The notes beneath the pieces were generated by a model. The model saw only the letters and a program-made list of their open reading frames with translations, ran no database searches and had not been told where the DNA came from. From Leptolyngbya sp. CCY15150 (GTDB lineage Bacteria; Cyanobacteriota; Cyanobacteriia; RECH01), in contig NZ_JACSWB010000207.1 in NCBI RefSeq assembly GCF_016888135.1, positions 124,001 through 188,000 on the forward strand: 64,000 bases of DNA. Reading direction: 5' to 3'. The position numbers and the translations under genes were made by a program. How positions within the stretch are numbered: the stretch's first letter is position 1; every line of letters starts with the position of its first letter. Positions 1-64,000 of this stretch are shown here, in pieces.

Positions 1-264
1 CTGAAGCAACACCGGCGTTCAATCTACGAATCACCGATCGGAAAACGAGGGTTTAAGCCTTGACGAGCTCCAGGGCTGCCGATAGAATAAAGACTCGCAA
101 ACATCACTATCTCTATCGATTTACCGTAGATTCAACTCGTAGACCAGGGCGCCTTCCATCTTGGGGATAGGCTTCCATCTCTGTTGATCTGTTGGCAGAC
201 AACCGGCCAAGAGTTATCTAGTCCAATGATGATGCGCGATTTCACCGACAAACCAGGAGACCCT
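1..264. other. leading spacer, no gene recognised
   Basis: No convincing coding frame, RNA or hairpin was recognised here. The stretch must hold the promoter of the NIL-domain gene that follows. A longer TTG-initiated reading frame begins at 184 and runs into that gene, but the extra residues look non-coding. Confidence 0.5.
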
Positions 265-531
265 ATGTCCGTTGATCAGCCGTTGGTTCAGACACGTCTT
301 CGTCTTCGCATTCCCCAGCACTACCACCAAGAGCCGGTGATTTCTAAGCTGGTGTCTCACTATCACGTCACGGTGAATATTGCGGCGGCCGTTCTGGGGG
401 CCAATGCTGAGGGCGATGGATGGTTTGACTTGGTGCTGCAAGGGCAGCCCGATTGCCTTGAGCAGGCCTTGCACTACCTTCATGACCTAGAGATCGAGGT
501 GTGGAGCGGCTCAGATATCAGCGCATGGTAG
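265..531 (+). CDS. NIL domain-containing protein
   Basis: Small soluble protein of 88 residues resembling the stand-alone NIL domain proteins common in cyanobacteria. NIL is the ACT-like fold also found at the end of methionine ABC-transporter ATPases, where it binds a small ligand. Seen: hydrophobic strand/helix alternation with a run HYHVTVNIAAAVLG near residues 33-46 and a C-terminal segment rich in acidic residues. The ATG at 265 is preferred because AGGAGA lies 5 bases upstream (255-260); an upstream TTG at 184 would add 27 residues of no evident homology. The ligand and partner are unknown. dapF follows 63 bp later on the same strand and may be co-transcribed. Confidence 0.7.
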   Translation: MSVDQPLVQTRLRLRIPQHYHQEPVISKLVSHYHVTVNIAAAVLGANAEGDGWFDLVLQGQPDCLEQALHYLHDLEIEVWSGSDISAW

Positions 532-594
532 TTCGCATCAGTTTCGACGTATGCTAAATCCATAGAGAGCTTCACCCTCAACTCGTTCACTCCT

Positions 595-1440
595 ATGGCT
601 ATAGACTTTACGAAATATCACGGCATTGGTAACGACTTCATCTTGATTGACAATCGTCAGCAAGCCGAGCCGCTGCTCACACCAGAGCAAGCGATCGCTT
701 GGTGCGATCGCCATTTTGGTATTGGGGCAGATGGGGTGATTTTTGCCCTGCCGGGGCAGGCCGACACCGACTACACCATGCGGATCTTCAATTCCGATGG
801 CTCGGAGCCAGAAATGTGTGGCAACGGGATTCGCTGCATGGCGCGGTTTGTGGCTCAGCTTGAAGCGGCAGGGGGTGTAGATACTACGGAAAAAACCTAT
901 CGTATCCATACCCTCGCGGGCTTGATTTCACCAAAGCTAGAACCCGACGGGCAGGTGACTGTAGACATGGGCATCCCGCGCCTGCTGGCGGGCGAGATTC
1001 CCACGAGCCTCGGCGCGGCGGATGACAAGGTGGTAGGAACCTCGATATCCGTGGCCAGTCAAGATTGGGCGGTCACCTGCGTGAGCATGGGCAATCCCCA
1101 CTGCATCACCTTTGTAGACGATGTAGAAGCGATCGCCCTAGAGCAGATTGGCCCACAGTTTGAGCATCATCCCGCCTTCCCCAAGCGAATTAATACCGAG
1201 TTCATCCAGGTGGTGCGATCGGATTATCTCAAAATGCGGGTGTGGGAACGGGGTGCAGGGATTACCCTAGCCTGCGGCACCGGAGCCTGTGCAGCCCTAG
1301 TGGCTAGCGTGCTGAACAATCGCAGCGATCGCCAAGCCACGGTAGAGCTACCCGGCGGTTCGCTGCTGATTACCTGGGCAGAGGACAACCATCTTTACAT
1401 GACCGGCCCCGCCGAACAGGTATTCACCGGTAGTCGCTAG
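595..1440 (+). CDS. dapF: diaminopimelate epimerase
   Basis: Converts LL- to meso-diaminopimelate in the cytoplasm, the last shared step before lysine and the peptidoglycan cross-linking residue. The protein has 281 residues, normal for the family. Both active-site cysteines of this cofactor-independent racemase are present: Cys75 in MCGNGIR and Cys227 in [10 protein letters not shown]. The N-terminal substrate-binding signature [13 protein letters not shown] (residues 7-19) is intact, including Asn13. The TAG stop at 1438-1440 lies inside the terminal CTAG of a dispersed repeat element (1437-1527), so the element abuts or supplies the end of the gene without visibly shortening it. The next gene is convergent. 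Confidence 0.97.
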
Positions 1441-1527
1441 TACCGCAAGACAGAAGAACGAAGACAGAAAAACGAAAAGGAACCCCAGGACACACACTAG
1501 GCGGGTTACGTTCGTCTCAGAGTACTC
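1437..1527 (+). repeat. dispersed MITE-like repeat, copy A
   Basis: 91-bp member of a family with two other copies at 13904-14027 and 54047-54157. It starts CTAGTACCGCAAGACAG and ends with an imperfect inverted copy of that (GTCTCAGAGTACT). Inside are two units of a purine-rich AGACAGAAGAACGA-type repeat. Compared with the copy at 54047 it lacks about 20 bp in the middle. It has no coding capacity. It overlaps the dapF stop codon. Confidence 0.8.
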
Positions 1528-1565
1528 GTTGACTGGGGCAGAGATCCGGCGATCGCCCAGATCCT

Positions 1566-1594
1566 GCCTGAGCGCCATTCCAGGTTCCTCAGGC
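1566..1594. terminator. hairpin between convergent genes
   Basis: Perfect 7-bp inverted repeat GCCTGAG/CTCAGGC with a 15-base loop between convergent dapF and the PRC-barrel gene. It could end transcription in both directions. There is no strong T tract, so the call rests on position and symmetry. Confidence 0.4.
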
Positions 1595-1607
1595 CTGTTC
1601 CATCAGG

Positions 1608-2777
1608 CTAGATCCAAGGATCATCATCCTCAAGATCAGGCCCTGGAATCAGATCCGGCTGAATGGGGCGCTGATCCTCGGTGCTGAGGGCACCGGATGC
1701 CTGCTTGGTCAACGCCGATTCTGCAGCAGGGGTCTTCTCCGAATTCGCCCCTGGCTGCTCAGAGCGATCGCCCTTCGCGTCTTCCTCGGCACTCCAGTCA
1801 TCAAAGAGAATTTCAAACTCGTCTTCATCCCCATCATGGTCAGGGGTGAGGGGGCGATCGCCCTCAAACTCTTCCGGCACATGGAAAAAGTCAAACTCCT
1901 CAATGCGATCGGTGAGCAATGCCGCCTGTTGCTTCACCCGATCAAGGAGCGATCGCCCAGTTTCCTTAGCCTGCTGGGTGAAGGTTTGCCCCTCGTCCCG
2001 CAGGCGTTCATTCCAGGTTTGGGCTTGGTGGCGTGTATCCTCGGCCTGGGTCTGGGCCCGCTGCCGCAAGGTCTCCGTCCATTGCTTGGCCTGGCTGCCC
2101 CATTGACTGCCCCACTGGCGCACTCGCCCGGTCACCTGCTGGGCCGTGGTTTGCGCTTGGGTTGTCCAGTCTTGCAGCTCATCCGTGGCATCGCTGTAGT
2201 TTTTCCGCAGGCGATCGCGAATGTGGGTGAGCCGTTCTTGAATGCCCTCCCGTTCCACAGTCAGCTTTCGGCTAGCCGCTTCGGCCACCAGCACCCGCTG
2301 CTGACCGGAACTGAGCAGGTAGCGGGGCGGCAGACGATAGAGCCCCTGGGCAAACCCCAGCCAGCCATCGGAGGTAAACAGATAGTAAGCGATCGCCCCA
2401 GTTTTAATATCAAAGGCATAGTCTACAATCTTGCCCAGCTTGCTGCCCGACTCACTCCACACCTCCAGACCTAACAGCGTTTCTAGCTGACGCACCTTTT
2501 GGGCTTCGGTTTCCGTGGGGCTAGCCGTTACCACAATGCTCTCAGGGCCAAGGGTGTGGATTTGGTTCAGCGTGAAGGCTAGGCGCTTAGAGCTGACCAA
2601 CCCCTGCTTAGACACAAACCCCAGCACCCGATGGGCATCAGGGTACATCCACACCACCTCCACTCGCCCCAGTTCTTCGGTGGTATCCCGATGCAAAATC
2701 GGTCGGTGCAGAACGATACTTTGGTGAATTAGCTTGGGCTTTGGGGTTGGCATAGGGTCGGGGTCAGCTCGGGACAT
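1608..2777 (-). CDS. PRC-barrel domain protein with amphipathic coiled-coil tail
   Basis: 389-residue protein. The first part carries two PRC-barrel-like units (about residues 20-85 and 95-165; the second contains EVWSESGSKLGKIVDYAFD). PRC-barrels occur in RimM and in photosynthetic reaction-centre H subunits and bind proteins or RNA. Residues about 175-295 are a charged amphipathic helical region with repeated Q/T/A/R heptads (TTAQQVTGRV, ETLRQRAQTQAEDTRHQAQ), like apolipoprotein or LEA-type tails. The C-terminus is acidic and disordered and ends LEDDDPWI. This arrangement is common in cyanobacteria but has no assigned reaction. I see no signal peptide or membrane span. The ATG at 2777 has no clear ribosome site, and Met9 (2753) is an alternative. 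Confidence 0.8.
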   Translation of the reverse strand: MSRADPDPMPTPKPKLIHQSIVLHRPILHRDTTEELGRVEVVWMYPDAHRVLGFVSKQGLVSSKRLAFTLNQIHTLGPESIVVTASPTETEAQKVRQLETLLGLEVWSESGSKLGKIVDYAFDIKTGAIAYYLFTSDGWLGFAQGLYRLPPRYLLSSGQQRVLVAEAASRKLTVEREGIQERLTHIRDRLRKNYSDATDELQDWTTQAQTTAQQVTGRVRQWGSQWGSQAKQWTETLRQRAQTQAEDTRHQAQTWNERLRDEGQTFTQQAKETGRSLLDRVKQQAALLTDRIEEFDFFHVPEEFEGDRPLTPDHDGDEDEFEILFDDWSAEEDAKGDRSEQPGANSEKTPAAESALTKQASGALSTEDQRPIQPDLIPGPDLEDDDPWI

Positions 2778-2796
2778 CAGGTGGGCAAAACAATAC

Positions 2797-2821
2797 TCCT
2801 GCTAGTTCCACGCTAGCAGGA
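2797..2821 (-). terminator. rho-independent terminator of rdgB
   Basis: Perfect 9-bp stem (TCCTGCTAG/CTAGCAGGA) with a 7-base loop, 60 bp downstream of the rdgB stop. Read on the minus strand it is followed by GTATTGTTTT, a T-rich run. It separates rdgB from the PRC-barrel gene. Confidence 0.75.
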
Positions 2822-2881
2822 ATCTGGGAGGTAGGGCTTTAGCGCTTTCCGAACATCACCGAGCCTCGTAGGCTCCCACGA

Positions 2882-3472
2882 TTAGTCGTTGGCGATCGCC
2901 CACAGGGCAGGCAAGTGAGGCAAAAGCTGGTCAAAGGCCAGCCCACGATGGCTGATCCGATGCTTCAGGTCAGCGGGCATTTCAGCAAAGGACATCTGAT
3001 GCTCGGGCAGGTAAAAAATTGGATCATAGCCAAAGCCACCGACGCCCCGAGGCGCATGCAGGATCTCGCCTGGACAGATGCCCTCGGCCTGGGTAGCAAT
3101 GCTGCCATCAGGACGAGCGATCGCCACCACGCAGATAAAGGCCGCTTGGCGATCGCTGCTATCTCCCAGTTCCGCCAACACGCGATCGATGCAGGCCGCC
3201 TCTGTCGGCCCATAGCGAGCTGAATAGAGCCCCGGCGCACCGTCTAGGGCATCAATGGCCAAACCCGAATCATCCGCGATCGCCCATTGCCCTAATGCCT
3301 TAGCCACCTGAGATGCTTTGAGACAAGCATTTTCAGCGAAGGTCGTCCCGGTTTCCTCCACCTCTAGATCCGCTGGCTTCAGCACCAGTTCACAATCTAG
3401 ATCCGTTAAATAGGCCTGCATCTCCCGTAGCTTCCCAGGATTACCCGTTGCTACTACCAGTTTTTGCACCAT
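2882..3472 (-). CDS. rdgB: non-canonical purine NTP pyrophosphatase (RdgB/HAM1)
   Basis: Hydrolyses dITP, XTP and related deaminated purine nucleotides to monophosphates, keeping them out of DNA and RNA. The 196-residue protein starts MVQKLVVATGNPGKLREM, the family signature for phosphate binding, and contains AIADDSGLAIDALDGAPGLYSARY, holding the acidic metal ligands and substrate loop. The C-terminal GGFGYDPIFYLPE and SHRGLA motifs are also present. The start at 3472 is chosen because GGGAG lies 6 bases upstream and the protein then begins like its relatives; a frame open to 3502 would add 10 residues. Confidence 0.95.
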   Translation of the reverse strand: MVQKLVVATGNPGKLREMQAYLTDLDCELVLKPADLEVEETGTTFAENACLKASQVAKALGQWAIADDSGLAIDALDGAPGLYSARYGPTEAACIDRVLAELGDSSDRQAAFICVVAIARPDGSIATQAEGICPGEILHAPRGVGGFGYDPIFYLPEHQMSFAEMPADLKHRISHRGLAFDQLLPHLPALWAIAND

Positions 3473-3539
3473 AGCTCCCATAGATGACCAGATGACCGAC
3501 ATTTGTTGTCGAACGACAACGATCGTAAAGATGATCGAA

Positions 3540-4091
3540 TTACGACAGCGCCCGGTCAGCCCGGTTGTGGGACGCCGTCGCCTGCAGTTCTTCTACAATA
3601 TCCCAAGCAGCAGCACAGGCTTGGGACGTGGCTCCCTGCTCTGCACAGATGCGCCGCGCTTCGTCCCGAGCTGCATCAATTTCGTCTTCAATATAAGGAC
3701 GCTGGGGTTGGTTGACAAAATTTCCCTTGGTGAGAATATCACTCACCGAGATCACCCCTAGCAACTCTCCTTTAATCACCGGGGCGCGACGAATACTCGT
3801 ATTGGCAAATAGCCGAGCGACGTATTCCACGCCCAATTCTGGCGGCACCACAATGCAGGGCTTGGTCATGATTTCATAAACCCGCATGGTTTTCGGGTCA
3901 TGACCATAGGCGGCCACTTTATAGACAATGTCGGTTTCCGTGATAATACCGTAGGGATCCTCGCTGTAGCGGCGATCCACAATCAGCGATCGCAGCCCCC
4001 TCTCGGTCATCAGGGCCACAGCCTCGGCCACCGTAGCTGAGCCACTAATGGTCACCACATCCGTTGTCATGATGTCTTGTGCTTTTAGCAT
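3540..4091 (-). CDS. CBS domain-pair protein (first of two paralogs)
   Basis: 183-residue cytoplasmic protein made of one Bateman module: two CBS motifs, about residues 1-60 (KAQDIMTTDVVTISGSATVAEAVALM) and 75-135 (YEIMTKPCIVVPPELGVEYVARLF). Such modules bind adenine nucleotides and act as energy sensors, alone or through a partner. The C-terminal tail of about 40 residues, with paired cysteines, differs from the neighbouring paralog. The start at 4091 is supported by GGAG about 11 bases upstream and by alignment with the paralog. It lies immediately downstream of that paralog on the same strand (168 bp), so the pair looks like a tandem duplication that has diverged. Confidence 0.88.
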   Translation of the reverse strand: MLKAQDIMTTDVVTISGSATVAEAVALMTERGLRSLIVDRRYSEDPYGIITETDIVYKVAAYGHDPKTMRVYEIMTKPCIVVPPELGVEYVARLFANTSIRRAPVIKGELLGVISVSDILTKGNFVNQPQRPYIEDEIDAARDEARRICAEQGATSQACAAAWDIVEELQATASHNRADRALS

Positions 4092-4221
4092 CCCCGTTCT
4101 CCAGATAACTGCATGGGTGAACGGCAAGTAGGAAGATCTACTTACCGCTCCATCCTGATTCTAGACCCAAGACTACCGTAGTCTGCGCTCCACCCTAAGG
4201 CAAACCGGCGCATGTCCAGGG

Positions 4222-4256
4222 GGCGATCGCTCCCAGACCATCAAGGGGCGATCGCC
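4222..4256 (-). terminator. HIP1-pair hairpin after second CBS gene
   Basis: Two GCGATCGC octamers face each other 10-15 bases apart, giving arms GGCGATCGCTCCC and GGGGCGATCGCC. The hairpin lies 3 bp beyond the stop of the upstream CBS paralog on the minus strand and can end its transcript. No T tract follows. Confidence 0.45.
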
Positions 4257-4258
4257 AT

Positions 4259-4714
4259 CTAGGCGTCGTACATGCGAGCTTCTGGGGCATCCGGGAATTC
4301 TTCGCAGTACAGCTCAAAATAGGTTTTGGGTTTTTCCACAAAATCGCTTTTGGTCAAAATATCGTGAATTGAAATGGTACCCAGCAGGCCACCACTCACC
4401 ACCGGAGCTTGATGCACACCGGCTTGAGCAAACAGACGGGCGACATATTCCACCCCTAGGTCAGGATTCACCACAATGCAGGGTTTGGTCATAATTTCAT
4501 ACACCCGCACCTGCTTGGGATCCTTCCCGTAGGCCGCAACTTTATAGATAATATCCGTCTCAGACAAGATGCCATAGGGGTCATCTGGATGACGACGCTC
4601 CACCACCAAGGCTCGGACTTGGTTTTCTTTGAGGCAGGCAACGGCCTCAGCCACCGTGGCTGAACCACTGATCGTCGCAACTGCTTGAACCATTATGTCT
4701 TTCGCTTTCATCAT
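4259..4714 (-). CDS. CBS domain-pair protein (second paralog)
   Basis: 151-residue paralog of the protein encoded just downstream. The two share KA(K/Q)DIM at the start, TISGSATVAEAVA, DDPYGI(L/I)(S/T)ETDI(V/I)YKVAAYG, and YEIMTKPCIVV. One Bateman module, cytoplasmic, expected to bind adenosine nucleotides; no effector domain is attached. A GGAG sits 7 bases before the ATG at 4714, which is followed at once by a second ATG (4711). The frame is open further upstream to 4792, but those residues are not shared with the paralog. Confidence 0.88.
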   Translation of the reverse strand: MMKAKDIMVQAVATISGSATVAEAVACLKENQVRALVVERRHPDDPYGILSETDIIYKVAAYGKDPKQVRVYEIMTKPCIVVNPDLGVEYVARLFAQAGVHQAPVVSGGLLGTISIHDILTKSDFVEKPKTYFELYCEEFPDAPEARMYDA

Positions 4715-4792
4715 GGCAGGTCTCCAAACTAGCAGAACATGATTTGAACCGAGCAAATCTACGGATTGATGCCTGTTAAAATTGTGCCCCAA

Positions 4793-5398
4793 GGTGGGTA
4801 GTCTCAGAGAAGAAAGAGCAGCCTATCCCGTAATGTTGCGGATAGTTTCAAATCCTACCGGGGAAGATGGGCGATCGCCCTCCGCAGCATTAAGGAGAGG
4901 CGCAAGAGACTAGATGGCCCTTTGGGTCGATTTATCCATCCATTTTTTTGGCTTAACCTGAAAAGACACACAGAAAATTCACTTAATCTTGATTTCCCGT
5001 TTGCACCGTTCGCCATTTTGTAGGGAATACTGAATGGTGAAAGCCACAATCTTCCCGAGTTCGTTTATATCACGGAGTCGCAAGCTGAGTAGTTTGCTAG
5101 ATACTAGGGCAGACGTTGTTATTTCAGGCAGGGCGATCGCATTTGAGACACATTGATAGCTTCGATGAGTTTGTCAATCATCCGTGCATCCCTTGACGTT
5201 CCTAATGTTGTTATGAAGCTGTTAAGCAGTATTAAGCTGTTCCACGACGAAGCATGTTACCCATTGTGTCCTAGGCTTAACCGCAGTCTGTTATGTAGTG
5301 GTTGTACACCGTGAGCAGGGTATTCATCTTCACCACCTGAGGGTCATCAGTTCGAGCCAACCCGACGTCATACAGTATTTTGGAAGCCGCATCTACCC
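4793..5398. other. 606-bp spacer with no recognised gene
   Basis: Divergent intergenic region between the CBS pair and the protein kinase gene. A 64-codon frame at 4855-5049 on the minus strand reads like non-coding sequence. HIP1 octamers are present near 4871 and 5134. It must hold the promoters of both flanking transcription units, but I could not place them. Confidence 0.5.
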
Positions 5399-7282
5399 AT
5401 GCTAGGAACAACCATCGGCGGACGTTATCACATCACGGAACACCTCGGTGGCGGGGGCTTTGGGCAAACATTCCTGGCCGTCGATCGCCATCTACCGGGC
5501 AAGCCAACCTGTGTGGTCAAGCAATTAAAACCTCAAGTAGACGGTCAGGCGGCTTGGCAAGCGGCAACGCGCCTGTTTGACCGCGAGGCAGAAGTGCTGT
5601 ATCAACTGGGCAACCATGATCAAATTCCTCGGCTCTTTGCCCACTTTGAAGAACACCGAGAATTTTATCTGGTGCAGGAATTTGTAGAAGGGCGGGTTCT
5701 TAACAAAACCATTAAGAAAAACGTCTGTTTCCCTGAAGATGAAGTTATTGACTTTCTACAGGATGTTTTATCAACCCTAGCCTTTGTTCATGAACAGCAG
5801 GTCATCCATCGCGACATTAAGCCATCCAATTTAATTCGCCGCCAGCATGATCAAAAAGTCGTGTTGATTGACTTTGGAGCCGTCAAGCAAATTGGCTCTC
5901 AAACCATCAACCTAGAAGAAGAGTCCACCTTTACCATTGCCGTAGGCTCATCGGGGTATATGCCCAACGAGCAGTTGGCGGGCCGCCCTCGCTACTGCAG
6001 CGATGTGTACTCCCTGGGCATTGTGGGCATTCAAATGCTGACTGGTCTATCGCCCTCCAAGCTGCGCTACGATGCCCGCACCGGTGAACTGCTGTGGCGC
6101 GATCGCATCCAGACCATCAGCCCAGCCCTAGCCGACATCATCGATTTGATGGTGCGCTATGACTATCGCCAGCGCTACCAATCCGCCGTAGAAGCCATGG
6201 AAGCTCTGCAGGTTCTGGCATCGCCGAAGCACGACACGGTGATTCTACCCACCGTCAATTCAGCGGTTAAATCTGCTCAGCGCGATCAGCTATCCCTAGG
6301 CGATCGCACCGTACCGCCTGCCAAATATTCCGACGCCCATTTCGTGTGGTTTGAGCGCGCCGATGAGCTGTTTCAGCAGCAGCGCTACCGCAAAGCCATT
6401 GAATGCTACGACAAGGTGATCCAGATTGCCCCCAATGACTACCTGGCTTGGTTTAAGCGCGGCATTGCCTTTGAAAACCTGCATCACTACGAAGATGCCG
6501 CTAGTTCCTATCAGCGGGTGATTGAAGTTCAGCCCAATGATTATCTAGCCTGGTTTAAGCGCGGCAAGGCCTTGGAACACCTGAAACGCTACCCAGAAGC
6601 GCTGGCCGCCTACGACAAGGTGATCCAGATTCAACCGGGCAACTATTGGGCCTGGCACGACCGGGGACAGGTGCTGGAGCATTCCGGGCAGTTTGATGAA
6701 GCCGTGGAGGCCTACGATCGCGCCGTCAACCTCAAGCCTGATTTCCACCTAGCTGTGGAGAGCCGTAAGCAGGTGCTCATGAACCAGCGCAAGGTCGATC
6801 AGCTTTACCATCTCCAGCACTATCAAGAGGCGATCGCGGCCTGTGCTCGCACTCTGCGCGATGATCCAAGCGATGCCAATGCTTGGTTGATGCAGGGCAT
6901 GGCCTTGGAAAATTTGCAGCGCTATCGGGAAGCAGCGTCCTCCTACAGCAAAGTGGTGAAGCTACAGGCCGATGACCATATTGCTTGGTTTAAGCTAGCA
7001 GCCCTGCTGGAACAACTGAAAAAATATAAAGAAGCCGCAGCCGCCTACGCCAAAGTATCGCAACTGCAGCCCCACAACCAATGGGCCTGGCATGATCGGG
7101 GGCGATCGCTAGAGCAGATGCAGCAGTACGAATCAGCGATCGCTGCCTACGACCAAGCTCTGCGCATCAATGCCGAATTCGAATCCGCCCGAGATGGACG
7201 GCTGCGATCGCTCGCCCAGCTCAAACAGCAAATGCAGCAAGATTCCGTCACCTACCGTCCACCCACCCAATATGTGGTGTGA
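5399..7282 (+). CDS. serine/threonine protein kinase with TPR repeats
   Basis: 627-residue soluble Hanks-type kinase of the kind abundant in cyanobacteria. Kinase domain about residues 9-275: glycine loop LGGGGFGQTF, catalytic lysine in CVVKQLKP, HRDIKPSN catalytic loop, DFGAVKQ in place of DFG, then SSGYMPNEQ in the activation segment (the usual APE is replaced, as is normal for this bacterial subgroup). Residues about 310-605 are at least seven TPR-like repeats built on AWFKRG...ALE.L.RY.EA...Y.KVIQ..P, a scaffold for protein partners. No transmembrane segment separates the two, unlike PknB-type receptors. The target is unknown. It is followed by a convergent gene. Confidence 0.93.
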   Translation: MLGTTIGGRYHITEHLGGGGFGQTFLAVDRHLPGKPTCVVKQLKPQVDGQAAWQAATRLFDREAEVLYQLGNHDQIPRLFAHFEEHREFYLVQEFVEGRVLNKTIKKNVCFPEDEVIDFLQDVLSTLAFVHEQQVIHRDIKPSNLIRRQHDQKVVLIDFGAVKQIGSQTINLEEESTFTIAVGSSGYMPNEQLAGRPRYCSDVYSLGIVGIQMLTGLSPSKLRYDARTGELLWRDRIQTISPALADIIDLMVRYDYRQRYQSAVEAMEALQVLASPKHDTVILPTVNSAVKSAQRDQLSLGDRTVPPAKYSDAHFVWFERADELFQQQRYRKAIECYDKVIQIAPNDYLAWFKRGIAFENLHHYEDAASSYQRVIEVQPNDYLAWFKRGKALEHLKRYPEALAAYDKVIQIQPGNYWAWHDRGQVLEHSGQFDEAVEAYDRAVNLKPDFHLAVESRKQVLMNQRKVDQLYHLQHYQEAIAACARTLRDDPSDANAWLMQGMALENLQRYREAASSYSKVVKLQADDHIAWFKLAALLEQLKKYKEAAAAYAKVSQLQPHNQWAWHDRGRSLEQMQQYESAIAAYDQALRINAEFESARDGRLRSLAQLKQQMQQDSVTYRPPTQYVV

Positions 7283-7387
7283 GCCCGCTGATTAGGCCAG
7301 GCAGGTTGTCCATACAGGAATCCTACGGCAGAGCTGGTTAGCAACTCTGATCTAGTAGGCACCTTGATCTAGTGGGCAACCCTGAGC

Positions 7388-8722
7388 CTATGGGGACAGA
7401 TTATGGCGATTTTGTTCCAAGGCTCGCTTAATTTTTTGAATCAGAGGTTCCGAATCACGGCGATGCAGAAATTGCTCTAAATCCGTCACCGTGGCTTCTG
7501 CTGTAGCAATTTTTTGAATCAACTCCTGGGTCGCATCTTGGATATTAGGCGAGAGCCCCAGGGTGGCGGATGAATCGGTCTCCGTCAGGGATTGGATGGG
7601 CCCCTGCACCAGCCTTTCAAGTTCCGCTAAGGCAGTCTGAGCCTGCTCAATTTTCTGCAGCAGGGATTGCGCCACCGTGGTGCCCGACTGGGCCGAGTCG
7701 GTCAACGCCTGGACACGGCTATGGAAACGGCTGGCTAAGCGATCCATCCGGCGTCCGGCATCCAACGTTTGATTCACCAGCTTGCCAATCTCAGCGGTAA
7801 TGTGGCTGAACCCCGCCATCTCCACCCCCACATGGTTGGCAACAATGGCCGCCTGGACGGACAAATGCCGCACCTGTTGGCTCACCTTAGCAATCAGTTG
7901 GGACGTGTCTTGGATGGTGTGTAGTTCATCGGTGAGCGATCGCCCGATGCCCACAATTTGCGTTGTATTGTGGCAAATGGCATTCACCCCAGCAAAGGTC
8001 GCCTGAAAGGTCTGCTGTCCTTCCGCTGAAAGCAGTTGCCCAATTCTCATGAAGCGCTTGTTAAACTGAGCAATTTCCCTAGCCTGTTCCAATAGCTCAA
8101 CCTGCTGGGTTTCCAGCAGCAAATTGCGCTCCTGAATCACGCCTTGGTGCGCTTCCAGCAACTGGGTATATTCCTCAACCTTGCGCTGCCCTTCCTGCAC
8201 CTGCTGCTGCTTTTCTTCCAAAATGGCGCGCTGCTGGCTCATCTCCTGATTGATCACCATGAGAATTTGCGACTGCGCCTGCAACAGCGTATACATATCC
8301 AGCAGAAAATACGCCTGCACCTCAGGAATACTGTGATCCTGAAACATCACAATGATCGGTTCATACACCTCATCCGCTGGACGGTTCAGGGCCGTGCGGG
8401 CGGATAGATCAATCGGTTCCGTATCCCGCAAAATCAGCGCACGGGCTTTACGACGCTTCAGCTCCGCCTCTAACAACATCTGAATGGGCTGTTCTAGAAA
8501 CGTTTTTTGCTGAGCCGGCTTGCTCATTTGCTCATGAAATCGCCGCCGAGAAATGACGCCAACCATCTTGGTCTCGCTCATGATCACCACACCGGGCAAG
8601 TCAGGGCGTTGCTCAAACTGCTTGGCAATCACCAAACCCGACGTGTTGAGGTTGACCTGAAAATCATGGAGGGGTAGATCACCTAACGTGGCATAAAGAG
8701 TTACCCGATCAAGGTTTCCCAT
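7388..8722 (-). CDS. soluble CBS-like/coiled-coil protein with chemoreceptor-tip-like segment
   Basis: 444-residue protein without membrane spans. Residues about 15-130 look like a CBS-type sensor (GVVIMSETKMVGVISRRRF). Residues about 140-225 are a long coiled coil rich in Q and E (EEKQQQVQEGQRKVEE). Residues about 280-380 resemble the signalling hairpin of methyl-accepting proteins: HLSVQAAIVANHVGVEMAG followed by GFSHITAEIGKLVNQT lines up with the usual LALNAAIEAARAGE...FAVVADEIRKLAEQS tip, but key glutamates are changed. A possible cytoplasmic scaffold or sensor; no CheA/CheW genes are nearby. It is convergent with the kinase gene, 105 bp away. Confident as a gene, uncertain as to role. 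Confidence 0.8.
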   Translation of the reverse strand: MGNLDRVTLYATLGDLPLHDFQVNLNTSGLVIAKQFEQRPDLPGVVIMSETKMVGVISRRRFHEQMSKPAQQKTFLEQPIQMLLEAELKRRKARALILRDTEPIDLSARTALNRPADEVYEPIIVMFQDHSIPEVQAYFLLDMYTLLQAQSQILMVINQEMSQQRAILEEKQQQVQEGQRKVEEYTQLLEAHQGVIQERNLLLETQQVELLEQAREIAQFNKRFMRIGQLLSAEGQQTFQATFAGVNAICHNTTQIVGIGRSLTDELHTIQDTSQLIAKVSQQVRHLSVQAAIVANHVGVEMAGFSHITAEIGKLVNQTLDAGRRMDRLASRFHSRVQALTDSAQSGTTVAQSLLQKIEQAQTALAELERLVQGPIQSLTETDSSATLGLSPNIQDATQELIQKIATAEATVTDLEQFLHRRDSEPLIQKIKRALEQNRHNLSP

Positions 8723-8774
8723 TGGATTGAGAGGCCTACGAAACGAAGTCAGCAGATGTTAAACCCATGCTCTA

Positions 8775-9239
8775 ATGTCAACGGCTCCAGAATCGTTTGA
8801 CTCAACAGCCCCGCCCGGCTGGGCAAGGGGGTTGGGATATAGGCGATTGGTGGCAGCCCTTGAGAGTTTGGGTACGAAACGAGGCAGGCGTAGATGCCGG
8901 CAGCAAGCCAGCGTGAACTCTTTTGCCTTAACTGTTCATGATGATGGATGCGCTGACCCTGATGATGGGTTGATCTGGGGCGTGATTCGCCTCACCCTGT
9001 ACTTCACGGATGGGGCAGCCAAGCTGAATCTTGCCGGCTACCGAGCATGTTCCGATGAATCCGAGAACATTGCACACGTTCGTAGATTGAACGACGAGGG
9101 CGATCGCTCCAGATATTCAAATTCTATCGATCCTTGGGGACGGAATATGGTATCGCTGAAAATTAGTCACAATGCTGGTCTGGGATCACCCCTTGGCTAT
9201 CCCCTGGCGAGTCTGGATGCTCGACGACGAGGTTCCTAG
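8775..9239 (+). CDS. possible hypothetical protein (weak)
   Basis: Open frame of 154 codons filling the 513-bp gap between two minus-strand genes. It overlaps the 3' end of radA by 4 bp. The predicted protein is not recognisable, has no clear domain or hydrophobic segment, and its composition is uneven. No ribosome site stands out before the ATG. The gap must also hold the promoter of the 7388-8722 gene. I keep it only as a possibility; it may be plain spacer. Confidence 0.15.
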   Translation: MSTAPESFDSTAPPGWARGLGYRRLVAALESLGTKRGRRRCRQQASVNSFALTVHDDGCADPDDGLIWGVIRLTLYFTDGAAKLNLAGYRACSDESENIAHVRRLNDEGDRSRYSNSIDPWGRNMVSLKISHNAGLGSPLGYPLASLDARRRGS

Positions 9240-10681
9240 GCATCCGGTTCTGGGGTCGCGATCGCAGCACTATCGTTGGGCAGGAGGGCGGTGGCGATCG
9301 CATCCACCACACGCCCCACGGGAATGACCTCCAAGTCTAGCTTAGGAACCGTAGTTCCCTTCGGCACAATAGCCCGCTGAAACCCTAGCTTGGCTGCTTC
9401 TTTCAGGCGAATTTCCATCTGCGAAATGGGCCGCACCTGGCCACCCAAACCCACCTCACCAATCAAAACCGTGTTGGGATCGACAACGCGATCGCGGAAA
9501 CTCGCCGCCACAGCGATCGCCACCCCTAAATCCGCCGCCGGTTCTCCCACCGTCAAGCCGCCCGAGGAAGCCACGTAGGCATCCAGCTTAGACAGGGGAA
9601 TGCCCACCCGTTTTTCCAGCACCGCCAAAATTTGCAGCAGACGGCTGTATTCAATACCCGTGGCCGACCGGCGAGGGGAGGGGTAGCTGGTGGGACTGAC
9701 GAGGGCCTGTAGCTCGATCACCAAGGGACGTGTACCCTCGCAGGCCACAATTGTACAGGTGCCCGGCACGGCTTCTTGGCGCGTTCCCAGAAAGAGCGCC
9801 GACGGATTCAGCACCTCGGCCAAACCCCGATCCACCATTTCAAAGATGCCAATTTCATGGGTGGCCCCAAAGCGATTTTTCACCGCCCGCAGCAGCCGAT
9901 GGCTGGCAAAGCGATCGCCCTCAAAATACAGCACCGTATCCACCAAATGCTCCAACACCTTCGGGCCAGCGATCGCCCCATCTTTGGTGACATGGCCCAC
10001 AATAAACAAGCTGATGTTCTGGCGCTTGGCCAATTGCATCAGTGCGGTGGTACATTCCCGCACTTGGGACACCGATCCCGGCGCAGAATTCAACGCACGG
10101 TAGTAAATGGCTTGAATACTGTCAATCACCGCCACCTGCGGCTTGAGGGAGGTTAATTCTGCCAAAATGGCCTCAAGGTCAATCTCCGGCAGCAGGTACA
10201 AGTCCGGTGGATCAGTGTGATCATCCTGGGGCTGACCAACCCCCAGCCGTTGCGATCGCAGCTTCACCTGCTGCCCCGACTCCTCAGCGCAAACGTATAG
10301 CACCCGCTGCTGCCGCGCCACTTGGTTGGCCACCTGCAGCAAAAGGGTTGACTTACCAATGCCCGGATCGCCGCCAATTAACACCAAAGAGCCCGGCACA
10401 ATGCCACCGCCCAATACCCGATCCAGCTCGCCATAGCCCGACGGCAGCCGCGCCTGGGGATGGTCGGAAATTTGGGGAAGCGTCAGAGAGGCCACCGCCT
10501 TGGGTGGTGTACCCACAGCGATCGCACTTGCCGCCGGGCGGCTGGCAGCGGTGGACGTACTGGAGGGGGTCACCTGCTCCACCATCGAGTTCCAGCTACC
10601 ACAAAAAGGGCACTTGCCGAACAACTGAGCCGATTCAGCGCCACATTCTTGGCAAACATACTGAGTTCGAGATTTTGACAT
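9236..10681 (-). CDS. radA: DNA repair protein RadA
   Basis: RecA-related ATPase that drives branch migration during recombinational repair. 481 residues. The N-terminal C4 zinc finger is intact (YVCQECGAESAQLFGKCPFCGSWN, two CxxC pairs), followed by Walker A GGDPGIGKST, the RadA-specific KNRFG motif, and a C-terminal Lon-protease-like domain (GLTVGEPAADLGVAIAVAAS, PISQMEIRLKEAAKLGF). The start at 10681 (MSKSRTQYVCQ) gives the usual length; a GTG at 10720 would add 13 residues. Neither start has a good Shine-Dalgarno sequence. rpaB is transcribed divergently. Confidence 0.97.
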   Translation of the reverse strand: MSKSRTQYVCQECGAESAQLFGKCPFCGSWNSMVEQVTPSSTSTAASRPAASAIAVGTPPKAVASLTLPQISDHPQARLPSGYGELDRVLGGGIVPGSLVLIGGDPGIGKSTLLLQVANQVARQQRVLYVCAEESGQQVKLRSQRLGVGQPQDDHTDPPDLYLLPEIDLEAILAELTSLKPQVAVIDSIQAIYYRALNSAPGSVSQVRECTTALMQLAKRQNISLFIVGHVTKDGAIAGPKVLEHLVDTVLYFEGDRFASHRLLRAVKNRFGATHEIGIFEMVDRGLAEVLNPSALFLGTRQEAVPGTCTIVACEGTRPLVIELQALVSPTSYPSPRRSATGIEYSRLLQILAVLEKRVGIPLSKLDAYVASSGGLTVGEPAADLGVAIAVAASFRDRVVDPNTVLIGEVGLGGQVRPISQMEIRLKEAAKLGFQRAIVPKGTTVPKLDLEVIPVGRVVDAIATALLPNDSAAIATPEPDA

Positions 10682-11002
10682 AGGAGTTGGCCTAGGGGAC
10701 GTTGCCGGATCACCCAGCACTTTTTAGTATGGCGTTACAAACCGGCAAGCAACCAATCAGACAGACTGAGTTACCATCGATTCATCCTGACCAAGTCAGA
10801 AAAATAGCAAAACTTCTAGCATGAGAAATCCTAGGATTATCTCTAGGTTTGTATGCGCAAAGTTGAATATTAAGAAACGTTGAAATGTAACAACAATGGG
10901 AATTTCGGCTATTTCTAGCCAGAACATACGCTATTATTCTTCATGATAATGTGTAGAAAATTAACGACTACACGCTAGTCGTTTCAAGGAGTGTTGAGTC
11001 AG
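10682..11002. promoter_or_regulatory. divergent radA/rpaB promoter region
   Basis: About 320 bp, clearly more AT-rich than the flanks between 10800 and 10985. It contains the single RpaB-type half site GTTACATT on the minus strand (near 10887) but no second half at the required 2-base spacing, so autoregulation is only a guess. AAGGAG at 10986-10991 is the ribosome site of rpaB. Confidence 0.4.
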
Positions 11003-11734
11003 TTGGAAAATCATAAAGAAAAAATACTTGTTGTTGACGATGAAGCGAGCATTCGACGAATTCTGGAAACTCGCCTATCGATGATCGGCTACGACGTGGT
11101 CACAGCAGCAGACGGCGAAGAAGCCCTAGACACCTTTCGCACCGCAGCTCCAGACCTGGTCGTGCTGGATGTCATGATGCCCAAACTCGATGGCTATGGC
11201 GTTTGCCAAGAGCTGCGCAAGGAATCGGATGTGCCGATTATCATGCTCACGGCCCTGGGTGACGTGGCCGATCGGATCACCGGTTTAGAGCTAGGAGCCG
11301 ATGATTATGTCGTCAAACCGTTTTCGCCCAAGGAGCTAGAAGCGCGGATTCGCTCCGTTTTGCGGCGGGTTGAAAAAGTTGGTACCACCGGAATTCCTAG
11401 TTCTGGCGTCATCCAAATTAACAACATTCGCATTGACACCAACAAGCGCCAAGTCTACAAAGGCGATGAGCGCATTCGCTTGACTGGCATGGAGTTCAGC
11501 CTGTTGGAATTACTCGTGGGGCGATCGGGAGAACCCTTCTCGCGCTCCGAAATTTTGCAGGAAGTTTGGGGATATACCCCCGAGCGTCATGTGGATACTC
11601 GCGTAGTCGATGTTCATATTTCCCGGCTGCGTGCCAAACTGGAGGATGACCCGAGTAACCCGGAGCTCATTTTGACCGCCCGGGGCACGGGGTATCTTTT
11701 TCAGCGCATTACTGAACCCGGAGAAGGGGAATAA
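11003..11734 (+). CDS. rpaB: OmpR-family response regulator RpaB
   Basis: Two-domain transcription factor of the RpaB/Ycf27 type, essential in studied cyanobacteria, where it binds HLR1 elements and controls high-light genes and photosystem/phycobilisome balance under the kinase NblS. Receiver domain: EKILVVDDEASIRRIL, phospho-acceptor Asp in VVLDVMMPKLDGYG, TALGDVADRI and YVVKPFSPKELEAR. C-terminal winged helix: GMEFSLLELL, VWGYTPERHVDTRVVDVHIS, GTGYLF. The TTG at 11003 is preferred: the protein then begins ENHKEKIL like RpaB elsewhere, and AGGAG ends 11 bases upstream. The GTG at 10991 would place the start on top of the ribosome site. Confidence 0.93.
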   Translation: MENHKEKILVVDDEASIRRILETRLSMIGYDVVTAADGEEALDTFRTAAPDLVVLDVMMPKLDGYGVCQELRKESDVPIIMLTALGDVADRITGLELGADDYVVKPFSPKELEARIRSVLRRVEKVGTTGIPSSGVIQINNIRIDTNKRQVYKGDERIRLTGMEFSLLELLVGRSGEPFSRSEILQEVWGYTPERHVDTRVVDVHISRLRAKLEDDPSNPELILTARGTGYLFQRITEPGEGE

Positions 11735-11814
11735 TCTATCTCATCTGCCCGGATTCGGCCCTTCAGTACTAGGCCATCTGATAAAATTTTTTAGGTTTCT
11801 ACAAACTTCGATCG

Positions 11815-12888
11815 ATGGGATCCAATCGGGCACGGATTGCAGTGGATGCGATGGGCGGGGACCATGCCCCGGCTGAAATCGTCGCAGGCGCACTTAGAGC
11901 GCAGGAAGAACTAGATGTGGATATTCTGCTTGTGGGCGATCCACAACAGATTCGAGAAGAGATTCACCGTCATGGTTCCTCATCACATTTGGAGGTTGTC
12001 CCGGCAGAAGGGACAATCGAGATGCACGAGGAGCCGCTGACGGCGTTACGGCGAAAGCCCCAAGCGTCGATCAACGTGGCGATGGATTTGGTCAAGCAGA
12101 AGCGCGCTGACGGGGTGGTCTCGGCAGGCCATTCTGGTGCAGCGATGGCGGCGGCGCTGTTGCGATTAGGGCGGCTGCCGGGCATTGACCGACCAGCCAT
12201 TGGGGCCATTTTCCCCACCCTGACACCAGGCAAGTCGGTGGTGATTTTGGACGTTGGAGCCAATGTAGACTGCCGGCCTCGCTTCCTCGAACAATTTGCG
12301 GTGATGGGCGGTATCTATTCCCAGTACGCCCTAGGGATTGACCATCCCAAGGTCGGGCTCCTAAATATCGGCGAGGAATCGTCGAAGGGGAATGACTTAG
12401 CCGTTCGTACCCACCAAATGTTGCAGGACAATTCCCGCATTGACTTTGTGGGGAATGCTGAAGGCCGGGATGTGCTTTCGGGTGAGTTTGACGTCATTGT
12501 CTGTGATGGCTTCGTTGGCAATGTGCTGCTGAAGTTTGCCGAGGCGATCGCTGAGGTGCTTTTGCAAATCATGCGCGATGAGCTACCTCGCGGGCTGCAC
12601 GGCAAGGTCGGCGTCAGCCTACTCAAGCCCAACCTCCGCCGGATTAAGCAACGCATTGACCATGCTGAGCACGGCGGCGGGCTGTTGCTAGGGGTCAATG
12701 GCATTTGCATTATCAGTCACGGTAGCTCTCAAGCGCCGTCGGTGTTTAATGCGATTCGTTTGGCCAAGGAAGCCGTCGATCATCAGGTGCTGGAGCGTAT
12801 TCAATCTCAGTATCAGGATGCGATCGCCGACATGGACGGGCAACGCTCCCTGTCCCGGCAGTCTGATACCACAGAGAGTGTTGAGTAA
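11815..12888 (+). CDS. plsX: phosphate acyltransferase PlsX
   Basis: Makes acyl-phosphate from acyl-ACP for the first acylation of glycerol-3-phosphate. 357 residues with the family signatures RIAVDAMGGDHAP at the start and SAGHSGAAMA, LDVGANVDCRP, CDGFVGNVLLK further on. First gene of plsX-fabH-fabD-plsC, a standard cyanobacterial lipid cluster linking fatty-acid initiation to phospholipid synthesis. Its TAA shares one base with the fabH ATG (TAATG), which suggests translational coupling. Confidence 0.97.
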   Translation: MGSNRARIAVDAMGGDHAPAEIVAGALRAQEELDVDILLVGDPQQIREEIHRHGSSSHLEVVPAEGTIEMHEEPLTALRRKPQASINVAMDLVKQKRADGVVSAGHSGAAMAAALLRLGRLPGIDRPAIGAIFPTLTPGKSVVILDVGANVDCRPRFLEQFAVMGGIYSQYALGIDHPKVGLLNIGEESSKGNDLAVRTHQMLQDNSRIDFVGNAEGRDVLSGEFDVIVCDGFVGNVLLKFAEAIAEVLLQIMRDELPRGLHGKVGVSLLKPNLRRIKQRIDHAEHGGGLLLGVNGICIISHGSSQAPSVFNAIRLAKEAVDHQVLERIQSQYQDAIADMDGQRSLSRQSDTTESVE

Positions 12889-13901
12889 TGCAGCAAGATA
12901 TCGGTAGAGGAGTCGCCATCATTGGGTGCGGCTCGGCAGCGCCCGATACGGTGTTAGACAATCAGGGGCTCAGTCACGTTGTTGATACGTCCGATGAGTG
13001 GATTGCCAGCCGCACAGGCATTCGTCAACGGCGCTTGGCCCAAGGCGATCGCGCTCTGACTGGCATTTCTGCTCAGGCGGGGAAGGCGGCTCTAGAGATG
13101 GCTGGGGTGGCGGCGGAAGACTTGGACTTGATCATCCTAGCTACCTCCACCCCCGATGATCTTTTTGGCACCGCTAGCCTCATTCAGGCGGAGCTAGGTG
13201 CCATCAAAGCCGTGGGGTTTGACCTAACGGCAGCCTGCTCTGGCTTTTTGTTTGCCCTGGTCACTGCCTCTCAGTTCATTCGCACCGGTGCATACCGCAC
13301 GGTGTTGGTGATTGGTGCGGATGTACTATCACGCTGGATTGATTGGAACGATCGCCGCACCTGTGTCCTGTTTGGCGATGGGGCCGGGGCTGTGGTCATG
13401 CAGGCCAGCGACACCAGCGATCGCCTCCTAGGATTTGACCTGCATAGCGATGGTCGTCAGAATAGCTGTCTGACGCTGCCGTTCCAAGGTGCAGAGCGAT
13501 CGCTCACCCCTGACATTGCCGTGCAGCAAGGCACCTATCAACCCATCGCCATGAGCGGGCAAGAGGTCTATCGCTTTGCCGTGAAGCGCGTCCCGGAAGT
13601 AATCGAGAAAGCCCTGTTCCGGGCTGGCATGAGTACAGACCAAGTGGACTGGCTCCTGCTGCACCAAGCCAACCAACGCATTTTGGATGCCGTTGCCCAG
13701 CGCTTGAGTATTCCCAGCGATCGCGTCATTAGCAACATGGCCTCCTACGGCAATACGTCGGCGGCCTCCATTCCCATCGCCCTAGACGAATGGGTACGGC
13801 AAGGACATATTAAACCCGGTGATGTGATTGCCGCGTCGGGCTTTGGGGCTGGTCTCACCTGGGGTGCGGCCATTTTCCAATGGGGACAGAGCGATCGCTA
13901 G
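12888..13901 (+). CDS. fabH: beta-ketoacyl-ACP synthase III
   Basis: Condenses acetyl-CoA with malonyl-ACP to start fatty-acid synthesis. 337 residues. The Cys-His-Asn catalytic triad is visible: Cys117 in TAACSGFLFAL, His259 in LLLHQANQRI, Asn289 in SYGNTSAAS. The GFGAGLTWG motif near the C-terminus is present. The start overlaps the plsX stop by one base. A composite of two MITE-like repeats lies between this gene and fabD, so the four-gene operon may be split or attenuated at that point. Confidence 0.97.
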   Translation: MQQDIGRGVAIIGCGSAAPDTVLDNQGLSHVVDTSDEWIASRTGIRQRRLAQGDRALTGISAQAGKAALEMAGVAAEDLDLIILATSTPDDLFGTASLIQAELGAIKAVGFDLTAACSGFLFALVTASQFIRTGAYRTVLVIGADVLSRWIDWNDRRTCVLFGDGAGAVVMQASDTSDRLLGFDLHSDGRQNSCLTLPFQGAERSLTPDIAVQQGTYQPIAMSGQEVYRFAVKRVPEVIEKALFRAGMSTDQVDWLLLHQANQRILDAVAQRLSIPSDRVISNMASYGNTSAASIPIALDEWVRQGHIKPGDVIAASGFGAGLTWGAAIFQWGQSDR

Positions 13902-13903
13902 AC

Positions 13904-14027
13904 CTAGTGCCGGAAGATAGAAGAACGAAGACAGAAGAACGAAGACAGAAGAACGAAAAGGAATACAGGACCTATGAGGTTTCCCGCCCCAGCAACTAGG
14001 CGGGTCACTTCCGCTTTAGAGTACTAG
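13904..14027 (+). repeat. dispersed MITE-like repeat, copy B
   Basis: 124-bp copy of the family also seen at 1437-1527 and 54047-54157, bounded by CTAG on both sides. It carries three units of the internal AGACAGAAGAACGA-type repeat, where the other copies have two. The right part contains AACTAGGCGGGT, shared by all copies. It begins 2 bp after the fabH stop codon. Confidence 0.85.
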
Positions 14028-14109
14028 GCTCTGTTTTAAAACCTGCTAAACCCCTTGATCTTTCGTACGAAAGAATCAGGGTTTGGATGAGTTTTAAAAC
14101 ACGCCCTAG
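14024..14109. repeat. palindromic MITE-like element
   Basis: 86-bp near-perfect palindrome bounded by CTAG. Each half has GTTTTAAAAC (14033-14042 and 14091-14100), then an AAACCC/GGGTTT pair, closing on the self-complementary CTTTCGTACGAAAG at 14060-14073. Its left CTAG is the right CTAG of repeat copy B, so the two elements are joined end to end. As RNA it folds into a strong hairpin and could attenuate fabD expression. Terminal sequences of the form GGGCGTGTTTTAAAAC suggest derivation from an insertion sequence; that origin is inferred. Confidence 0.75.
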
Positions 14110-14232
14110 GCTCATTAAGGGCGATCGCTCCCAGCCATGATCCCGAGGCGTAACCAACCGCTGCCTAGTCGAGGTGCCCCATTGATGAGATCATGGGAAC
14201 ACAATCAGAATCAAGAAAGGCAAGTCAACGGT

Positions 14233-15117
14233 ATGGTTAAGACGGCATGGGTATTTCCGGGGCAAGGCTCCCAGGCGATCGGCATGGGCAGCGATCTTTT
14301 CGCGCGACCCGCTGCGCAGGATAGGCTGCAGCAGGCGGCCCAGATCCTGGGCTGGTCGGTGCCAGAGATCTGTCAGAGCGACGACGATAAGGTCTCCAAT
14401 ACCCTCTATACCCAACCCTGCCTATATACCGTGGAAAGCCTGTTGGTAGACGAGCTGCGGCAGCAGGGACAGCAGCCCGATCTGGTAGCCGGTCATAGCT
14501 TGGGAGAATATGTAGCTCTCTATGCCGCTGGTGTGTTTGAGTTTGAAGCCGGATTGCGGCTAGTGCAGCGGCGGGCAGAGCTGATGAGCCAAGCCTCGGA
14601 TGGCATGATGGCGGCTTTGATTGGCTGCGATCGCGATCAGCTCGACCAACAGCTTCAGGAACGGTCGGACGTGGTCTTGGCCAATGATAATAACGCTGGA
14701 CAGGTGGTGATTTCGGGCACCCCCGATGGCGTGAATGCCGTGATGGCCGCCATCAAGTCGAAGCGCGCCATTCCCCTCAACGTTAGCGGTGCCTTCCATT
14801 CGCCGATGATGGCTGATGCCGCCGCCGCCTTCCAGCCGCTCTTGGATGCGGTAACCTTCCAAAGCGCCACGGTGCCAGTGTTGTCGAACGTAGACCCCAC
14901 ACCGACGGTGGAGGGCGCAGTGCTCAAGGATCGCCTGATTCGGCAAATGACCGGATCGGTGCGCTGGCGAGAAATTTCCCTGCAATTACCAGACGAAGGC
15001 ATTGAGCGCGTGGTGGAAGTGGGCCCCGGCAAGGTGTTGACTGGCCTGATCAAACGCACCTGCTCGGGCATTGCCCTTGAAAATGTCAGCTCCTTGGCAG
15101 ATTTGGCAGCCGAGTAG
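14233..15117 (+). CDS. fabD: malonyl-CoA:ACP transacylase
   Basis: Loads malonyl groups onto acyl carrier protein for chain extension. 294 residues from the ATG at 14233. Signatures: WVFPGQGSQAIGMG near the start, nucleophile Ser89 in GHSLGEYVAL, active-site arginine in VQRRAELM, and the catalytic histidine in SGAFHSPMM. The frame is open back to 14137, but those 32 residues are unlike the family and overlap the end of the repeat region. plsC follows 12 bp downstream. Confidence 0.96.
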   Translation: MVKTAWVFPGQGSQAIGMGSDLFARPAAQDRLQQAAQILGWSVPEICQSDDDKVSNTLYTQPCLYTVESLLVDELRQQGQQPDLVAGHSLGEYVALYAAGVFEFEAGLRLVQRRAELMSQASDGMMAALIGCDRDQLDQQLQERSDVVLANDNNAGQVVISGTPDGVNAVMAAIKSKRAIPLNVSGAFHSPMMADAAAAFQPLLDAVTFQSATVPVLSNVDPTPTVEGAVLKDRLIRQMTGSVRWREISLQLPDEGIERVVEVGPGKVLTGLIKRTCSGIALENVSSLADLAAE

Positions 15118-15129
15118 GAGACAGCCACC

Positions 15130-15768
15130 ATGAGTCGCGATCGCGAACCCTTTGCCAGTCTGTTGCTCTATCACCTCTTTAAGTGGTCGGTGGTGAGCCC
15201 CATGCTGCACCTCTACTTTCGCGGTCGCATCTACGGAGCCGACCAAGTGCCCATGCATGGGCCGCTGATTGTGGTCACCAACCATGCCAGCGACTTTGAT
15301 CCGCCCATTGTGTCCAACTGCGTAGGTCGCCCCGTTTCCTTCATGGCCAAGCAAGAGCTGTTTCGGGTGCCGGTGCTGCGCCAGGCCATTCGCCTCTATG
15401 GAGCCTATCCGGTCAAACGGGGAGCCGCGGATCGCAGTGCCATTCGCGCCGCCCTACAGCAGCTTGAGCAAGGCTGGAGCGTGGGCATTTTCCTCCAGGG
15501 CACCCGCACCCCCGACGCCCGCATTCCCTCCCCCAAGCTCGGAGCGGCTCTGATTGCGGCCCATGCTCAAGTGCCGCTGCTGCCCGTGAGCCTCTGGGGC
15601 ACCCAGGCGATTCTCAGGAAGAAACATCCCCTTCCCCGCCCTGTGCCGGTGACCGTGAGGATTGGCGAGTTGATTTCTCCACCCACCTCCACCCGCCGCG
15701 AGGAGCTGCAGGCTATTACCCAGCAATGTACCAACGCTATCCACGATCTCCACGATCGCGGCCGTTAG
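15130..15768 (+). CDS. plsC: 1-acyl-sn-glycerol-3-phosphate acyltransferase
   Basis: Adds the second acyl chain to lysophosphatidate to give phosphatidate at the membrane. 212 residues. The acyltransferase motif I, written NHxxxxD, is TNHASDFDPPI; motif III is GIFLQGTRTPDARI, with the usual PEGTRS changed to LQGTRT, as in other cyanobacterial members; motif IV is VPLLPVSLWG. Only 12 bp follow the fabD stop, supporting co-transcription. Confidence 0.93.
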   Translation: MSRDREPFASLLLYHLFKWSVVSPMLHLYFRGRIYGADQVPMHGPLIVVTNHASDFDPPIVSNCVGRPVSFMAKQELFRVPVLRQAIRLYGAYPVKRGAADRSAIRAALQQLEQGWSVGIFLQGTRTPDARIPSPKLGAALIAAHAQVPLLPVSLWGTQAILRKKHPLPRPVPVTVRIGELISPPTSTRREELQAITQQCTNAIHDLHDRGR

Positions 15769-15787
15769 CCACAGGATCAAACCGCCC

Positions 15788-15811
15788 CGATCGCCCCCAG
15801 CCAGGCGATCG
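15788..15811 (+). terminator. HIP1-based hairpin after plsC
   Basis: Arms CGATCGCC and GGCGATCG with an 8-base loop, 20 bp beyond the plsC stop. The right arm is a HIP1 octamer and the left a near copy. It is the likely end of the lipid operon, though no T tract follows. Confidence 0.4.
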
Positions 15812-15879
15812 CCCCTAGGAACAAACCGCGATAGACTAAAATCCTGCTGAACCAGCAAGCTGTTAGACCCACTGAACCT

Positions 15880-16173
15880 ATGCAAGATTTACGCGTCCAA
15901 CTCACCGAAACCCTAGACGAAGCCGAATGGGATTGGCTGGTGCCCCATGTGCATCGCGATGCCATTGTAATCGTCGGCAGTGGTCTTGATCTGGTCGATG
16001 TGGGGATGGCGATCGCCAATGACCAAGTGCAACTGGTGCAGCGCTGGATTAGTGAGCAGATGATTGGCAAGCCGACGGTGGAGCAACTGGCCGACTGGGA
16101 GCGCGATCGCTCTCGCCGATTTACCACCCTGATCGTGCAGCCCTACGTCTTAGTCCAAGAACAGTCCACCTAG
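15880..16173 (+). CDS. DUF2288 family protein
   Basis: 97-residue cytoplasmic protein of a family conserved in cyanobacteria and some proteobacteria, of unknown function. Typical features are visible: LTETLDEAEWDWLVPH at the start, DLVDVGMAIANDQ in the middle and WERDRSRRFTTLIVQPYVLVQE at the end. It has no membrane span or cofactor motif. It is followed by a clear terminator, so it is probably monocistronic. Confidence 0.85.
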   Translation: MQDLRVQLTETLDEAEWDWLVPHVHRDAIVIVGSGLDLVDVGMAIANDQVQLVQRWISEQMIGKPTVEQLADWERDRSRRFTTLIVQPYVLVQEQST

Positions 16174-16190
16174 CTTCCACCTAACTCCGA

Positions 16191-16209
16191 GGTTAAGTTT
16201 TTATTAACC
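16191..16209 (+). terminator. terminator after DUF2288 gene
   Basis: Stem GGTTAA/TTAACC with a GTTTTTA loop, then CATTTTTGG. It sits 17 bp past the stop codon. Confidence 0.6.
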
Positions 16210-16527
16210 CATTTTTGGAGATCTGGGTATCTACCAGGGCGATCGCCGTTCGCGATTGGCCCGCATATTCTAGAACTCATAAGGGCAGTAATCCTAGACA
16301 GGGCAAAGGTTATGGGACTTTATCGTTCCATTACAGACCCGAGCACTTCGTATCCCTTGTTACAGCCAAGCCTCTACCTCAGCCTCTATTGAATAGATGG
16401 ATACTAAATCACATCGGACTTGCGCGCTTACCTCAAGGCATCCAACCTTGGTGTTTTCTGAGGCTTGTTCCTCGGGTTCAAAACAGCGGCGTAAGTTCTT
16501 TGACCGTAATCGATTGGGGACTAAACC
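16210..16527. other. 318-bp spacer before the ATP-grasp gene
   Basis: No gene or RNA recognised. Overlapping open frames here do not read like proteins. It is expected to hold the promoter of the downstream ATP-grasp/alpha-E pair. Confidence 0.4.
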
Positions 16528-18000
16528 GTGCAGGCTGTGCAGTTTGATCAATACGATCCAGGGGATTTCTACGACGAGCTATTTGCCGCCAAAGGGCAGC
16601 CTCGGGATGAGGCCAAGCTGCTGATTGAGCGATTGCGATCGCTCTCCATGCAGGAAATTCAGCAGCGGCAGAAAGTGGCGCAAAACACCCTCTTCAAAAT
16701 GGGGGTGACCTTCAATGTGTATAGCGATGACCAGGGAACAGAGCGCATCTGGCCCTTTGATATCATTCCCAGGATTGTCGCGGCCCAGGAATGGGCAGAG
16801 CTAGAAAAAGGGCTGAAACAGCGCATCACCGCTCTTAATCTCTTTTTAGATGACATCTACGGCGATCAAAAGATCATCAAAGATGGCATTATTCCCGGCG
16901 AGTTGATCGAGTCGGCCACCGGCTTTCTCAAACCCTGTATGGGCTTGAAGCCACCCCAAGGCATTTGGTGCCACATCACCGGCACCGACCTGGTGCGCGA
17001 TCGCGATGGCCGCTGGTATGTGCTAGAAGATAACCTGCGCTGCCCCTCGGGCGTGTCCTACGTTCTGGAAAATCGCCGGGTGATGAAGAGCACCTTTCCC
17101 CAAGTGTTCAGCACCCTCAACATTCAGCCCGTAGACAACTATGCCAGCAAACTCCTAGAGACCTTGCTCAACCTAGCGCCCTCCGGGCTACCTGGCCCCA
17201 CCGTTGTGTTGCTCACGCCAGGGGTCTACAACTCTGCCTACTTTGAACATTCCTTCCTGGCCCAGCAAATGGGTGTGGAGCTGGTGCAGGGTCAGGATCT
17301 GGTCGTCGCCGACGGCTACCTGAAGATGAAAACCACCAAGGGACTGAAACGCGTTGATGTGGTCTACCGCCGCATTGATGACGAGTTCATTGATCCCCTC
17401 GCCTTTCGCTCCGATTCGATGCTGGGTGTTCCAGGGCTGATGGAGGTCTATCGAGCTGGTCGGGTGGCGATCGCCAATGCCCCCGGCACCGGGGTTGCCG
17501 ACGATAAGGTGATCTACGCCTACGTGCCCGAGATGATTCGCTACTACCTCGGCGAAGAGCAACTGCTGGCCAATGTGCCCACCTACCTCTGCTGGGAACC
17601 CAGTCAGCAGCAGTATGTGCTGGACAATCTCGACAAGCTGGTGGTGAAAGCGGCGGATGAATCCGGCGGCTATGGCATGTTAGTTGGCCCCCATGCCACC
17701 GAGGCAGAACGGGTTGACTTTGCTGGACGCATTGCCGCCAATCCGCGCAAATATATCGCCCAACCCACCCTCTGTCTCTCACGGGTGCCCACCCTGCTAG
17801 ACGATGACGTCTGCGGTTGCCACGTGGATCTTCGGCCCTATATCCTCAACGGCAAAGACATTCACGTGAGCCCCGGCGGCTTGACCCGCGTCGCCCTGAG
17901 ACGCGGATCCCTGGTGGTCAATTCATCCCAGGGTGGCGGCAGTAAAGACACCTGGGTGATTGCAGACCAGGACGAGAGTCAAAGCCAACGCCAAGACTAG
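16528..18000 (+). CDS. circularly permuted ATP-grasp type 2 protein
   Basis: 490-residue protein of the DUF404/DUF407 (circularly permuted ATP-grasp) family. ATP-grasp enzymes ligate a carboxylate to an amine; the product of this branch is unknown, and the context in other bacteria suggests a modified peptide or peptidoglycan-like substrate. Visible landmarks: [69 protein letters not shown] and [11 protein letters not shown]. The alpha-E gene follows 49 bp downstream on the same strand, the usual pairing. The transglutaminase-like protease that often completes this cluster is not adjacent. Confidence 0.92.
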
Positions 18001-18049
18001 CCCCGCCCCAGAGCGATCGCCCCCCGTTAACCTACCTTTCTAACGTTCT

Positions 18050-19000
18050 ATGCTGAGTCGCGTCGCTGATTCCATCTATTGGCTCAACCGCTATGTTGAG
18101 CGAGCCGAAAATGTCGCTCGGTTTATCGACGTCAACCTGAATCTGCTGCTGGATAATCCCCTAGGCATTCGTCAGCAATGGCGACCGCTGATTATTACCA
18201 CCGGCGATCTCCAGGAATTTGAGAAGCGCTATGGAGAAGCCACCGCAGAAAACGTCATTCAGTTCCTCACCTTTGATGACCAATATCCCAACTCCATCGC
18301 CTCCTGCCTGCGGGCAGCGCGGGAAAATGCCCGATCGGTGCGGGAAATCATTTCCTCAGAAATGTGGGAACAGGTGAACTCGTTTCACCTGATGGTGCAG
18401 GATGTCTCCAAAGCCAAATCCCTGGCCGACCTCTCCAGTTTCTTTGCAGAGGTGAAAATGGCCAGCCACCTCTTTTCCGGCGTCATGGATGCCACCATGT
18501 CCCATAACGAAGGCTGGCACTTTGGGCATGTGGGACGGCTGCTGGAACGGGCCGACAAAACCGCCCGGATTCTAGACGTGAAATACTTCATCCTGCTGCC
18601 GTCCATCCATGACGTCGGTACCACCCTGGATGAACTACAGTGGATTGCCCTGCTTAAATCGGCCAGTGCCTATGAAATGTACCGCAAACGGCAGCAGCGG
18701 ATTAATCCCCGCGAGGTGGCAGAATTCCTCATCCTCGATCGCCAATTTCCCCGGTCTATCCAATTTTGCTTGATTGAGGCAGAGCGATCGCTCCACCACA
18801 TCACCGGCTATCCAGCAGACACCTGGCGCAACTCGTCGGAACGCGCCCTTGGCAAACTGCGATCGGAACTGGACTACCTGACCATGGACGAAATCATGGA
18901 GAAGGGGCTCCACGAATTTTTGGACAACCTACAATCCCAGATCAACCAAGTGGGCGATCGCATTTTTGAGACCTTTTTCGACCTAGAACCCGTATCCTAG
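18050..19000 (+). CDS. alpha-E domain-containing protein (DUF403)
   Basis: 316-residue all-helical protein of the alpha-E/DUF403 family, the partner of the upstream ATP-grasp protein in most genomes. Signatures: MLSRVADSIYWLNRYVERAENVARFIDVN at the start (a conserved family opening), DATMSHNEGWHFGHVGRLLERADKTARILDV in the middle and FLILDRQFPRSIQFCL further on. No catalytic motif is known, and role and substrate are undefined. The short spacing to the ATP-grasp gene implies an operon. Confidence 0.92.
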   Translation: MLSRVADSIYWLNRYVERAENVARFIDVNLNLLLDNPLGIRQQWRPLIITTGDLQEFEKRYGEATAENVIQFLTFDDQYPNSIASCLRAARENARSVREIISSEMWEQVNSFHLMVQDVSKAKSLADLSSFFAEVKMASHLFSGVMDATMSHNEGWHFGHVGRLLERADKTARILDVKYFILLPSIHDVGTTLDELQWIALLKSASAYEMYRKRQQRINPREVAEFLILDRQFPRSIQFCLIEAERSLHHITGYPADTWRNSSERALGKLRSELDYLTMDEIMEKGLHEFLDNLQSQINQVGDRIFETFFDLEPVS

Positions 19001-19309
19001 CTGCCGCTTTTTTACAAATTGCAATATTTACCAGCATCTTGGTTACACTTCATTGCGAGTTTCTCTTGAAGTCCATAACGCCGTGGTAACTTCGATAGCA
19101 TTGATTAGAGAACCTTGGGTTTCATCCCCAGTTCATTCGGGCAGTTAAGGTGACGTTAGTTACCCAAACGGTTATCCCAGATCCACCATGGACTTAGACA
19201 TGGTTGCATGGTCTAGCGTTTGCTGATGGGTCAACCACGATCCCACCACTGCTCCCTCCCGCTCAGTCCTAACACTGTTGATTGCAGGCTCAAGAGGTAG
19301 AAAGCTTCG
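19001..19309. other. 309-bp spacer
   Basis: No gene recognised between the alpha-E gene and the small frame at 19310. It probably contains the terminator of the former and promoter of the latter, neither of which I could place. Confidence 0.4.
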
Positions 19310-19507
19310 ATGTCATCGATTAATTCTCAAGTAGACGTTACATCCAGAGAAGATTTCAGTGAGTATGTCGCCCATCTGCAACTTCACATGGCGCTGCAGG
19401 CTCGCAACTTGGTTCCTCCTCTCACCCACATGGGCGATAGCCGCGGGCAGCTTTTGCATCAAACCCAGGCTACCTTTGAAAAAATCGTATCTCGCCAAGC
19501 TCTTTAG
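19310..19507 (+). CDS. small hypothetical protein, 65 residues
   Basis: ATG frame of 65 codons standing alone in a 1.4-kb gap. The product is hydrophilic and mostly helical in appearance (REDFSEYVAHLQLHMALQARN). GAGGTAGAAAG precedes the start by about 8 bases. A strong hairpin lies 127 bp downstream. I do not recognise the family. Supporting points are the isolated position, plausible ribosome site and balanced composition; an antisense frame over the same bases looks worse. Confidence 0.4.
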   Translation: MSSINSQVDVTSREDFSEYVAHLQLHMALQARNLVPPLTHMGDSRGQLLHQTQATFEKIVSRQAL

Positions 19508-19633
19508 TCAGCCCTGCGGTCTCCTGCCAGGGAAGCAAAGCCCTGCCGGGTCTTGCTAAGACAACCAACGCAGAGTGTCCATCAACGGTTCAGCCGAAAT
19601 CCATCAGGCTGACGTTCAATCTTTGATTATCCC

Positions 19634-19674
19634 AAATGCCTCCTCCTGGGTTCGCCACAGTTGAGGGGGCATTT
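19634..19674 (+). terminator. strong hairpin downstream of small frame
   Basis: 12-bp stem AAATGCCTCCTC/GAGGGGGCATTT (one G-U pair) with a 17-base loop. It probably ends the transcript of the 65-residue frame. GCTTTAGG follows rather than a long T run. Confidence 0.55.
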
Positions 19675-19995
19675 GCTTTAGGAACTGACTCGGGGTTGAC
19701 ATCCTCTCCCAGTCGCCCTGATGAATCGACAGGACAAGTCCCCGGATTGCTCTGACGATGTTCTGCGTCCTAGGGCAATCTCCATGGGTTAGGGCACTGC
19801 TACCATGGGCAGCGATCGCTCAGACCAGATCACCTGCTCATACCAACAGAGAACTATCCTCGTTGAGCTATCCTGATTCTTCATCAAGTTACATGAAGAA
19901 GACGGGAGAGGTTCATCAAGTCTTAACGAATCATTTCTAACCCGTAAAATCTATATGAAGCATAGAAGGAAAGCTGGCGATCGCCTCTCAACATA

Positions 19996-20020
19996 GCCTT
20001 TACTTAAGGAAGGCCTTTTT
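19996..20020 (+). terminator. short hairpin with T tract
   Basis: GCCTT/AAGGC stem with a 9-base loop followed by CTTTTTTG, the shape of an intrinsic terminator although the stem is only 5 bp. No obvious gene ends just upstream. Confidence 0.35.
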
Positions 20021-20141
20021 TGCTGTACAGGTGTATTTGCTGACGTGATAGTGCTCGTTGTTCACACAGACAGACATCATTCAGTACTATTGCCAGGGGC
20101 ATTTCATAACGCATCTTAGCTAGCTCAGGCATTGCTATCAG

Positions 20142-20207
20142 GATCCCCATGCTTCGAGGCTCAGCCTGATCTTAGGTTGAGCCAGCTTTGAGCAATTAGC
20201 ATGGGGA
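20142..20207 (+). promoter_or_regulatory. two-tier hairpin in leader of giant gene
   Basis: Outer stem of 12-13 bp formed by GGATCCCCATGCT and its near-complement near 20198-20207, enclosing an inner 10-bp stem GGCTCAGCCT/AGGTTGAGCC (20158-20183, one G-U pair) with a 6-base loop. It lies about 210 bp before the ATG at 20421. It may control transcript stability or act as a terminator or attenuator; no known riboswitch class is recognised. Confidence 0.5.
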
Positions 20208-20420
20208 TGCCGTGGCGGCACTGCGCGATGACACCCAAGCCCCATCCCGGTTGGAGATTACGGCATCTCCGACGATTGCGGATTCAGCCCATCCATCGAC
20301 ACGTTGGCTACCGCTTGGTTGGACGCACCCCCTTTTGCCTAGGGTCGGCGGAGGTTACACCACCCATGGCTGTAAGGCTTTCACCTCATCTCATACCTTC
20401 ACTAAACAAGGATCTCATCC

Positions 20421-23400
20421 ATGCCCTTCACGACCAGTGTGCTGCGTGGCGGTATTGCCATCAATGAACTGCTGATTGATCCGACTAGCGCTACAGCCAA
20501 CATCGATACAGATGGCAATGGCATTGCTGGTGACACGGATGAGTTTATCGAACTACGCAACGTGGGTACCCGTCCCATTGACCTCGGCGGTTTGGAACTC
20601 TGGGATGGGGAAGCGGGTCGCTGGTTTACCTTTCCTGACGATGCGGTTCTGCAGCCGGGCAGCTACGCCGTGGTGGTGACGGGGGTGCAGGCAGGCGGTA
20701 GCTTACCTATCTTTTCTCCCAATACCTTAGTGTTTGATGCCGGAGCTAGCTCCAGCATTTTCAATAATAGCGGCGACAACGTTGTTGTCTACGATCCTAG
20801 CGACGACGCCTATATCCAACTGCGCTATGACGGAGCGATCGCCGCCAATCCCAGCAGCTACAATGGTTTCTCGCCCACCGCCACCCTCGTCAACACCGTG
20901 GAAAACTGGGGCAATGACAATGCCGGACGCTCCCTGGTGCGCAGCCCCGATGGCAGCGATACTATTGTCAGTCAAGACACGATCGCCTTTGGGCTCAACG
21001 CCACGCCAGGCGGCGCAAACATTACATTTACCGTCACCAATACCAATGACGAGGGTGCCGGATCGCTACGGCAGGCCATCCTAGCGGCCAATGCGGCCGG
21101 GGGAGGAGCGATCGCCTTCGCTATTCCCGGAGATGGGCCCCACACCATTGCCCTAGCCACCGCCCTACCGGCCCTGACGGCAGCGATCGCCATTGATGGC
21201 TACAGCCAAGCAGGGTCAGATCAAAACACCCAAACCGAGGGCAGCAATGCCGTCCTCACCATCGTCCTGCAAGGCCAGGGCACCGGAAGCTTTGCAGGGC
21301 TATTGCTCAATGAAGGAGCGGCGGGCAGCGTCATTTCAGGTTTAGTCCTCAACCAGTTTCAGCGGGGGATTGAAATCAACACCCGCGATGTAGTGGTGCA
21401 GGGCAACTATATCGGCACCGACGCCACGGGATTGGTCGTCAACGCTTCAACCCGCAACGATCAGGGACTTCTCGTTAGCCAATTTGGCACCAACAGCTAT
21501 ATCGGCGGTACCCCCCCCGCTAGCCGCAACGTTATTTCCGGCAACCAAATCGGCATCTTTTCCTTCAATACCGCCAACTTAGCCGTCCAGGGCAACTACA
21601 TCGGTGCGGCGGCAGATGGTACCACCCTGTTGGGCAACGGCATCCTGGGCATCCAGCTTAGCGGCACCAATAACAGTTTGATTGGGGGGGCAGGTGCAGG
21701 TGAAGGTAATATCATTCGCGGTGGATTTGCCAGTATTGATGTCTTCAACGCCAATGCCAACACCATCCAAGGCAACGCGATCAGCAATTTTGGCAACCAG
21801 GCCATTAATCTGCGCTTTGGTTCCAGCGGCAACCGCGTCGGCGGCGTTCAGCCTGGAGAAGGCAACACCATCACTAATGTTAATGGCAACGGCGTTACTG
21901 TTGAGGATACCGCCACTAATAACGCGATTCGCGGCAACTCAATTACCTTGGCTGGAGGTGGATTGGGCATTGATCTGGGTAATAACGGTCAGACCATCAA
22001 TGATGCTTTGGACGCAGATATCGGCCCCAACGGATTCCAAAATACGCCCATTCTCGATGTCGCCAACGGCACCACCATTACCGGCACCTTCAACAGCAAT
22101 CCCTTCATCAACGCGGTCATCGACATCTACGCTAGCAGTTTGCCCAATGGTCAAGGAGCAGTGTATCTGGGCAGCCAAGCGGTGACCACCAACGGAGATG
22201 GGAACGCTACCTTTAGCCTAGAAGCTCCCTCTGTCTTTGGGCGTCCCCATATTATCGCGACGGCCACCAGTGAAGCTGGCAGTACCTCCGAGTTTTCTGC
22301 GAGCATCCAGCGGGTTGCCACCGTCCAGATCACCACCCTCGTGGACAGGGCGGACGAAAATGCCGGAACGCCAGGCAGCTATCAACTCAGCCGGGACGCA
22401 GCCACAGGAGACATTACGGTGGTTCTCACCGTGGGCGGCAATGCTCAGTTCACCGCCGACTATAGCCTAGACATTAGCGCCGGCAGCCTGACCATTCTCA
22501 GCCCCACGCAGGTGCAGGTCGTCATTCCCGATGGGGTAGCATCGGTCAATCTATCGGTGGTGCCGATTGATGATGACTTTGCCGAGGCGGATGAAACCAT
22601 CACCCTGACGCTGGAGGAGAACGTCGCCTACGGGGTCGATCGCACCCACAACAGCGGTCTAGTCACCCTTGGCTTCAATGACCTAGTCGTCACTGACGCG
22701 GGCGATCGCGGCGAAGGCACCCTCCGCCAAGCCATCCTCAATGCCAATGCCCTCGGCGGCGGCACGATCACCTTCAATATTCCCGGCGACGGCCCCCACA
22801 CCATTCTTCTCGATGAAGCACTGCCGATCCTGACCGCACCGATCACGATCCAGGGCTATAGCCAACCGGGCTCGGTGGTCAATACCCAAGGCGTGGGCAG
22901 TAACGGAACGATCGCGATCGCCCTCGATGGCAACGGACTAATTGCGACTGGACTAGTCCTAGGCGCTGGATCGGAGGGCAGCGTGATTCGCGGCTTACAG
23001 ATTAGCAACTTCAGCGGCGATGGCATTCTGGTATTAAGTGATGGCCATAGCCTGACGGGAAATTGGCTCACCAACAATGGCGGCAACGGCATTCAGATCA
23101 TCGGTGCAGCGGACACGGTGATTGGCGGCCCTACACCGGGCGATCGCAACGTGATCGACGGCAATGGCCAGGCGGGCATTCGACTGGCGGATATGGCCAA
23201 CGGCCACCGCATCCAGGGCAACGATATTGGGGTCGGTGCGGGCAACGGGACTGGAATTGCGATCGCTGACAGCACGAACACCATCATCGGCGGGTCGGGA
23301 GCCGAGGGCAACCGCATCGCCAACCACGAAGGCAGCGGCATTGTGGTGAGCGGCAACGCCCAGGGCAACCGCATCCAGGGCAACCAGATTGTCAACAACG

Positions 23401-26400
23401 GTGGTTTGGGCATTGACCTCGGCGGGGATGGAGTCACGGTCAATGACCCCACAGATGCGGATACGGGAGCCAATGGTCTGCAAAACTTCCCGGTGCTCAC
23501 CGCAGCGGAATTGATCGAAGGCAATGCGGTGGTCATGGGTAATTTTACCAGCACGCCCAACACCAGCTTCCGCCTAGATTTTTTCGGCAACATCGCCCTA
23601 GACAGTAGCGGCCATGGAGAAGGACAGACGCCTTTAGGGTTTGTGATTGTCAACACGGACGACAGCGGCACAGTGACCTTCACGGCATCCTTAGGGAATG
23701 CTGCCCTAGGGGAGTTGATCACCGCCACGGCCACTCACCTAACCACCGGGGATACTTCAGAATTTTCCAGCGGCGTAGCGATCGCCACCCCCCAGATCAA
23801 TCTCGCGACCGGCGACCTCAGCCTTACAGAAGGTACAGGCGTTGATAGCCTCGGGATCTTCACCGTCACCCTATCTCAGCCCAGCAGCCAAACCGTCACC
23901 GTAGACCACAGCACCTCAGGCATAGAAGCGATCGCCGACCGTGACTTTCTTGCCCACACCGCCACGCTTACCTTTGCCCCTGGCGAAACCCTGAAAACCA
24001 TGACGGTGACGGTCATTGGCGATTCTCTCCATGAAGATACAGAAACTTTTCAGATCAGTTTAGATAACGTTACCAACGCTACCTTAGGTAACCCAGGGGC
24101 GATCGCCACCATCCTCGACGACGACCTGCCTCCCGTGCTGACCATCGCCAACAGCAGCGGCAGCGAAGGTGAGGAGCAACTTATCTTCAGTATGATCCTG
24201 GATGCTCCTTCTGGTAAAAACATCACCGTCGATTATCAAACTAGCAACGGGACAGCGATCGCCCCCGCCGACTACAGTGCCATTCCCTCCAGCACCCTCA
24301 CCTTTGCCCCCGGCGAAACCCTGCAGCTAGTGACGGTGACGGTGATCGACGATCTGCTCGACGAGGCAGACGAGACCTTTCTCATCAACCTCAACAATGG
24401 CACCAATGTCACGTTGGGCAATAGCTCCGCGACCGGCACCATTCTAGATAATGATCTAGCGCCGATCGCCTCCATTAGCGATGCTCTGGGTAGCGAAACC
24501 GATGGGCAGGCCGTCTTCACCGTCACCCTGGATACTCCCTCCGCCCGCCCAATTACCGTCGGCTACCGCACCGCCAACGATACAGCGATCGCGCCGGAGG
24601 ACTTCACCGCCGTCACCAACGGAGCCGTCACCTTTGCCCCCGGTGAAACGCTCCAGTTGGTGACCGTTGCCATCCTCAACGACAATCTGGACGAAGCCGA
24701 TACCGAGCAGTTCCGAGTGGAGCTGAGCAGCGAGAGCAACGCCCGTCTCGGCACCAGCGTCGGCATCGGCACGATTGTAGACAACGACCTGCCCCCCATT
24801 CTGACCGTCGGCAACGTCACGGCCCTCGAAAGCAACGGGGAAGGCGATGGTCAAATGGTGTTTACCCTGACCCTGAACACGCCCTCCGGTCGAGATAGTA
24901 CCGTAAACTACCAAATCAGCAACGGTACCGCGATCGCCCCTTTCGACTATGTGGCTCCCGCCGGCATTCTTACCTTTGCAGCAGGGACAACTGTTCAAAC
25001 TCTCTCCCTGCCGCTGATCAACGACAGTCTGGATGAAGACAATGAAACCCTCCAACTCAACCTCAGCAACCCTGTTAACGTCACCCTAGAGCGGGAAAGC
25101 GCTACGGGAACCATTCTGGACGATGATGCACCGCCCGTCCTGACGGTTCAGAATGCGATCGCCACAGAGCAGGCCGGACAGATAATCTTCACCCTCGACC
25201 TCAGCCAGGCGTCAGGTAAACCCATCACCGTCAACTATCGTACAGACGACGACACCGCCATCGGCTCGGTTCACTATACGCCTATCCTAGCCACACCGCT
25301 GACCTTTGCCCCCGGCGAAACTCGGCAATGGGTCACCGTCACCATCGCCGATGATGACCTAGATAACGAGGATCGCATCGTTCAACTGCGGCTGAATGGA
25401 GCCACCAACGCCGAGCTCGCTAGCGATCGCGCCCTCGGCACCATCCAAGATGACGACCTGCCCCCCACCTATAGCATCAGCGACCTCACGGTGCTGGAAA
25501 ATGCTGGAGCGGCCGTGTTCACCGTCAACCTCGATCGCCCCTCTGGCAAAGAGATTACCCTCGACTACCGCACCCAAAACGGTAGCGCCATCGCCCCCGA
25601 CGACTACACCGCCGTAGCGGGCGATCGCCTCACCTTTGCCCCCGGCGACACCCAGCGCCTGATCACCATCAACATCCTAGGCGACGACCTGCACGAGGAC
25701 GACGAGACCTTCCAACTGCTGCTAGGCAATGCCACCAACGCTCTTCCCGGCACCACAACAGCGATCGCCACCCTGGTTGATGATGATCTGCCGCCCGTGC
25801 TGTCGATCACCGACCGCAGCTTCAACGAAGGAGCCGGCCAGACTATCTTCACCGTCAGCCTCGATCGCCCCGCCGGCCGCACCGTGACCGTCAACTACAG
25901 CACCGAGGATAACAGTGGGATAGCTGGGCAGGACTATCTGGCCAACAGCGGCACCCTCACCTTTGCCGCCGGGCAAGTTCTGCAAACCTTGACGGTCGGC
26001 ATCATCAACGACCTCAGCTTTGAACCCGAGGAAACCTTTCAGGTGGGGCTGTCCAATGCCGTCGGGGCCACCCTATCCGCCCCCCAAGGCACCGCCACCA
26101 TCCTCGACGACGATCCTCAACCCACCGTCATCCTAGTCGGCACCACGGTCGCAGAAGGGGACAGCGGCACCACCCTCGCGCCGATGACCGTACGCCTCAG
26201 CAACCCCAGCAGCGAAACCATCACCCTCGCCTACAGCACCCAAGACGACACCGCCCGCCGCGATGAAGACTACTCAGCGATCGCCGGCAGTTTGACCTTT
26301 GCCCCTGGCGAAACCCAAGCGATCCTATCCCTCACGGTCATCGGCGACCTAGTCAACGAAGAGGATGAACGCTTCAACGTTGTCCTCAGCAATCCCGTCA

Positions 26401-27929
26401 ACACCACTCTAGGCACAAGTCTAGCCACCGTCACCCTCCTCAACGATGACGCCCTACCTCAACTCACCATCCGTGACATCACGGTTTTAGAAGGAGATAG
26501 CGGCACTCAAAATGCGGTGTTTGAAGTACAGGTCAACGGCTTTGCCAGTGCTCCAATCACGCTTGACTACGCAACTCAAGATGGTTCAGCGATCGCCGGG
26601 GACTATACTCCCACCCAAGGGCAACTTACCTTACCCGCAGGTGAAACCACAGCTTTCATCACCGTTTCAGTCGTCGGCGATCGCGCCTTTGAAGACGACG
26701 AAACCTTTAGCCTAGCCTTAACCAACCTTGTGAACGCTGATCCTACGCCCGTGGTTGGAACCGCTACGCTGGTGAACGACGACGATCGCCCCTCTATTAT
26801 TATCCGTAATGTGCGCCAGATAGAAGGCCATCGTGGGCAGCAAGATGTCGTCATTCCAGTCACATTAACAGCCCCAAGTTCAGAAGTGATTACGGTCAAC
26901 TACGCCACCGCCAACCGCACAGCCGTTGCCGGAGAAGACTATCTTGCCCAAGACGGTATCCTCACCTTTCAGCCCGGCGAAACCATCCAGCAGATTTCCT
27001 TACCCATCGTGGGCGATCGCCGCTTTGAGCGCAACGAACCTTTCTTCATCAACCTCAGTGATCCCACCGCTGCCGAGATTAGAAAAAATCAAGGCGTGGT
27101 TAGAATTCTCAACGATGATCCAACCCCCACCCTCACGATGAGGGCAGTACGGGTGCAGGAGGGCGATCGCGGCCGACGCTTTGCAAACATTGTCCTCCGC
27201 CTCAACCAGGCGAGTGGCTTGCCCGTTCAGATAGGATATCAAACGATAGACGGCACAGCCCAGGTTGCCAACAGCGATTATGGACGGGTGCGAGGGCGGC
27301 TAGTCTTCCGACCAGGACAAACCCGCAAGGTCATTAAAGTGCCGATTTTCGGCGATACCGCCGTGGAACCCAATGAGCAATTCCGGCTGCAGCTCACGAG
27401 CGTTCGAAATGCTCAAACCAGAAGACGCAACGCCACCGTGACGATTCTCAATGATGACCGCGCTACGCGATCGCTCTCCGTCAACGATGGCATCACGCTC
27501 ACCGGAGATGCTGGGCCCAACGTTTTGATCGGCACGGCAGGCGACGATCGCCTGCGGGGCGGCGACGGAGATGATATCCTGCGAGGCGGCAACGGCAGCG
27601 ATCGCCTTGTGGGCGGTGACGGAGATGACCTGCTCATCAGCGGCCATGGTCAAACGATCCTCACAGGCGGGGCAGGACGCGATACGTTCTTATTTACCCG
27701 CAACCGTGGCACCCACATCATCACCGACTTTGAGCTAGACCGAGATGTGATCGATCTACAAGATCTGTTCAGCGACAGCAGCAGTCCAGGAGCCATCTTC
27801 CGCCGTGAAATCGAGCTGGTGCAAACGGGCAATGATACCTCGGTGTTCATTAGCGGGCGATCGCAGCCGTTGATCGTGCTGCAAACTATCAATGCTGATC
27901 GCGTCAACCAGGATCATCTCCTCCTGTAG
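20421..27929 (+). CDS. giant lamin-tail/beta-helix/Calx-beta/RTX repeat protein
   Basis: 2502-residue repeat protein, probably exported by type I secretion because it lacks an N-terminal signal and ends in RTX calcium-binding repeats (GGDGDDILRGGNGSDRLVGGDGDD, about 2365-2430) plus a C-terminal RTX domain. Order: lamin-tail domain (about 12-120; FIELRNVGTRPIDLGGLELWD), beta-helix module (about 200-630; TNTNDEGAGSLRQAILAANA), one Calx-beta-like unit (about 633-750), a second beta-helix (about 755-1120; DAGDRGEGTLRQAILNANA), then eleven tandem Calx-beta repeats (about 1125-2348), each with TFAPGET and closing DDDLPP or similar. Likely a cell-surface adhesin or sheath protein that binds calcium. 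AAGG at 20408-20411 precedes the ATG. No type I exporter gene is in the window. Confidence 0.93.
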   Translation: MPFTTSVLRGGIAINELLIDPTSATANIDTDGNGIAGDTDEFIELRNVGTRPIDLGGLELWDGEAGRWFTFPDDAVLQPGSYAVVVTGVQAGGSLPIFSPNTLVFDAGASSSIFNNSGDNVVVYDPSDDAYIQLRYDGAIAANPSSYNGFSPTATLVNTVENWGNDNAGRSLVRSPDGSDTIVSQDTIAFGLNATPGGANITFTVTNTNDEGAGSLRQAILAANAAGGGAIAFAIPGDGPHTIALATALPALTAAIAIDGYSQAGSDQNTQTEGSNAVLTIVLQGQGTGSFAGLLLNEGAAGSVISGLVLNQFQRGIEINTRDVVVQGNYIGTDATGLVVNASTRNDQGLLVSQFGTNSYIGGTPPASRNVISGNQIGIFSFNTANLAVQGNYIGAAADGTTLLGNGILGIQLSGTNNSLIGGAGAGEGNIIRGGFASIDVFNANANTIQGNAISNFGNQAINLRFGSSGNRVGGVQPGEGNTITNVNGNGVTVEDTATNNAIRGNSITLAGGGLGIDLGNNGQTINDALDADIGPNGFQNTPILDVANGTTITGTFNSNPFINAVIDIYASSLPNGQGAVYLGSQAVTTNGDGNATFSLEAPSVFGRPHIIATATSEAGSTSEFSASIQRVATVQITTLVDRADENAGTPGSYQLSRDAATGDITVVLTVGGNAQFTADYSLDISAGSLTILSPTQVQVVIPDGVASVNLSVVPIDDDFAEADETITLTLEENVAYGVDRTHNSGLVTLGFNDLVVTDAGDRGEGTLRQAILNANALGGGTITFNIPGDGPHTILLDEALPILTAPITIQGYSQPGSVVNTQGVGSNGTIAIALDGNGLIATGLVLGAGSEGSVIRGLQISNFSGDGILVLSDGHSLTGNWLTNNGGNGIQIIGAADTVIGGPTPGDRNVIDGNGQAGIRLADMANGHRIQGNDIGVGAGNGTGIAIADSTNTIIGGSGAEGNRIANHEGSGIVVSGNAQGNRIQGNQIVNNGGLGIDLGGDGVTVNDPTDADTGANGLQNFPVLTAAELIEGNAVVMGNFTSTPNTSFRLDFFGNIALDSSGHGEGQTPLGFVIVNTDDSGTVTFTASLGNAALGELITATATHLTTGDTSEFSSGVAIATPQINLATGDLSLTEGTGVDSLGIFTVTLSQPSSQTVTVDHSTSGIEAIADRDFLAHTATLTFAPGETLKTMTVTVIGDSLHEDTETFQISLDNVTNATLGNPGAIATILDDDLPPVLTIANSSGSEGEEQLIFSMILDAPSGKNITVDYQTSNGTAIAPADYSAIPSSTLTFAPGETLQLVTVTVIDDLLDEADETFLINLNNGTNVTLGNSSATGTILDNDLAPIASISDALGSETDGQAVFTVTLDTPSARPITVGYRTANDTAIAPEDFTAVTNGAVTFAPGETLQLVTVAILNDNLDEADTEQFRVELSSESNARLGTSVGIGTIVDNDLPPILTVGNVTALESNGEGDGQMVFTLTLNTPSGRDSTVNYQISNGTAIAPFDYVAPAGILTFAAGTTVQTLSLPLINDSLDEDNETLQLNLSNPVNVTLERESATGTILDDDAPPVLTVQNAIATEQAGQIIFTLDLSQASGKPITVNYRTDDDTAIGSVHYTPILATPLTFAPGETRQWVTVTIADDDLDNEDRIVQLRLNGATNAELASDRALGTIQDDDLPPTYSISDLTVLENAGAAVFTVNLDRPSGKEITLDYRTQNGSAIAPDDYTAVAGDRLTFAPGDTQRLITINILGDDLHEDDETFQLLLGNATNALPGTTTAIATLVDDDLPPVLSITDRSFNEGAGQTIFTVSLDRPAGRTVTVNYSTEDNSGIAGQDYLANSGTLTFAAGQVLQTLTVGIINDLSFEPEETFQVGLSNAVGATLSAPQGTATILDDDPQPTVILVGTTVAEGDSGTTLAPMTVRLSNPSSETITLAYSTQDDTARRDEDYSAIAGSLTFAPGETQAILSLTVIGDLVNEEDERFNVVLSNPVNTTLGTSLATVTLLNDDALPQLTIRDITVLEGDSGTQNAVFEVQVNGFASAPITLDYATQDGSAIAGDYTPTQGQLTLPAGETTAFITVSVVGDRAFEDDETFSLALTNLVNADPTPVVGTATLVNDDDRPSIIIRNVRQIEGHRGQQDVVIPVTLTAPSSEVITVNYATANRTAVAGEDYLAQDGILTFQPGETIQQISLPIVGDRRFERNEPFFINLSDPTAAEIRKNQGVVRILNDDPTPTLTMRAVRVQEGDRGRRFANIVLRLNQASGLPVQIGYQTIDGTAQVANSDYGRVRGRLVFRPGQTRKVIKVPIFGDTAVEPNEQFRLQLTSVRNAQTRRRNATVTILNDDRATRSLSVNDGITLTGDAGPNVLIGTAGDDRLRGGDGDDILRGGNGSDRLVGGDGDDLLISGHGQTILTGGAGRDTFLFTRNRGTHIITDFELDRDVIDLQDLFSDSSSPGAIFRREIELVQTGNDTSVFISGRSQPLIVLQTINADRVNQDHLLL

Positions 27930-28005
27930 AGGCGAGTTCGACCGTTAAATAGCCTAGCGTCATGGCATCATGGCCAAGCGTTCACAGACATGAGTAGGTG
28001 AAAAA

Positions 28006-29409
28006 GTGGAGCTGATGCAACGACAGATTCCCATAGTGGCGATCGCGGGTACCCAGAGCGGTGTGGGAAAAACCTCCGTGGCGATCGGGCTGATGCGGGC
28101 TTGGCAGCGGCGGGGATTACGGGTGCAGCCCTTCAAAGTGGGCCCAGATTTCATTGATCCGGGTCATCATCGCCTGGCCACGGGGCGCATGTCCTACAAC
28201 CTCGATGGCTGGATGCTGTCGCCGTTGGTCAACCGTCAGACCGTCTACCATGCCTGTCACGATGCGGATGTGGCGGTGATTGAAGGCGTGATGGGGCTGT
28301 TTGATGGTTATGGCGACACGGAGGAAGGCAGCACAGCTCAGATGGCCAAATGGCTGAAGGCTCCGGTGCTGTTGGTGATGGATGCCAGGGCGATCGCTCG
28401 TAGTGCAGCAGCGTTAGTGCAGGGCTATGCAACCTTTGACCCCGATGTGGCCATTGCAGGAGTCATCTGCAATCGCATTGGCAGTGCTTCCCACCTGGAT
28501 CGCATCCAGAGAGCGATCGCTCCCCTAGGTATTCCAGTCCTAGGCGGCATTCCTCGCCAGGCGTCGGTGGAAATTCAGCGCCGGCATTTGGGGCTATGGC
28601 TGGCCCAAGAGGATCATCTGGCAGAGACCTATATTGATCAGTTGGCAGACCTCGTGGAAACCCATCTCGATCTTGATCAGATTCTTGACCTAGCCCGCCA
28701 AGCCGCGCCCATTTGCGGCACACTGACACCCCAGACGCCATCCGCCTCGCCCGTGCGTTTAGGCATTGCCCGAGATGAAGCCTTTTGCTTTTACTACGCC
28801 GCCAATCTAGAACGCTTGCAGCAGGCGGGGGCCGAACTGGTCTATTTTTCACCCCTGAGCGATCGCTTCCCCGACCACCTGGATGGCCTCTATCTGGGGG
28901 GCGGCTATCCGGAACTTCACGCAGAGCGCCTGGCTACACGGAATGATTTGCGATCGCAGCTCCAGGAATTCGCTCAATCAGGACGGCCGATCTATGCCGA
29001 ATGCGGAGGGCTGATGTATCTATCCCAGGGTCTGATCACCCCAGAAGGACGGCATCCCTGGGCGGGTCTCTTGCCCTTTTGGGTGCAGATGGGTCGCCGA
29101 CCCACCCTGGGCTATACCGACGTGACCGTGGTGGCTGCCGATACCCTATTCCCCGCCGGCAGTCGCCTACGCGGACATCGATTTCACTATTCTGAGCAAG
29201 TGTGGGATACCGCCGATCCCCAAGCGATCGCCCCCACCGCTCCCTACCAACTCCGTCGCTGGAACCAGCCGCCCCAGGCAGAAGGATATTGCCAAGGATC
29301 GGTACTGGCCAGCTACGTGCATCTGCATTTTGATAGCCATCCAGCCCTTGCCCCAGCCTTGGTTCAGGCTTGTCTAAAGGGGCGATCGCCTTCATCGGTA
29401 ACGATTTAA
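28006..29409 (+). CDS. cobB: cobyrinic acid a,c-diamide synthase
   Basis: Amidates carboxylates a and c of cobyrinate (CbiA in the anaerobic nomenclature, CobB in the aerobic) using ATP and glutamine in cobamide synthesis. 467 residues. N-terminal dethiobiotin-synthase-like domain with P-loop GTQSGVGKT (15-23) and KVGPDFIDPGHH; C-terminal class I glutaminase-like domain with nucleophile Cys333 in YAECGGLMYLS and late histidine in GHRFHYSE. Translation from GTG at 28006, with AGGTG upstream. No other cobalamin genes are adjacent, and I see no cobalamin riboswitch before it. Confidence 0.94.
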   Translation: MELMQRQIPIVAIAGTQSGVGKTSVAIGLMRAWQRRGLRVQPFKVGPDFIDPGHHRLATGRMSYNLDGWMLSPLVNRQTVYHACHDADVAVIEGVMGLFDGYGDTEEGSTAQMAKWLKAPVLLVMDARAIARSAAALVQGYATFDPDVAIAGVICNRIGSASHLDRIQRAIAPLGIPVLGGIPRQASVEIQRRHLGLWLAQEDHLAETYIDQLADLVETHLDLDQILDLARQAAPICGTLTPQTPSASPVRLGIARDEAFCFYYAANLERLQQAGAELVYFSPLSDRFPDHLDGLYLGGGYPELHAERLATRNDLRSQLQEFAQSGRPIYAECGGLMYLSQGLITPEGRHPWAGLLPFWVQMGRRPTLGYTDVTVVAADTLFPAGSRLRGHRFHYSEQVWDTADPQAIAPTAPYQLRRWNQPPQAEGYCQGSVLASYVHLHFDSHPALAPALVQACLKGRSPSSVTI

Positions 29410-29519
29410 GCCTTTTTTCACCTCATCTCGATCCATAGAGCGGCACCACCGTAGGCGATGAAAGAGTATGTCACAATGGAGGTTCATGTGTCAGTTGTCC
29501 GGAAGGAACCCTAGCGCCT

Positions 29520-31049
29520 GTGATTGAGGTTGAAGTCCACCAGCAATTGCGTGCCTTCCTGCGCCAGCAGGGAGAATCATGCTGGCCCCATCATCTAACC
29601 ATGGCGCGGCTAGTGGCGCGGGCCCTGCGCCTAGGGCGCAGTTCGCTGATTCAAACCGGCGCACCGTCGGGCTACCATGGTCGCTATCGCATCAGCTACC
29701 TACTGCCGGCCCTCATGTGGACAGAAGGGGTCGTATTAGTGGTGCCGGCGGCGGTGCAGTCGAGGCTGCTGAAGGTTGATATTCCTCGATTACAGCAGTG
29801 GATATCCACCACCAAGCCTATTCAGGTGGGCGATCGCTGGCCCTCATCGTCCTTTCAAGGCTTGTTGATCACCACACCCGAGGCCTGGTTGAGCGATCGC
29901 CTCCAGCATAGCGGCCACATTCCCGACCATATTCCTACCTTAGTTGACGGCATTGATGACCTAGAAGCTTGGGTGCAAAACCAGCTCACCGCCAAGGTGA
30001 TGCCCAATCACTGGGATGCTTTGATGCGCGCCTGTCCAACTCAGGTTGATCTAATTCGCGATGTGCGAATTTATCTAACGCGATCGCTCTTCCAGCATCC
30101 CGAAAATCCCTACAACTGCTATCGCCTAGAAGATCAAGAGCAAGATGCCTTATTTGACCTATGGCGCGTTTTTCAAGGAAAGGATCTGCTGGATCAATTG
30201 CCAGAGGTTTGGCAAGCCTTTTGGGAACAGTTTTCCTGTTCACCCCACCTGCTTTGGGCTAGGCTTGATCGAGCCCAAGGAAAATTCTCGCTGAACTGTC
30301 GTCCGTTGGAGTTAGCCGATCAGTTAGATCTCATGTGGCAACTCCAGCCGGTGATCCTCATAGGCGGAGCTGTGGAGCTTGATACCCAGGCGACCGTCTA
30401 TCGCCAGCGCCTAGGGCTGGGGGATATGACCTGCGTGAAATTTGCCCCCGATCGCCAGCAAGAAAGCATTCAGCTTTACGTACCCGATCGCCTACCGTTT
30501 CCTAATACGCCAGAATTTCAGCCCGCCATGATGCTGGAAATCCGCCATCTGCTGATGATCAGCGCCGAACGACCGGGGTTAACCGTGCTTTTAGTTGATG
30601 ACACACCCCTCAAGGCTCAAGTTGCCTCCGTTTTGGCAGCGGAGTATGGATCGCGGGTGCAGATGGAGCGCACCTGTTTGGATGACAACGGCATTTTGGT
30701 GAGCGGCTGGCAGTTCTGGCAAAACCACCAAGCCGTTTTTCCAGCTCCGCAGCTCTTGGTGATGGCAACCCTGCCGATTCCGTCCCTGGAAAATCCCCTC
30801 GTGGCTGGACGAGTCGCCGCCTACAAGAAAAATCGCCAAGATTGGTTTCGCCTCTATCTCCTGCCGGAAGCCCTGAGCACCCTGCAGCGAGCGATCGCCC
30901 CCGTGCGGGAAACGCAAGGCGTGGTGGCCCTGTTGGATAACCGCGTCAATCATCGGAGCTACGGACAACAGGTGTTAGAAGCCCTCAGCCCCATGGCGCG
31001 GCTGAGCTATGTCGATACCAGCTTATTTCCCCATATGGATTATCGGTAA
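29520..31049 (+). CDS. DinG/XPD-like helicase homolog lacking ATPase motifs
   Basis: 509-residue protein whose overall shape follows DinG/Rad3-type helicases, but the catalytic motifs are gone. Where a Walker A loop is expected it has IQTGAPSGYHGRYRISYLLPA (no GKT), and where DEAH is expected it has TLVDGIDDLEAW. The C-terminal region still resembles motifs V-VI: MATLPIPSLENPLVAGRVAAY, then LYLLPEALSTLQRAIAPVRETQGVVALLDNR, except that the motif VI arginines of QxxGRxIR are not retained. No FeS-cluster cysteine set is visible. It probably cannot hydrolyse ATP and may be a structural or DNA-binding relic. Start GTG at 29520, with GGAAGGAA about 14 bases upstream. It is convergent with the next gene, 5 bp away. 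Confidence 0.75.
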   Translation: MIEVEVHQQLRAFLRQQGESCWPHHLTMARLVARALRLGRSSLIQTGAPSGYHGRYRISYLLPALMWTEGVVLVVPAAVQSRLLKVDIPRLQQWISTTKPIQVGDRWPSSSFQGLLITTPEAWLSDRLQHSGHIPDHIPTLVDGIDDLEAWVQNQLTAKVMPNHWDALMRACPTQVDLIRDVRIYLTRSLFQHPENPYNCYRLEDQEQDALFDLWRVFQGKDLLDQLPEVWQAFWEQFSCSPHLLWARLDRAQGKFSLNCRPLELADQLDLMWQLQPVILIGGAVELDTQATVYRQRLGLGDMTCVKFAPDRQQESIQLYVPDRLPFPNTPEFQPAMMLEIRHLLMISAERPGLTVLLVDDTPLKAQVASVLAAEYGSRVQMERTCLDDNGILVSGWQFWQNHQAVFPAPQLLVMATLPIPSLENPLVAGRVAAYKKNRQDWFRLYLLPEALSTLQRAIAPVRETQGVVALLDNRVNHRSYGQQVLEALSPMARLSYVDTSLFPHMDYR

Positions 31050-31054
31050 ATAAA

Positions 31055-32353
31055 TTATCGCTCATGGGGAGACGTTCCGAGAATGCGATCTAGCCGCTGC
31101 TGAGCCTGAGATAAAGCTTCCTCCGGTGATTTTGACTGTAGCACCACAGCTTCGATCGCTCTCCCCAGTTGATCCGACAGACGATTGTAGTTGGCAAAAA
31201 TCGGCCGCGATCGCCCCTGCTCAGCCTGGTCGAGAAAAATCTGTAGGGCAGGCTGGTCTTGCACCACAGCTTGGTAGGACTCACTTTGCCGCGATCGCAG
31301 ATTGACGGGTAAATAACCGGTGCCGATGGCCCACTGGGTTTGGGCGGCTTCACTCACGAGGAATTCAGCAACCTGCAGCGCTGCCTGCTCTCGTTCAGGC
31401 TGGGTACGGAAAATAAATAAATTCTCGCCGCCAATCGCGGTGGCGGGCTGCTGATCCATGGGAATGGACATCACGGCAAAATCCACCCCCGTCGATCGCA
31501 GTTCTCGCAAGGTCCACGGCCCGGTAAGCTGCATCGCTACCTTACCTGCCAGAAAATCCGTTAGCTCATAGCCACGCTCGGGCTGGGAGAGCAGGGCGGA
31601 GCCGTCTGCAACTAAGTCTTGCCACAGGTGCAGGGCAGCGATCGCTTCTGGCGTGACGAGATGAATCTGGCCATGATCCAGCAGATCCCCGGCTGCACTC
31701 CAAAGAAACGATAGCCACATAAACACCGTCCATTCTCCCTTACCCAGGGGCAGGAGAATGCCGTGCCGGGGAGGATGGGCGTCCCTATCTGTCAACTGCT
31801 GAGCGACCCGGCGCAGTTCATCCCAGGTGCGGGGCAGGTCGGCAATGCCAGCTTCTGCAAATAAGCTAGGACGGTAGAAGATCCCTACATTATTCACCCC
31901 AAAGGGCACCGACCAGAGATGATCCTCAAGAGCGATCGCTTCATATAGACTCGGGTCTAAGTCATCCAGTAGCTTGGTTTGCGCATACCAATCATCCAGG
32001 GGACGGATGGCGTCCAGTTCCACCAACTGCCCCGTCAGCATGGGCGCATACCACAGTAAATCTGGCGGAGACTGCCCCAGCACGGCGGTGAGGATTTTGG
32101 GGATCTGCTGATCGCCCTGCCCCACATAGAGCGCTTCCAGCTCAATCTGATCATGGCTTTGGTTAAACTGTGCCACCAGATCATCTAACACGTCGCGGTT
32201 CGCCGGTGGATTGACGCCATGCCAAAGGGTAAGGTGCTGAATACCGTTGCTGTCCCTAGCCTGCAGCGGCTGACATCCTGCCACACCCCAGAGCAGTAGA
32301 ATAAGTAAGATAGAGAGCGATCGCCGCCATCGATGCTGGTGCAGATTGGACAT
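31055..32353 (-). CDS. ABC transporter substrate-binding lipoprotein (sugar type)
   Basis: 432-residue family 1 extracellular solute-binding protein. The signal peptide ends in a lipobox: LLILLLWGVAGCQP, lipidated Cys at about residue 27. The mature part follows the MalE/UgpB pattern: LTLWHGVNPPANRDVLDDLVAQFNQ, PDLLWYAPM, YRPSLFAEAGI, TWDELRRVAQQL, GENLFIF. Substrate is likely a sugar or glycerol-phosphate derivative. No permease or ATPase gene is adjacent, so it must work with a transporter encoded elsewhere. Its stop is 5 bp from the convergent helicase-like gene. Confidence 0.92.
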   Translation of the reverse strand: MSNLHQHRWRRSLSILLILLLWGVAGCQPLQARDSNGIQHLTLWHGVNPPANRDVLDDLVAQFNQSHDQIELEALYVGQGDQQIPKILTAVLGQSPPDLLWYAPMLTGQLVELDAIRPLDDWYAQTKLLDDLDPSLYEAIALEDHLWSVPFGVNNVGIFYRPSLFAEAGIADLPRTWDELRRVAQQLTDRDAHPPRHGILLPLGKGEWTVFMWLSFLWSAAGDLLDHGQIHLVTPEAIAALHLWQDLVADGSALLSQPERGYELTDFLAGKVAMQLTGPWTLRELRSTGVDFAVMSIPMDQQPATAIGGENLFIFRTQPEREQAALQVAEFLVSEAAQTQWAIGTGYLPVNLRSRQSESYQAVVQDQPALQIFLDQAEQGRSRPIFANYNRLSDQLGRAIEAVVLQSKSPEEALSQAQQRLDRILGTSPHER

Positions 32354-32520
32354 GAATGGGCATAGCCATGAAGGGGATGCGGCCCATTATAAAGAGAAGG
32401 CAGTCCTGAAATAGGTGTGAGAGAATAGGTCTGCAGGACTGAACCAATCCCTAGCTAGCTGGGTATACCGAGGTTCATCAGGTCAACGGGATCACGATGT
32501 CGCATTTCAACTCCTAAATC

Positions 32521-33069
32521 ATGAATCGATTGACGCTGGAATGGGTGGAGCATGAGCAACACAAATCGTTTACGGTGACCGATCAAATGCTCACGAAACA
32601 GGTGGGTAGGGTCAGGCTAGGGCGAGATCCGTCTCGATGTGATCTGGTGTTATCCCATCCCACGGTCTCAGGTCTGCATGTCGAACTCTTCTATGATCCT
32701 CCCCGTTCAGCCTTCTACGTCCATAGCCTCCGCCCCAGCAATCCTCCCCTGCTCAATCATCGTCCCATCCTAGAGGACGAGCAGCCCTTAGCAGAGGGCG
32801 ATCGCCTCTGTCTAGGCCTGGTTGAGCTGCACATTGGAACCATCGTCTTAGAGACCGTCGCTCCCACCATCGTCACCACCCCGGCAGTCGAGCATTCCGG
32901 TGATACGACGCTGCCCCTGAAGCCACTTAAGCCCACGGCCCCTTCTGCCTATGGGCTCAAATGCCCCCGCTGTGGCCAAGTCTCGTCCTACGACTATCTC
33001 AAGTCTGGCTGCCCATGGTGTGGCGCGTCCCTAGCCGCCGCCAACAGCGTACTCATGGAAAAACCCTAG
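32521..33069 (+). CDS. FHA domain and zinc-ribbon protein
   Basis: 182-residue soluble protein. Residues about 25-105 form an FHA phosphothreonine-binding domain (VRLGRDPSRCDLVLSHPTVSGLHVELF), with the conserved Gly-Arg and Ser/His pattern. Residues about 145-170 form a C4 zinc ribbon (LKCPRCGQVSSYDYLKSGCPWCGASL). It probably reads phosphorylation by Ser/Thr kinases such as the one at 5399. The partner is unknown. Confidence 0.85.
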   Translation: MNRLTLEWVEHEQHKSFTVTDQMLTKQVGRVRLGRDPSRCDLVLSHPTVSGLHVELFYDPPRSAFYVHSLRPSNPPLLNHRPILEDEQPLAEGDRLCLGLVELHIGTIVLETVAPTIVTTPAVEHSGDTTLPLKPLKPTAPSAYGLKCPRCGQVSSYDYLKSGCPWCGASLAAANSVLMEKP

Positions 33070-33535
33070 ACTCCGGGGCGATCGCCTTTTCATCTATTTC
33101 GTTGCATTTGTTTACATTCAGCTCCTGCCTGTGCCGGGCAAAGGTCTTTAACGGGGAAGCGATCGCCCTATCGGTGATCAGAGAACCCCAAACACAGAGC
33201 CCTGCGGTTCACATCGACCGAGACCCAAAGGTGCCGGAATGCCGTGGCAAGAGCGTATGCCTATGGACAGTATATAAAGAAATGTTTCTTTTTGTTACAA
33301 ACCCGTGATAAATTGAAGGTGTCGTTAAAAAAGCATCTGTCGTAAGAGAGTGGATTCTTCGACATCCTGCTGAGATAATAGTGCTATCCCCCGAATTCTA
33401 ACCCTGTCATGACGGCTATTTTTAGGGCGGTTGGGGGCGATTTTGGGTTAACCCATAGCTATGCATTCATAGCTGGGACTGTCTAAGATCATGCCTTTCG
33501 AGATTGTGAAACCGTAGTTTAAGGCGAGGTACCTT
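33070..33535. other. 466-bp ocp upstream region
   Basis: No gene recognised. It holds an HLR1-like element at 33284-33301, with TGATAAAT a few bases further on that could serve as a -10 box, giving a leader of over 200 bases before ocp. Confidence 0.5.
33284..33301 (+). promoter_or_regulatory. HLR1-like element upstream of ocp
   Basis: GTTTCTTT-TT-GTTACAAA has the layout of HLR1, the RpaB site written as two (G/T)TTACA(T/A)(T/A) units 2 bases apart. The second unit matches fully and the first in about 5 of 8 positions. It lies 235 bp before the ocp ATG. Confidence 0.4.
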
Positions 33536-34495
33536 ATGCCCTTTACCATTGAATCAGCCCGCAGTATTTTTCCCGGCACCCTTTCTGCCGATGCTGTGCC
33601 AGCTACAATTGCTCGATTCACTCAACTGAATGCCGAAGATCAACTAGCGCTGATTTGGTTTGCCTACCTGGAAATGGGAAAAACCATCACCATCGCGGCT
33701 CCCGGTGCAGCCAACATGCAGTTTGCCGAAAATACGTTGAATGAAATTCGGCAAATGTCCTTCCAAGAGCAGTCTCAAGCCATGTGTGACTTGGCGAACC
33801 GGGCTGACACCCCCATCTGCCGCACCTACTCCATGTGGTCATCGAACATCAAGCTTGGCTTCTGGTACCAGCTTGGACAGTGGATGGATGAAGGTCTCGT
33901 CGCTCCTATTCCTGAAGGCTATCAGCTCTCCGCCAACGCCGCCGCTGTCCTGCAAGCCATCCGTAACCTAGAGTCTGGTCAACAAATCACCGTGTTGCGC
34001 AACTCGGTCGTAGACATGGGCTTTGATCCCAAAAAGCTCGGTTCCTACCAAAGCGTAGCAGAGCCCATCGTGCCTCCTGTTGTAGCCGATAAGCGGACAG
34101 CCGTTACCATTGAAGGGATTGATAACCCCACCGTGCTGAGCTACATGAACAACATGAATGCCAACGACTTTGATGCGTTGATTCAATTGTTCACCGATGA
34201 TGGTGCGCTCCAGCCTCCCTTCCAACGCCCGATTGTCGGTCGTGACGCAGTTTTGAAGTTCTTCCGGGAAGACTGCCAAAACCTTAAGCTGATGCCCGAA
34301 CGAGGTGTTTTGGAACCCGCTGATGAAGGCTACACCCAAATCAAAGTCACCGGTAAAGTACAAACCCCTTGGTTTGGTGCCGCTGTGGGTATGAACATGG
34401 CCTGGCGTTTCTTACTCAACCCTGAGAATAAGATCTACTTTGTGGCTATTGACCTCTTGGCATCACCCAAGGAACTGTTAAATCTGACCCGTTAA
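33536..34495 (+). CDS. ocp: orange carotenoid protein
   Basis: Blue-light-activated quencher that binds a keto-carotenoid, attaches to the phycobilisome core and dissipates excess energy as heat. 319 residues: all-helical N-terminal domain to about 165, linker, then NTF2-like C-terminal domain from about 195. Key residues match the OCP1 type: Tyr44 and Trp110 around the carotenoid in the N-domain, Arg155 of the interdomain salt bridge, and Tyr203 and Trp290, which I read as the counterparts of the Tyr201 and Trp288 that hold the carotenoid carbonyl (numbering shifted by +2 through a longer linker). crtW and frp follow on the same strand, completing the photoprotective module. Confidence 0.98.
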   Translation: MPFTIESARSIFPGTLSADAVPATIARFTQLNAEDQLALIWFAYLEMGKTITIAAPGAANMQFAENTLNEIRQMSFQEQSQAMCDLANRADTPICRTYSMWSSNIKLGFWYQLGQWMDEGLVAPIPEGYQLSANAAAVLQAIRNLESGQQITVLRNSVVDMGFDPKKLGSYQSVAEPIVPPVVADKRTAVTIEGIDNPTVLSYMNNMNANDFDALIQLFTDDGALQPPFQRPIVGRDAVLKFFREDCQNLKLMPERGVLEPADEGYTQIKVTGKVQTPWFGAAVGMNMAWRFLLNPENKIYFVAIDLLASPKELLNLTR

Positions 34496-34543
34496 TCTCT
34501 GTTCAGATATCTGCTCAGATCATGAACGTCTGATCTAACACTG

Positions 34544-34579
34544 CCTCCATTCCCTGATCTAAGGTCACGGGAATGGAGG
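34544..34579 (+). terminator. hairpin between ocp and crtW
   Basis: Perfect 11-bp stem CCTCCATTCCC/GGGAATGGAGG with a 14-base loop, 49 bp after ocp and 31 bp before crtW. Followed by TGCTTTC rather than a long T run, it may let part of the transcription continue into crtW. Confidence 0.65.
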
Positions 34580-34610
34580 TGCTTTCAAGTGATTCAACTA
34601 TATTTCCTGC

Positions 34611-35363
34611 ATGGCGTCTTCCCCTGAGTCAATGACTCGCCGCCCCCTCTCTGAATCAGGGAGCTGGCTGGGCGTTGGATGGGCGATCGCACTTTTCCTG
34701 ACTTGGATAGGAAGCTTGCTGGGGCTTCTGTACATACCTATTGCTCAGCTCCCTTGGCTAGTTGTCCTGGTTGTGATCATAGGGCGTACAGTTCTCCAGA
34801 CCGGCTTATTCATCGTTGCCCACGATGCAATGCATCTCAGTCTTCTGCCTCAACATCCCCGGCTCAATCATGCCATGGGTCATGTTGCGGTCGGTCTGTA
34901 TGCATTCTTATCCTACCAACACTGCCGCCAGCAGCACCGCGACCACCATCGCTGTCCTGCTCAACTTGGCGACCCTGATTTCCACGACGGAGTGCATTGC
35001 CATCCGGTGGCTTGGTATCTCAAATTTATGGGGGAATACCTGTCAGGCTACCGCTTAGTGCAGCTCATTGTCAGTTGGATCGGCGTATTGGGTATCTTGG
35101 TCTATGGCTTTCAGGTGTCGCCGACGAATGCGATCGCCTTTTGGGTCGGCCCACTCGTACTCAGCTCTTTCCAGCTTTTTATCTTTGGGACATATCTACC
35201 CCATCGTCACAGTAATCAGGGAAACCCTAATCGCCATCGAGCCGTGAGCAGCGACTATCCCGTTTGGCTGTCGTTTCTCACCTGCTATCATTTGGGCTAC
35301 CACTGGGAGCATCACGAGTATCCCCATCTGCCTTGGTACCGCCTGCCGGCTGCCCGCCGGTAG
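34611..35363 (+). CDS. crtW: beta-carotene ketolase CrtW
   Basis: Membrane di-iron oxygenase that adds 4-keto groups to beta-carotene, giving echinenone or canthaxanthin, the pigments OCP binds. 250 residues with the CrtW histidine boxes HDAMH (71-75), HRDHH (109-113), HRH (198-200) and HWEHHEYPHLPWY (231-243), and hydrophobic helices near 23-43, 48-68 and 150-190. Placed 115 bp after ocp on the same strand and before frp, it very likely supplies the OCP chromophore. Initiation at ATG 34611; a second Met at residue 8 is possible. Confidence 0.95.
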   Translation: MASSPESMTRRPLSESGSWLGVGWAIALFLTWIGSLLGLLYIPIAQLPWLVVLVVIIGRTVLQTGLFIVAHDAMHLSLLPQHPRLNHAMGHVAVGLYAFLSYQHCRQQHRDHHRCPAQLGDPDFHDGVHCHPVAWYLKFMGEYLSGYRLVQLIVSWIGVLGILVYGFQVSPTNAIAFWVGPLVLSSFQLFIFGTYLPHRHSNQGNPNRHRAVSSDYPVWLSFLTCYHLGYHWEHHEYPHLPWYRLPAARR

Positions 35364-35721
35364 AGGCAATCAAGAAACTGCCCTCTTAAGCATCCTCGGC
35401 TGATGGTTCCATCATGACTGAACATTGCAGTTGCGACTAACCTAAGGATGACGAAGATACTGCCGTTGGGCTGAGCTGATCAAATCCTGCCCCTACCGCA
35501 ATCTGCTACGGCCGTTGAGGCTATGCCTATCGGACTTAATAAATAAGTATTTGTACTTACTTGCTCCCGCAACCCAGGTTTAGGTTTGACGGGGCCTATC
35601 GTCCTGCTGTGGGAACAACTGTAAGCATTAGATTATTTCAAAATTTTGCTCTAAATTGGGTAGATTTCATTGAATAATCGCGGCAAAATAGAAAGACTGA
35701 TGATAATTATAAGGTTTCAGA
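35364..35721. promoter_or_regulatory. crtW-frp spacer with operator-like palindrome
   Basis: 358 bp without a gene, AT-rich towards frp. It contains the perfect inverted repeat TAAGTA-TTTG-TACTTA at 35544-35559. Spacing and AT content suggest frp has its own promoter here. The protein that would read the palindrome is unknown. Confidence 0.4.
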
Positions 35722-36048
35722 ATGCAAGGAATAGATACAGACTGGACAACTGAGGAGAAGGCGATCGCTCAAAAGGCCTTTCAAGCAGCCTATGAACGAG
35801 AAATTAGCGCCCTCGTCAGCGATGTTAAGACTAAGATGCACAGCATCACAGGGCTAGACGACCTTTGGCAGGTTCATGACTACCTCAGTGCTCGGCGACA
35901 TGATATTGATGGCAAGTACGACTATCGATATTCAGTCCTCATCTTTGTGTTCTCCCAGCTCGTGCGGGAAGGGTGGCTTTACCTAGACGATCTGGATGGC
36001 CTCGATTCTAGCAAGTTGAAGAAGGTGACTGCACTATCGCGTATGTAA
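35722..36048 (+). CDS. frp: fluorescence recovery protein
   Basis: 108-residue helical protein that binds the C-terminal domain of active OCP, speeds its return to the orange form and detaches it from the phycobilisome. The conserved core is clear: GLDDLWQVHDYLSARRHDIDGK, including Trp49, His52, Asp53 and Arg59, which correspond (offset -1) to the functional Trp50, His53, Asp54 and Arg60 of Synechocystis FRP, then SVLIFVFSQLVREGW. AAGG lies 8 bases before the ATG. Third gene of ocp-crtW-frp. Confidence 0.95.
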   Translation: MQGIDTDWTTEEKAIAQKAFQAAYEREISALVSDVKTKMHSITGLDDLWQVHDYLSARRHDIDGKYDYRYSVLIFVFSQLVREGWLYLDDLDGLDSSKLKKVTALSRM

Positions 36049-36090
36049 AAGCGGAGATCAGGCGGCTGTTATACGGCTCAAGCGGCGCGG

Positions 36091-36146
36091 CGTCGGCTTC
36101 ACTAAGCCCCTAAGTAGACAATACTTGGGGCTCAGTGAGGCCGACG
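36091..36146. terminator. long bidirectional terminator hairpin
   Basis: Stem of about 24 bp with one bulge and two non-canonical pairs (left arm begins CGTCGGC, right arm ends GCCGACG), loop AGACAAT. It lies between convergent frp and the CAP gene and would serve both. Confidence 0.7.
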
Positions 36147-36184
36147 TTGACAGCACCCTTGCCCCAGAAGCTACGGCTAACTAC

Positions 36185-37156
36185 CTATTGAGACGAAAGC
36201 CGGAAGCCGTTATTCGGGTTAACGGTTAAGGTGGAACCACATACCATACGACTTGCCATACTGGCTGGAAGATAGCCACTCATCTGCAAGCCTAGACTAC
36301 CTTCGCACTGATCTTCACGCAACGTAATTTCCCGAGTTTCGCCAGGTGCTAGAGCATCACCCAAAATATTAATCTCGCCGAGGGTAACACTCTCTAGGTT
36401 AACACTACCGTTATTAACCACATTAAGCTGAGTCGTAAATCTGATGTAGTTAATAACGCAGACGATACGATACCCTGCATGGGGACCACAGCCCGCTCCA
36501 GTATGTGTCCAGCTAGGGTCAAAAATATTGGTACGATGCCCCCGACTAGGCACACCATCATCAACAATTAAATCCAGCACCACTCGTTGCCCCGTGCTTG
36601 GCCCATAGGCAATATTCTCCCCGCTGGATACATAAAGCGCTCCGGTGCGGCCTATCCGTTGTGCAGTGGTACTGCCGTCAGAGCCATCGTGCCCCATACT
36701 ACCACTAGCCTGATCTTGAGCATGGGCTTTAGCAGCCTGGGCAACATTAGGTGAGGCTTCTAGGGTAGAAACCGCCGCCTGTTGACGCAAAAAATCAATG
36801 GCCTCTTGAACAGCTGGCCTTCCTTCCTGCGTTTGAATAGGACGGCAGTTAGGCCCACAACTAATTACACCCTCGTCATTCATATTGGCCAGGCGTTCCT
36901 CCAACAACGGGATCAAGCTGGCTGGATCTTGGCGGACTTGGTTTTGTACGGTAATAATGTCTTGCTCAATCTGCGCCCAGTCATAGGCTTCTTGGGCGTA
37001 AGCTGAGGAACCCAGAGTCAACCAAGGTTGATTTGCAGCGGAGAGTATATTAAAACGATGCGATCCCTGGGAGGTGACTACACCGGCCAGAACTAGAACA
37101 GAGAGCGAAACGCCGCGACGTAACCAGCGGCGAATAAAAACTGAATTATTTTGCAT
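36185..37156 (-). CDS. secreted CAP (SCP/PR-1) domain protein
   Basis: 323 residues. The N-terminus is a signal peptide (RRWLRRGVSLSVLVLAGVV, basic then hydrophobic). The CAP domain covers about 65-245, with AAKAHAQDQASGSMGHDGSDGSTTAQRIGR, GENIAYG and SRGHRTNIFDPSWTHTGAGC, the four family signatures including the paired histidines of the CAP cavity. The C-terminal 75 residues are beta-rich with two cysteines. Exported to the periplasm or outside; function of bacterial CAP proteins is not settled. Codons before residue 30 fit a normal signal, so the ATG at 37156 stands. Confidence 0.88.
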   Translation of the reverse strand: MQNNSVFIRRWLRRGVSLSVLVLAGVVTSQGSHRFNILSAANQPWLTLGSSAYAQEAYDWAQIEQDIITVQNQVRQDPASLIPLLEERLANMNDEGVISCGPNCRPIQTQEGRPAVQEAIDFLRQQAAVSTLEASPNVAQAAKAHAQDQASGSMGHDGSDGSTTAQRIGRTGALYVSSGENIAYGPSTGQRVVLDLIVDDGVPSRGHRTNIFDPSWTHTGAGCGPHAGYRIVCVINYIRFTTQLNVVNNGSVNLESVTLGEINILGDALAPGETREITLREDQCEGSLGLQMSGYLPASMASRMVCGSTLTVNPNNGFRLSSQ

Positions 37157-37974
37157 GATTTTTGTGACCTAAGGTAGAATGCGTATTTTTCTGCACCTCT
37201 GTGTATACTATGTGACCTGCAATTGAGTTTGTCAAGTAGATTATATGAAGTCTTAAATGGCTGCATTAGTAGCTGTAAATCTGTAATTTTACAGTTTTCC
37301 AGACCCGCTACGAGGATAAAATAACAAAAAATCAGTGATTTCCCTGATGCCAAAGTAAATTTACCTTCAAATAACACGAAGAACCAGGATGGTGAAACCG
37401 CCGCTGCCAAATGGTGTATCCCGGCCCATCATGATCTCTTTGCACCAGTCCACCCCACCGTACTCGGCGATGACCTGTATAGTCGTCAGCCAATGTGCGA
37501 AACCTGCCTCATCCATCAGATCAACTTCATTGTTGTCTGTCTGCCCACCTCTCATTCGACGTTGTATGGCCATAGCCGACCTTATTAGGACATAGACTAG
37601 AGATACAGATATCGCGTTCCGCATTCCGCCCACGTCTATGGCTCAACCAGTAAAGATTTTCAGCAAGCGATCGCCCTGGCTCGATCGCCCTAGATGAACT
37701 CAAGAAGGTCGGCTATAGCTATACATTCCAACTGTTCTTGAATTAATAATGGCTGGAGGAATGGTATAACGGATATGCTAGTTTGCGGTTGGGGATAGAA
37801 GATAGACAGACCTAGGAACATCAAGATCTAGCCCTACGTCGTCACCGCCTATCTCTAGTGCCTGAGCTAGCCCCACCAGCAGTCCCGCGCTCCACCCACT
37901 AGGGTTGGACAGAAAGCACCCTGCAACACTAAGGGCGATCGCTTGTTGATCCACCGGCATATCCGTAAATTCCC
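37157..37974. other. 818-bp spacer, AT-rich, with a MITE-like remnant
   Basis: No gene I can support. An 88-codon minus-strand frame at 37367-37633 is unrecognised and partly inside the repeat at 37572-37716. The section 37180-37370 is notably AT-rich and probably includes the CAP promoter. Confidence 0.45.
37572..37716. repeat. 145-bp element with 12-bp terminal inverted repeats
   Basis: Perfect inverted termini ATAGCCGACCTT and AAGGTCGGCTAT, 145 bp end to end, without coding capacity. This has the shape of a non-autonomous transposable element or a solo remnant. Only one copy was seen in the window. Confidence 0.5.
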
Positions 37975-39924
37975 ATGAGTGATCCGCCTCTCCGTTTGCA
38001 ACTAAGTTGGGAAGACCCGGCCACGGGGGAGCTGCGCACTCCTGTGCTATCGTTGCCGATCGCCCTCGGGCGAGACTTTGCCCATATGCCAGCTCAGGTC
38101 GATGGGCAGCGGGTGTCGCGCATGGTGCTAGACAGTGGCCAGGTGTCGCGCTTCCACGCCTTACTCAGGCAAGAGGGTGGTGACGTGGTGGTAGACGATC
38201 AGCGCAGCAGCAATGGCACCTTCGTGAATGGCGATCGCCAAGCATCCGCCGTCCTCAGCGAGGGCGATCGCCTGCTAATTGGCCCCTACACGCTGACGTT
38301 AACCTGGTCGATCGAAGGACAGACCGGGCCGTCCGAGTCCGAGTCCTCAACCAATTCCACCATTCTATTTCCCGAGGCTAGCGCGCCCACGTCGGGAGCC
38401 TCCTTTCCGCCACCGCTCTTTCAACAGCCCCACGTATCGCTACGGGATCTCATGGATACAGGGCTGCCCATCCGCGAATTTGACTATGTGGCCCTCGGGG
38501 CAGGACTCGGTAGCTTTGTCTGGGTAGATCTGTTGCGCCTGGGCGGGGTATCCGCTCAGCAGATTCTGGCCATTGGCATGGAAGCAGTGCCCTACGCCCG
38601 CTACCAGCGTCTTTGCCTCAATTCCCAAATTCCCCCCCATGAACGGCTGCGATCTAACTCAGACTCTTGCCCAGACAATATCTGGGGTTGGCCGAGCTAC
38701 GCTCTACGGGAAGCTTGGGATGATCTGGGTCGCGGCAAGCTTGCCCCTGCCCTACGGTACCTGTGGCAGGTCTTTGCCGAACCGACGCTGGCCGAAACCT
38801 ATACGCCGCGATCGGGGCGGGTGTTTGCCTCCATCGATCGCGAAGCTGCGCGCATTGGCTGGAACCATTGTTTTGACTACGGACGGATTCGCTCCATTCG
38901 CCAAACCACAGATGGACGGTATGCGATCGCCTATTCCCGTTCCACCGCCGACCGCCGCGACCATGCCTTTGTGGTCGCCCGCTACCTACATCTGGCGACC
39001 GGCTACCCAGCGATTCAGTTTCTGCCCGACCTGCAGGCCTATCGAGCCGCCACCCATGACTTTAAAACCGTGGTGAATGCCTACGAAGACCATGACCATG
39101 TCTATCAACACCTGGAAACCTTCGGCGGCACCGTGATGATTCGGGGGCGGGGGATTGTGGCATCGCGGGTGGTGCAGCGCATTTACGAAGCCCGTCAGAC
39201 CAATCCCCAGATCTATCTCCTCCATCTGATGCGATCGCCCAAACCCAGTGGACATAGATTTCGTACCGCCCAGCGACAGGTGAAAAATCACTACGAACTA
39301 CAGCCCTTTAATTGGCCCAAAGCCTGCTGGAGCGGCGACCTGCGGGTAATGCTAGAGCAGGCTAGTCCTTCAGAACGTCAACGACTGCTAGCCGATTGGG
39401 GCGGCACCACCACCGCCGATCGCCATGACTGGCAGCAGATTGTCCAAGAGGGATTGCGCCAAGGCTGGTACAAAATTGAGTTTGGCGAGGTGGAGCGGGT
39501 GGAGCCAAGCACTGGCCAGGGCACCCTGACCCACATTCGCGATCGCGACTTTAAGGGCACCCGCCAACTACAAGCCGATTTTATTATTGATGCCACAGGT
39601 CTAGATGCCCAGGTGTCCGCCAATCCACTGTTGGACGATCTGGTCACCTGCTATGGCTTACCCTTGAATCCCCTAGGACGCCTCGCAGTATCCCAGGATT
39701 TTGAACTTCCTGACCTGCGATCGGGGCAAGGGCGAGTCTATGCGGCAGGGGCGATGACCTTGGGCGGCCCCTACGCAGCGGTGGATAGCTTTTTGGGTCT
39801 TCAGTATGCGGCACTGCGATCGGTGGATAGCTTAGCCGCAGCCAAGGCTCCAGGTCTGCATCGTCTTTCAGGGGGGCGATCGCTCTTGCAATGGATGAAA
39901 TGGGTGATGAACGTTGCCCCCTGA
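37975..39924 (+). CDS. FHA-flavoprotein monooxygenase fusion
   Basis: 649-residue protein joining two modules. Residues about 20-115: FHA domain (LGRDFAHMPAQVDGQRVSR, then DSGQVSRFHALLRQEGGDVVVDDQRSSNGTFVNG), with the phosphothreonine-reading residues intact. Residues about 165-640: flavin-dependent oxidoreductase of the FAD/NAD(P) Rossmann type (FDYVALGAGLGSFVWVDLL, later HLATGYPAIQFLPD, GGTVMIRGRGIVASRVV, DFIIDATGL, GRVYAAGAMTLGGPYAAVDS), closest in feel to SidA/lysine N-monooxygenase-like enzymes. The first dinucleotide loop is GAGLGS rather than GxGxxG. A phosphorylation-controlled redox enzyme is a reasonable guess. Substrate unknown. Confidence 0.83.
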   Translation: MSDPPLRLQLSWEDPATGELRTPVLSLPIALGRDFAHMPAQVDGQRVSRMVLDSGQVSRFHALLRQEGGDVVVDDQRSSNGTFVNGDRQASAVLSEGDRLLIGPYTLTLTWSIEGQTGPSESESSTNSTILFPEASAPTSGASFPPPLFQQPHVSLRDLMDTGLPIREFDYVALGAGLGSFVWVDLLRLGGVSAQQILAIGMEAVPYARYQRLCLNSQIPPHERLRSNSDSCPDNIWGWPSYALREAWDDLGRGKLAPALRYLWQVFAEPTLAETYTPRSGRVFASIDREAARIGWNHCFDYGRIRSIRQTTDGRYAIAYSRSTADRRDHAFVVARYLHLATGYPAIQFLPDLQAYRAATHDFKTVVNAYEDHDHVYQHLETFGGTVMIRGRGIVASRVVQRIYEARQTNPQIYLLHLMRSPKPSGHRFRTAQRQVKNHYELQPFNWPKACWSGDLRVMLEQASPSERQRLLADWGGTTTADRHDWQQIVQEGLRQGWYKIEFGEVERVEPSTGQGTLTHIRDRDFKGTRQLQADFIIDATGLDAQVSANPLLDDLVTCYGLPLNPLGRLAVSQDFELPDLRSGQGRVYAAGAMTLGGPYAAVDSFLGLQYAALRSVDSLAAAKAPGLHRLSGGRSLLQWMKWVMNVAP

Positions 39925-39961
39925 CAGAGTTTCCCGGAAATCGGGAAGGTTCAAATGTGGC

Positions 39962-40078
39962 GTTGCTGAATAGCGATAGGATTTGCGCTCACGGTTCGTT
40001 AGCGCGACGTTCACACTCACAATCAAGATAGTGTGAGCATCTCACTCTTATTCTGATGTCATATCTTTATTCAGCAAC
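39962..40078. repeat. 117-bp MITE-like element, TTGCTGAATA termini
   Basis: Perfect 11-bp inverted termini GTTGCTGAATA/TATTCAGCAAC. The interior includes a small CACACT/AGTGTG hairpin. A related, more decayed element lies at 42065-42149. Termini resemble those of IS5-type insertion sequences; that link is from memory, not tested. Confidence 0.6.
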
Positions 40079-40091
40079 ATCTTTTCAAGGA

Positions 40092-40493
40092 CTACTCACA
40101 GTTGATCATCCAGGGGATGCCAAATTTATCGATCGCCATACCGAATCGTTGTGCCCAGAAGGTTTTTTCTAAGGGCATCTGAATCTTGCCACCTTCGGAT
40201 AGAGCTTGAAAGATAGTCTCGGCTTTATCTGGATCTGAAATTTGCAGTGAAACCGAGAATCCTTTGGGCATCTCATAACTTCCGGGAGGGCAATCTGATC
40301 CCATAATGGCCCAGTTGCCCAAGGTAAGTTGAGTATGCATGATTTTGGTAGCCCATTCCGGTGGCACGTCGGCTTCGGCAGGCGAACCGGCAAACGGCAT
40401 CATGGCACACAGGTCTCCACCCAAGACTTGGTGATAAAACTTGAAGGCTTCCTCACATTGACCATCAAAAAACAGGTAAGGATTAACTTGCAT
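40092..40493 (-). CDS. VOC superfamily protein (PhnB-like)
   Basis: 133-residue soluble protein of the PhnB/3-demethylubiquinone-type VOC group: MQVNPYLFFDGQCEEAFKFYHQVLGG at the start, IMHTQLTLGNWAIMGSDCP in the middle and WAQRFGMAIDKFGIPWMINCE at the end. Members bind small molecules, sometimes with metal; the natural substrate is unknown. The start at 40493 has GAGG 9 bases upstream; an ATG 7 codons earlier is less likely. Confidence 0.88.
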   Translation of the reverse strand: MQVNPYLFFDGQCEEAFKFYHQVLGGDLCAMMPFAGSPAEADVPPEWATKIMHTQLTLGNWAIMGSDCPPGSYEMPKGFSVSLQISDPDKAETIFQALSEGGKIQMPLEKTFWAQRFGMAIDKFGIPWMINCE

Positions 40494-40838
40494 AACGGTT
40501 TCCTCTTTTTTCAATAAAACGTGTGGTATGGATCATGACGTAGCGGAAAGTGCCAGCCCCTAGCAATATGTTGTCGGCTCAACTAAAAGGCTAATGCCAG
40601 CAACGATAGTTATGGTGGCGATCGCAATCTGACCACAGGTATGATAGTTCGTCGGTTTTGACAGACCTTGTTTCGCCAAAACAGCGATCGCGAAGGTTGC
40701 TAACAGGACAGTTAAAACAGCCCTAGCTCATGGGATAGACAACTTTCCCTCAGTCGCGCAGACATTTTCCAGAACACCCTCAGAACCGTCTCGGCACTGT
40801 AGCTACAAGGCTTTAGCGTTGAACTTAGACCACGTGGC
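40494..40838. other. 345-bp spacer
   Basis: Nothing recognised beyond HIP1-like octamers near 40619 and 40684. It includes the promoter of the VOC gene. Confidence 0.4.
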
Positions 40839-41330
40839 TCAATCTAGGCGATAAACAGAACAGTGATCGTCACCAAAGCATCGATGCTCCACAAACTGGA
40901 AGCCGAAACGCTGATAAAAGCGGTGGGCGCGGGTATTACTAGTCAACGGATCAATCAGAACAGCCGTTACATCAGGGTTAGCAAAACAGCGGGATAGAGC
41001 TATCTGCATCATGGTGGTGCCGTAGCCCTTGCCCAACGCTGTAACCTCCCCTATCCAAATGTCGATCGCTCGCAGATGATCAGGCACATCGCCCCAGTAG
41101 TGGCTATCTTCTTGAGCAGGATCAATGATTTGAACAAAACCAATGGGGCGACCCTCTAGCTCTGCAATCCATGGCTCACGCCAAGTGGGAGTGCGGGCTA
41201 GCTCCACCTCCCAACCCCAGTCGTCGTCGCCGTGACTAGCGATGATATGGGGCTGGGCATCCCAATGACGAAGAAGCGCCGCGTCAGCAAGGGTAGCGGG
41301 ACGAAAAGCTATGATGCCGGACTCAGACAT
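40839..41330 (-). CDS. GNAT acetyltransferase, AAC(6')-like
   Basis: 163-residue GNAT enzyme resembling aminoglycoside 6'-N-acetyltransferases of the AacA4/Ib group: IAFRPATLADAALLRHWDAQPHI, WIAELEGRPIGFVQIIDP, IDIWIGEVTALGKGYGTTMM (acetyl-CoA loop, here GKGYGT) and DPLTSNTRAHRFYQRFGF. The chromosomal setting points to an ordinary housekeeping acyltransferase rather than acquired resistance, and the acceptor is unknown. ATG at 41330 matches the usual start; the frame extends 8 codons upstream. Confidence 0.88.
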   Translation of the reverse strand: MSESGIIAFRPATLADAALLRHWDAQPHIIASHGDDDWGWEVELARTPTWREPWIAELEGRPIGFVQIIDPAQEDSHYWGDVPDHLRAIDIWIGEVTALGKGYGTTMMQIALSRCFANPDVTAVLIDPLTSNTRAHRFYQRFGFQFVEHRCFGDDHCSVYRLD

Positions 41331-41548
41331 GGTGGTCACCTGCTGGCGTAACATCAGCTAACTACTCAACCATATTAGTTCAATTGTACTATGACGAGGT
41401 TGTGCGACATAAATCTTTAAACATGGTTTGAGAGAGGGTGGCTGGGCAAAACGGACAAGATGTTCAGACCATTTCTTCCATTGAGCTTGGTAGTATCAGG
41501 TAAAGCAGAGAATCATAGGTACAATTTAAGAACGTTGCGGTGTCTTCG

Positions 41549-41989
41549 ATGCAAACCACCACGCTCTATGACCAAGATTTTTACGCCTGGACTCAGCGCC
41601 AGGTTGAACTGTTGCGCGCAGGTCAACTAGGCGAGCTCGACATTGAAAATCTAATTGAGGAGATTGAGTCATTGGGGCGGCAAGAGCGGCAGGAGTTGCG
41701 GAATCGATTGGGAGTGCTGCTAGGACACCTGCTCAAGTGGCACTACCAGCCCGAGGCTCGATCTAAGAGCTGGGTTTACACTATCCGAGAGCAGCGCCGG
41801 AAAATTCAGCGCCACCTGAAAGACAACCCGAGCTTGAAACCCTATCTAACCGAGGCTATTGGTGTTGGCTATGAAGACGGTCTAGATCTGGTAGGTCGAG
41901 AAACATCCCTCGACCCTGAACAACTTCCCCAATCTTGCCCGTTCTCTGAGACAGAAATTTTTGAATCACCGATAGCCTGGCAACCCTAG
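41549..41989 (+). CDS. DUF29 family protein
   Basis: 146-residue protein of the DUF29 family, which is expanded in cyanobacteria. Hallmarks: LYDQDFYAWTQRQVELLRAGQLGELDIENLIEEIESLGRQER, then LLGHLLKWHYQPEARSKSWVYTIREQRRKI. Function unknown; sometimes found near mobile DNA. The ATG at 41549 is favoured over a GTG three codons upstream. Confidence 0.9.
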   Translation: MQTTTLYDQDFYAWTQRQVELLRAGQLGELDIENLIEEIESLGRQERQELRNRLGVLLGHLLKWHYQPEARSKSWVYTIREQRRKIQRHLKDNPSLKPYLTEAIGVGYEDGLDLVGRETSLDPEQLPQSCPFSETEIFESPIAWQP

Positions 41990-42392
41990 AAAGTGAAGCG
42001 TCCAAGGAAAGCGCCGAGTAGCGCTCCCTCCGTTTGAGGAATCAGTGACAGTACAGGTTTCGGCATTGCTGAATGGTGGGATGATTCCGCAACATGTTGC
42101 GTGGAGTTTCAGATCCTATAGCTAGCAGTTCATCTCTTGGTTCAGCAACACCGAGCAGATTTTCTCTTGGCTAATCGAACTAAAGATCGAGTATTGGACT
42201 CGATAGTAGTCATTCAACCATTTTTGGGTGCTTTCGGACGCACAGACAGTCTAGACGGACAAGTGTAAGGACTGGATGCAAAGACCGCTAAGGTTCCCAA
42301 TCACCCGCTGCAGGCTACCTCAAACATCCAGCCGATAACGGCTCAACGGTCGGATGTATGGGGGTTGTTGTGCTGCAACGCTTGCATGATTA
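41990..42392. other. 403-bp spacer with repeat remnants
   Basis: Contains the element at 42065-42149. Further on, ACATCCAGCCG and CGGTCGGATGT (about 42312-42346) form an imperfect hairpin around a GCTCAAC box, possibly what is left of a second attC site. No gene seen. Confidence 0.4.
42065..42149. repeat. degenerate TTGCTGAA-type element
   Basis: Inverted termini ATTGCTGAA/TTCAGCAAC, one mismatch, 85 bp apart, next to the DUF29 gene. It shares its terminal motif with the element at 39962-40078 but not its interior. Confidence 0.45.
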
Positions 42393-42719
42393 TTAGGAGC
42401 CTCCGACTTCGATGACTTGCCCCGGTGAAATTGTGGTCAACACACTACAAACGTCAGGCATCAAAGGTACTAAATCTGGTAATCGATTACTGCGTGCTAC
42501 AAGAACAACGACTGCTACTCCAGCTTGCTCTCAATTCTGCTGATACCGCAAATTTTGATCGGTGGTTAGTAGAATCGCGAAGCCTTCTTGGTTCATGAGT
42601 CTCAACAACTCACCATTCTTTTTTCCTGACCATCCCATTTCAACAACTGTTTGTATCTCGTAATCAACCAGTTCACAATTGAGGGGACGTGGGGCGCATT
42701 CATCAAGCAGGATTCGCAT
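42393..42719 (-). pseudogene. DUF5615 toxin-like gene with in-frame TGA
   Basis: Encodes a PIN-like DUF5615 protein, partner of DUF433 antitoxin-like proteins. The frame opens MRILLDECAPRPLN, with the acidic LLDEC motif, and runs 62 codons to TTDQNLRYQQN, then meets TGA at 42531-42533. Reading on in the same frame gives 45 more codons (EQAGVAVVVLVARSNRLPDL...PGQVIEVGGS) to TAA at 42393-42395, which is the normal family C-terminus, for a total near 108 residues as expected. One base change from TTA (Leu) explains it. The gene is therefore whole apart from a nonsense codon. It overlaps the DUF433 gene by 17 bp. The TAA sits in TCCTAAT, a degraded attC-like core box. Confidence 0.82.
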
Positions 42720-42927
42720 AAGTTGTTAGCATTTCCTTTGCTAATTCCAGAGCTGCGATCGCTTGCTCACGCCTAACACTCGGAAAATGATCTAAGAATT
42801 CATCGAGTGGATCACCCGCTTCGAGATAATCGATCAAAGTTCTCATTGGTACACGAGTTCCAACAAAAACAGGAGTTCCTCCCAGAATATCAGGGTCACT
42901 ATGAATAACACGCGCTGTGGCTGTCAT
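42703..42927 (-). CDS. DUF433 antitoxin-like protein
   Basis: 74-residue protein of the DUF433 family, with an N-terminal winged-helix-like fold and typical residues HSDPDILGGTPVFVGTRVPMRTLIDYLEAGDPLDEFLDHFPSV. Proteins of this family pair with DUF5615 nucleases in toxin-antitoxin-like modules and are thought to bind DNA and the partner. The downstream DUF5615 frame overlaps by 17 bp and carries a nonsense codon, so the module looks disarmed. One HIP1 octamer lies inside the gene. It lies 160 bp downstream of the attC site on the same strand as the nuclease cassette. Confidence 0.85.
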   Translation of the reverse strand: MTATARVIHSDPDILGGTPVFVGTRVPMRTLIDYLEAGDPLDEFLDHFPSVRREQAIAALELAKEMLTTYANPA

Positions 42928-43086
42928 ATCAGCTATCCATGAGCAGAGTTCTCTTCAATCTTAGCCTACACTCACTCTCAGAATATTCCTTAGAATTCGT
43001 CGCACCAGCACCAAATGTTGGAATAGCTTTCAACCCAAGTTGCGAACAGATGCGCTTCCGGCTTTGTCACTACTGGAGACTAAGCG

Positions 43087-43172
43087 GCCCAACGGCAAAA
43101 CGCAGCGGCGGCAGATAACCTTGGCAACACCACAAGCGGCTTTCGTCCGTCCGCTGCCGTGAAGTGTTAGGT
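43087..43172 (-). other. integron attC site
   Basis: Read on the minus strand: core box ACCTAAC (R'', RYYYAAC), 8-base spacer, GCAGCGGACGG (L''), central loop of about 35 bases, CCGCCGCTGC (L'), 8-base spacer, GTTGGGC (R', GTTRRRY). L'' and L' are complementary except for one extra A, the extrahelical base that marks the bottom strand in real attC sites. The TAA stop of the nuclease gene lies inside R'', as in many gene cassettes. All parts have the right order and spacing. Confidence 0.8.
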
Positions 43173-44186
43173 TGCGTTTGCTATCAAATCATGGCGTTTG
43201 AATAGGTTGACAAGAAAAGACTCTACTATTATTTCCGCTGCACTCTCGCTACTAAGTTCATAGCCTCCAAATCGATACACTTCATAGCCAGATAGCTTTA
43301 GTCGTCTATCCTCAGCAATCATTTCAGAATATAGCCTGGGACTGGCTATATCTTCTTCAGCATAATGTTGTTTGCCATCAATTTCTATTACTATCCTTAT
43401 TCGATCTGATAGTAAAAACAGGAAATCCATTCTTTGTCGCACCAAGCGACGCTGATCTTGCAACTGCTTCAGTGTATACGGATCATAGTGCAAATAAACT
43501 TGTGGAATTAGAGCAGGCAGTTTCTCTTTTAATGACTCATAGAAATTCTTAAAATAAATCTTCCAAAATAACTTCTCCGGTGCAGAAGTCAATGATTGAG
43601 ACAAACGAGCATATAGTTTTCTGCCAACTTCTATGTCCGATTCTTCATTTAGTTTTTCTCTCTCCCTCCACCAATCAATAAGTTCCTTCCAAAGAAGACC
43701 ATGTGACTTAATGGGACGATCGTATATGAGACAATAAGCAGAATTTTTTACAATTTCAATGTCGTTGCTGACTGAATCAGAGAAAATAATTTCTGGTTTT
43801 GGTCCATTCGCCGCAAAAATCAAATTTTTAACGTTGCTACCTACTCCTAGAGTGGTGAGGTAAACTCTGTAACCATCTTTGTCTACTGCAAAACCATGTT
43901 TTTCGCAAAGAGAGCGTAGTTTTTGTTTCCCCTCATCACCAATCCAACTTATAAGTAATGTATTTTCTAAAACTTTGACAAACTTTCGGATCGACTCCAT
44001 ACTTTCCCAATTTAGGGAGGCGTAATAATCTTCAACAAGCGATCTACGATCACCACTTAAATTCTTTCCTGATTTTCCCTGCTCGATTCCAGCAGCGGTA
44101 AAAATATCATTGATATTACGTATATACAAGTAGATTACGCAAAATTCGCGGAATTCTGTCTTCAAAATCTCGACATTTGGTGTCAC
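43167..44186 (-). CDS. putative defence nuclease: AbiJ-like N-terminus, DUF559-like C-terminus
   Basis: 339-residue protein in an AT-rich gene without HIP1 sites, unlike its neighbours. The C-terminal third resembles DUF559/Vsr-type PD-(D/E)XK nucleases: RQRMDFLFLLSDRIRIVIEI with the metal-binding Asp, then EIDGKQHY (268-275) and GYEVYRFGGYEL. The first 75 residues (YIRNINDIFTAAGIEQGK, SGDRRSLVEDYYASLNW) resemble the N-terminal module of AbiJ-type abortive infection proteins; this match is by eye and less certain. The middle (about 80-200) is unrecognised. GTG start at 44186 with AAGGAG 10 bases upstream. It is the first cassette of the integron remnant, and its stop lies in the attC core. 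Confidence 0.75.
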   Translation of the reverse strand: MTPNVEILKTEFREFCVIYLYIRNINDIFTAAGIEQGKSGKNLSGDRRSLVEDYYASLNWESMESIRKFVKVLENTLLISWIGDEGKQKLRSLCEKHGFAVDKDGYRVYLTTLGVGSNVKNLIFAANGPKPEIIFSDSVSNDIEIVKNSAYCLIYDRPIKSHGLLWKELIDWWREREKLNEESDIEVGRKLYARLSQSLTSAPEKLFWKIYFKNFYESLKEKLPALIPQVYLHYDPYTLKQLQDQRRLVRQRMDFLFLLSDRIRIVIEIDGKQHYAEEDIASPRLYSEMIAEDRRLKLSGYEVYRFGGYELSSESAAEIIVESFLVNLFKRHDLIANAT

Positions 44187-44333
44187 AACGCTATGACTCC
44201 TTTAGGACAATCTAAATTCTCCCTCTAAATTTTAACCATTAGATGAGAAGTAGTTATTCCGCACCCACTAAGAATTTAACACTGAATACCCAGAGATGGG
44301 CTTTCGACTGCGTCTTAACCGATATCTTTAGCG

Positions 44334-44417
44334 ACCTAACAACTTATTAGACTGATCCAATCTGCCCATATACCTCCTACTAGGTGAATAGGCAGATTAT
44401 GGGTCGTCTAATCACCC
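44334..44417 (-). other. candidate attI recombination site
   Basis: On the minus strand GTTAGGT (44340-44334) fits GTTRRRY and marks the 5' edge of the nuclease cassette, 148 bp before its start codon. No matching second core box was found within 200 bp on the other side, so it is not an attC; its place between the integrase remnant and the first cassette fits attI. Next to it an imperfect hairpin (44348-44415, arms with AATCTGCC/GGCAGATT) may mark integrase binding. The outer limits are guessed. Confidence 0.5.
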
Positions 44418-44563
44418 TTTTGGGGTAGATAGGCGGCGAATAATCTGCATAATAGCCCTCTCTAGGGCAGATAGACAGCAAAGATCTGTATATCTGCCAT
44501 TTTATTGCTAGACGTACCTATGCATCACTAGTGTTGTATTGGATACCTGCATGTGGAGCTGTC

Positions 44564-44703
44564 ATGGAGCATCGTCGTTCTAAGAAGCTGCTAGACCAAG
44601 TGCATGAAGCCGTCTGAAGCACTACTCCTGCCGCACAGAGCAAACCTACGTGCAGTGGATTCGTCGCTACATCTTGTTTCACAACAAACGGCGTCCTAAC
44701 GAT
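44564..44703 (+). pseudogene. integron integrase (tyrosine recombinase) 5' fragment
   Basis: ATG at 44564 opens RSKKLLDQVHEAV; the frame then ends at TGA, but one frame over continues LKHYSCRTEQTYVQWIRRYI then LFHNKRRPN. Together these are the N-terminal core-binding segment typical of IntI-type recombinases, with a loss of about 4 bases at 44611-44614 causing the frameshift. Homology stops near 44703; the catalytic domain (R-H-R-Y) is absent. It is transcribed away from the minus-strand cassettes, with the attI-like box in between, matching integron architecture. Confidence 0.78.
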
Positions 44704-44838
44704 CGCTGCCAGCGAACGTTGCCATCCGGTTGTTCAACCACTGCAATTTCCACGGCCGTCAGACCGTAGCCTAGGTTAGGGTCAGCCAAAGATTGATGCG
44801 TCAGCTACAAAGCGCTTCCGCAGTAGATTTTAGAAAAA
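44704..44838. other. spacer between integrase remnant and tRNA-Pro
   Basis: A short minus-strand frame (about 44693-44808) reads LTAVEIAVVEQPDGNVRWQRS and has a protein-like composition. It may be a fragment of another gene joined to the integrase remnant; family not recognised. Confidence 0.25.
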
Positions 44839-44912
44839 TCGGGATGACTGGATTCGAACCAGCGGCCCCTTCGTCCCGAACGAAGTGCGCTACCAAGCTG
44901 CGCCACATCCCG
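44839..44912 (-). tRNA. tRNA-Pro (CGG)
   Basis: Full cloverleaf: acceptor CGGGATG/CATCCCG, anticodon stem CTTCG/CGAAG with loop TTCGGGA (anticodon CGG, codon CCG), T-loop GGTTCGAATCC. Discriminator A; CCA is not encoded. T5 follows directly as a terminator. It sits beside the integron remnant, although tRNA genes are not the usual integron target. Confidence 0.96.
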
Positions 44913-45019
44913 TCGTTAGCACTGAGACATTATAACCTAAGCTGAGATTCTCCGCAGGGGATCTGCAAAACTCAGGAGACTGTTGGTAAAATGAGGGTCT
45001 TGGTAAGAATCAGTAGGTC

Positions 45020-45925
45020 GTGAACGTGACAGTAAAGCCAGAATGGTTACGGGTGAAAGCGCCCCAGTGGCAACGGGTTGGCAGTGTCAAAGACACGCTC
45101 CGTGATCTAGGGCTGAATACGGTTTGTGAAGAAGCCTCCTGCCCCAACATTGGAGAATGCTTCCATCACGGTACCGCCACGTTTTTGATCATGGGCCCCG
45201 CCTGCACCCGTGCTTGCCCCTACTGTGACATTGACTTTGAAAAGAAACCCCAGGCCTTAGATCCCACTGAGCCGACGCGTCTAGCTGAAGCGGTGAAACG
45301 TTTGGGGCTCAACCATGTGGTGATTACGTCGGTGAATCGGGATGACCTGCCCGATGGCGGCGCTTCGCAGTTTATCGGCTGCATTGAAGCGGTGCGGGCT
45401 TTGTCGCCTAAAACCACCATTGAAGTTTTAATTCCTGACTTGTGCGCCAACTGGGATGCTCTGGCGACGCTGCTGTCTGCCCGCCCAGAGGTGCTGAACC
45501 ACAATACTGAAACGATTCCCCGCCTCTATCGCCGGGTGCGTCCTCAGGGCGACTACGATCGCTCCCTTGATCTATTGCGGCGATCGCGGCAGATTGCCCC
45601 ATGGCTCTACACCAAGTCTGGGATTATGGTGGGTCTTGGGGAAACCGATAAAGAGGTGCGGCAGGTGATGCGCGACCTGCGATCGGTGGACTGCGACATT
45701 TTGACGATTGGGCAATACCTCCAGCCCAGCCAAAAGCACCTTGGCGTCCAGGACTTTGTTACCCCGGAGCAGTTTGATGCCTGGCGTGAGTTTGGCGAGA
45801 GCATCGGCTTCTTGCAGGTCGTATCCTCGCCGCTCACCCGCAGTTCCTACCATGCCGAGCAGGTGCAGGCCTTGATGAAGCTCTATCCGCGGGCTGGTAG
45901 TGTAGCTGGGGCGATCGCTGATTAA
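45020..45925 (+). CDS. lipA: lipoyl synthase
   Basis: Radical-SAM enzyme inserting two sulfurs into octanoyl-protein to form lipoate on 2-oxoacid dehydrogenases and glycine cleavage H protein. 301 residues. Both FeS sets are present: auxiliary cluster [12 protein letters not shown] (Cys-x4-Cys-x5-Cys) and SAM cluster CTRACPYC (CxxxCxxC); the C-terminal RSSYHAEQ holds the serine that ligates the auxiliary cluster. Start GTG at 45020 with GTAGGT upstream. Cyanobacteria often carry two lipA genes; which one this is cannot be told here. Confidence 0.96.
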
Positions 45926-45970
45926 TCGCTGATGGGTAGAGGGTAGACGACACCTACCAGGACTGAGAAA

Positions 45971-45991
45971 TGGGGCACAAGGGCCGCCCCA
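45971..45991. terminator. hairpin between lipA and histidine kinase gene
   Basis: TGGGGC/GCCCCA stem with a 9-base loop, followed by CTTTCG on the plus strand, between convergent genes. Short but well placed. Confidence 0.5.
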
Positions 45992-46008
45992 CTTTCGTAT
46001 GTTTCGCG

Positions 46009-47535
46009 CTAGGACGTAGTCAAGGATTCGTCCAGCTCAATGGGAATGTTGACGTTAAACATCGTCCAGCCGTCTACACTTTCCACGGCGATCGCTCCAT
46101 TGATTTGATGAACGAGCTTTTTCACGAGAGCCAGGCCCAGGCCTGTCCCCCCCTGCTTCCAAGGATCGGCGTAGGGCACGCGGTAAAACTTCTCGAAAAT
46201 ATGGGGAATTTCCTTACTAGGGATTTCGGCCTGGTTGCGCACGGTGAAGGCTAAATAGGGCTGGGGCGGTGTGCCGTTGTGGGCTTCCGTGGAGGCTAGG
46301 GTCACCTGGAGGGCGATCGCTCCTTCTGAGGGCGTATATTTACAAGCGTTGTTCAAAAGCTCTGCCAAGATCCGCCGTAAAATGGTGCTATCGGAGAGAA
46401 CGGCCGGCAAGGCCGAGGCGCAGTCTACCGATAGCTGCTGCTTACGGTTCACCACCCGTGACTGGAAGGGCGCAACGATTTCCGGTAGCCAAACGGCCAG
46501 ATCAATCCACTGCACCTCAATGGGGTAAGAAGCAACCTCTAGGCGCTGGAGATCTAGCAAATCATCGATTAGCTCTGCCTCCCGAGCCGCTTCCGATTCC
46601 AAAATTTCAAAATATCGCTGCCGCCGACTCTCATCCACATTTTGGCGCAGCATATGTACCGCCATCCTCACATTGGAAATGGGGGTACGCAGTTCGTGGG
46701 ACACCGTACTCAGAAACTCATCCTTGAGGCGGTTAAGCTTCTCTAGTTCCTCAACCTGAGCTTGAGCGGTTTGGTAAAGACGGGCTTGGCGGATAGCGAT
46801 CGCACATTGATTGGCCACCTGCTGCACCATACGAATCTCAAATTCGTTGAACACATAGTCTTTGTGGTGAATCAGCCATAGATCCCCCAACACCTGCTGA
46901 TCGCCAGCGCCGGGCGAGTGAGTATCTACAAAAATGGGACAGGCCAACAAGGCCACATGCCCTCGCTCTGGGTTGGGCATGAGAGAACAAAACTGGAAAT
47001 AATGGCCGCGCCGTAGCTGACGATAGATTTCTGGGAACCGATCCATCTGGGCCACCTTGCCGCGAGAGGTGGGCACCGAGTCAATATACTCGTAGCAAAC
47101 CGTGGAGGTACCCTGTTCTAGGTCATACAGCGATGCATTGCAGCCCCCTAGCCCCAGCACCAGCGTCAGCTCCTGCACCGCCGTTTGTAGGATATGCCCT
47201 TCATCCAAGGAATCTCGCACCCGATCGGTAATGCGCTTGAGCATCGACTCAAAGTCAAGGGAACGCTGCACTTCCTCCGTCCGTTGCCGTACCTGTTGTT
47301 CAAGATCGGCATTCAGTTGCTGCGCCTGTTCATAAAACGACTCCAGCTCACCATTACGACGCTGCATCGAGCGACAGGTTTTTTCTAGGGTCGTCAACGA
47401 GGATGACAAAGCTGCCACCAACTCTGCCAGGGACGAGCCACTAGGCTCTAGGTAGTCGCTGAGTCCATCTTCAAGATTTTTGAACGAGATCTTGGCAGTC
47501 TCGAAGTGCTGTTGGAGCAGACGGTTGTTCATCAC
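46009..47535 (-). CDS. GAF-domain sensor histidine kinase
   Basis: 508-residue soluble kinase. N-terminal coiled coil (about 15-115, including LEKTCRSMQRRNGELESFYEQAQQL), GAF domain (about 120-260), second short coil, HisKA with phospho-acceptor His near 280 in FLSTVSHELRTPISN, and HATPase_c (about 385-500) with N box LNNACKYTPSEGA, G-box GTGLGLALVKKLV and IFEKFYRV. No membrane span, so it senses a cytoplasmic ligand or partner. No response-regulator gene is adjacent. GAF pocket lacks an obvious Cys for bilin attachment in the usual CH motif. Confidence 0.92.
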   Translation of the reverse strand: MMNNRLLQQHFETAKISFKNLEDGLSDYLEPSGSSLAELVAALSSSLTTLEKTCRSMQRRNGELESFYEQAQQLNADLEQQVRQRTEEVQRSLDFESMLKRITDRVRDSLDEGHILQTAVQELTLVLGLGGCNASLYDLEQGTSTVCYEYIDSVPTSRGKVAQMDRFPEIYRQLRRGHYFQFCSLMPNPERGHVALLACPIFVDTHSPGAGDQQVLGDLWLIHHKDYVFNEFEIRMVQQVANQCAIAIRQARLYQTAQAQVEELEKLNRLKDEFLSTVSHELRTPISNVRMAVHMLRQNVDESRRQRYFEILESEAAREAELIDDLLDLQRLEVASYPIEVQWIDLAVWLPEIVAPFQSRVVNRKQQLSVDCASALPAVLSDSTILRRILAELLNNACKYTPSEGAIALQVTLASTEAHNGTPPQPYLAFTVRNQAEIPSKEIPHIFEKFYRVPYADPWKQGGTGLGLALVKKLVHQINGAIAVESVDGWTMFNVNIPIELDESLTTS

Positions 47536-48223
47536 GCTACCCTCACTGATGTAACTCGCACTGACATAGCTCGGCTGGCGCTATCCATCCATCCAGGGAT
47601 GGTTTGGCCATGGGAGGTTAGTTCTGCTACATAACCTGCCAATCGTTGTTCGATCAGCAAGACAGCATAACAATAATAGAGATTACACAGATGATATACG
47701 AAGGGCATACGTCTCGAAGGCAGCGTGACCGATGGGGGTAAATGGAAGTAGTTTAAGAGAGATAAAAGTAATCGCGATAGACAACACCCGTTCAAGATGA
47801 TTCCTAACAGTTAATAGCTTGCCTGAGTGGATTTAAAAAACAAGATGCCTTTGCCACTCTATGCAAACACCCTACTGTTATCAATCGTTATCAATGGTCT
47901 GTGACATGGAATCGATGCAACCCAATTCAGTGATGTCTTCTACTATGGATCAGATTTGATCGCAATCATTCAGAATTTCTATGAAGCTCCCATGAAGAAA
48001 GCTTACGCTGAAAAACTGATGATGGTCTAGGGATGATGGTGTGATTCTAGCGACTATTTCAGCGCTGCGTTCAAAGGATGTTTAAAAACGTCGATGCCCT
48101 GCATGGGCAAGGCACTGTCTGACGTCTAAGATGCCTAGGGGGGTGCCTCAAGGCTGATACACCAGCAGGGATAGGATGGACGGGCTCCACAAGATCGGTG
48201 CTCTCAGGGGATGGGGAATATAC
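47536..48223. other. 688-bp spacer, nothing recognised
   Basis: No supported gene. An 87-codon minus-strand frame at 47532-47795 overlaps the kinase start and reads non-coding. TGCCC-TGCAT-GGGCA at about 48093 is a small hairpin. The kinase promoter must lie here. Confidence 0.45.
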
Positions 48224-48460
48224 TCAGGCAGACCGATCAGCAACCCTTGCACTATCCAATTCGGCAGCACCTAGAACAAAACCGGAAAGGCGATCGCCCT
48301 CCCGGTTAGATGTCTGTGTATGAGAAGAGTCTGATTTAAGATGCTGACGCAGGTTTTGCAACTGCTTGCGTCGCTGCCGTTGTCGTGCGGATCCGCCTCG
48401 CCCCTTGGTATTGCGTCCAGGTTTCCGAGGAGATTCCCATCGCTTGAGCTGCTGACCCAT
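48224..48460 (-). CDS. small strongly basic protein, 78 residues
   Basis: Starts MGQQLKRWESPRKPGRNTKG and is dense in Arg, Lys and Gln through residue 45 (ARQRQRRKQLQNLRQHLK), with a neutral tail. A perfect Shine-Dalgarno AAGGAGG stands 5-6 bases before the ATG at 48460, the strongest in the region, so the gene is probably real. It follows tRNA-Leu on the same strand. The composition suggests RNA or ribosome binding; the family is not recognised. Confidence 0.65.
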   Translation of the reverse strand: MGQQLKRWESPRKPGRNTKGRGGSARQRQRRKQLQNLRQHLKSDSSHTQTSNREGDRLSGFVLGAAELDSARVADRSA

Positions 48461-48572
48461 GGGTGTCCTCCTTATGGTTGTGTGATTCATCTATCCTAGA
48501 GTCTATCGACAAGCCCGCGATCGCCTTGGACTCATCTGAGATGATTAACCCTATTCTATCGATTTTACTGTA

Positions 48573-48654
48573 TGGGCAGAGGGAGACTCGAACTCCCACG
48601 ACCGAAGTCGCCACATTTTGAGTGTGGTGCGTCTACCAATTTCGCCATCCGCCC
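48573..48654 (-). tRNA. tRNA-Leu (CAA)
   Basis: 82-base class II tRNA: acceptor GGGCGGA/TCTGCCC (one G-T pair), D-arm with TTGGTAGACGC, anticodon stem CCACA/TGTGG with loop CTCAAAA (anticodon CAA, codon TTG), variable arm GGCGACTTCGGTC, T-loop GTTCGAGTC, discriminator A, no CCA. Its first 22 bases also encode the end of the upstream M48 protease gene. Confidence 0.95.
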
Positions 48655-49505
48655 TTAGTAGCTTGATCATCATAGCGCATTAAACGCCGTTCGAGAAGAT
48701 CTGAATAGGTTTGAGTTTGGGCCCATTGATCAATTTCCCTGGCTCGCAGGACGGGTAGGGGATGGGTGAGCTGGCTGGTCTGCGCTTCTTTCAGCAGTTG
48801 CCCTAGGTCGCCCTGACTCATTTGGTCGTAGGAGCGCGCTTGGTCGAGAAATGCATCCAGGTTGAGCAGAGGGGCCAGAGCTGGGGAGCCTCCCGTGAGT
48901 TTCATCAATACCGACGCCACCACCCGAGGATCTTGGGACACCAAAAGGGCAGCGCGATCGCAGGTGAATTCAGCACAGCGCACCCATTCCATCATCTGAG
49001 TTTGGAGGCTCTGGGCTAGCAGGGTGCCCCAGGGCGCAAACTGTCCCGCCGCCAGCACCACCAGGTTCGCCAAGGTTAGGTACACACCATGCTCACATTT
49101 CAGGTGTCCAAGTTCATGGGCAATCACGGCCTGCAGTTCTTCTGGGGTGAGCAGATCCACCAAGGACGTATGCACCACAATGAAGGGCTGCTTACCGCGC
49201 ATGGCCAGGGTGTAAGCATTGGGGGCGGGATTTTGGCGGATATAGAGCTGGGGTTGTTCGAGATCAAGCACCTGGCAGGCTTCAACCAAGAGCTTGTGGA
49301 TGTCGGGCAGTTGGCGATCGCTCACCAAGATGCCGGAGGCAATATTTTCGAGATAGAAAAATTGTTCAGCAACGCTGCCCAAGAGGTTGCGTACCACGAG
49401 GTCGAGGGCGGGAATTTGCTGGAGCGATCGGGTCGCCTGTAAGTCTAGAGGATGGCGAAAGTGCTCAGACTTGAGCCCGTGGAGAAAAACTTTTTGATCA
49501 GCCAT
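48633..49505 (-). CDS. M48 family metalloprotease (HtpX-like), tRNA-overlapping
   Basis: 290-residue zinc protease with HELGH in AVIAHELGHLKCEHGVYL (catalytic Glu, two His ligands) and third ligand in CAEFTCDRAAL. One hydrophobic stretch after the active site (YLTLANLVVLAAG) may anchor it. N-terminal LHGLKSEHFRHPLDLQA is typical of a cyanobacterial M48 group. The last codons (GGWRNW and TAG) lie in the 5' part of the tRNA-Leu gene on the same strand, so RNase P cleavage of a shared transcript would remove the final residues and stop codon of the message. The frame is open to a TTG at 49517. Confidence 0.88.
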   Translation of the reverse strand: MADQKVFLHGLKSEHFRHPLDLQATRSLQQIPALDLVVRNLLGSVAEQFFYLENIASGILVSDRQLPDIHKLLVEACQVLDLEQPQLYIRQNPAPNAYTLAMRGKQPFIVVHTSLVDLLTPEELQAVIAHELGHLKCEHGVYLTLANLVVLAAGQFAPWGTLLAQSLQTQMMEWVRCAEFTCDRAALLVSQDPRVVASVLMKLTGGSPALAPLLNLDAFLDQARSYDQMSQGDLGQLLKEAQTSQLTHPLPVLRAREIDQWAQTQTYSDLLERRLMRYDDQATKGGWRNW

Positions 49506-49517
49506 AGATTCCGTCAA

Positions 49518-49865
49518 CCCTCATGAACCTCAAAACACGGCCGCTTCGGCCAAACACCTCTGTATTCTATCGCGTTCAATTTTGGGGATGGGAGAGATGC
49601 CTCAGAACCAGGCGTACCCGCTGGGCTCAGGCGTATCTTCGATCGCTCCATAGGGTGCTCTTAAGCGAAGCCGTAACGCACCGTCTCACAAGACTTTGAT
49701 GCGTTGGCGAAACCGCAGCACATGCGATCCATCCATGGGGTCTTCTCATGATTACGGCATCGACCTCCAGTGGATCGGCTGGTCATGGATTGTGCTATCC
49801 ACTGGTCAGACCTCCAACGACTCGCGGTAAACTAGTGAACTCCACCTTAAAACGCCACAGCCGCT
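49518..49865. other. 348-bp divergent spacer
   Basis: Between the M48 gene and ilvH. Nothing recognised. It should hold both promoters. No leucine-rich leader peptide characteristic of ilv attenuation was seen. Confidence 0.4.
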
Positions 49866-50393
49866 ATGAAACACACCATTTCTGTTTTAGTTGAAGACGA
49901 AGCCGGAGTGCTCACCCGCATTGCGGGGCTGTTTGCCCGTCGCGGGTTCAACATTGAAAGTCTTGCGGTGGGGCCGGCGGAAAAACCGGGCATGTCGCGG
50001 ATCACCATGGTGGTGCCGGGCGATGACAGCATTATTGAACAGCTCACCAAGCAGCTTTATAAGCAAATCAACGTGCTCAAGGTGCAGGACATTACCGAAG
50101 TGCCCTGTGTGGAGCGAGAGTTGATGTTGCTGAAGGTGAACGCAACCAGTGCAACGCGTTCCGAAATTATTGAACTGGCGCAAATTTTCCGGGCGCGGGT
50201 GGTGGATGTGGCGGATGACACGCTCACCCTTGAGGTGGTGGGTGATCCAGGCAAGATGGTAGCGATCGCTCAAATGCTGAACCGGTTTGGCATTCGGGAA
50301 ATTGCCCGCACGGGTAAGGTGTCTCTCCCTCGCGAGTCTGGGGTGAATACCGAGTACCTGAAGGCTCAAAGCTCTCTGGAAGCAAGATTTTAG
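49866..50393 (+). CDS. ilvH: acetolactate synthase small subunit
   Basis: Regulatory subunit of acetohydroxyacid synthase in valine, leucine and isoleucine synthesis, giving valine feedback control. 175 residues. ACT domain at the start: [35 protein letters not shown], including the residues that bind valine; C-terminal ALS_ss_C domain with [20 protein letters not shown]. The catalytic ilvB gene is not in the window. The neighbouring conserved hypothetical starts 86 bp downstream. Confidence 0.96.
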
Positions 50394-50478
50394 AGAACTT
50401 CAACCCATGTTGCCGAAAATCTAATAGACTTCGTATGCTAGTTGGACGACTGATCGCGATCGCCATAATACGAAAAGG

Positions 50479-50850
50479 ATGCAGCATCCGTTAGAGTCTG
50501 GGCAAATTTTTCAAAGCGTCGGGGGACATTTCACCTATCGGGTGATTGGGCCCTGCTGTCGCCTGTTTGATCGTGAAGAGCTACCCTGGCCCTGCTGCCG
50601 CCTGCAGTGGCGCAGCAAGGAACCCAGTTGGCGGCGCGTGGGACGGCGATTTGTGCCGGATATTGGAGCCAAAAACTGTCCTTCCTATAGCGTTGAAATT
50701 TTGGGAAAAGAAGCATCCCAGGAGCCGATTATCCTCACCTGCTACTGGGTGAAGCTACCCAAGCCGCTCAAAGAATGGTGGTATTCCATCAAGCCTCAGT
50801 CCGATGCGATCGCTCCCCCGTTGTCTCCCCAGATCCCCGACTTTTTATAA
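50479..50850 (+). CDS. conserved hypothetical protein
   Basis: 123-residue protein I do not recognise by function. It opens HPLESGQIFQSVGGHFTYRVIGPCCRLFDREELPWPCC and has a basic, tryptophan-rich middle (RSKEPSWRRVGRRF) and end (KLPKPLKEWWYSIKP). It is probably cytoplasmic. Its last codons and TAA are inside the left arm and loop of a terminator hairpin. Same strand as ilvH and may be co-transcribed. Confidence 0.65.
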   Translation: MQHPLESGQIFQSVGGHFTYRVIGPCCRLFDREELPWPCCRLQWRSKEPSWRRVGRRFVPDIGAKNCPSYSVEILGKEASQEPIILTCYWVKLPKPLKEWWYSIKPQSDAIAPPLSPQIPDFL

Positions 50851-50864
50851 AAAGTTGGGGATCT
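50831..50864 (+). terminator. terminator overlapping a stop codon
   Basis: 16-bp stem AGATCCCCGACTTTTT/AAAAAGTTGGGGATCT (one G-T pair) closing on TA. The upstream gene ends inside it, its TAA falling at the loop. The right arm is followed by TACCCCCC. Related AGATCCCCGAC-type hairpins are widespread in cyanobacteria. Confidence 0.7.
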
Positions 50865-51073
50865 TACCCCCCATGATCCTGCAAGCGCTATCCCTTAAAA
50901 ATAAGACATTTAACCCTTACATCAGACATTAAGTTTCATGGGCAAACCGAGGACATTTACGAAATCGGTGGATTAGGGTTGTGTGTATAACCAGGGCCTA
51001 GTTTTGTGCCTATCTCAACACTGGCACATGCATCACCCATAACACACACCGACAAACAGCAGGAGAGATGAAT

Positions 51074-52822
51074 ATGTCTGTTCCCTCTGACGAGAAAATG
51101 CCTCCCATGCCCAAAGCAGGGCGTGCCGACGTGGGAGGGGTTGCGATCGCCATGAAGGGGATTGGGGGAAGCCTGGCCACGGCATCCCTGATCACCATGA
51201 GTCTACTTTTTGGTATGGTTTTTGTGCTGCTGCTAGGACTCGTCTTCATTATGGAGTCTGAGAATCCTGGACTGGGGTTAGCGATCGCCCTAGGGTTAAC
51301 TGTGGTCTTTAATGTCGGCGTCTTTTTTCTATCGCCGTTCCTGATGGATCTTACCCAGCGCTGGCTCTACGGCACCCGCTGGATATCGCTGGATGACCTC
51401 CGTCGCCAGAGTCCTGAGGCAGCTCAGATCGTTGAGCAAGTTTGCCAAAAACATCAGCTCAAGCAGCCGCGATTGGGCATCATTGATGACCAAAATCCCA
51501 CCGCATTTACCTATGGTTCCTTGCCTAATACGGCTCGGTTAGTGGTCAGTCAAGGGTTATTTACCTATCTCGACGATGAAGAAGTCGCCACGGTCTATGC
51601 CCATGAGCTAGGACACATTGTCCACTGGGACTTTGCCCTGATGACCCTGGCTGCTACCCTCATCCAAATCATGTATTTGATCTACGTCTTTGGACAGCGC
51701 ATGGGACGAGGGGGTGGTGACAACAAAGCTAAAGATGCAGCCCAGAGTCTTGCCTTAGCTGCCTATGTATTTTACATCGTGGGCACCTACCTAATCCTCT
51801 ATCTATCTAGAACCAGAGAATATTTTGCCGACCACTTTGCGGCTGAAGTTACGGGTAATCCCAATGCCCTCTCCCGCGCCTTGGTGAAAATTGCCTATGG
51901 CATTGTGGAAGAGGGGCAACGAGATAAGGAACCCAGCCGTTTGATGGAGGGTACCCGCGCCCTGGGTATCTATGACGCCAAGTCTGCCAATTCTACCGGC
52001 ACAGCCTACCGAGTGGCCGCCAGTCCCGAACGGGTAGGACGAGTCTTTCTCTGGGATTTGTTTAACCCTTGGGGTTGGTGGATGGAGCTTAATTCTACCC
52101 ATCCGCTCACAGGTAAGCGCGTACGAGCCCTGAGCACCTATGCCGAACAACTGGGGCTCACCATTGAGTTTGATATGGGTCGGGTGGTGCAGGAAGGCAA
52201 ACGCTTGAGCAAACAGAAGCTCTACGGTAATTTTGCCTTAGACGTGGCTCTCTATGCAGCCGAAATCCTGGGGCTCACCCTCGGACTAGGTTTAGGGCTT
52301 ATCTTCATCCCCATGGACTGGGGCTTCTTGATGGGAGCACTGATAGGCTTGGGTGCCGGTATCTTAGTGAAGCGATCGGTGATGTTTCCCAACTTCAACC
52401 AAGCACCCCAAAGTGATATCTTAACTCTGATGTCCGATCCCTATGCCAGTCCACTGCGGGGACAGCCGGTGAAACTAGACGGCAAGCTCATTGGCCGTGG
52501 GCAAGCGGGGTATACCTTCGGGTCGGATCTCAAGCTGCAAGACAGTACAGGAATGCTCTTCCTGCGCTACTCATCGCGGTTTGGCCCTATTGGTAATTTC
52601 CTCTTTGGCGCTAGCCAAGTGGAGAAGCTCATAGGCAGCAGCGGCAGCACCTTAGGATGGTTTCGCCGAGGCGTTGCGCCCTGGATGGACTTAATTCGCT
52701 TTAGCAGCGGCGGCAAGGTCATCGATAGCTACCATCGTTTTTGGTCGTTGATTGTTGGTATTGGAGCCATTCTATTAGGCATTATTCTGCCGATGGTGCT
52801 TCCACCGTTCAGCCGCTTCTAG
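51074..52822 (+). CDS. membrane M48 metalloprotease (HtpX-like)
   Basis: 582-residue membrane protein. Two hydrophobic helices near 35-60 and 70-95, then HELGH in VATVYAHELGHIVHWD, a helix, a second hydrophobic pair, and REYFADHFAAEV with the third zinc ligand. After residue about 390 come two more membrane spans (ILGLTLGLGLGLIFIP, GFLMGALIGLGAGILV) and a beta-rich domain of about 130 residues (SPLRGQPVKLDGKLIGRG), then a final span. Twice the length of standard HtpX because of this C-terminal part. Start at 51074 because GGAG is 8 bases upstream; the ATG at 51068 is too close. Likely membrane protein quality control. Confidence 0.9.
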   Translation: MSVPSDEKMPPMPKAGRADVGGVAIAMKGIGGSLATASLITMSLLFGMVFVLLLGLVFIMESENPGLGLAIALGLTVVFNVGVFFLSPFLMDLTQRWLYGTRWISLDDLRRQSPEAAQIVEQVCQKHQLKQPRLGIIDDQNPTAFTYGSLPNTARLVVSQGLFTYLDDEEVATVYAHELGHIVHWDFALMTLAATLIQIMYLIYVFGQRMGRGGGDNKAKDAAQSLALAAYVFYIVGTYLILYLSRTREYFADHFAAEVTGNPNALSRALVKIAYGIVEEGQRDKEPSRLMEGTRALGIYDAKSANSTGTAYRVAASPERVGRVFLWDLFNPWGWWMELNSTHPLTGKRVRALSTYAEQLGLTIEFDMGRVVQEGKRLSKQKLYGNFALDVALYAAEILGLTLGLGLGLIFIPMDWGFLMGALIGLGAGILVKRSVMFPNFNQAPQSDILTLMSDPYASPLRGQPVKLDGKLIGRGQAGYTFGSDLKLQDSTGMLFLRYSSRFGPIGNFLFGASQVEKLIGSSGSTLGWFRRGVAPWMDLIRFSSGGKVIDSYHRFWSLIVGIGAILLGIILPMVLPPFSRF

Positions 52823-52908
52823 AGCTGTGATGCTTACAGGACAAGCCTTTTGCCTATCCTGGAATCTACTGGCGATAGGATAGATCGTTGATTAAGATTG
52901 ATAAAAAC

Positions 52909-52953
52909 CTTGGCAGCCAATGAACGGTTTATTCCGGCATATTGGCTGCCAAG
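52909..52953 (+). terminator. strong hairpin after M48 gene
   Basis: Perfect 12-bp stem CTTGGCAGCCAA/TTGGCTGCCAAG with a 21-base loop, 86 bp after the protease stop. It lacks a T run but is the only strong structure in the gap. Confidence 0.5.
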
Positions 52954-53027
52954 TTGATGTTTAGACGTCAAAAACACCTTCAGCAGTGGAGAATGAAAGA
53001 GCACCTATAATCAAGGATGGGGAATCT

Positions 53028-53342
53028 ATGCCCGCACCGAATGAACGCAAGCGAATCCACATCAATACGCCTCCCGAGTATGAAATGAAGTTGCTGACGG
53101 CGTTGTCTGCTTTTTTGGGCCGGAAAGTTTCTAGCCAAGCGAGTGCGGCGCTAGCGATGTATCTCCGGCAAAGCCATGAGCGTATTTTGTCTCAGTGTGA
53201 GTATTACGGGCATCGTTGGGGCATGAGCAAGTGGGAGGTGCTAGATCTCTGCTATGCCAACCCTGAGAAAGCTCGGGAGTTGATTGAAAGCTCTGGAACG
53301 GTGCATTCCGAGGACGATGGCCCGGATGTATTTACGGATTAA
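53028..53342 (+). CDS. small ribbon-helix-helix-like protein
   Basis: 104-residue protein. The start (MPAPNERKRIHINTPPEYEMKLLTALSAFLGRKVSSQASAALAMYLRQS) has the strand-helix-helix pattern of RHH DNA-binding proteins, followed by a helical C-terminus (SQCEYYGHRWGMSKWEVLDLCYANPEKARELI). Possibly a DNA-binding regulator; the target is unknown. AAGGA lies 10 bases before the ATG; a GTG at 52986 would add 14 residues with little support. Confidence 0.65.
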   Translation: MPAPNERKRIHINTPPEYEMKLLTALSAFLGRKVSSQASAALAMYLRQSHERILSQCEYYGHRWGMSKWEVLDLCYANPEKARELIESSGTVHSEDDGPDVFTD

Positions 53343-53362
53343 GATCTAAGTTCCGACAGGTT

Positions 53363-53399
53363 GGCGATCGCTCTTTGTTTCTATCAGGGAGCGATCGCC
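53363..53399. terminator. HIP1-pair hairpin between convergent genes
   Basis: 11-bp stem GGCGATCGCTC/GAGCGATCGCC built from two HIP1 octamers with a loop of 15 bases. It sits between the RHH-like gene and the convergent DUF411 gene and would serve both. Confidence 0.6.
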
Positions 53400-53425
53400 C
53401 CTCGGCTAGCATGTGAACGTCAGCA

Positions 53426-53959
53426 TCACAGATGCTCAGCAAAGGTCAGCGTCTCTCCCGTCTGGGTAAAGGCTATAACCGTATAAGGTTCGACCTCATC
53501 ACCCATCTCCATGCCAGGCGAACCGATGGGCATCCCTGGAACCGCAATACCAACAACATCCGGCTGCTCCCTGAGCAACCGTTGGACATCGGACGCTGGA
53601 ACATGACCTTCAATCACGTAGCCATTCACCAGCGCTGTGTGGCAGGAAGACAGATGGTCGGGAACACCATGCTGCTGCTTGATGGCCGTCATGTCGTCTG
53701 TCACATGGTCTTCCACGCGAAAACCAGCGGCTTCCATATGCTCAATCCACTGCCCACAGCAGCTACAGGTTGGACTGCGGAAAACGATAAGTTCAGGTTC
53801 TGCCAAACGTTGTTGTGCTGGAGTAGGACTCGTTTGGGTCGTGGGAGCAGAACTTGTTTGAGTCGTGGAAGCAGGCGTTGAAGAACAAGCCGTTGCCACA
53901 AGGCTGGCTGCTCCTAAGCTGATGCCCAGTAATCGAGATGTAAACCAACGACGCTTCAT
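53426..53959 (-). CDS. DUF411 metal-binding lipoprotein
   Basis: 177 residues. Signal with lipobox SLVATACSS (lipidated Cys near 25), a Thr/Ser/Pro linker, then the DUF411 domain: ELIVFRSPTCSCCGQWIEHMEAAGF (CxCC metal or thiol motif), HVPASDVQRLLREQPDVVGIAVPGMPIGSPGMEMG (methionine-rich end). Related proteins are linked to copper handling. Exported and membrane-anchored. The start at 53959 (MKRRWFTSRLLG) gives a proper signal peptide; an ATG 21 codons upstream is open but would not. Confidence 0.9.
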   Translation of the reverse strand: MKRRWFTSRLLGISLGAASLVATACSSTPASTTQTSSAPTTQTSPTPAQQRLAEPELIVFRSPTCSCCGQWIEHMEAAGFRVEDHVTDDMTAIKQQHGVPDHLSSCHTALVNGYVIEGHVPASDVQRLLREQPDVVGIAVPGMPIGSPGMEMGDEVEPYTVIAFTQTGETLTFAEHL

Positions 53960-54046
53960 GACGACCTCTATAACTGATATGGATACTGCTATGGAACTGC
54001 TATGGAGATGGGTTGACGGCACGCTAACCTAGCTTGCTTATCTAAA

Positions 54047-54157
54047 CTAGTACTCTGAGACAGAAGTAACCCGCCTAGTTGCTAAGGCAGAAACCCTTGT
54101 GTGTCCTGGAATTCCTTTTCGTTTTTCTGTCTTCGTTTTTCTGTCTTGCGGTACTAG
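54047..54157 (-). repeat. dispersed MITE-like repeat, copy C
   Basis: 111-bp copy in inverse orientation to those at 1437 and 13904, with both CTAG ends, two purine-rich internal units and the AACTAGGCGGGTTAC segment. It is the most complete copy and gives the family layout. It lies between two minus-strand genes. Confidence 0.85.
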
Positions 54158-54247
54158 GGTATCTCCTGATGTAGACTAAAAAGCGATCGCTCTCCCATGG
54201 GTTGAAGTTACACCCTAACAGATTCTTGAGTGGTTTGCACGACTGGG

Positions 54248-57200
54248 CTACGGGCTAAACTGATCCCACAGCTCAGGCACTCCATGGCGCTGATAGCGTT
54301 GACAGCGTTTGATATACAGATGGGCAGCGATATCCATGGCATTAATGGCAGCGATCGCTTCAAACTCTGCTTGAGCGGCTTCAAAGGATTGGTCATGGTA
54401 TAGGCAAACGGCTTGCTCAAACTGCGTCTGAGTCTTGGCTTTGAGATCTGCAATTTTGGGCAGGTCGCCCCCAAAAAACTCCCACACAGAAACATGTTCT
54501 TGCTTACCTCGCACCTGTACCCGATCCAGGAAGCGATACTGGTAGGCCGTTGTTTCAGCAATTCCCTTTAAGGTGGCAGCACTCACAAGGATGCTGGCCC
54601 CATAGAGTTTCGTTAATCGCTCTAGCCGCGATGCTAAGTTGACAGCATCAGCAATCACCGTACTTTCCATCCGTTCCTGTTCACCAATGGTGCCCAAAAT
54701 TAAGTCGCCGGTGTGCATACCAATACCAATGGCGATCGGGGCAATGCCTTGCTGGGCTCGTTCTTGGTTATAGGCCTGCACCTGATGCTGCATGGCGATC
54801 GCTGCCTGAATAGCGTCATCTGCTTGGTTGGGAAATAGGGCCATCACCGCATCACCGATATACTTATCGATAAAGCCGTGGTGCTGACGAACAACAGGGC
54901 CAACTCGACTTAGATAAGTATTCAGGAAGTTAAAACTTTCCTCGGGGGTCATCGCTTCTGACAGTTGGGTAAACGAGCGAATATCGGCAAACATGATGGT
55001 CATCGCGGCCTGCACCTGATCGCCTAAGCCAACATTTACAATGGTTTCATGCCCCAGAAGCTGTAGAAATTCATGGGGTACAAAACGAGCGTAGGCACTA
55101 TTGGTTTTAGTGAGTTCTAAGTGAGTTTTTATCCGCGCTAAGAACTCACGCTTGGCAACGGGCTTACGCAGATAATCATTAGCTCCTGCCGTTAATCCCT
55201 CCACGAGATCATCGACTTGATGGCGGGCGGTTAGCATCAACACCGGCAGCTCACCCGCCGAGTAGCGATCGCGCAACCGTTGGCAAAATTCATAGCCAGA
55301 CATCTGGGGCATCATCACATCCAGCACGATGAGATCAGGCTTGAGGCCCTGCTCGATCCAGGTGAGCGCTTCCACCCCGCTCGATGACTGCATCACGTCA
55401 TAGGCTTCCAGACTGAGGTAGTTGGCCAACACTTGCAGGTTCACAGGTTCGTCATCGACTAACAAGATTTTGGAATGGCTAGGGTGGGGAAGAGGGCAGG
55501 TGGCAAGGTCGCCGGACATCGTACTCAACCCAGGCAGCGAGGATCTGAGGGGTTTGCTCTCAAAGAGGGGTTGGGTTGGGTTACTAGTATGGCTATCGGC
55601 AAGGGCTGCATTGCTGATCTCGGATGCCAGCGGCATCGTAAACGTGAATTGCGATCCCTTACCAACCTCCGAGATCACCGTTATGCGCCCGCCATGCAGT
55701 TCCACTAACGCCTGGGTGACGGCTAGACCCAGCCCCGTACCGCCATAGTGGCGAGAGGTGGATCCATCCGCCTGGGTAAAGGGTTGGAAAATCTGCGTTT
55801 GGCGATCGCTGGGGATACCAATGCCCGTATCGGTAACAGACACCGTCATCCATGGCTGAGACGACTCTGGCGACGCCTCCACCCGAGCCGAAACCTCCAC
55901 CCATCCCTGCTCGGTAAACTTCAGAGCATTGCCAATCAGGTTATACAAAATTTGCTGCAGGCGATATTCATCGGCAAAGATGGGGGGCAAATCCGGGGCG
56001 ATCACCACCCGAAGCTGCAGATTGCGATCGCCAATCATCGCCTCACATAGCCGCACCACCGGTTCGACGACCGTACGCAGGGAAAGGGATTGCCCTTGGA
56101 GCTGAAAGCGCTGGTCTTGCACCTGGGAGAAATCTAAGAGATCGTTCACCAAGGTTGAAAGGCGACGCCCACTGCTGGCAATCATCTCTAAGTTGGCGAT
56201 CGTGGACGGGGGCAGGGGCCCGGTCACCCCATCGATGAGGGATTCTGAAAGGCCAATAATGCCATTCAACGGCGTGCGCAATTCGTGGGAGGTATTGGCG
56301 AGAAATTCATCCTTTAAGCGATCCAGTTCCTGCAGGTCACGGTTTTTGGCTTCCAAGTCTTGGAATGATTGACGCAGTTGAATCGCCATTTGGTTAAAGG
56401 CGGCGGCCAGGTCTGCCGTTTCGCGCACGGATCCATAGTTGCTTTGGGGCAGGGGCCGCTCCCAGTCGCCTTCGGCCAGCCGCTGAGCGGTTTGGCTGAG
56501 TTGCTGGATGGGACTTGCCAACCAGCGAGCTACAGCAACGCCGATCCCCACGGATATCAGCAGCAATCCCCCGCAGAGGATCAGGGTGGCGCGGGTGCTG
56601 GCGTCGATGCGAGCCATAAAATCGGCTTCGGGAATCACCACCACCGTTAGCCAGTTCAAGCCGTAGCTATCGGTCAACGGAGCAACTTCCACCCGCTGCC
56701 GCTGCCCATCTAGGAAAAAGGCTAACTGTTGGCGATCGCTGATTTGGTCAAGACTGCCAAAGCGATCGATTAAATGCTTGGCGGTGGCTTGAATCACTGG
56801 CGACTTGCTATCCACGGCGTTCAGCCGATCATAGCCGTTGGCGGTTTCCACAAAGGGAGATTCTTCAATAGAGCTGGCTACGATCGCACCCGATCGCTCA
56901 ATAATGAACGCTTCGCCCGTGGGGCTGATATTGAGCGTGTGCAGAAAATCGCTGATCTGAGACAGCGTGATGTCAATGGCCAGGACGCCGGTGAGCTGAT
57001 TCCCGGCATCGTAGAGGGGCATGGCGGCCGTGATCCCTAGGTGGGCATAGTCTGTGGAGGCAAACCGGTAAATGGGACTCCAGGCCGGGCCGCGAGCCTG
57101 CTCCACGGCTTCATACCAAGGGCGCGATCGCGGATCATACTCCAGGGTAGACAGCAATCCGGTCACGTTGCCAAACGGATCGAGGGCTAGGTTTTGGCGA

Positions 57201-57640
57201 TCGCCCCCGCCCTGCTTCAGCCACAGCAGCATTTCTCCCGTTTCTCGATGCTGCACCCCCACAAACTCACCCTCCGCCGTGCCCAGGTAGATGCTGCTAA
57301 GGTGGCGATTGATCTGAACCTGTTGCCAAAAATAGCGATAGAGCTGCTCAAGATCCTCGGTGGGTAAATAGCCCGCTTCAACCGCAGCCTGGTTAATGTG
57401 GTTAAACTGCTGGGGTACCTCAAGGTAAGCCTGCACATGCTGATCAATGCGTGCTGTAATCTCGGTGCTCAACTGCATGGTGAGCGTATCCACCGAACGC
57501 TGGCCATTGCGAATCACCAGCCAGCCGATCAGGCCAACCGCCGTGGAAATTTGCACCACAAACGCCGTGATCAGTAAGGTGCGCAGCGATAGCTTGTTGA
57601 TGACAGCAGAGCCAAGACCAGAACGAGCAAGACTAGACAT
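54248..57640 (-). CDS. Cache-HAMP hybrid histidine kinase/receiver/adenylate cyclase (CyaC-like)
   Basis: 1130-residue membrane sensor. Order: transmembrane helix (about 18-40), periplasmic double Cache sensor (to about 345), second helix (about 352-372), HAMP (375-430), HisKA with phospho-His near 452 (NTSHELRTPLNG), HATPase_c (about 555-670; GGTGLGLAVTQAL), receiver with phospho-Asp near 774 (LIVLDVMMPQMSGYE), class III cyclase (about 875-1070; MFADIRSFTQL and YIGDAVMALF give the two metal Asp; Lys before YIGD and Thr in STVIADAVNLASRLE specify ATP over GTP; Asn and Arg of NLASRLE are present). It couples an external signal to cAMP through internal phosphotransfer, as in cyanobacterial CyaC. 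IADAVN replaces the usual IGDAVN. Confidence 0.93.
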   Translation of the reverse strand: MSSLARSGLGSAVINKLSLRTLLITAFVVQISTAVGLIGWLVIRNGQRSVDTLTMQLSTEITARIDQHVQAYLEVPQQFNHINQAAVEAGYLPTEDLEQLYRYFWQQVQINRHLSSIYLGTAEGEFVGVQHRETGEMLLWLKQGGGDRQNLALDPFGNVTGLLSTLEYDPRSRPWYEAVEQARGPAWSPIYRFASTDYAHLGITAAMPLYDAGNQLTGVLAIDITLSQISDFLHTLNISPTGEAFIIERSGAIVASSIEESPFVETANGYDRLNAVDSKSPVIQATAKHLIDRFGSLDQISDRQQLAFFLDGQRQRVEVAPLTDSYGLNWLTVVVIPEADFMARIDASTRATLILCGGLLLISVGIGVAVARWLASPIQQLSQTAQRLAEGDWERPLPQSNYGSVRETADLAAAFNQMAIQLRQSFQDLEAKNRDLQELDRLKDEFLANTSHELRTPLNGIIGLSESLIDGVTGPLPPSTIANLEMIASSGRRLSTLVNDLLDFSQVQDQRFQLQGQSLSLRTVVEPVVRLCEAMIGDRNLQLRVVIAPDLPPIFADEYRLQQILYNLIGNALKFTEQGWVEVSARVEASPESSQPWMTVSVTDTGIGIPSDRQTQIFQPFTQADGSTSRHYGGTGLGLAVTQALVELHGGRITVISEVGKGSQFTFTMPLASEISNAALADSHTSNPTQPLFESKPLRSSLPGLSTMSGDLATCPLPHPSHSKILLVDDEPVNLQVLANYLSLEAYDVMQSSSGVEALTWIEQGLKPDLIVLDVMMPQMSGYEFCQRLRDRYSAGELPVLMLTARHQVDDLVEGLTAGANDYLRKPVAKREFLARIKTHLELTKTNSAYARFVPHEFLQLLGHETIVNVGLGDQVQAAMTIMFADIRSFTQLSEAMTPEESFNFLNTYLSRVGPVVRQHHGFIDKYIGDAVMALFPNQADDAIQAAIAMQHQVQAYNQERAQQGIAPIAIGIGMHTGDLILGTIGEQERMESTVIADAVNLASRLERLTKLYGASILVSAATLKGIAETTAYQYRFLDRVQVRGKQEHVSVWEFFGGDLPKIADLKAKTQTQFEQAVCLYHDQSFEAAQAEFEAIAAINAMDIAAHLYIKRCQRYQRHGVPELWDQFSP

Positions 57641-57997
57641 AAGGGCGATCGCAACCTATTCTCTAGTGGGCGTCAAACACCAAACAGATGTATCGGCACA
57701 AACGCCATGGCCGCCTCATCGTTGGATCAGGCACCCCCGGCGGTCTCCTATGTCTGTCGCAAGCACGTCTCAGCCACGCGACCTAGTGCCGACTTGAACC
57801 TATTCGCTGTAGATGCTCAACCAGCCTAGCCAACAGTCCGTATAAACTCGGATCTTTTTCCAAGGTTCACGATGAGCAGAATTTATACTGGCTAGCTCAT
57901 TCCAAGGCCATAGGAGAGTAGCCCTAGCATAACCTAACCACCTTGGTTCCTGGGATGACTTCAGGAGATCCCAGGCAATGGAGGATAGATCATTGCC
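57641..57997. other. 357-bp spacer
   Basis: Upstream region of the cyclase gene. A plus-strand frame running from within that gene to 57797 is not credible. Nothing else recognised. Confidence 0.4.
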
Positions 57998-58456
57998 TTA
58001 CGTCGATTGAGCCATCTCTAGAATCTTCTCGGCGATCGCCCCTGGTACCGGAATAACTGATAGGCGATTCCCCCGACGCACGACCCATAAATCGTCAGGG
58101 CTAAAGGTCTCGCGCAGGTGATCTAGGGTGATTATATCCGTGAACTTACGGACAAACGCCACCCGCACGGTTTGCCAGCGCGGTGCCGCCGGGGTTGATT
58201 TGGCATCGTAGTAATGGCTTTGGGGATCAAACTGGGTGGGATCGACGACACCCGACTCCGTCACCTCCATCAGCCCCACAATCCCCGGCGGCTTGGTGTT
58301 GGAATGGTAGAAAAACACTAAATCACCCACCTGCATCTCGCGCAGGAAGTTGCGGGCTTGGTAATTGCGCACCCCGTCCCAGAGGGTGCTGGTGTCTGCG
58401 GCCAGGCGATCGATGCCGTAGACATCCGGTTCGGACTTCATGAGCCAATAGTTCAT
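57998..58456 (-). CDS. EVE domain-containing protein
   Basis: 152-residue stand-alone EVE (PUA-like) protein: MNYWLMKSEPDVYGIDRLA at the start, then DGVRNYQARNFLREMQVGDLVFFYHSN and PPGIVGLMEV, which form the aromatic cage that reads modified bases in nucleic acids; WQTVRVAFVRKF and DDLWVVRRGNRLSVIPV close the fold. The start at 58456 matches the conserved opening; the frame extends 24 codons upstream without similarity. Confidence 0.93.
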   Translation of the reverse strand: MNYWLMKSEPDVYGIDRLAADTSTLWDGVRNYQARNFLREMQVGDLVFFYHSNTKPPGIVGLMEVTESGVVDPTQFDPQSHYYDAKSTPAAPRWQTVRVAFVRKFTDIITLDHLRETFSPDDLWVVRRGNRLSVIPVPGAIAEKILEMAQST

Positions 58457-58693
58457 GGTGAACAGCTTGTCAGAGGTAGGGTACAGCGTGCCAGCGATAG
58501 AATAGCCCCCAACCTCTAGACCAGGCAAGCTCTACCGTCGCCCTAGGTTCCAGGACAAGAGAGGCTAGATAGCTGCTTCCCTACGGTGTGAACCGAGACC
58601 GTGATCGTAGATGTTTGCCATGCCGGGTCGAGGCGATCGGGTTGGGGCGATCGGGTCGGGACTCTATTAGATCGGGACTCTATCGGGTAGAAC

Positions 58694-60394
58694 CTAGGCG
58701 CCGGGCGGCGGCAGTTCGCCCAAAATCGTAAACCGCACGTGGTTGATGGCCAGCTGGCCGATGGATAACTCCTCGGGCATGTCTGGCGCGCGAAGCTTTT
58801 CAAAGGAAATGCCTTTGCTAATTTCGGCGTGGTACCAGGGCAGGCCCATGAAGAACCGCGTGGGGTAGGGGCCGCCCTCGATCGTATCATCGACGTTGGA
58901 TTCCATGGGTACCCAGCCACAGTCAGGGATGAAGAACTCTAGCCACACATGGTTGAAGTCGGGCTGGAGGGGCACCTGTTGGCGATCGCAGGGCTGGGGA
59001 CATTTGTAGCGGCCCACGGTGCGGCAGGCAATGCCATTCAGACGAAAGAGGGCCAGCAGCACGCCCACATATTCTCCACAGGAGCCAACGCCGCGATCGA
59101 GGGCAATGTCGGGGGTATCAATGTGGGGCTTGATGCCGTAGGAGAGGCGATCGTAGACATAGTCGCGAATGCGTAGGGCCTGGCGCAAGATATTGGTTTC
59201 CCGACCGATCGCTTCTCGGGCAGCGGCTTGGATGATGGGCGTTTCCATGGCCAGGTCATCATCATCCACCAAGTATTGGGTTTGGAAGTCGCTGGGCAGG
59301 GGAGGAGCCGATTCCACATCCCTAGGCGTCAGGCGATACTTGATGCCGCGCACCTCAATCAAGGCTTTCCAGCCAAAAATATGCACCGTTTGAGACTCGA
59401 AGTCTGGAAACCGAAACACCGCCACCCGCTGACCGTTCTGCACCTCTTCTGTAAAGGGCAGCCCCACAGATTCCACATGGCGCACCCGCTGGCGCTGGGT
59501 TTCGGCGGGTAGGGCAATGCGCCATTCTAGGTTGGGCAGCGCCACCGCTTCTAGGGCGCTAATTTCTTCGACGTAGAACATTTCGATCAAGTAGCCATTG
59601 GACAAGGCGTAGCGTTGATCGGGGTTGTAGTAAAAGTGCAGGGGATGGATAAAGGTGCGATCGCGGAAGGCCAGTTGATGGGGATCGGGAGAGTTGGGAT
59701 CGTCGCGGATATAGGGTTCTTCGCTGGCATAGGCCACGTAGCAGATCGACTCACCGTTGGTGGACGGATGGAAGGCGATCGCTGTCGGAGAACTGTAGGG
59801 AGTGAGCACACTGAACTGCAGCTCGCCGGTGGCCCGATCCATGCAGTACGCCGTCTGCTCATCGCGATCGCACACCCATAGCTCTTCCCCATGCACCGTC
59901 AGATTTTCAACGCCAATCCCTGGGGCTGGAAAGCTGGTGATCCGCCGCTTCTGGGTGCAGTCGTAGATCATAATGTCCCCGGCGCTCTGGGATGCCAGGT
60001 AGAGGGTCGATTGCCACACCGCAATGCCGTCCAAGCGGTAGGGCAAGGTCATGAAGCGTTCCGGCACCCAGTCATCCATGGAGCAGCGGTACACGTCATG
60101 GCCCTGCACAAACCAGACGGTGTTCTCCCAAATGGCTAGCCCCGTGGCATCAACAAAGTCATCCACCGTTTTGGCATTCATTACCGTGGTGTTATCGGTT
60201 TGGCAATCCACTGCCACCACACTGCCCCGCACTGAATCCAAAGACAAGAGGCGATCGCCTAGGGAGGCAAGCCCATGCAGAGCATAGACGCTGATGGGCC
60301 GGACGGTGCGGTGTTGGGGATGCTGGCGATCGCCCACGGATAGCAGGGGGCGATCGACGGGAAGCGTCGGGTCAAGGGTTACGTTCGGCTGCAT
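58694..60394 (-). CDS. beta-propeller plus transglutaminase-like protein
   Basis: 566-residue protein. Residues about 20-260 are repeated beta segments like a propeller (GIAVWQSTLYLASQSAGDIMIYDC, VENLTVHGEELWVCDRDEQTAYCMDRATGEL). Residues about 380-545 are a transglutaminase-like core: Cys in DRGVGSCGEYVGVLLALFRLNGI, His in QPDFNHVWLEFFI, acidic residue in PMESNVDD, completing a papain-type triad. No signal peptide, so cytoplasmic. Possibly a peptidase or amidase with a propeller platform. The start at 60394 matches the coding composition; 26 further codons upstream look spurious. Confidence 0.82.
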   Translation of the reverse strand: MQPNVTLDPTLPVDRPLLSVGDRQHPQHRTVRPISVYALHGLASLGDRLLSLDSVRGSVVAVDCQTDNTTVMNAKTVDDFVDATGLAIWENTVWFVQGHDVYRCSMDDWVPERFMTLPYRLDGIAVWQSTLYLASQSAGDIMIYDCTQKRRITSFPAPGIGVENLTVHGEELWVCDRDEQTAYCMDRATGELQFSVLTPYSSPTAIAFHPSTNGESICYVAYASEEPYIRDDPNSPDPHQLAFRDRTFIHPLHFYYNPDQRYALSNGYLIEMFYVEEISALEAVALPNLEWRIALPAETQRQRVRHVESVGLPFTEEVQNGQRVAVFRFPDFESQTVHIFGWKALIEVRGIKYRLTPRDVESAPPLPSDFQTQYLVDDDDLAMETPIIQAAAREAIGRETNILRQALRIRDYVYDRLSYGIKPHIDTPDIALDRGVGSCGEYVGVLLALFRLNGIACRTVGRYKCPQPCDRQQVPLQPDFNHVWLEFFIPDCGWVPMESNVDDTIEGGPYPTRFFMGLPWYHAEISKGISFEKLRAPDMPEELSIGQLAINHVRFTILGELPPPGA

Positions 60395-60640
60395 GAAGAC
60401 GTAGGAGGTGGATAGGGAGAACAAGTGCGTGCAGGGAGGAGAGGCAGGGCATGATACCCCCCACCTTCTCACATAAAACGCCCAGCCGTATCATAAACAA
60501 AAGCGCTCAATCTGCGCTGTTCCTAGCGAGATAAAGTGGTCAGGCTCTATTCAGTGGGAGGACATCATGATTCCTGATGAGCAGAGGGTTGAGCGAAGTC
60601 GAAACCCAGCAGCCTAGGGTCATTGAATGGAGTCTCCCTT

Positions 60641-60686
60641 CTTACCACGCCCCAACCTCAAGGCGTAGGGATTCTTAAATGGTAAG
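60641..60686 (-). terminator. hairpin downstream of UPF0182 gene
   Basis: CTTACCA/TGGTAAG arms, extended imperfectly by ATGGA/TCCAT outside, 14 bp beyond the UPF0182 stop on the minus strand. A nested CGCC/GGCG pair lies in the loop. Confidence 0.4.
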
Positions 60687-60699
60687 GAGTCCATCGACC

Positions 60700-63600
60700 T
60701 TACCCTCCCTGAGCATCATCAGCATTGGTGCTATCAGGATTGAGGAGCGGCAGCGGCAAATCTTCAACGGAGCGAATAATCGAATCTCCCCTAGGTTCAT
60801 CTTCAAACATCCCTTGCAGCGCTTGGTCTAGGGTTTCTGCCATGACAATTCGGTTCTCGTAGGCCACAATCACCCGCACGAGGGTGGGCAATGCATTTTG
60901 CTCCGCTTCCAGGTATAGAGGTTCCACATACAGCAACGATTGCTCAATGGGAATCACCAAGAGATTGCCCTGAATGGCCCGGGATCCCTGACGATTCCAC
61001 AGGGAGATCTGCTCGGAAATGACGGGATCTTGGTTAATCCGCGCTTCAATCTGCTCCGGCCCATAAACCAATTCCTGTTTAGGGAAGCGGTAGAGCAGCA
61101 TGGAACCATAGGATACATCAGACGTATTGGGGGTAATGAGGCCATCAGAGCGTGCGGCTAGCCAAGCAATCAGATTATTACGCTGGGCGGGGGTAAAGGG
61201 CTGGAGCAGAACAAACTCCTCTGCCTCTTCTGAGGGCAGTTTCATCAGCAGGTAATAGGGCTCGATCACCTGGGATTCATCGCGATAAATTTCGCTGGGA
61301 GCCCGCCACTGGTCTTCTCGATTGTAAAACACCTGAGGATCGGTCATGTGGTAGGCCATCAGTTGATTAGCCTGCACCTGAAAGAGATCCTGGGGATAGC
61401 GCACGTGGGATTTGAGGGTGGCTGGCATCTCTCCCAGGGGATGGAACATATCTGGAAAGATGCGGCTCCAGGTTCGAATGATCGGATCCCCTTCATCGGC
61501 CACAAAGAAGGTGACCGCTCCGTTGTAGGCATCCACCACCACCTTGACCGAGTTACGAATGTAGTTAAAGTCATAGGTGTAGGGATCGGAGTAGGGGAAG
61601 CGATCGCTGGTGGTGTAGGCATCCATCACCCAGTAGAGATAGTTAGGCGTTGCTGCTTCCTGCTGACGCAGCGTACCGACCGGTGATTGGGTGGCATCGG
61701 CAACCACTAAGTAGGGATCTTGGTCATAGCGCAGAAACGGAGCGATCGCTTTGACGCGGGCGGTAATTTCCCGGCGGAAGAGCAGCTTGGTTTCGGGGGT
61801 AAAGTCTTCGGTCAGCAACATGCGCCAATCTCGCAGGTGTTTGGCAAAAATGATCCGCTGCCAAAATTGACCAATGCTAACGCCTCCCGAGCCGTCATAG
61901 GTGTTGTAGACGTTATCACTGCCGCTGGGATAGTCCAGCTCCTGCTGCTGAGTTTTGACCATCACGTAGGTATTGGTCAGTTCACCGTAGTAGATCCGAG
62001 GGTGTTCTGTCGGAATACTAGCGGCTACGGAGGCATCACTTGCCACCTGACCAATGTCTTTGATCAGGTAATCGGGCAAGCCAGGCGACACCACCCGATT
62101 CACGGGACTGATGGTGAACCCGTAGCCGTGGGTGTAAAACAAATGCTCGTTAATCCAGGTTTGGGCATCGGCTGGAACAGCGCTATAGTCCAATTCACGG
62201 GCGGCGATTAGCACCTGCTGCTGGGCAGTGCCACCGTCAGGCGTTCTCAGGGTATAGCGATCAATATCGGCATCATAGAAGCGGTAGTACAGCCGAAATT
62301 GCTGCAGTTGGCGGTTGGTTTGCAATAAAGGGCGCGTGTCCCAAAGACGAATGTTGTCAACGGTGAGGGCGTTGTTTTCTAGGTCTTCTAGGGTGAGGCT
62401 GCCTTGGGGGTTGAACTCCTCCACTTCAATGCTATTTAGGCGGAAGGCTTCTCGATTCGCGGCGATCGCATCTTCAATGTAGGGTCGTTCTAGGGCCAGC
62501 TCATTGGGCTGCACCACCAACCGCTGCACAGCTAGGGGCATGATGCTGCCGATGGCGATCGCGCCGATGCCATAGAGCACCAGACCAACCATGAGCAGCC
62601 GGAAGACCACAAATCCACTGGAATCTTCAGCTCGTTGAGCCTTGGATCGCATGGATCGTATGGGACGCGATTTTGGGATTGGTGCCTGGGGCGATCGGGG
62701 ACGATACATCGCCCAGTAGAGCAGGCAGCTCAGTCCCATAAATCCGGCAAATAAACTGAGGATGGTGTAGAGCGGCAGTTGAACGTTGATGTCGGTAAAA
62801 CTAGCCCCATAAACTACACCCTGGGCGGAATAGAGCAGTTTGTAGCGTTCTAACCAATAGCTGAGGGCGATCGCCAGCAGCCAAGTGCCCATCAATCGCC
62901 ATAGATGGCGCTGTTGCCGGGGCGAGAATCCACAAAATTGACCGCGACTGAGACTATCGCCAGACAGCAGGTAGAGCAGAAAAACGGAGATCACCGTTAG
63001 GGACAGCAAACCCATGAACCAGAAGTCGATCAACTCCCAGACCGGCAGCCGAAAGATATAAAAGCTGAGGTCTCGCTGAAATCGCGGATCGGTCTGCTCA
63101 AACGGCGTGATGGCAAAGGCCGGCAGCACCTTCATCCAATGTTCGGACAAAATCAGCCCAAAACTGAGGCTCATCAAAACAGCGATCGCGTTCAGCAACA
63201 GGTAGGGATAGATCAGCAGCGCAATCGTTAAAACCAGGGGCAATGCCAGCAGCCAGGGTGACATGCCCGCCAGCATTTGCTCCACCTGCCAGATGGTGCT
63301 AGGACGAAAGTTGAGGGGGATGGCCGTGGACTGAGCCGTAATGTTGAGATTGGGATTCCAATAATCGATGGCCAGTTGCCCGTGGTAGAGCAACGCCGCG
63401 CCAATCACCACCCCGAGGACAAGCACAAGTGGCAACAGCCAGCCTAGAGAAAGCTGTCCCGGATAGGCCGATGCACTGGGTTCATTAGACTCTGGATCTG
63501 GATGGGAATATCGTCGCGCTGTTTTGAGGTTAGAAATTAAGATCCAGAAACTGAGGATGAAGGACACGATGCCCAACGTTCCTTGAATCATGACTCGGGT

Positions 63601-63774
63601 TCTAAACACCTGGCCGTACTCAACCTCTTGGAACCAGAGCTGTTCCGCAAGGAGAAATGTCACGATGTCTAACCCTAGTACCACGAACAGAGCGATCGCC
63701 CCCCACTTCAATAGGTTGACCTTGAAAGGGCGCTTGGGGAGTTGACGCCATGAAAGAGATGGGGGCATCGACAT
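60700..63774 (-). CDS. UPF0182 family membrane protein
   Basis: 1024-residue protein of the UPF0182 (COG1615) family, found in cyanobacteria, actinobacteria and clostridia and of unknown function. About seven N-terminal membrane helices (roughly residues 22-45, 60-80, 110-130, 175-215, 245-270, 295-320, 385-420), then a large domain of about 600 residues on one side of the membrane, with family landmarks ALERPYIEDAIAANREAF, SPGLPDYLIKDIG, RIYYGELTNTYVMVKT, DAYTTSDRFPYS, VKVVVDAYNG and FPDMFHPLGEMP. The C-terminus is acidic. It is probably exported in part; no signal cleavage site is needed. Confidence 0.95.
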   Translation of the reverse strand: MSMPPSLSWRQLPKRPFKVNLLKWGAIALFVVLGLDIVTFLLAEQLWFQEVEYGQVFRTRVMIQGTLGIVSFILSFWILISNLKTARRYSHPDPESNEPSASAYPGQLSLGWLLPLVLVLGVVIGAALLYHGQLAIDYWNPNLNITAQSTAIPLNFRPSTIWQVEQMLAGMSPWLLALPLVLTIALLIYPYLLLNAIAVLMSLSFGLILSEHWMKVLPAFAITPFEQTDPRFQRDLSFYIFRLPVWELIDFWFMGLLSLTVISVFLLYLLSGDSLSRGQFCGFSPRQQRHLWRLMGTWLLAIALSYWLERYKLLYSAQGVVYGASFTDINVQLPLYTILSLFAGFMGLSCLLYWAMYRPRSPQAPIPKSRPIRSMRSKAQRAEDSSGFVVFRLLMVGLVLYGIGAIAIGSIMPLAVQRLVVQPNELALERPYIEDAIAANREAFRLNSIEVEEFNPQGSLTLEDLENNALTVDNIRLWDTRPLLQTNRQLQQFRLYYRFYDADIDRYTLRTPDGGTAQQQVLIAARELDYSAVPADAQTWINEHLFYTHGYGFTISPVNRVVSPGLPDYLIKDIGQVASDASVAASIPTEHPRIYYGELTNTYVMVKTQQQELDYPSGSDNVYNTYDGSGGVSIGQFWQRIIFAKHLRDWRMLLTEDFTPETKLLFRREITARVKAIAPFLRYDQDPYLVVADATQSPVGTLRQQEAATPNYLYWVMDAYTTSDRFPYSDPYTYDFNYIRNSVKVVVDAYNGAVTFFVADEGDPIIRTWSRIFPDMFHPLGEMPATLKSHVRYPQDLFQVQANQLMAYHMTDPQVFYNREDQWRAPSEIYRDESQVIEPYYLLMKLPSEEAEEFVLLQPFTPAQRNNLIAWLAARSDGLITPNTSDVSYGSMLLYRFPKQELVYGPEQIEARINQDPVISEQISLWNRQGSRAIQGNLLVIPIEQSLLYVEPLYLEAEQNALPTLVRVIVAYENRIVMAETLDQALQGMFEDEPRGDSIIRSVEDLPLPLLNPDSTNADDAQGG

Positions 63775-64000
63775 ACTGACACTTGCCTACAACGAGCAGC
63801 GGAACGCTACCCCTAGTCTATCGCTGGCTGCACGGTTGGAGACGGTCAAGGTGATGAACGTCAAGCTTAAGGCATGGGGAAAGCAGCCCTCGATCTCCTC
63901 TGGGGTCTTCAGGTGCAGGAATGGCCATCGGGCGGGACTGGCCCGCCCAAGGATTTGGGTCTAGCGTTAGCTATATTTCTCGGAAGCAGGCTCTAGGTTG
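63775..64000. other. trailing spacer
   Basis: Upstream region of the UPF0182 gene. Nothing recognised; GGGCGGGACTGGCCCGCCC near 63931-63949 is a strong GC hairpin that may end a gene beyond the window. Confidence 0.4.

Follow-up and report, generated by a model that had tools for sequence, protein, structure and literature searches.

The window analysed here, a stretch of 64,000 nucleotides from Leptolyngbya sp. CCY15150, contains a gene (37975..39924, + strand) in which an FHA domain and a flavin-type enzyme appear to be joined. This raises the question of whether the fusion is real and what such an enzyme might do. The gene is a single open reading frame of 649 amino acids plus stop, and the opposite strand of the same interval is full of stops and not open. 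The encoded protein consists of the FHA domain (residues ~8–112), a linker and a flavoprotein half of ~500 amino acids. In the window's genome the fusion gene is single-copy, with only one other match, weak and confined to the FHA part. We compared the gene with 58 relatives, excluding its own genome. In fifteen of them a long frame matched the enzyme half over most or all of its length, including one (L011) in which the FHA part is cut off by the contig end; the remaining matches were to the FHA domain only. A scan of named genomes resulted in 454 related stretches, of which we kept the best 80, all from cyanobacteria and biased to close relatives. In each of these 80 best loci the same frame includes FHA sequence, in L027 the C-terminal FHA part only, and SRxH is present in 78 of them (L028 has TRFH). 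In a sample of the phylum, the enzyme was found in 47 of 291 cyanobacterial genomes at 50 places, all open frames of at least 649 amino acids, as scored by the enzyme match and frame length. The dN/dS values against two same-genus genomes were 0.045–0.086 for the FHA part and 0.04–0.07 for the enzyme part. Since the fusion recurs in the same frame among both the relatives and the best loci, and both halves show low dN/dS, a frameshift or artefact uniting two separate genes, which the preliminary description had named as one possible refutation, is ruled out. The fusion is real and conserved across many cyanobacteria. That the two parts share one chain is thereby confirmed, and the rarity implied for this architecture gives way to a regular cyanobacterial family. 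We also rejected a phage or mobile origin, as there was no phage match, no confirmed match in viral contigs and no PADLOC family; the only phage link was one distant fold match to a phage protein.

The FHA domain (37996..38310, + strand) was matched by PF00498 over residues 32–103 with E=1.7e-13 and 51.2 bits against a cut-off of 20.7. Strands in the model extend over residues 7–112, and pLDDT in this block is mostly 86–96. NCBIfam matches of the 649-residue protein were confined to this part. The phospho-binding positions G32, R33, S58, R59, H61, N80 and N85, lying in what we take to be the phosphothreonine-binding motifs GR, SxxH and NG, are kept in 81–82 of 82 sequences (the window, 79 of the 80 loci and two second copies). 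From these near-invariant positions, the domain is predicted to bind phosphothreonine. The closest solved FHA domains by sequence are those of the actinobacterial GarA/OdhI, which occur as free proteins and bind metabolic enzymes in trans, whereas the domain studied here is fused to its enzyme.

The linker (residues 113–150, 38311..38424, + strand) is variable, and its residues 115–141, with pLDDT below 50, are probably disordered. The linker motif IxF[NHD]xxT, searched with an expression that also takes V for I, occurs in 85 of 93 sequences versus a shuffled mean of 0.4, an excess that is inflated by kinship among the 93 sequences. An earlier, different expression had matched 37 of 93 versus a mean of 3.2, and a similar motif in the linker of the FHA-zinc-ribbon protein described below was found in 51 of 70 versus 5.1 shuffled. 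As a phosphosite read in cis, the motif is no more than a lead, given the inflation by related sequences and the fact that the window's own protein is among the eight of 93 that do not contain it.

Conservation is highest in the enzyme half, with identities to the window's copy of 55–72% among cyanobacteria and 37% for a homologue from Nonomuraea. Near-invariance extends to two dinucleotide loops, two ATG-type motifs and a number of signatures private to the family; the loops and ATG-type motifs follow the order seen in two-dinucleotide-binding flavoproteins, if they are, as we presume, of Rossmann and ATG type. All of the following lie on the + strand. The first, FAD-type Rossmann loop GAGLGS (residues 175–180, 38497..38514) has G175, G177 and G179 in 82 of 82 sequences and in Nonomuraea. 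By sequence comparison we then identified the family signature RSNSDSCPDNIWGWPSYA (residues 226–243, 38650..38703), whose core RS.S...PDNIWG.P.YA is kept in Nonomuraea except for Cys232, and the first ATG-type hinge motif LATGY (residues 340–344, 38992..39006). The second, NAD(P)H-type Rossmann loop GRGIVAS (residues 391–397, 39145..39165) is present as GxGIVAS in all 82 sequences and Nonomuraea, and the second ATG-type motif DATGL (residues 539–543, 39589..39603) retains D539, T541, G542 and L543 in the same full set. Sequence comparison also revealed the signatures WGGTTT (residues 475–480, 39397..39414) and, near the C-terminus, GGPYAAVDSFLGLQ (residues 597–610, 39763..39804). Nonomuraea lacks the acidic residue past strand 2 (E203). 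Cyanobacteria largely retain Cys 214, 232 and 451, which do not form a CxxC pair and none of which is Cys in Nonomuraea. We found no conserved redox-active CxxC pair in the enzyme family, which argues against a thioredoxin-reductase mechanism.

To place the enzyme half among known proteins, we compared it with Pfam, where no family matched at E≤10, with NCBIfam and PADLOC, where none matched, and with PDB sequences, which gave no match and no relative of note. Scattered weak Pfam matches of single family members (Pyr_redox_2 with 1.3e-4 in 1 of 11, Trp_halogenase with 0.002 in 4 of 11, FAD_oxidored in 3 of 11) are hints of possible FAD binding only. Because no Pfam flavin family matched, the assignment as a flavoprotein is based on the model fold together with the motifs. 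For the structure alignment we left out L027, with its truncated FHA domain; of the 79 other loci 47 were distinct, and after the near-identical L022 was also left out the alignment comprised the window and 46 of the 80 loci. The model from these 47 sequences had a mean pLDDT of 77. The first Foldseek matches were the N-hydroxylases PvdA and SidA (PvdA with E=1.2e-16 and TMt 0.64), and the matches include KtzI and, at rank 34, lysine 6-monooxygenase. In VIA the top match was the bacillithiol disulfide reductase YpdA (Z 21.4, rmsd 3.1, 314 aligned), and high Z was also obtained for an FMO (Z 19.1), PvdA (Z 18.3, rmsd 4.2, 358 aligned), thioredoxin reductases and ferredoxin-NADP reductase; 999 of 999 aligned chains had Z≥8. 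The model thus predicts a two-dinucleotide-binding flavoprotein fold, in agreement with the FAD/NAD(P)-type fold of the preliminary description. With this fold the enzyme half would bind FAD and NADPH.

Several highly conserved loops of the enzyme half are the least confident stretches of the model, and four that are candidates for lining the active site (225–240, 267–281, 442–457 and 474–482) have pLDDT below 50, so that the FAD pocket is putative. Sensor flavoproteins exist, and these loops would be consistent with a flavoprotein half that is no longer catalytic and would sense nucleotides or redox state, with the FHA domain relaying its state. However, both dinucleotide loops are intact, the enzyme half evolves under the strong constraint given above, and it exists without an FHA domain in Nonomuraea. 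We therefore regard a sensor as very improbable.

The order of the Foldseek matches, led by PvdA, SidA and KtzI, raises the possibility of a divergent N-hydroxylating monooxygenase of the SidA/PvdA/IucD type (PF13434), which would make a hydroxamate or another N-hydroxylated small molecule and carry the FHA domain as an add-on. In hhalign against a true PF13434 member (L132), the GxGLGxF loop, the second GxGxxA loop and the ATG motif are indeed colinear, but the alignment is not significant (E=0.025, probability 2%). Profile alignments with seven flavoprotein loci of relatives were likewise not significant save for a partial match with L133/L140 (E=0.0006), in which the motifs are out of register. 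The fusion protein has no PF13434 match at E≤10, the sole match in the window's genome lying elsewhere, and past the first Rossmann loop the PF13434 stretch is replaced by the different invariant signature RSxSDSCPDNIWG. A GNAT acetyltransferase of the Acetyltransf_8 kind is encoded close to the enzyme gene (40839-41354, - strand) and would fit such chemistry, yet no siderophore genes recur, by eye, among the frequent neighbour clusters, and a siderophore role deduced from this acetyltransferase was rejected. An N-hydroxylase would also leave unexplained the membrane partner described below, which, like the FHA domain, sets the cyanobacterial enzyme apart from the SidA group. We consider this alternative improbable. 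The SidA-like character proposed earlier thus holds for the fold and fails for family membership.

The enzyme is accompanied by a membrane protein of ~140 amino acids with four helices in the model. A profile of this protein found it in 46 of the 291 sampled cyanobacterial genomes, all of them within the 47 that contain the enzyme; among the latter, G303 is the only genome without a detectable copy. The three genomes in which the enzyme occurs twice also carry two genes for the membrane protein. The chance of this overlap would be ~5e-53 if genomes were independent, which they are not. The pair is also gained or lost together inside families; in family f22, G154 has both genes, whereas G024 and G106 have neither. 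At least five genomes (G108, G161, G200, G206 and G280) have retained both genes even though, for one pair, more than 0.5 Mb of the same contig separates them. The gene is on the locus itself in 43 of the best 80 loci, some of which are cut short, and mostly downstream of the enzyme; in the window's genome it is found on another contig (C217) with its sequence intact. The strict co-occurrence makes the membrane protein an obligate-looking partner of the enzyme. In the second enzyme copy of G280 (L145:3182-5386, - strand), the C-terminal part is gone and the frame of 735 amino acids reads into the membrane protein, perhaps as the product of a deletion.

Two of three cyanobacterial copies of the membrane protein and the Nonomuraea copy had no Pfam match at E≤1, and the third cyanobacterial copy had one at chance level. 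The model matched no PDB fold at E≤0.001, which does not by itself show a new fold. The protein contains conserved polar residues, possibly on one face, and if the helices alternate, its conserved N-terminus, second loop and C-terminus would lie on the same face.

The tie to this protein and its polar residues are what would be expected of a membrane reductase, in which electrons from NADPH pass through the four-helix protein to a quinone or another carrier and no monooxygenation takes place. The presence of bacillithiol disulfide, thioredoxin and ferredoxin-NADP reductases among the top VIA matches points in the same direction; YpdA, FMO and thioredoxin reductase share the superfamily fold (Z about 17–21), whereas the cyanobacterial enzyme differs from them by the missing CxxC, by extra conserved segments and by its membrane partner. 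Against such a reductase, no cysteine at all is kept in Nonomuraea, a conserved pair of histidines that could hold heme is missing from the membrane protein, and Foldseek places monooxygenases first, even if superfamily folds do not settle the chemistry. Overall, a pure reductase appears possible but rather unlikely.

The homologue in Nonomuraea gerenzanensis bears on the order in which these parts came together. Its 505-residue protein has no FHA domain and aligns over 98% of the enzyme half, and its stop codon overlaps the start of an adjoining homologue of the membrane protein (E=1e-17). Since this pair does without an FHA domain, the enzyme and the membrane protein look like the old core and the FHA domain like a later layer. 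From this one actinobacterial locus, we infer that the layer was probably added in cyanobacteria. Although classed as a plasmid, the Nonomuraea record (L144), at 11.85 Mb, appears to be a chromosome with the wrong label.

Another FHA protein noted earlier in the window is present as well, at 32521..33069 (+ strand). It has 182 amino acids, with an FHA domain over residues 31–99 (PF00498, E=3.4e-12) and a C-terminal zinc ribbon, recognized by eye from the Cys4 set C148/C151/C164/C167. In 78 of the best 80 loci a homologue is encoded upstream of the enzyme; in the other two, contig ends leave only 36 and 177 upstream bases. It is the immediate neighbour in nearly all 78, so that the window's second FHA protein is the usual operon partner of the enzyme elsewhere. 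In the window the two FHA genes are ~4.9 kb apart, and a similar gap of 5.1 kb is found in L022 of the same genus. The genes in between (33536..37156), for OCP, a desaturase/ketolase-like protein that is presumably CrtW, FRP and a CAP-domain protein, do not belong to the module. The two FHA genes are adjacent in most other cyanobacteria examined. The 291-genome phylum sample, unlike the best 80 loci, contains a clade (G093, G104, G126, G186, G188 and G271, with the second copies in G308 and G280) that has enzyme and membrane protein and no FHA-zinc-ribbon neighbour. In other divergent members (G006, G097, G159 and the second copy of G206) the FHA partner is shorter. In the clade that lacks the FHA-zinc-ribbon neighbour (L151, L154, L155, L160, L161 and L147), the gene after that of the membrane protein is a small one of YHS-like, lipoprotein type, named by eye. 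Of the best 80 loci, 63 have a gene for endonuclease V upstream of the module; in L028 it is on the other strand.

Next, we considered the kinases that might act on this system. The Hanks kinase reported for the window was found at 5399–7282 and carries TPRs. Kinases near the enzyme gene were detected in 9 of the best 80 loci; over the 1.42 Mb covered, this amounts to roughly one kinase per 130 kb. Judged against presumed kinase numbers this is background; kinases near the enzyme gene are not clearly enriched, and we rejected the neighbourhood as proof of gating. In L044, L150 and L158 a Ser/Thr kinase gene directly follows the membrane-protein gene. The nearest stand-alone FHA proteins (38–51% identity) combine an FHA domain with a single apparent membrane helix, and in three of four loci examined their genes neighbour those of Ser/Thr kinases. 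These sister loci are the best hint that Hanks kinases may feed this FHA family. The three loci are L018, L019 and L021, and no enzyme was found in these genomes. Recruitment or gating of the enzyme by Ser/Thr phosphorylation, as proposed in the preliminary description, is plausible as a hypothesis.

A conserved fusion travelling with a small membrane protein suggests a phosphorylation-controlled membrane redox enzyme. We lean modestly towards a reading in which an NAD(P)H-dependent flavoenzyme with two dinucleotide-binding domains works at the membrane through its dedicated four-helix protein, and the FHA domain, in cyanobacteria and usually together with the FHA-zinc-ribbon protein, controls its location or activity. 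The enzyme would dock on a positively charged face of the membrane protein. Its FHA domain would bind phosphothreonine on a partner, which may be the adaptor, the membrane protein or a kinase, and binding would switch the location or activity of the enzyme under the control of a Hanks-type kinase. The likeliest chemistry would be that of a monooxygenase/oxidase or a quinone-type reductase, and we infer the substrate class to be lipid-soluble. More tentatively, and with somewhat less than an even chance in our estimate, the FHA-flavoenzyme, its obligate four-helix subunit and, mostly, the FHA-zinc-ribbon adaptor would form an undescribed phosphorylation-to-redox system, a kinase-controlled membrane oxidoreductase found in roughly a sixth of the cyanobacterial genomes sampled and built on an older pair of enzyme and membrane protein shared with actinobacteria.

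The system is built from known parts, and its fold superfamily is well known. Plant zeaxanthin epoxidase, a class A flavoprotein with one dinucleotide domain and, to our knowledge, no four-helix partner, is a non-homologous precedent for combining a flavin monooxygenase with an FHA domain. Two papers describe this combination, a membrane-soluble substrate and a suspected phospho-control (PMC2483416; PMC12570779). In this eukaryotic enzyme the FHA domain is C-terminal, whereas it is N-terminal here. The enzyme half of the window's protein lacks Pfam matches altogether, those to class A flavin monooxygenases included, and the fold matches presented above are two-dinucleotide-domain proteins. Our search of an open-access library listed no paper on the cyanobacterial FHA-flavoenzyme family.

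Cyanobacteria have many Hanks-type kinases and, as far as we know, few phospho-readers with a defined effector. An enzyme with a built-in phosphothreonine reader offers a direct handle, as identifying its phospho-partner would bring to light the output of a kinase along with a new redox reaction. Because enzyme and membrane protein co-occur so strictly, the system is open to straightforward knockout and pulldown experiments in Nostoc or Anabaena, and the enzyme half and the membrane protein, two families without Pfam models, would gain a role. Elsewhere in the window, positions 20421–27929 (+ strand) encode a repetitive protein of 2502 amino acids that appears Calx-beta-like by eye.

Follow-up and report, generated by a model that had tools for sequence, protein, structure and literature searches.

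Integrons are elements which capture genes. They and their attC sites are already known from cyanobacteria (PMC8618304, PMC8352920), and anti-phage activity of integron cassettes was shown, according to a review summary, in Vibrio and in mobile integrons (Darracq et al., Kieffer et al. 2025; PMC12409362). The cassette of Leptolyngbya sp. CCY15150 described here is like those in being small and in carrying one gene, although it is a candidate only; by the same summary, it differs in belonging to a cyanobacterial relict integron.

Its product would appear to be best compared in layout with Shedu, i.e., as a single-gene nuclease with a swappable sensor. Shedu (SduA) is likewise one gene with a C-terminal PD-(D/E)XK nuclease and variable N-terminal domains, and E. 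coli SduA (8ps5) is among the structural matches of the protein. Some SduA proteins carry the AbiJ_NTD3 domain of the long form of the nuclease family, as was seen on a plasmid of Streptomyces angustmyceticus (L116, 1459–3528). In contrast to SduA, the protein gave no match to SduA_C (PF14082) at E 10 and belongs to a DUF559 family with its own middle. Proteins of the Abi_C (PF14355) "abortive infection family" possess an N-terminal module homologous to residues 9–106, but their effector is the Abi_C domain, whereas the present protein ends in a PD-(D/E)XK nuclease and gave no match to PF14355. Among proteins with AbiJ_NTD3 (PF18860), three relatives (L005, L011, L012) share the core of the nuclease, while the Leptolyngbya protein has another front module. 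With DUF559 (PF04480) and EDxHD, Vsr-like nucleases the nuclease domain is in common; a middle starting with KNLIFA and an exchangeable front end are added here.

No model of PADLOC 2.0 matched the nuclease at E 10, and the core of six relatives was likewise unmatched. NCBIfam contained no match to the family, and in the literature no paper was found which names AbiJ together with DUF559. An earlier note on this DNA had stated that no described system with the same arrangement was known to its author, which agrees with these searches. The family is without a name in PADLOC 2.0 and NCBIfam, and may have received one later in newer defence catalogues.

The cassette and its decayed integron

The window, i.e., the whole stretch of DNA analysed (64 kb), contains the nuclease gene on the minus strand at 43167–44186. 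Its frame of 339 codons, the length given in the earlier note, is intact and starts with GTG; the ribosome-binding-like motif AAAGGAG is situated 5' of the start, and the frame ends with TAA within the first attC box. With a GC content of 0.376, versus 0.542 for the window, the gene is AT-rich, and it is free of HIP1 sites, both as described before. Given 155 HIP1 sites in the window, the cassette by itself is only mildly unusual in having none (p ~0.05); the HIP1-free gap of 2.8 kb at 42763–45579, taken as a whole, is unusual (p ~0.001).

The nuclease gene is carried on one true integron cassette of 1247 bp (43093–44339, minus strand), which extends from the T of G/TTAGGT to the G of the attC end G/TTGGGC. 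The recombination core GTTAGGT at the cassette start (44334–44340, minus strand) comprises the first bases common to the window, Leptolyngbya ULC077 (L002), Aphanothece hegewaldii (L003) and genome G143, and the attC site of 86 nt (ACCTAAC ... GTTGGGC; 43087–43172, minus strand) is kept at the cassette end in ULC077 and A. hegewaldii. Cassette DNA was 93% identical in ULC077 and 85% in A. hegewaldii, and the nuclease proteins were 94% and 88% identical, respectively, to the window protein. Similarity of the DNA spanned 43082/43083 to 44255 (ULC077) or 44340 (A. hegewaldii) and ended there, the flanks being unrelated; the mobility by context which the earlier note had proposed is thus evident from two other cyanobacterial genomes that share this unit and nothing beyond.

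In the multiple alignment every copy, including a truncated one from G143, started with GTTAGGTYGCT, and the cassette end ...TTGCCGTT was common to the window and the two full copies elsewhere. The own genome has a relative of the attC site at C147:149–216, ULC077 has three further ones and G237 has one; these are 78–88% identical. An attC at the 3' end and G/TTRRRY cores bounding the unit, which define an integron cassette, were therefore found with support from three genomes and from attC siblings, in line with the cassette origin suggested earlier. The folding energy of the attC site was not unusual compared with shuffled sequences (z ~0; the arms do pair), so that the cassette status rests on the genome comparison and not on folding. 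The copy in G143 (C3:499164–500074; L015, L110), 92% identical, is truncated after about 61 codons and flanked by an intI remnant.

A remnant of an integron integrase gene, intI, is present at 44611–44712 on the plus strand, divergent from the cassette. It comprises 34 residues, reads LKHYSCRTEQTYVQWIRRYILFHNKRRP in one frame and matches positions 10–43 of TIGR02249 (E 3e-6); its place on the opposite strand is as expected for intI by its first cassette. In the own genome no TIGR02249 match over the cut-off was obtained, i.e., neither an intact integrase nor a complete integron was found. The integron holding the cassette has decayed, and since the adjacent integrase is decayed, the cassette is probably sedentary in this strain.

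Other relict elements were noticed as well. A second one in the own genome (C147:149–2454; L109) consists of the attC-like site at 149–216 and an N-terminal intI remnant at 2263–2454; between them lies a gene of 222 amino acids with a weak HEPN (RiboL-PSP-HEPN) match, which is perhaps another defence cassette. Contig C292 of this genome has, at 71217–71393, a third remnant resembling the N-terminal part of intI, which contains two stop codons. ULC077 possesses a partial integron integrase (G387:C135:50–646, L089; positions 116–314, 317 bits) on a contig other than that of the cassette.

Among the three cyanobacterial copies of the nuclease gene (window, ULC077, A. hegewaldii), dN/dS was 0.11–0.13, and the gene is under purifying selection. 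A promoter scan for the gene gave no signal exceeding chance, and within the window no annotated defence system adjoins the cassette. Just 3' of it a pair of DUF433 and DUF5615/PIN-like genes (42531–42927, minus strand), likely a toxin-antitoxin system, was observed; beyond this pair no second attC was recognised.

Front end, middle and nuclease domain

The N-terminal module (residues 1–110; 43857–44186, minus strand) is mainly helical in the AlphaFold (AF2) model, with pLDDT values mostly of 66–87. Using the front-end profile (A4) and hhalign, residues 9–106 matched the N-termini of Abi_C proteins with 98.3% probability (E 2e-14, 97 columns), and the proteins matched by this profile carry PF14355 at their C-termini. 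The link was found by way of a frameshifted cyanobacterial gene (L016) and actinobacterial plasmid proteins; the N-termini of the cyanobacterial Abi_C proteins which were compared first are unrelated to the front end. By profile homology, the front end is identified as an abortive-infection type module, as found before Abi_C.

The AbiJ-like front end of the earlier note held in part: the abortive-infection type was correct, but the affiliation with AbiJ was not supported. Residues 1–110 or 1–118 alone gave no AbiJ_NTD match, and AbiJ_NTD3 proper compared with the front-end profile reached a probability of only 5%. With the whole protein, Pfam reported AbiJ_NTD3 weakly at residues 102–138 (22.1 bits, cut-off 32.5). 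In split tests the signal came mainly from residues 113–138 and persisted after removal of the N-terminus; thus, it stems largely from the beginning of the conserved middle, where the final 26 positions of PF18860 align. A relation of the front end to the 90-residue module that leads the long form was rejected too (2% probability).

The middle (residues 114–197; 43596–43847, minus strand) is characterised by the pattern KNLIFA..GPKPEI..D...NDIEIVKN...GL....L..WW, whose columns were invariant in sets of 11 and 23 relatives. It had been called unrecognised, but it belongs, strongly conserved, to a widespread and unnamed family.

For the C-terminus (residues 198–334; 43185–43595, minus strand), profile, predicted fold and conserved residues point to a PD-(D/E)XK nuclease domain of the DUF559 type, as had been proposed. 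Residues 190–334 alone scored 21.7 bits with DUF559 (cut-off 20.6), while the whole protein scored 19.3 bits at 249–313, below the cut-off; 18 of 23 relatives matched DUF559 at E 0.01 or better. The motif EIDGKQHY, already noted at residues 268–275, is largely invariant among relatives. All of 23 relatives have D254, E268, D270, H274 and R294, and more than 90% have E204; these six are the predicted active-site residues, their catalytic roles being putative.

In the AF2 model, pLDDT was 81.5 overall and reached 87.1 over the nuclease domain. The top Foldseek matches were mainly PD-(D/E)XK enzymes, namely ACE1 (Argonaute-associated, Cas4-type), Card1 (probability 0.98), SduA, TnsA (0.91) and NGO0050 (0.97, TMt 0.68); the EDxHD nuclease I-Bth0305I was also among the matches. 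Since all E values exceeded 0.001, the fold assignment rests on probability and consistency and not on one strong match. A search of the PDB by sequence gave no match to the protein. By profile, model and conserved residues, the C-terminus is assigned to the DUF559-type PD-(D/E)XK nucleases with a predicted fold.

Relatives, exchanged front ends and neighbouring genes

The core, i.e., middle and nuclease domain (residues ~114–334), is 50–59% identical in distant bacteria (Actinobacteria and Clostridium). For residues 114–331, identity with Rhodococcus, Nocardia, Ornithinimicrobium and a Clostridium MAG was 51–57%. Relatives were found on 74 plasmids; within the phylum of the host the family is sporadic (9 of 386 genomes). 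Matches were obtained at 29 loci in IMG/VR contigs, which are candidate phage genes, and among phage records no relative of the protein (P0001) was found.

At least three front ends are joined to the core: the present type, a short type from Actinobacteria, and a long type in which a leading module is combined with AbiJ_NTD3. The present type occurs also in L014 and in an Ignavibacteria relative (L004); beside the latter gene, which was considered as a possible cassette, no attC was found. The long-form relatives L005, L011 and L012 combine the core with a full AbiJ_NTD3, a front end which elsewhere precedes Abi_C, the SduA_C of Shedu or a McrB-like AAA/ATPase domain. In cyanobacteria, AbiJ_NTD3 was seen joined to a McrB-like AAA domain (L064, 1483–2799) and to unrecognised C-terminal regions (L061, L062). 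Judged by these comparisons, the core represents a widespread unnamed family, whose sequence is kept across phyla while N-terminal modules are exchanged.

Some 16 plasmid loci were viewed with flanks of 8 kb. About 8 of the 16 had a named gene for defence, restriction-modification, abortive infection or a toxin nearby, and two further loci had an adjacent helicase; about six relatives had no recognisable annotated defence gene within 8 kb. One relative is a neighbour of Avs1 and another of DUF1837 with a helicase, a Hachiman-like pair, and of Lit. At separate loci Doc/REase, a CBASS cyclase, a type ISP RM system, and a methylase with a helicase were found. In plasmid pBJ86 of P. aeruginosa the gene of the relative overlaps qatD (Qat) by 4 nt, and in Streptomyces S1D4-14 a core nuclease gene adjoins, divergently, an Abi_C gene with the present front-end type. 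Plasmid relatives are often located beside defence genes, which suggests a defence role.

Predicted role of the nuclease

Since plasmid relatives often adjoin known anti-phage systems, we regard the gene as a probable, so far unnamed, defence gene of bacteria. The product of the cassette is likely to be a one-gene defence nuclease whose front end is sensor-like, in agreement with the earlier proposal of a candidate defence gene. This prediction is favoured by the cassette ends, attC siblings, intI remnant and purifying selection, and by the type of the front end, its exchange, the defence neighbours and the nuclease fold. It is disfavoured by the roughly six relatives without defence neighbours, the Foldseek E values, the lack of a PADLOC 2.0 match and, in the window, the missing annotated defence neighbour and the promoter scan.

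Sensor and effector would share one chain, since the cassette holds no partner gene. The N-terminal module could sense a phage or plasmid signal, or mediate assembly; either event might release or position the nuclease, which would then cut invader DNA, or host DNA as in abortive infection.

A toxin or addiction gene, mainly holding the cassette or array in place, would be another function, given that integron cassettes commonly carry toxin-antitoxin genes (PMC8618304). However, the cassette of 1247 bp lacks an antitoxin-like second gene, and relatives also exist as stand-alone genes, one of them in operon-like contact with Qat; this role is unlikely. The Vsr-like character of DUF559 and the structural match to I-Bth0305I would be compatible with a DNA-repair or mismatch endonuclease acting on host DNA, in which the N-terminal module would serve for contacts with other proteins. 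Such a role appears quite unlikely in view of the sporadic distribution, the location on plasmids and a cassette, and N-terminal modules common to abortive-infection and Shedu proteins. A catalytically dead remnant, either regulatory or without function, could be suspected next to a decayed integrase and with a second copy truncated in G143, but is very unlikely for a gene with an intact frame, D254, E268, D270 and H274 in place and the low dN/dS values. A homing or mobility endonuclease spreading its own gene is highly improbable despite resemblance to the catalytic domain of an EDxHD homing endonuclease (3r3p, TMt 0.53), since mobility here is via attC/intI, the gene lies outside any intron, intein or conserved target gene, and Pfam recognised no other DNA-binding domain in the whole protein.

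Beyond the likely single-gene defence nuclease of this cassette, the core might constitute an undescribed, phylum-crossing group of single-gene anti-phage nucleases, with a sensor pool shared with Abi_C, Shedu and McrB-type effectors, and with integrons as one route of spreading; we put this at slightly less than an even chance. Should the N-terminal modules prove to be exchangeable phage sensors, the occurrence of the same module before unrelated effectors would provide a direct route to what each of them senses. Anti-phage integron cassettes would then be extended to cyanobacteria, and many plasmid genes which are now annotated as "hypothetical protein" would obtain a function.
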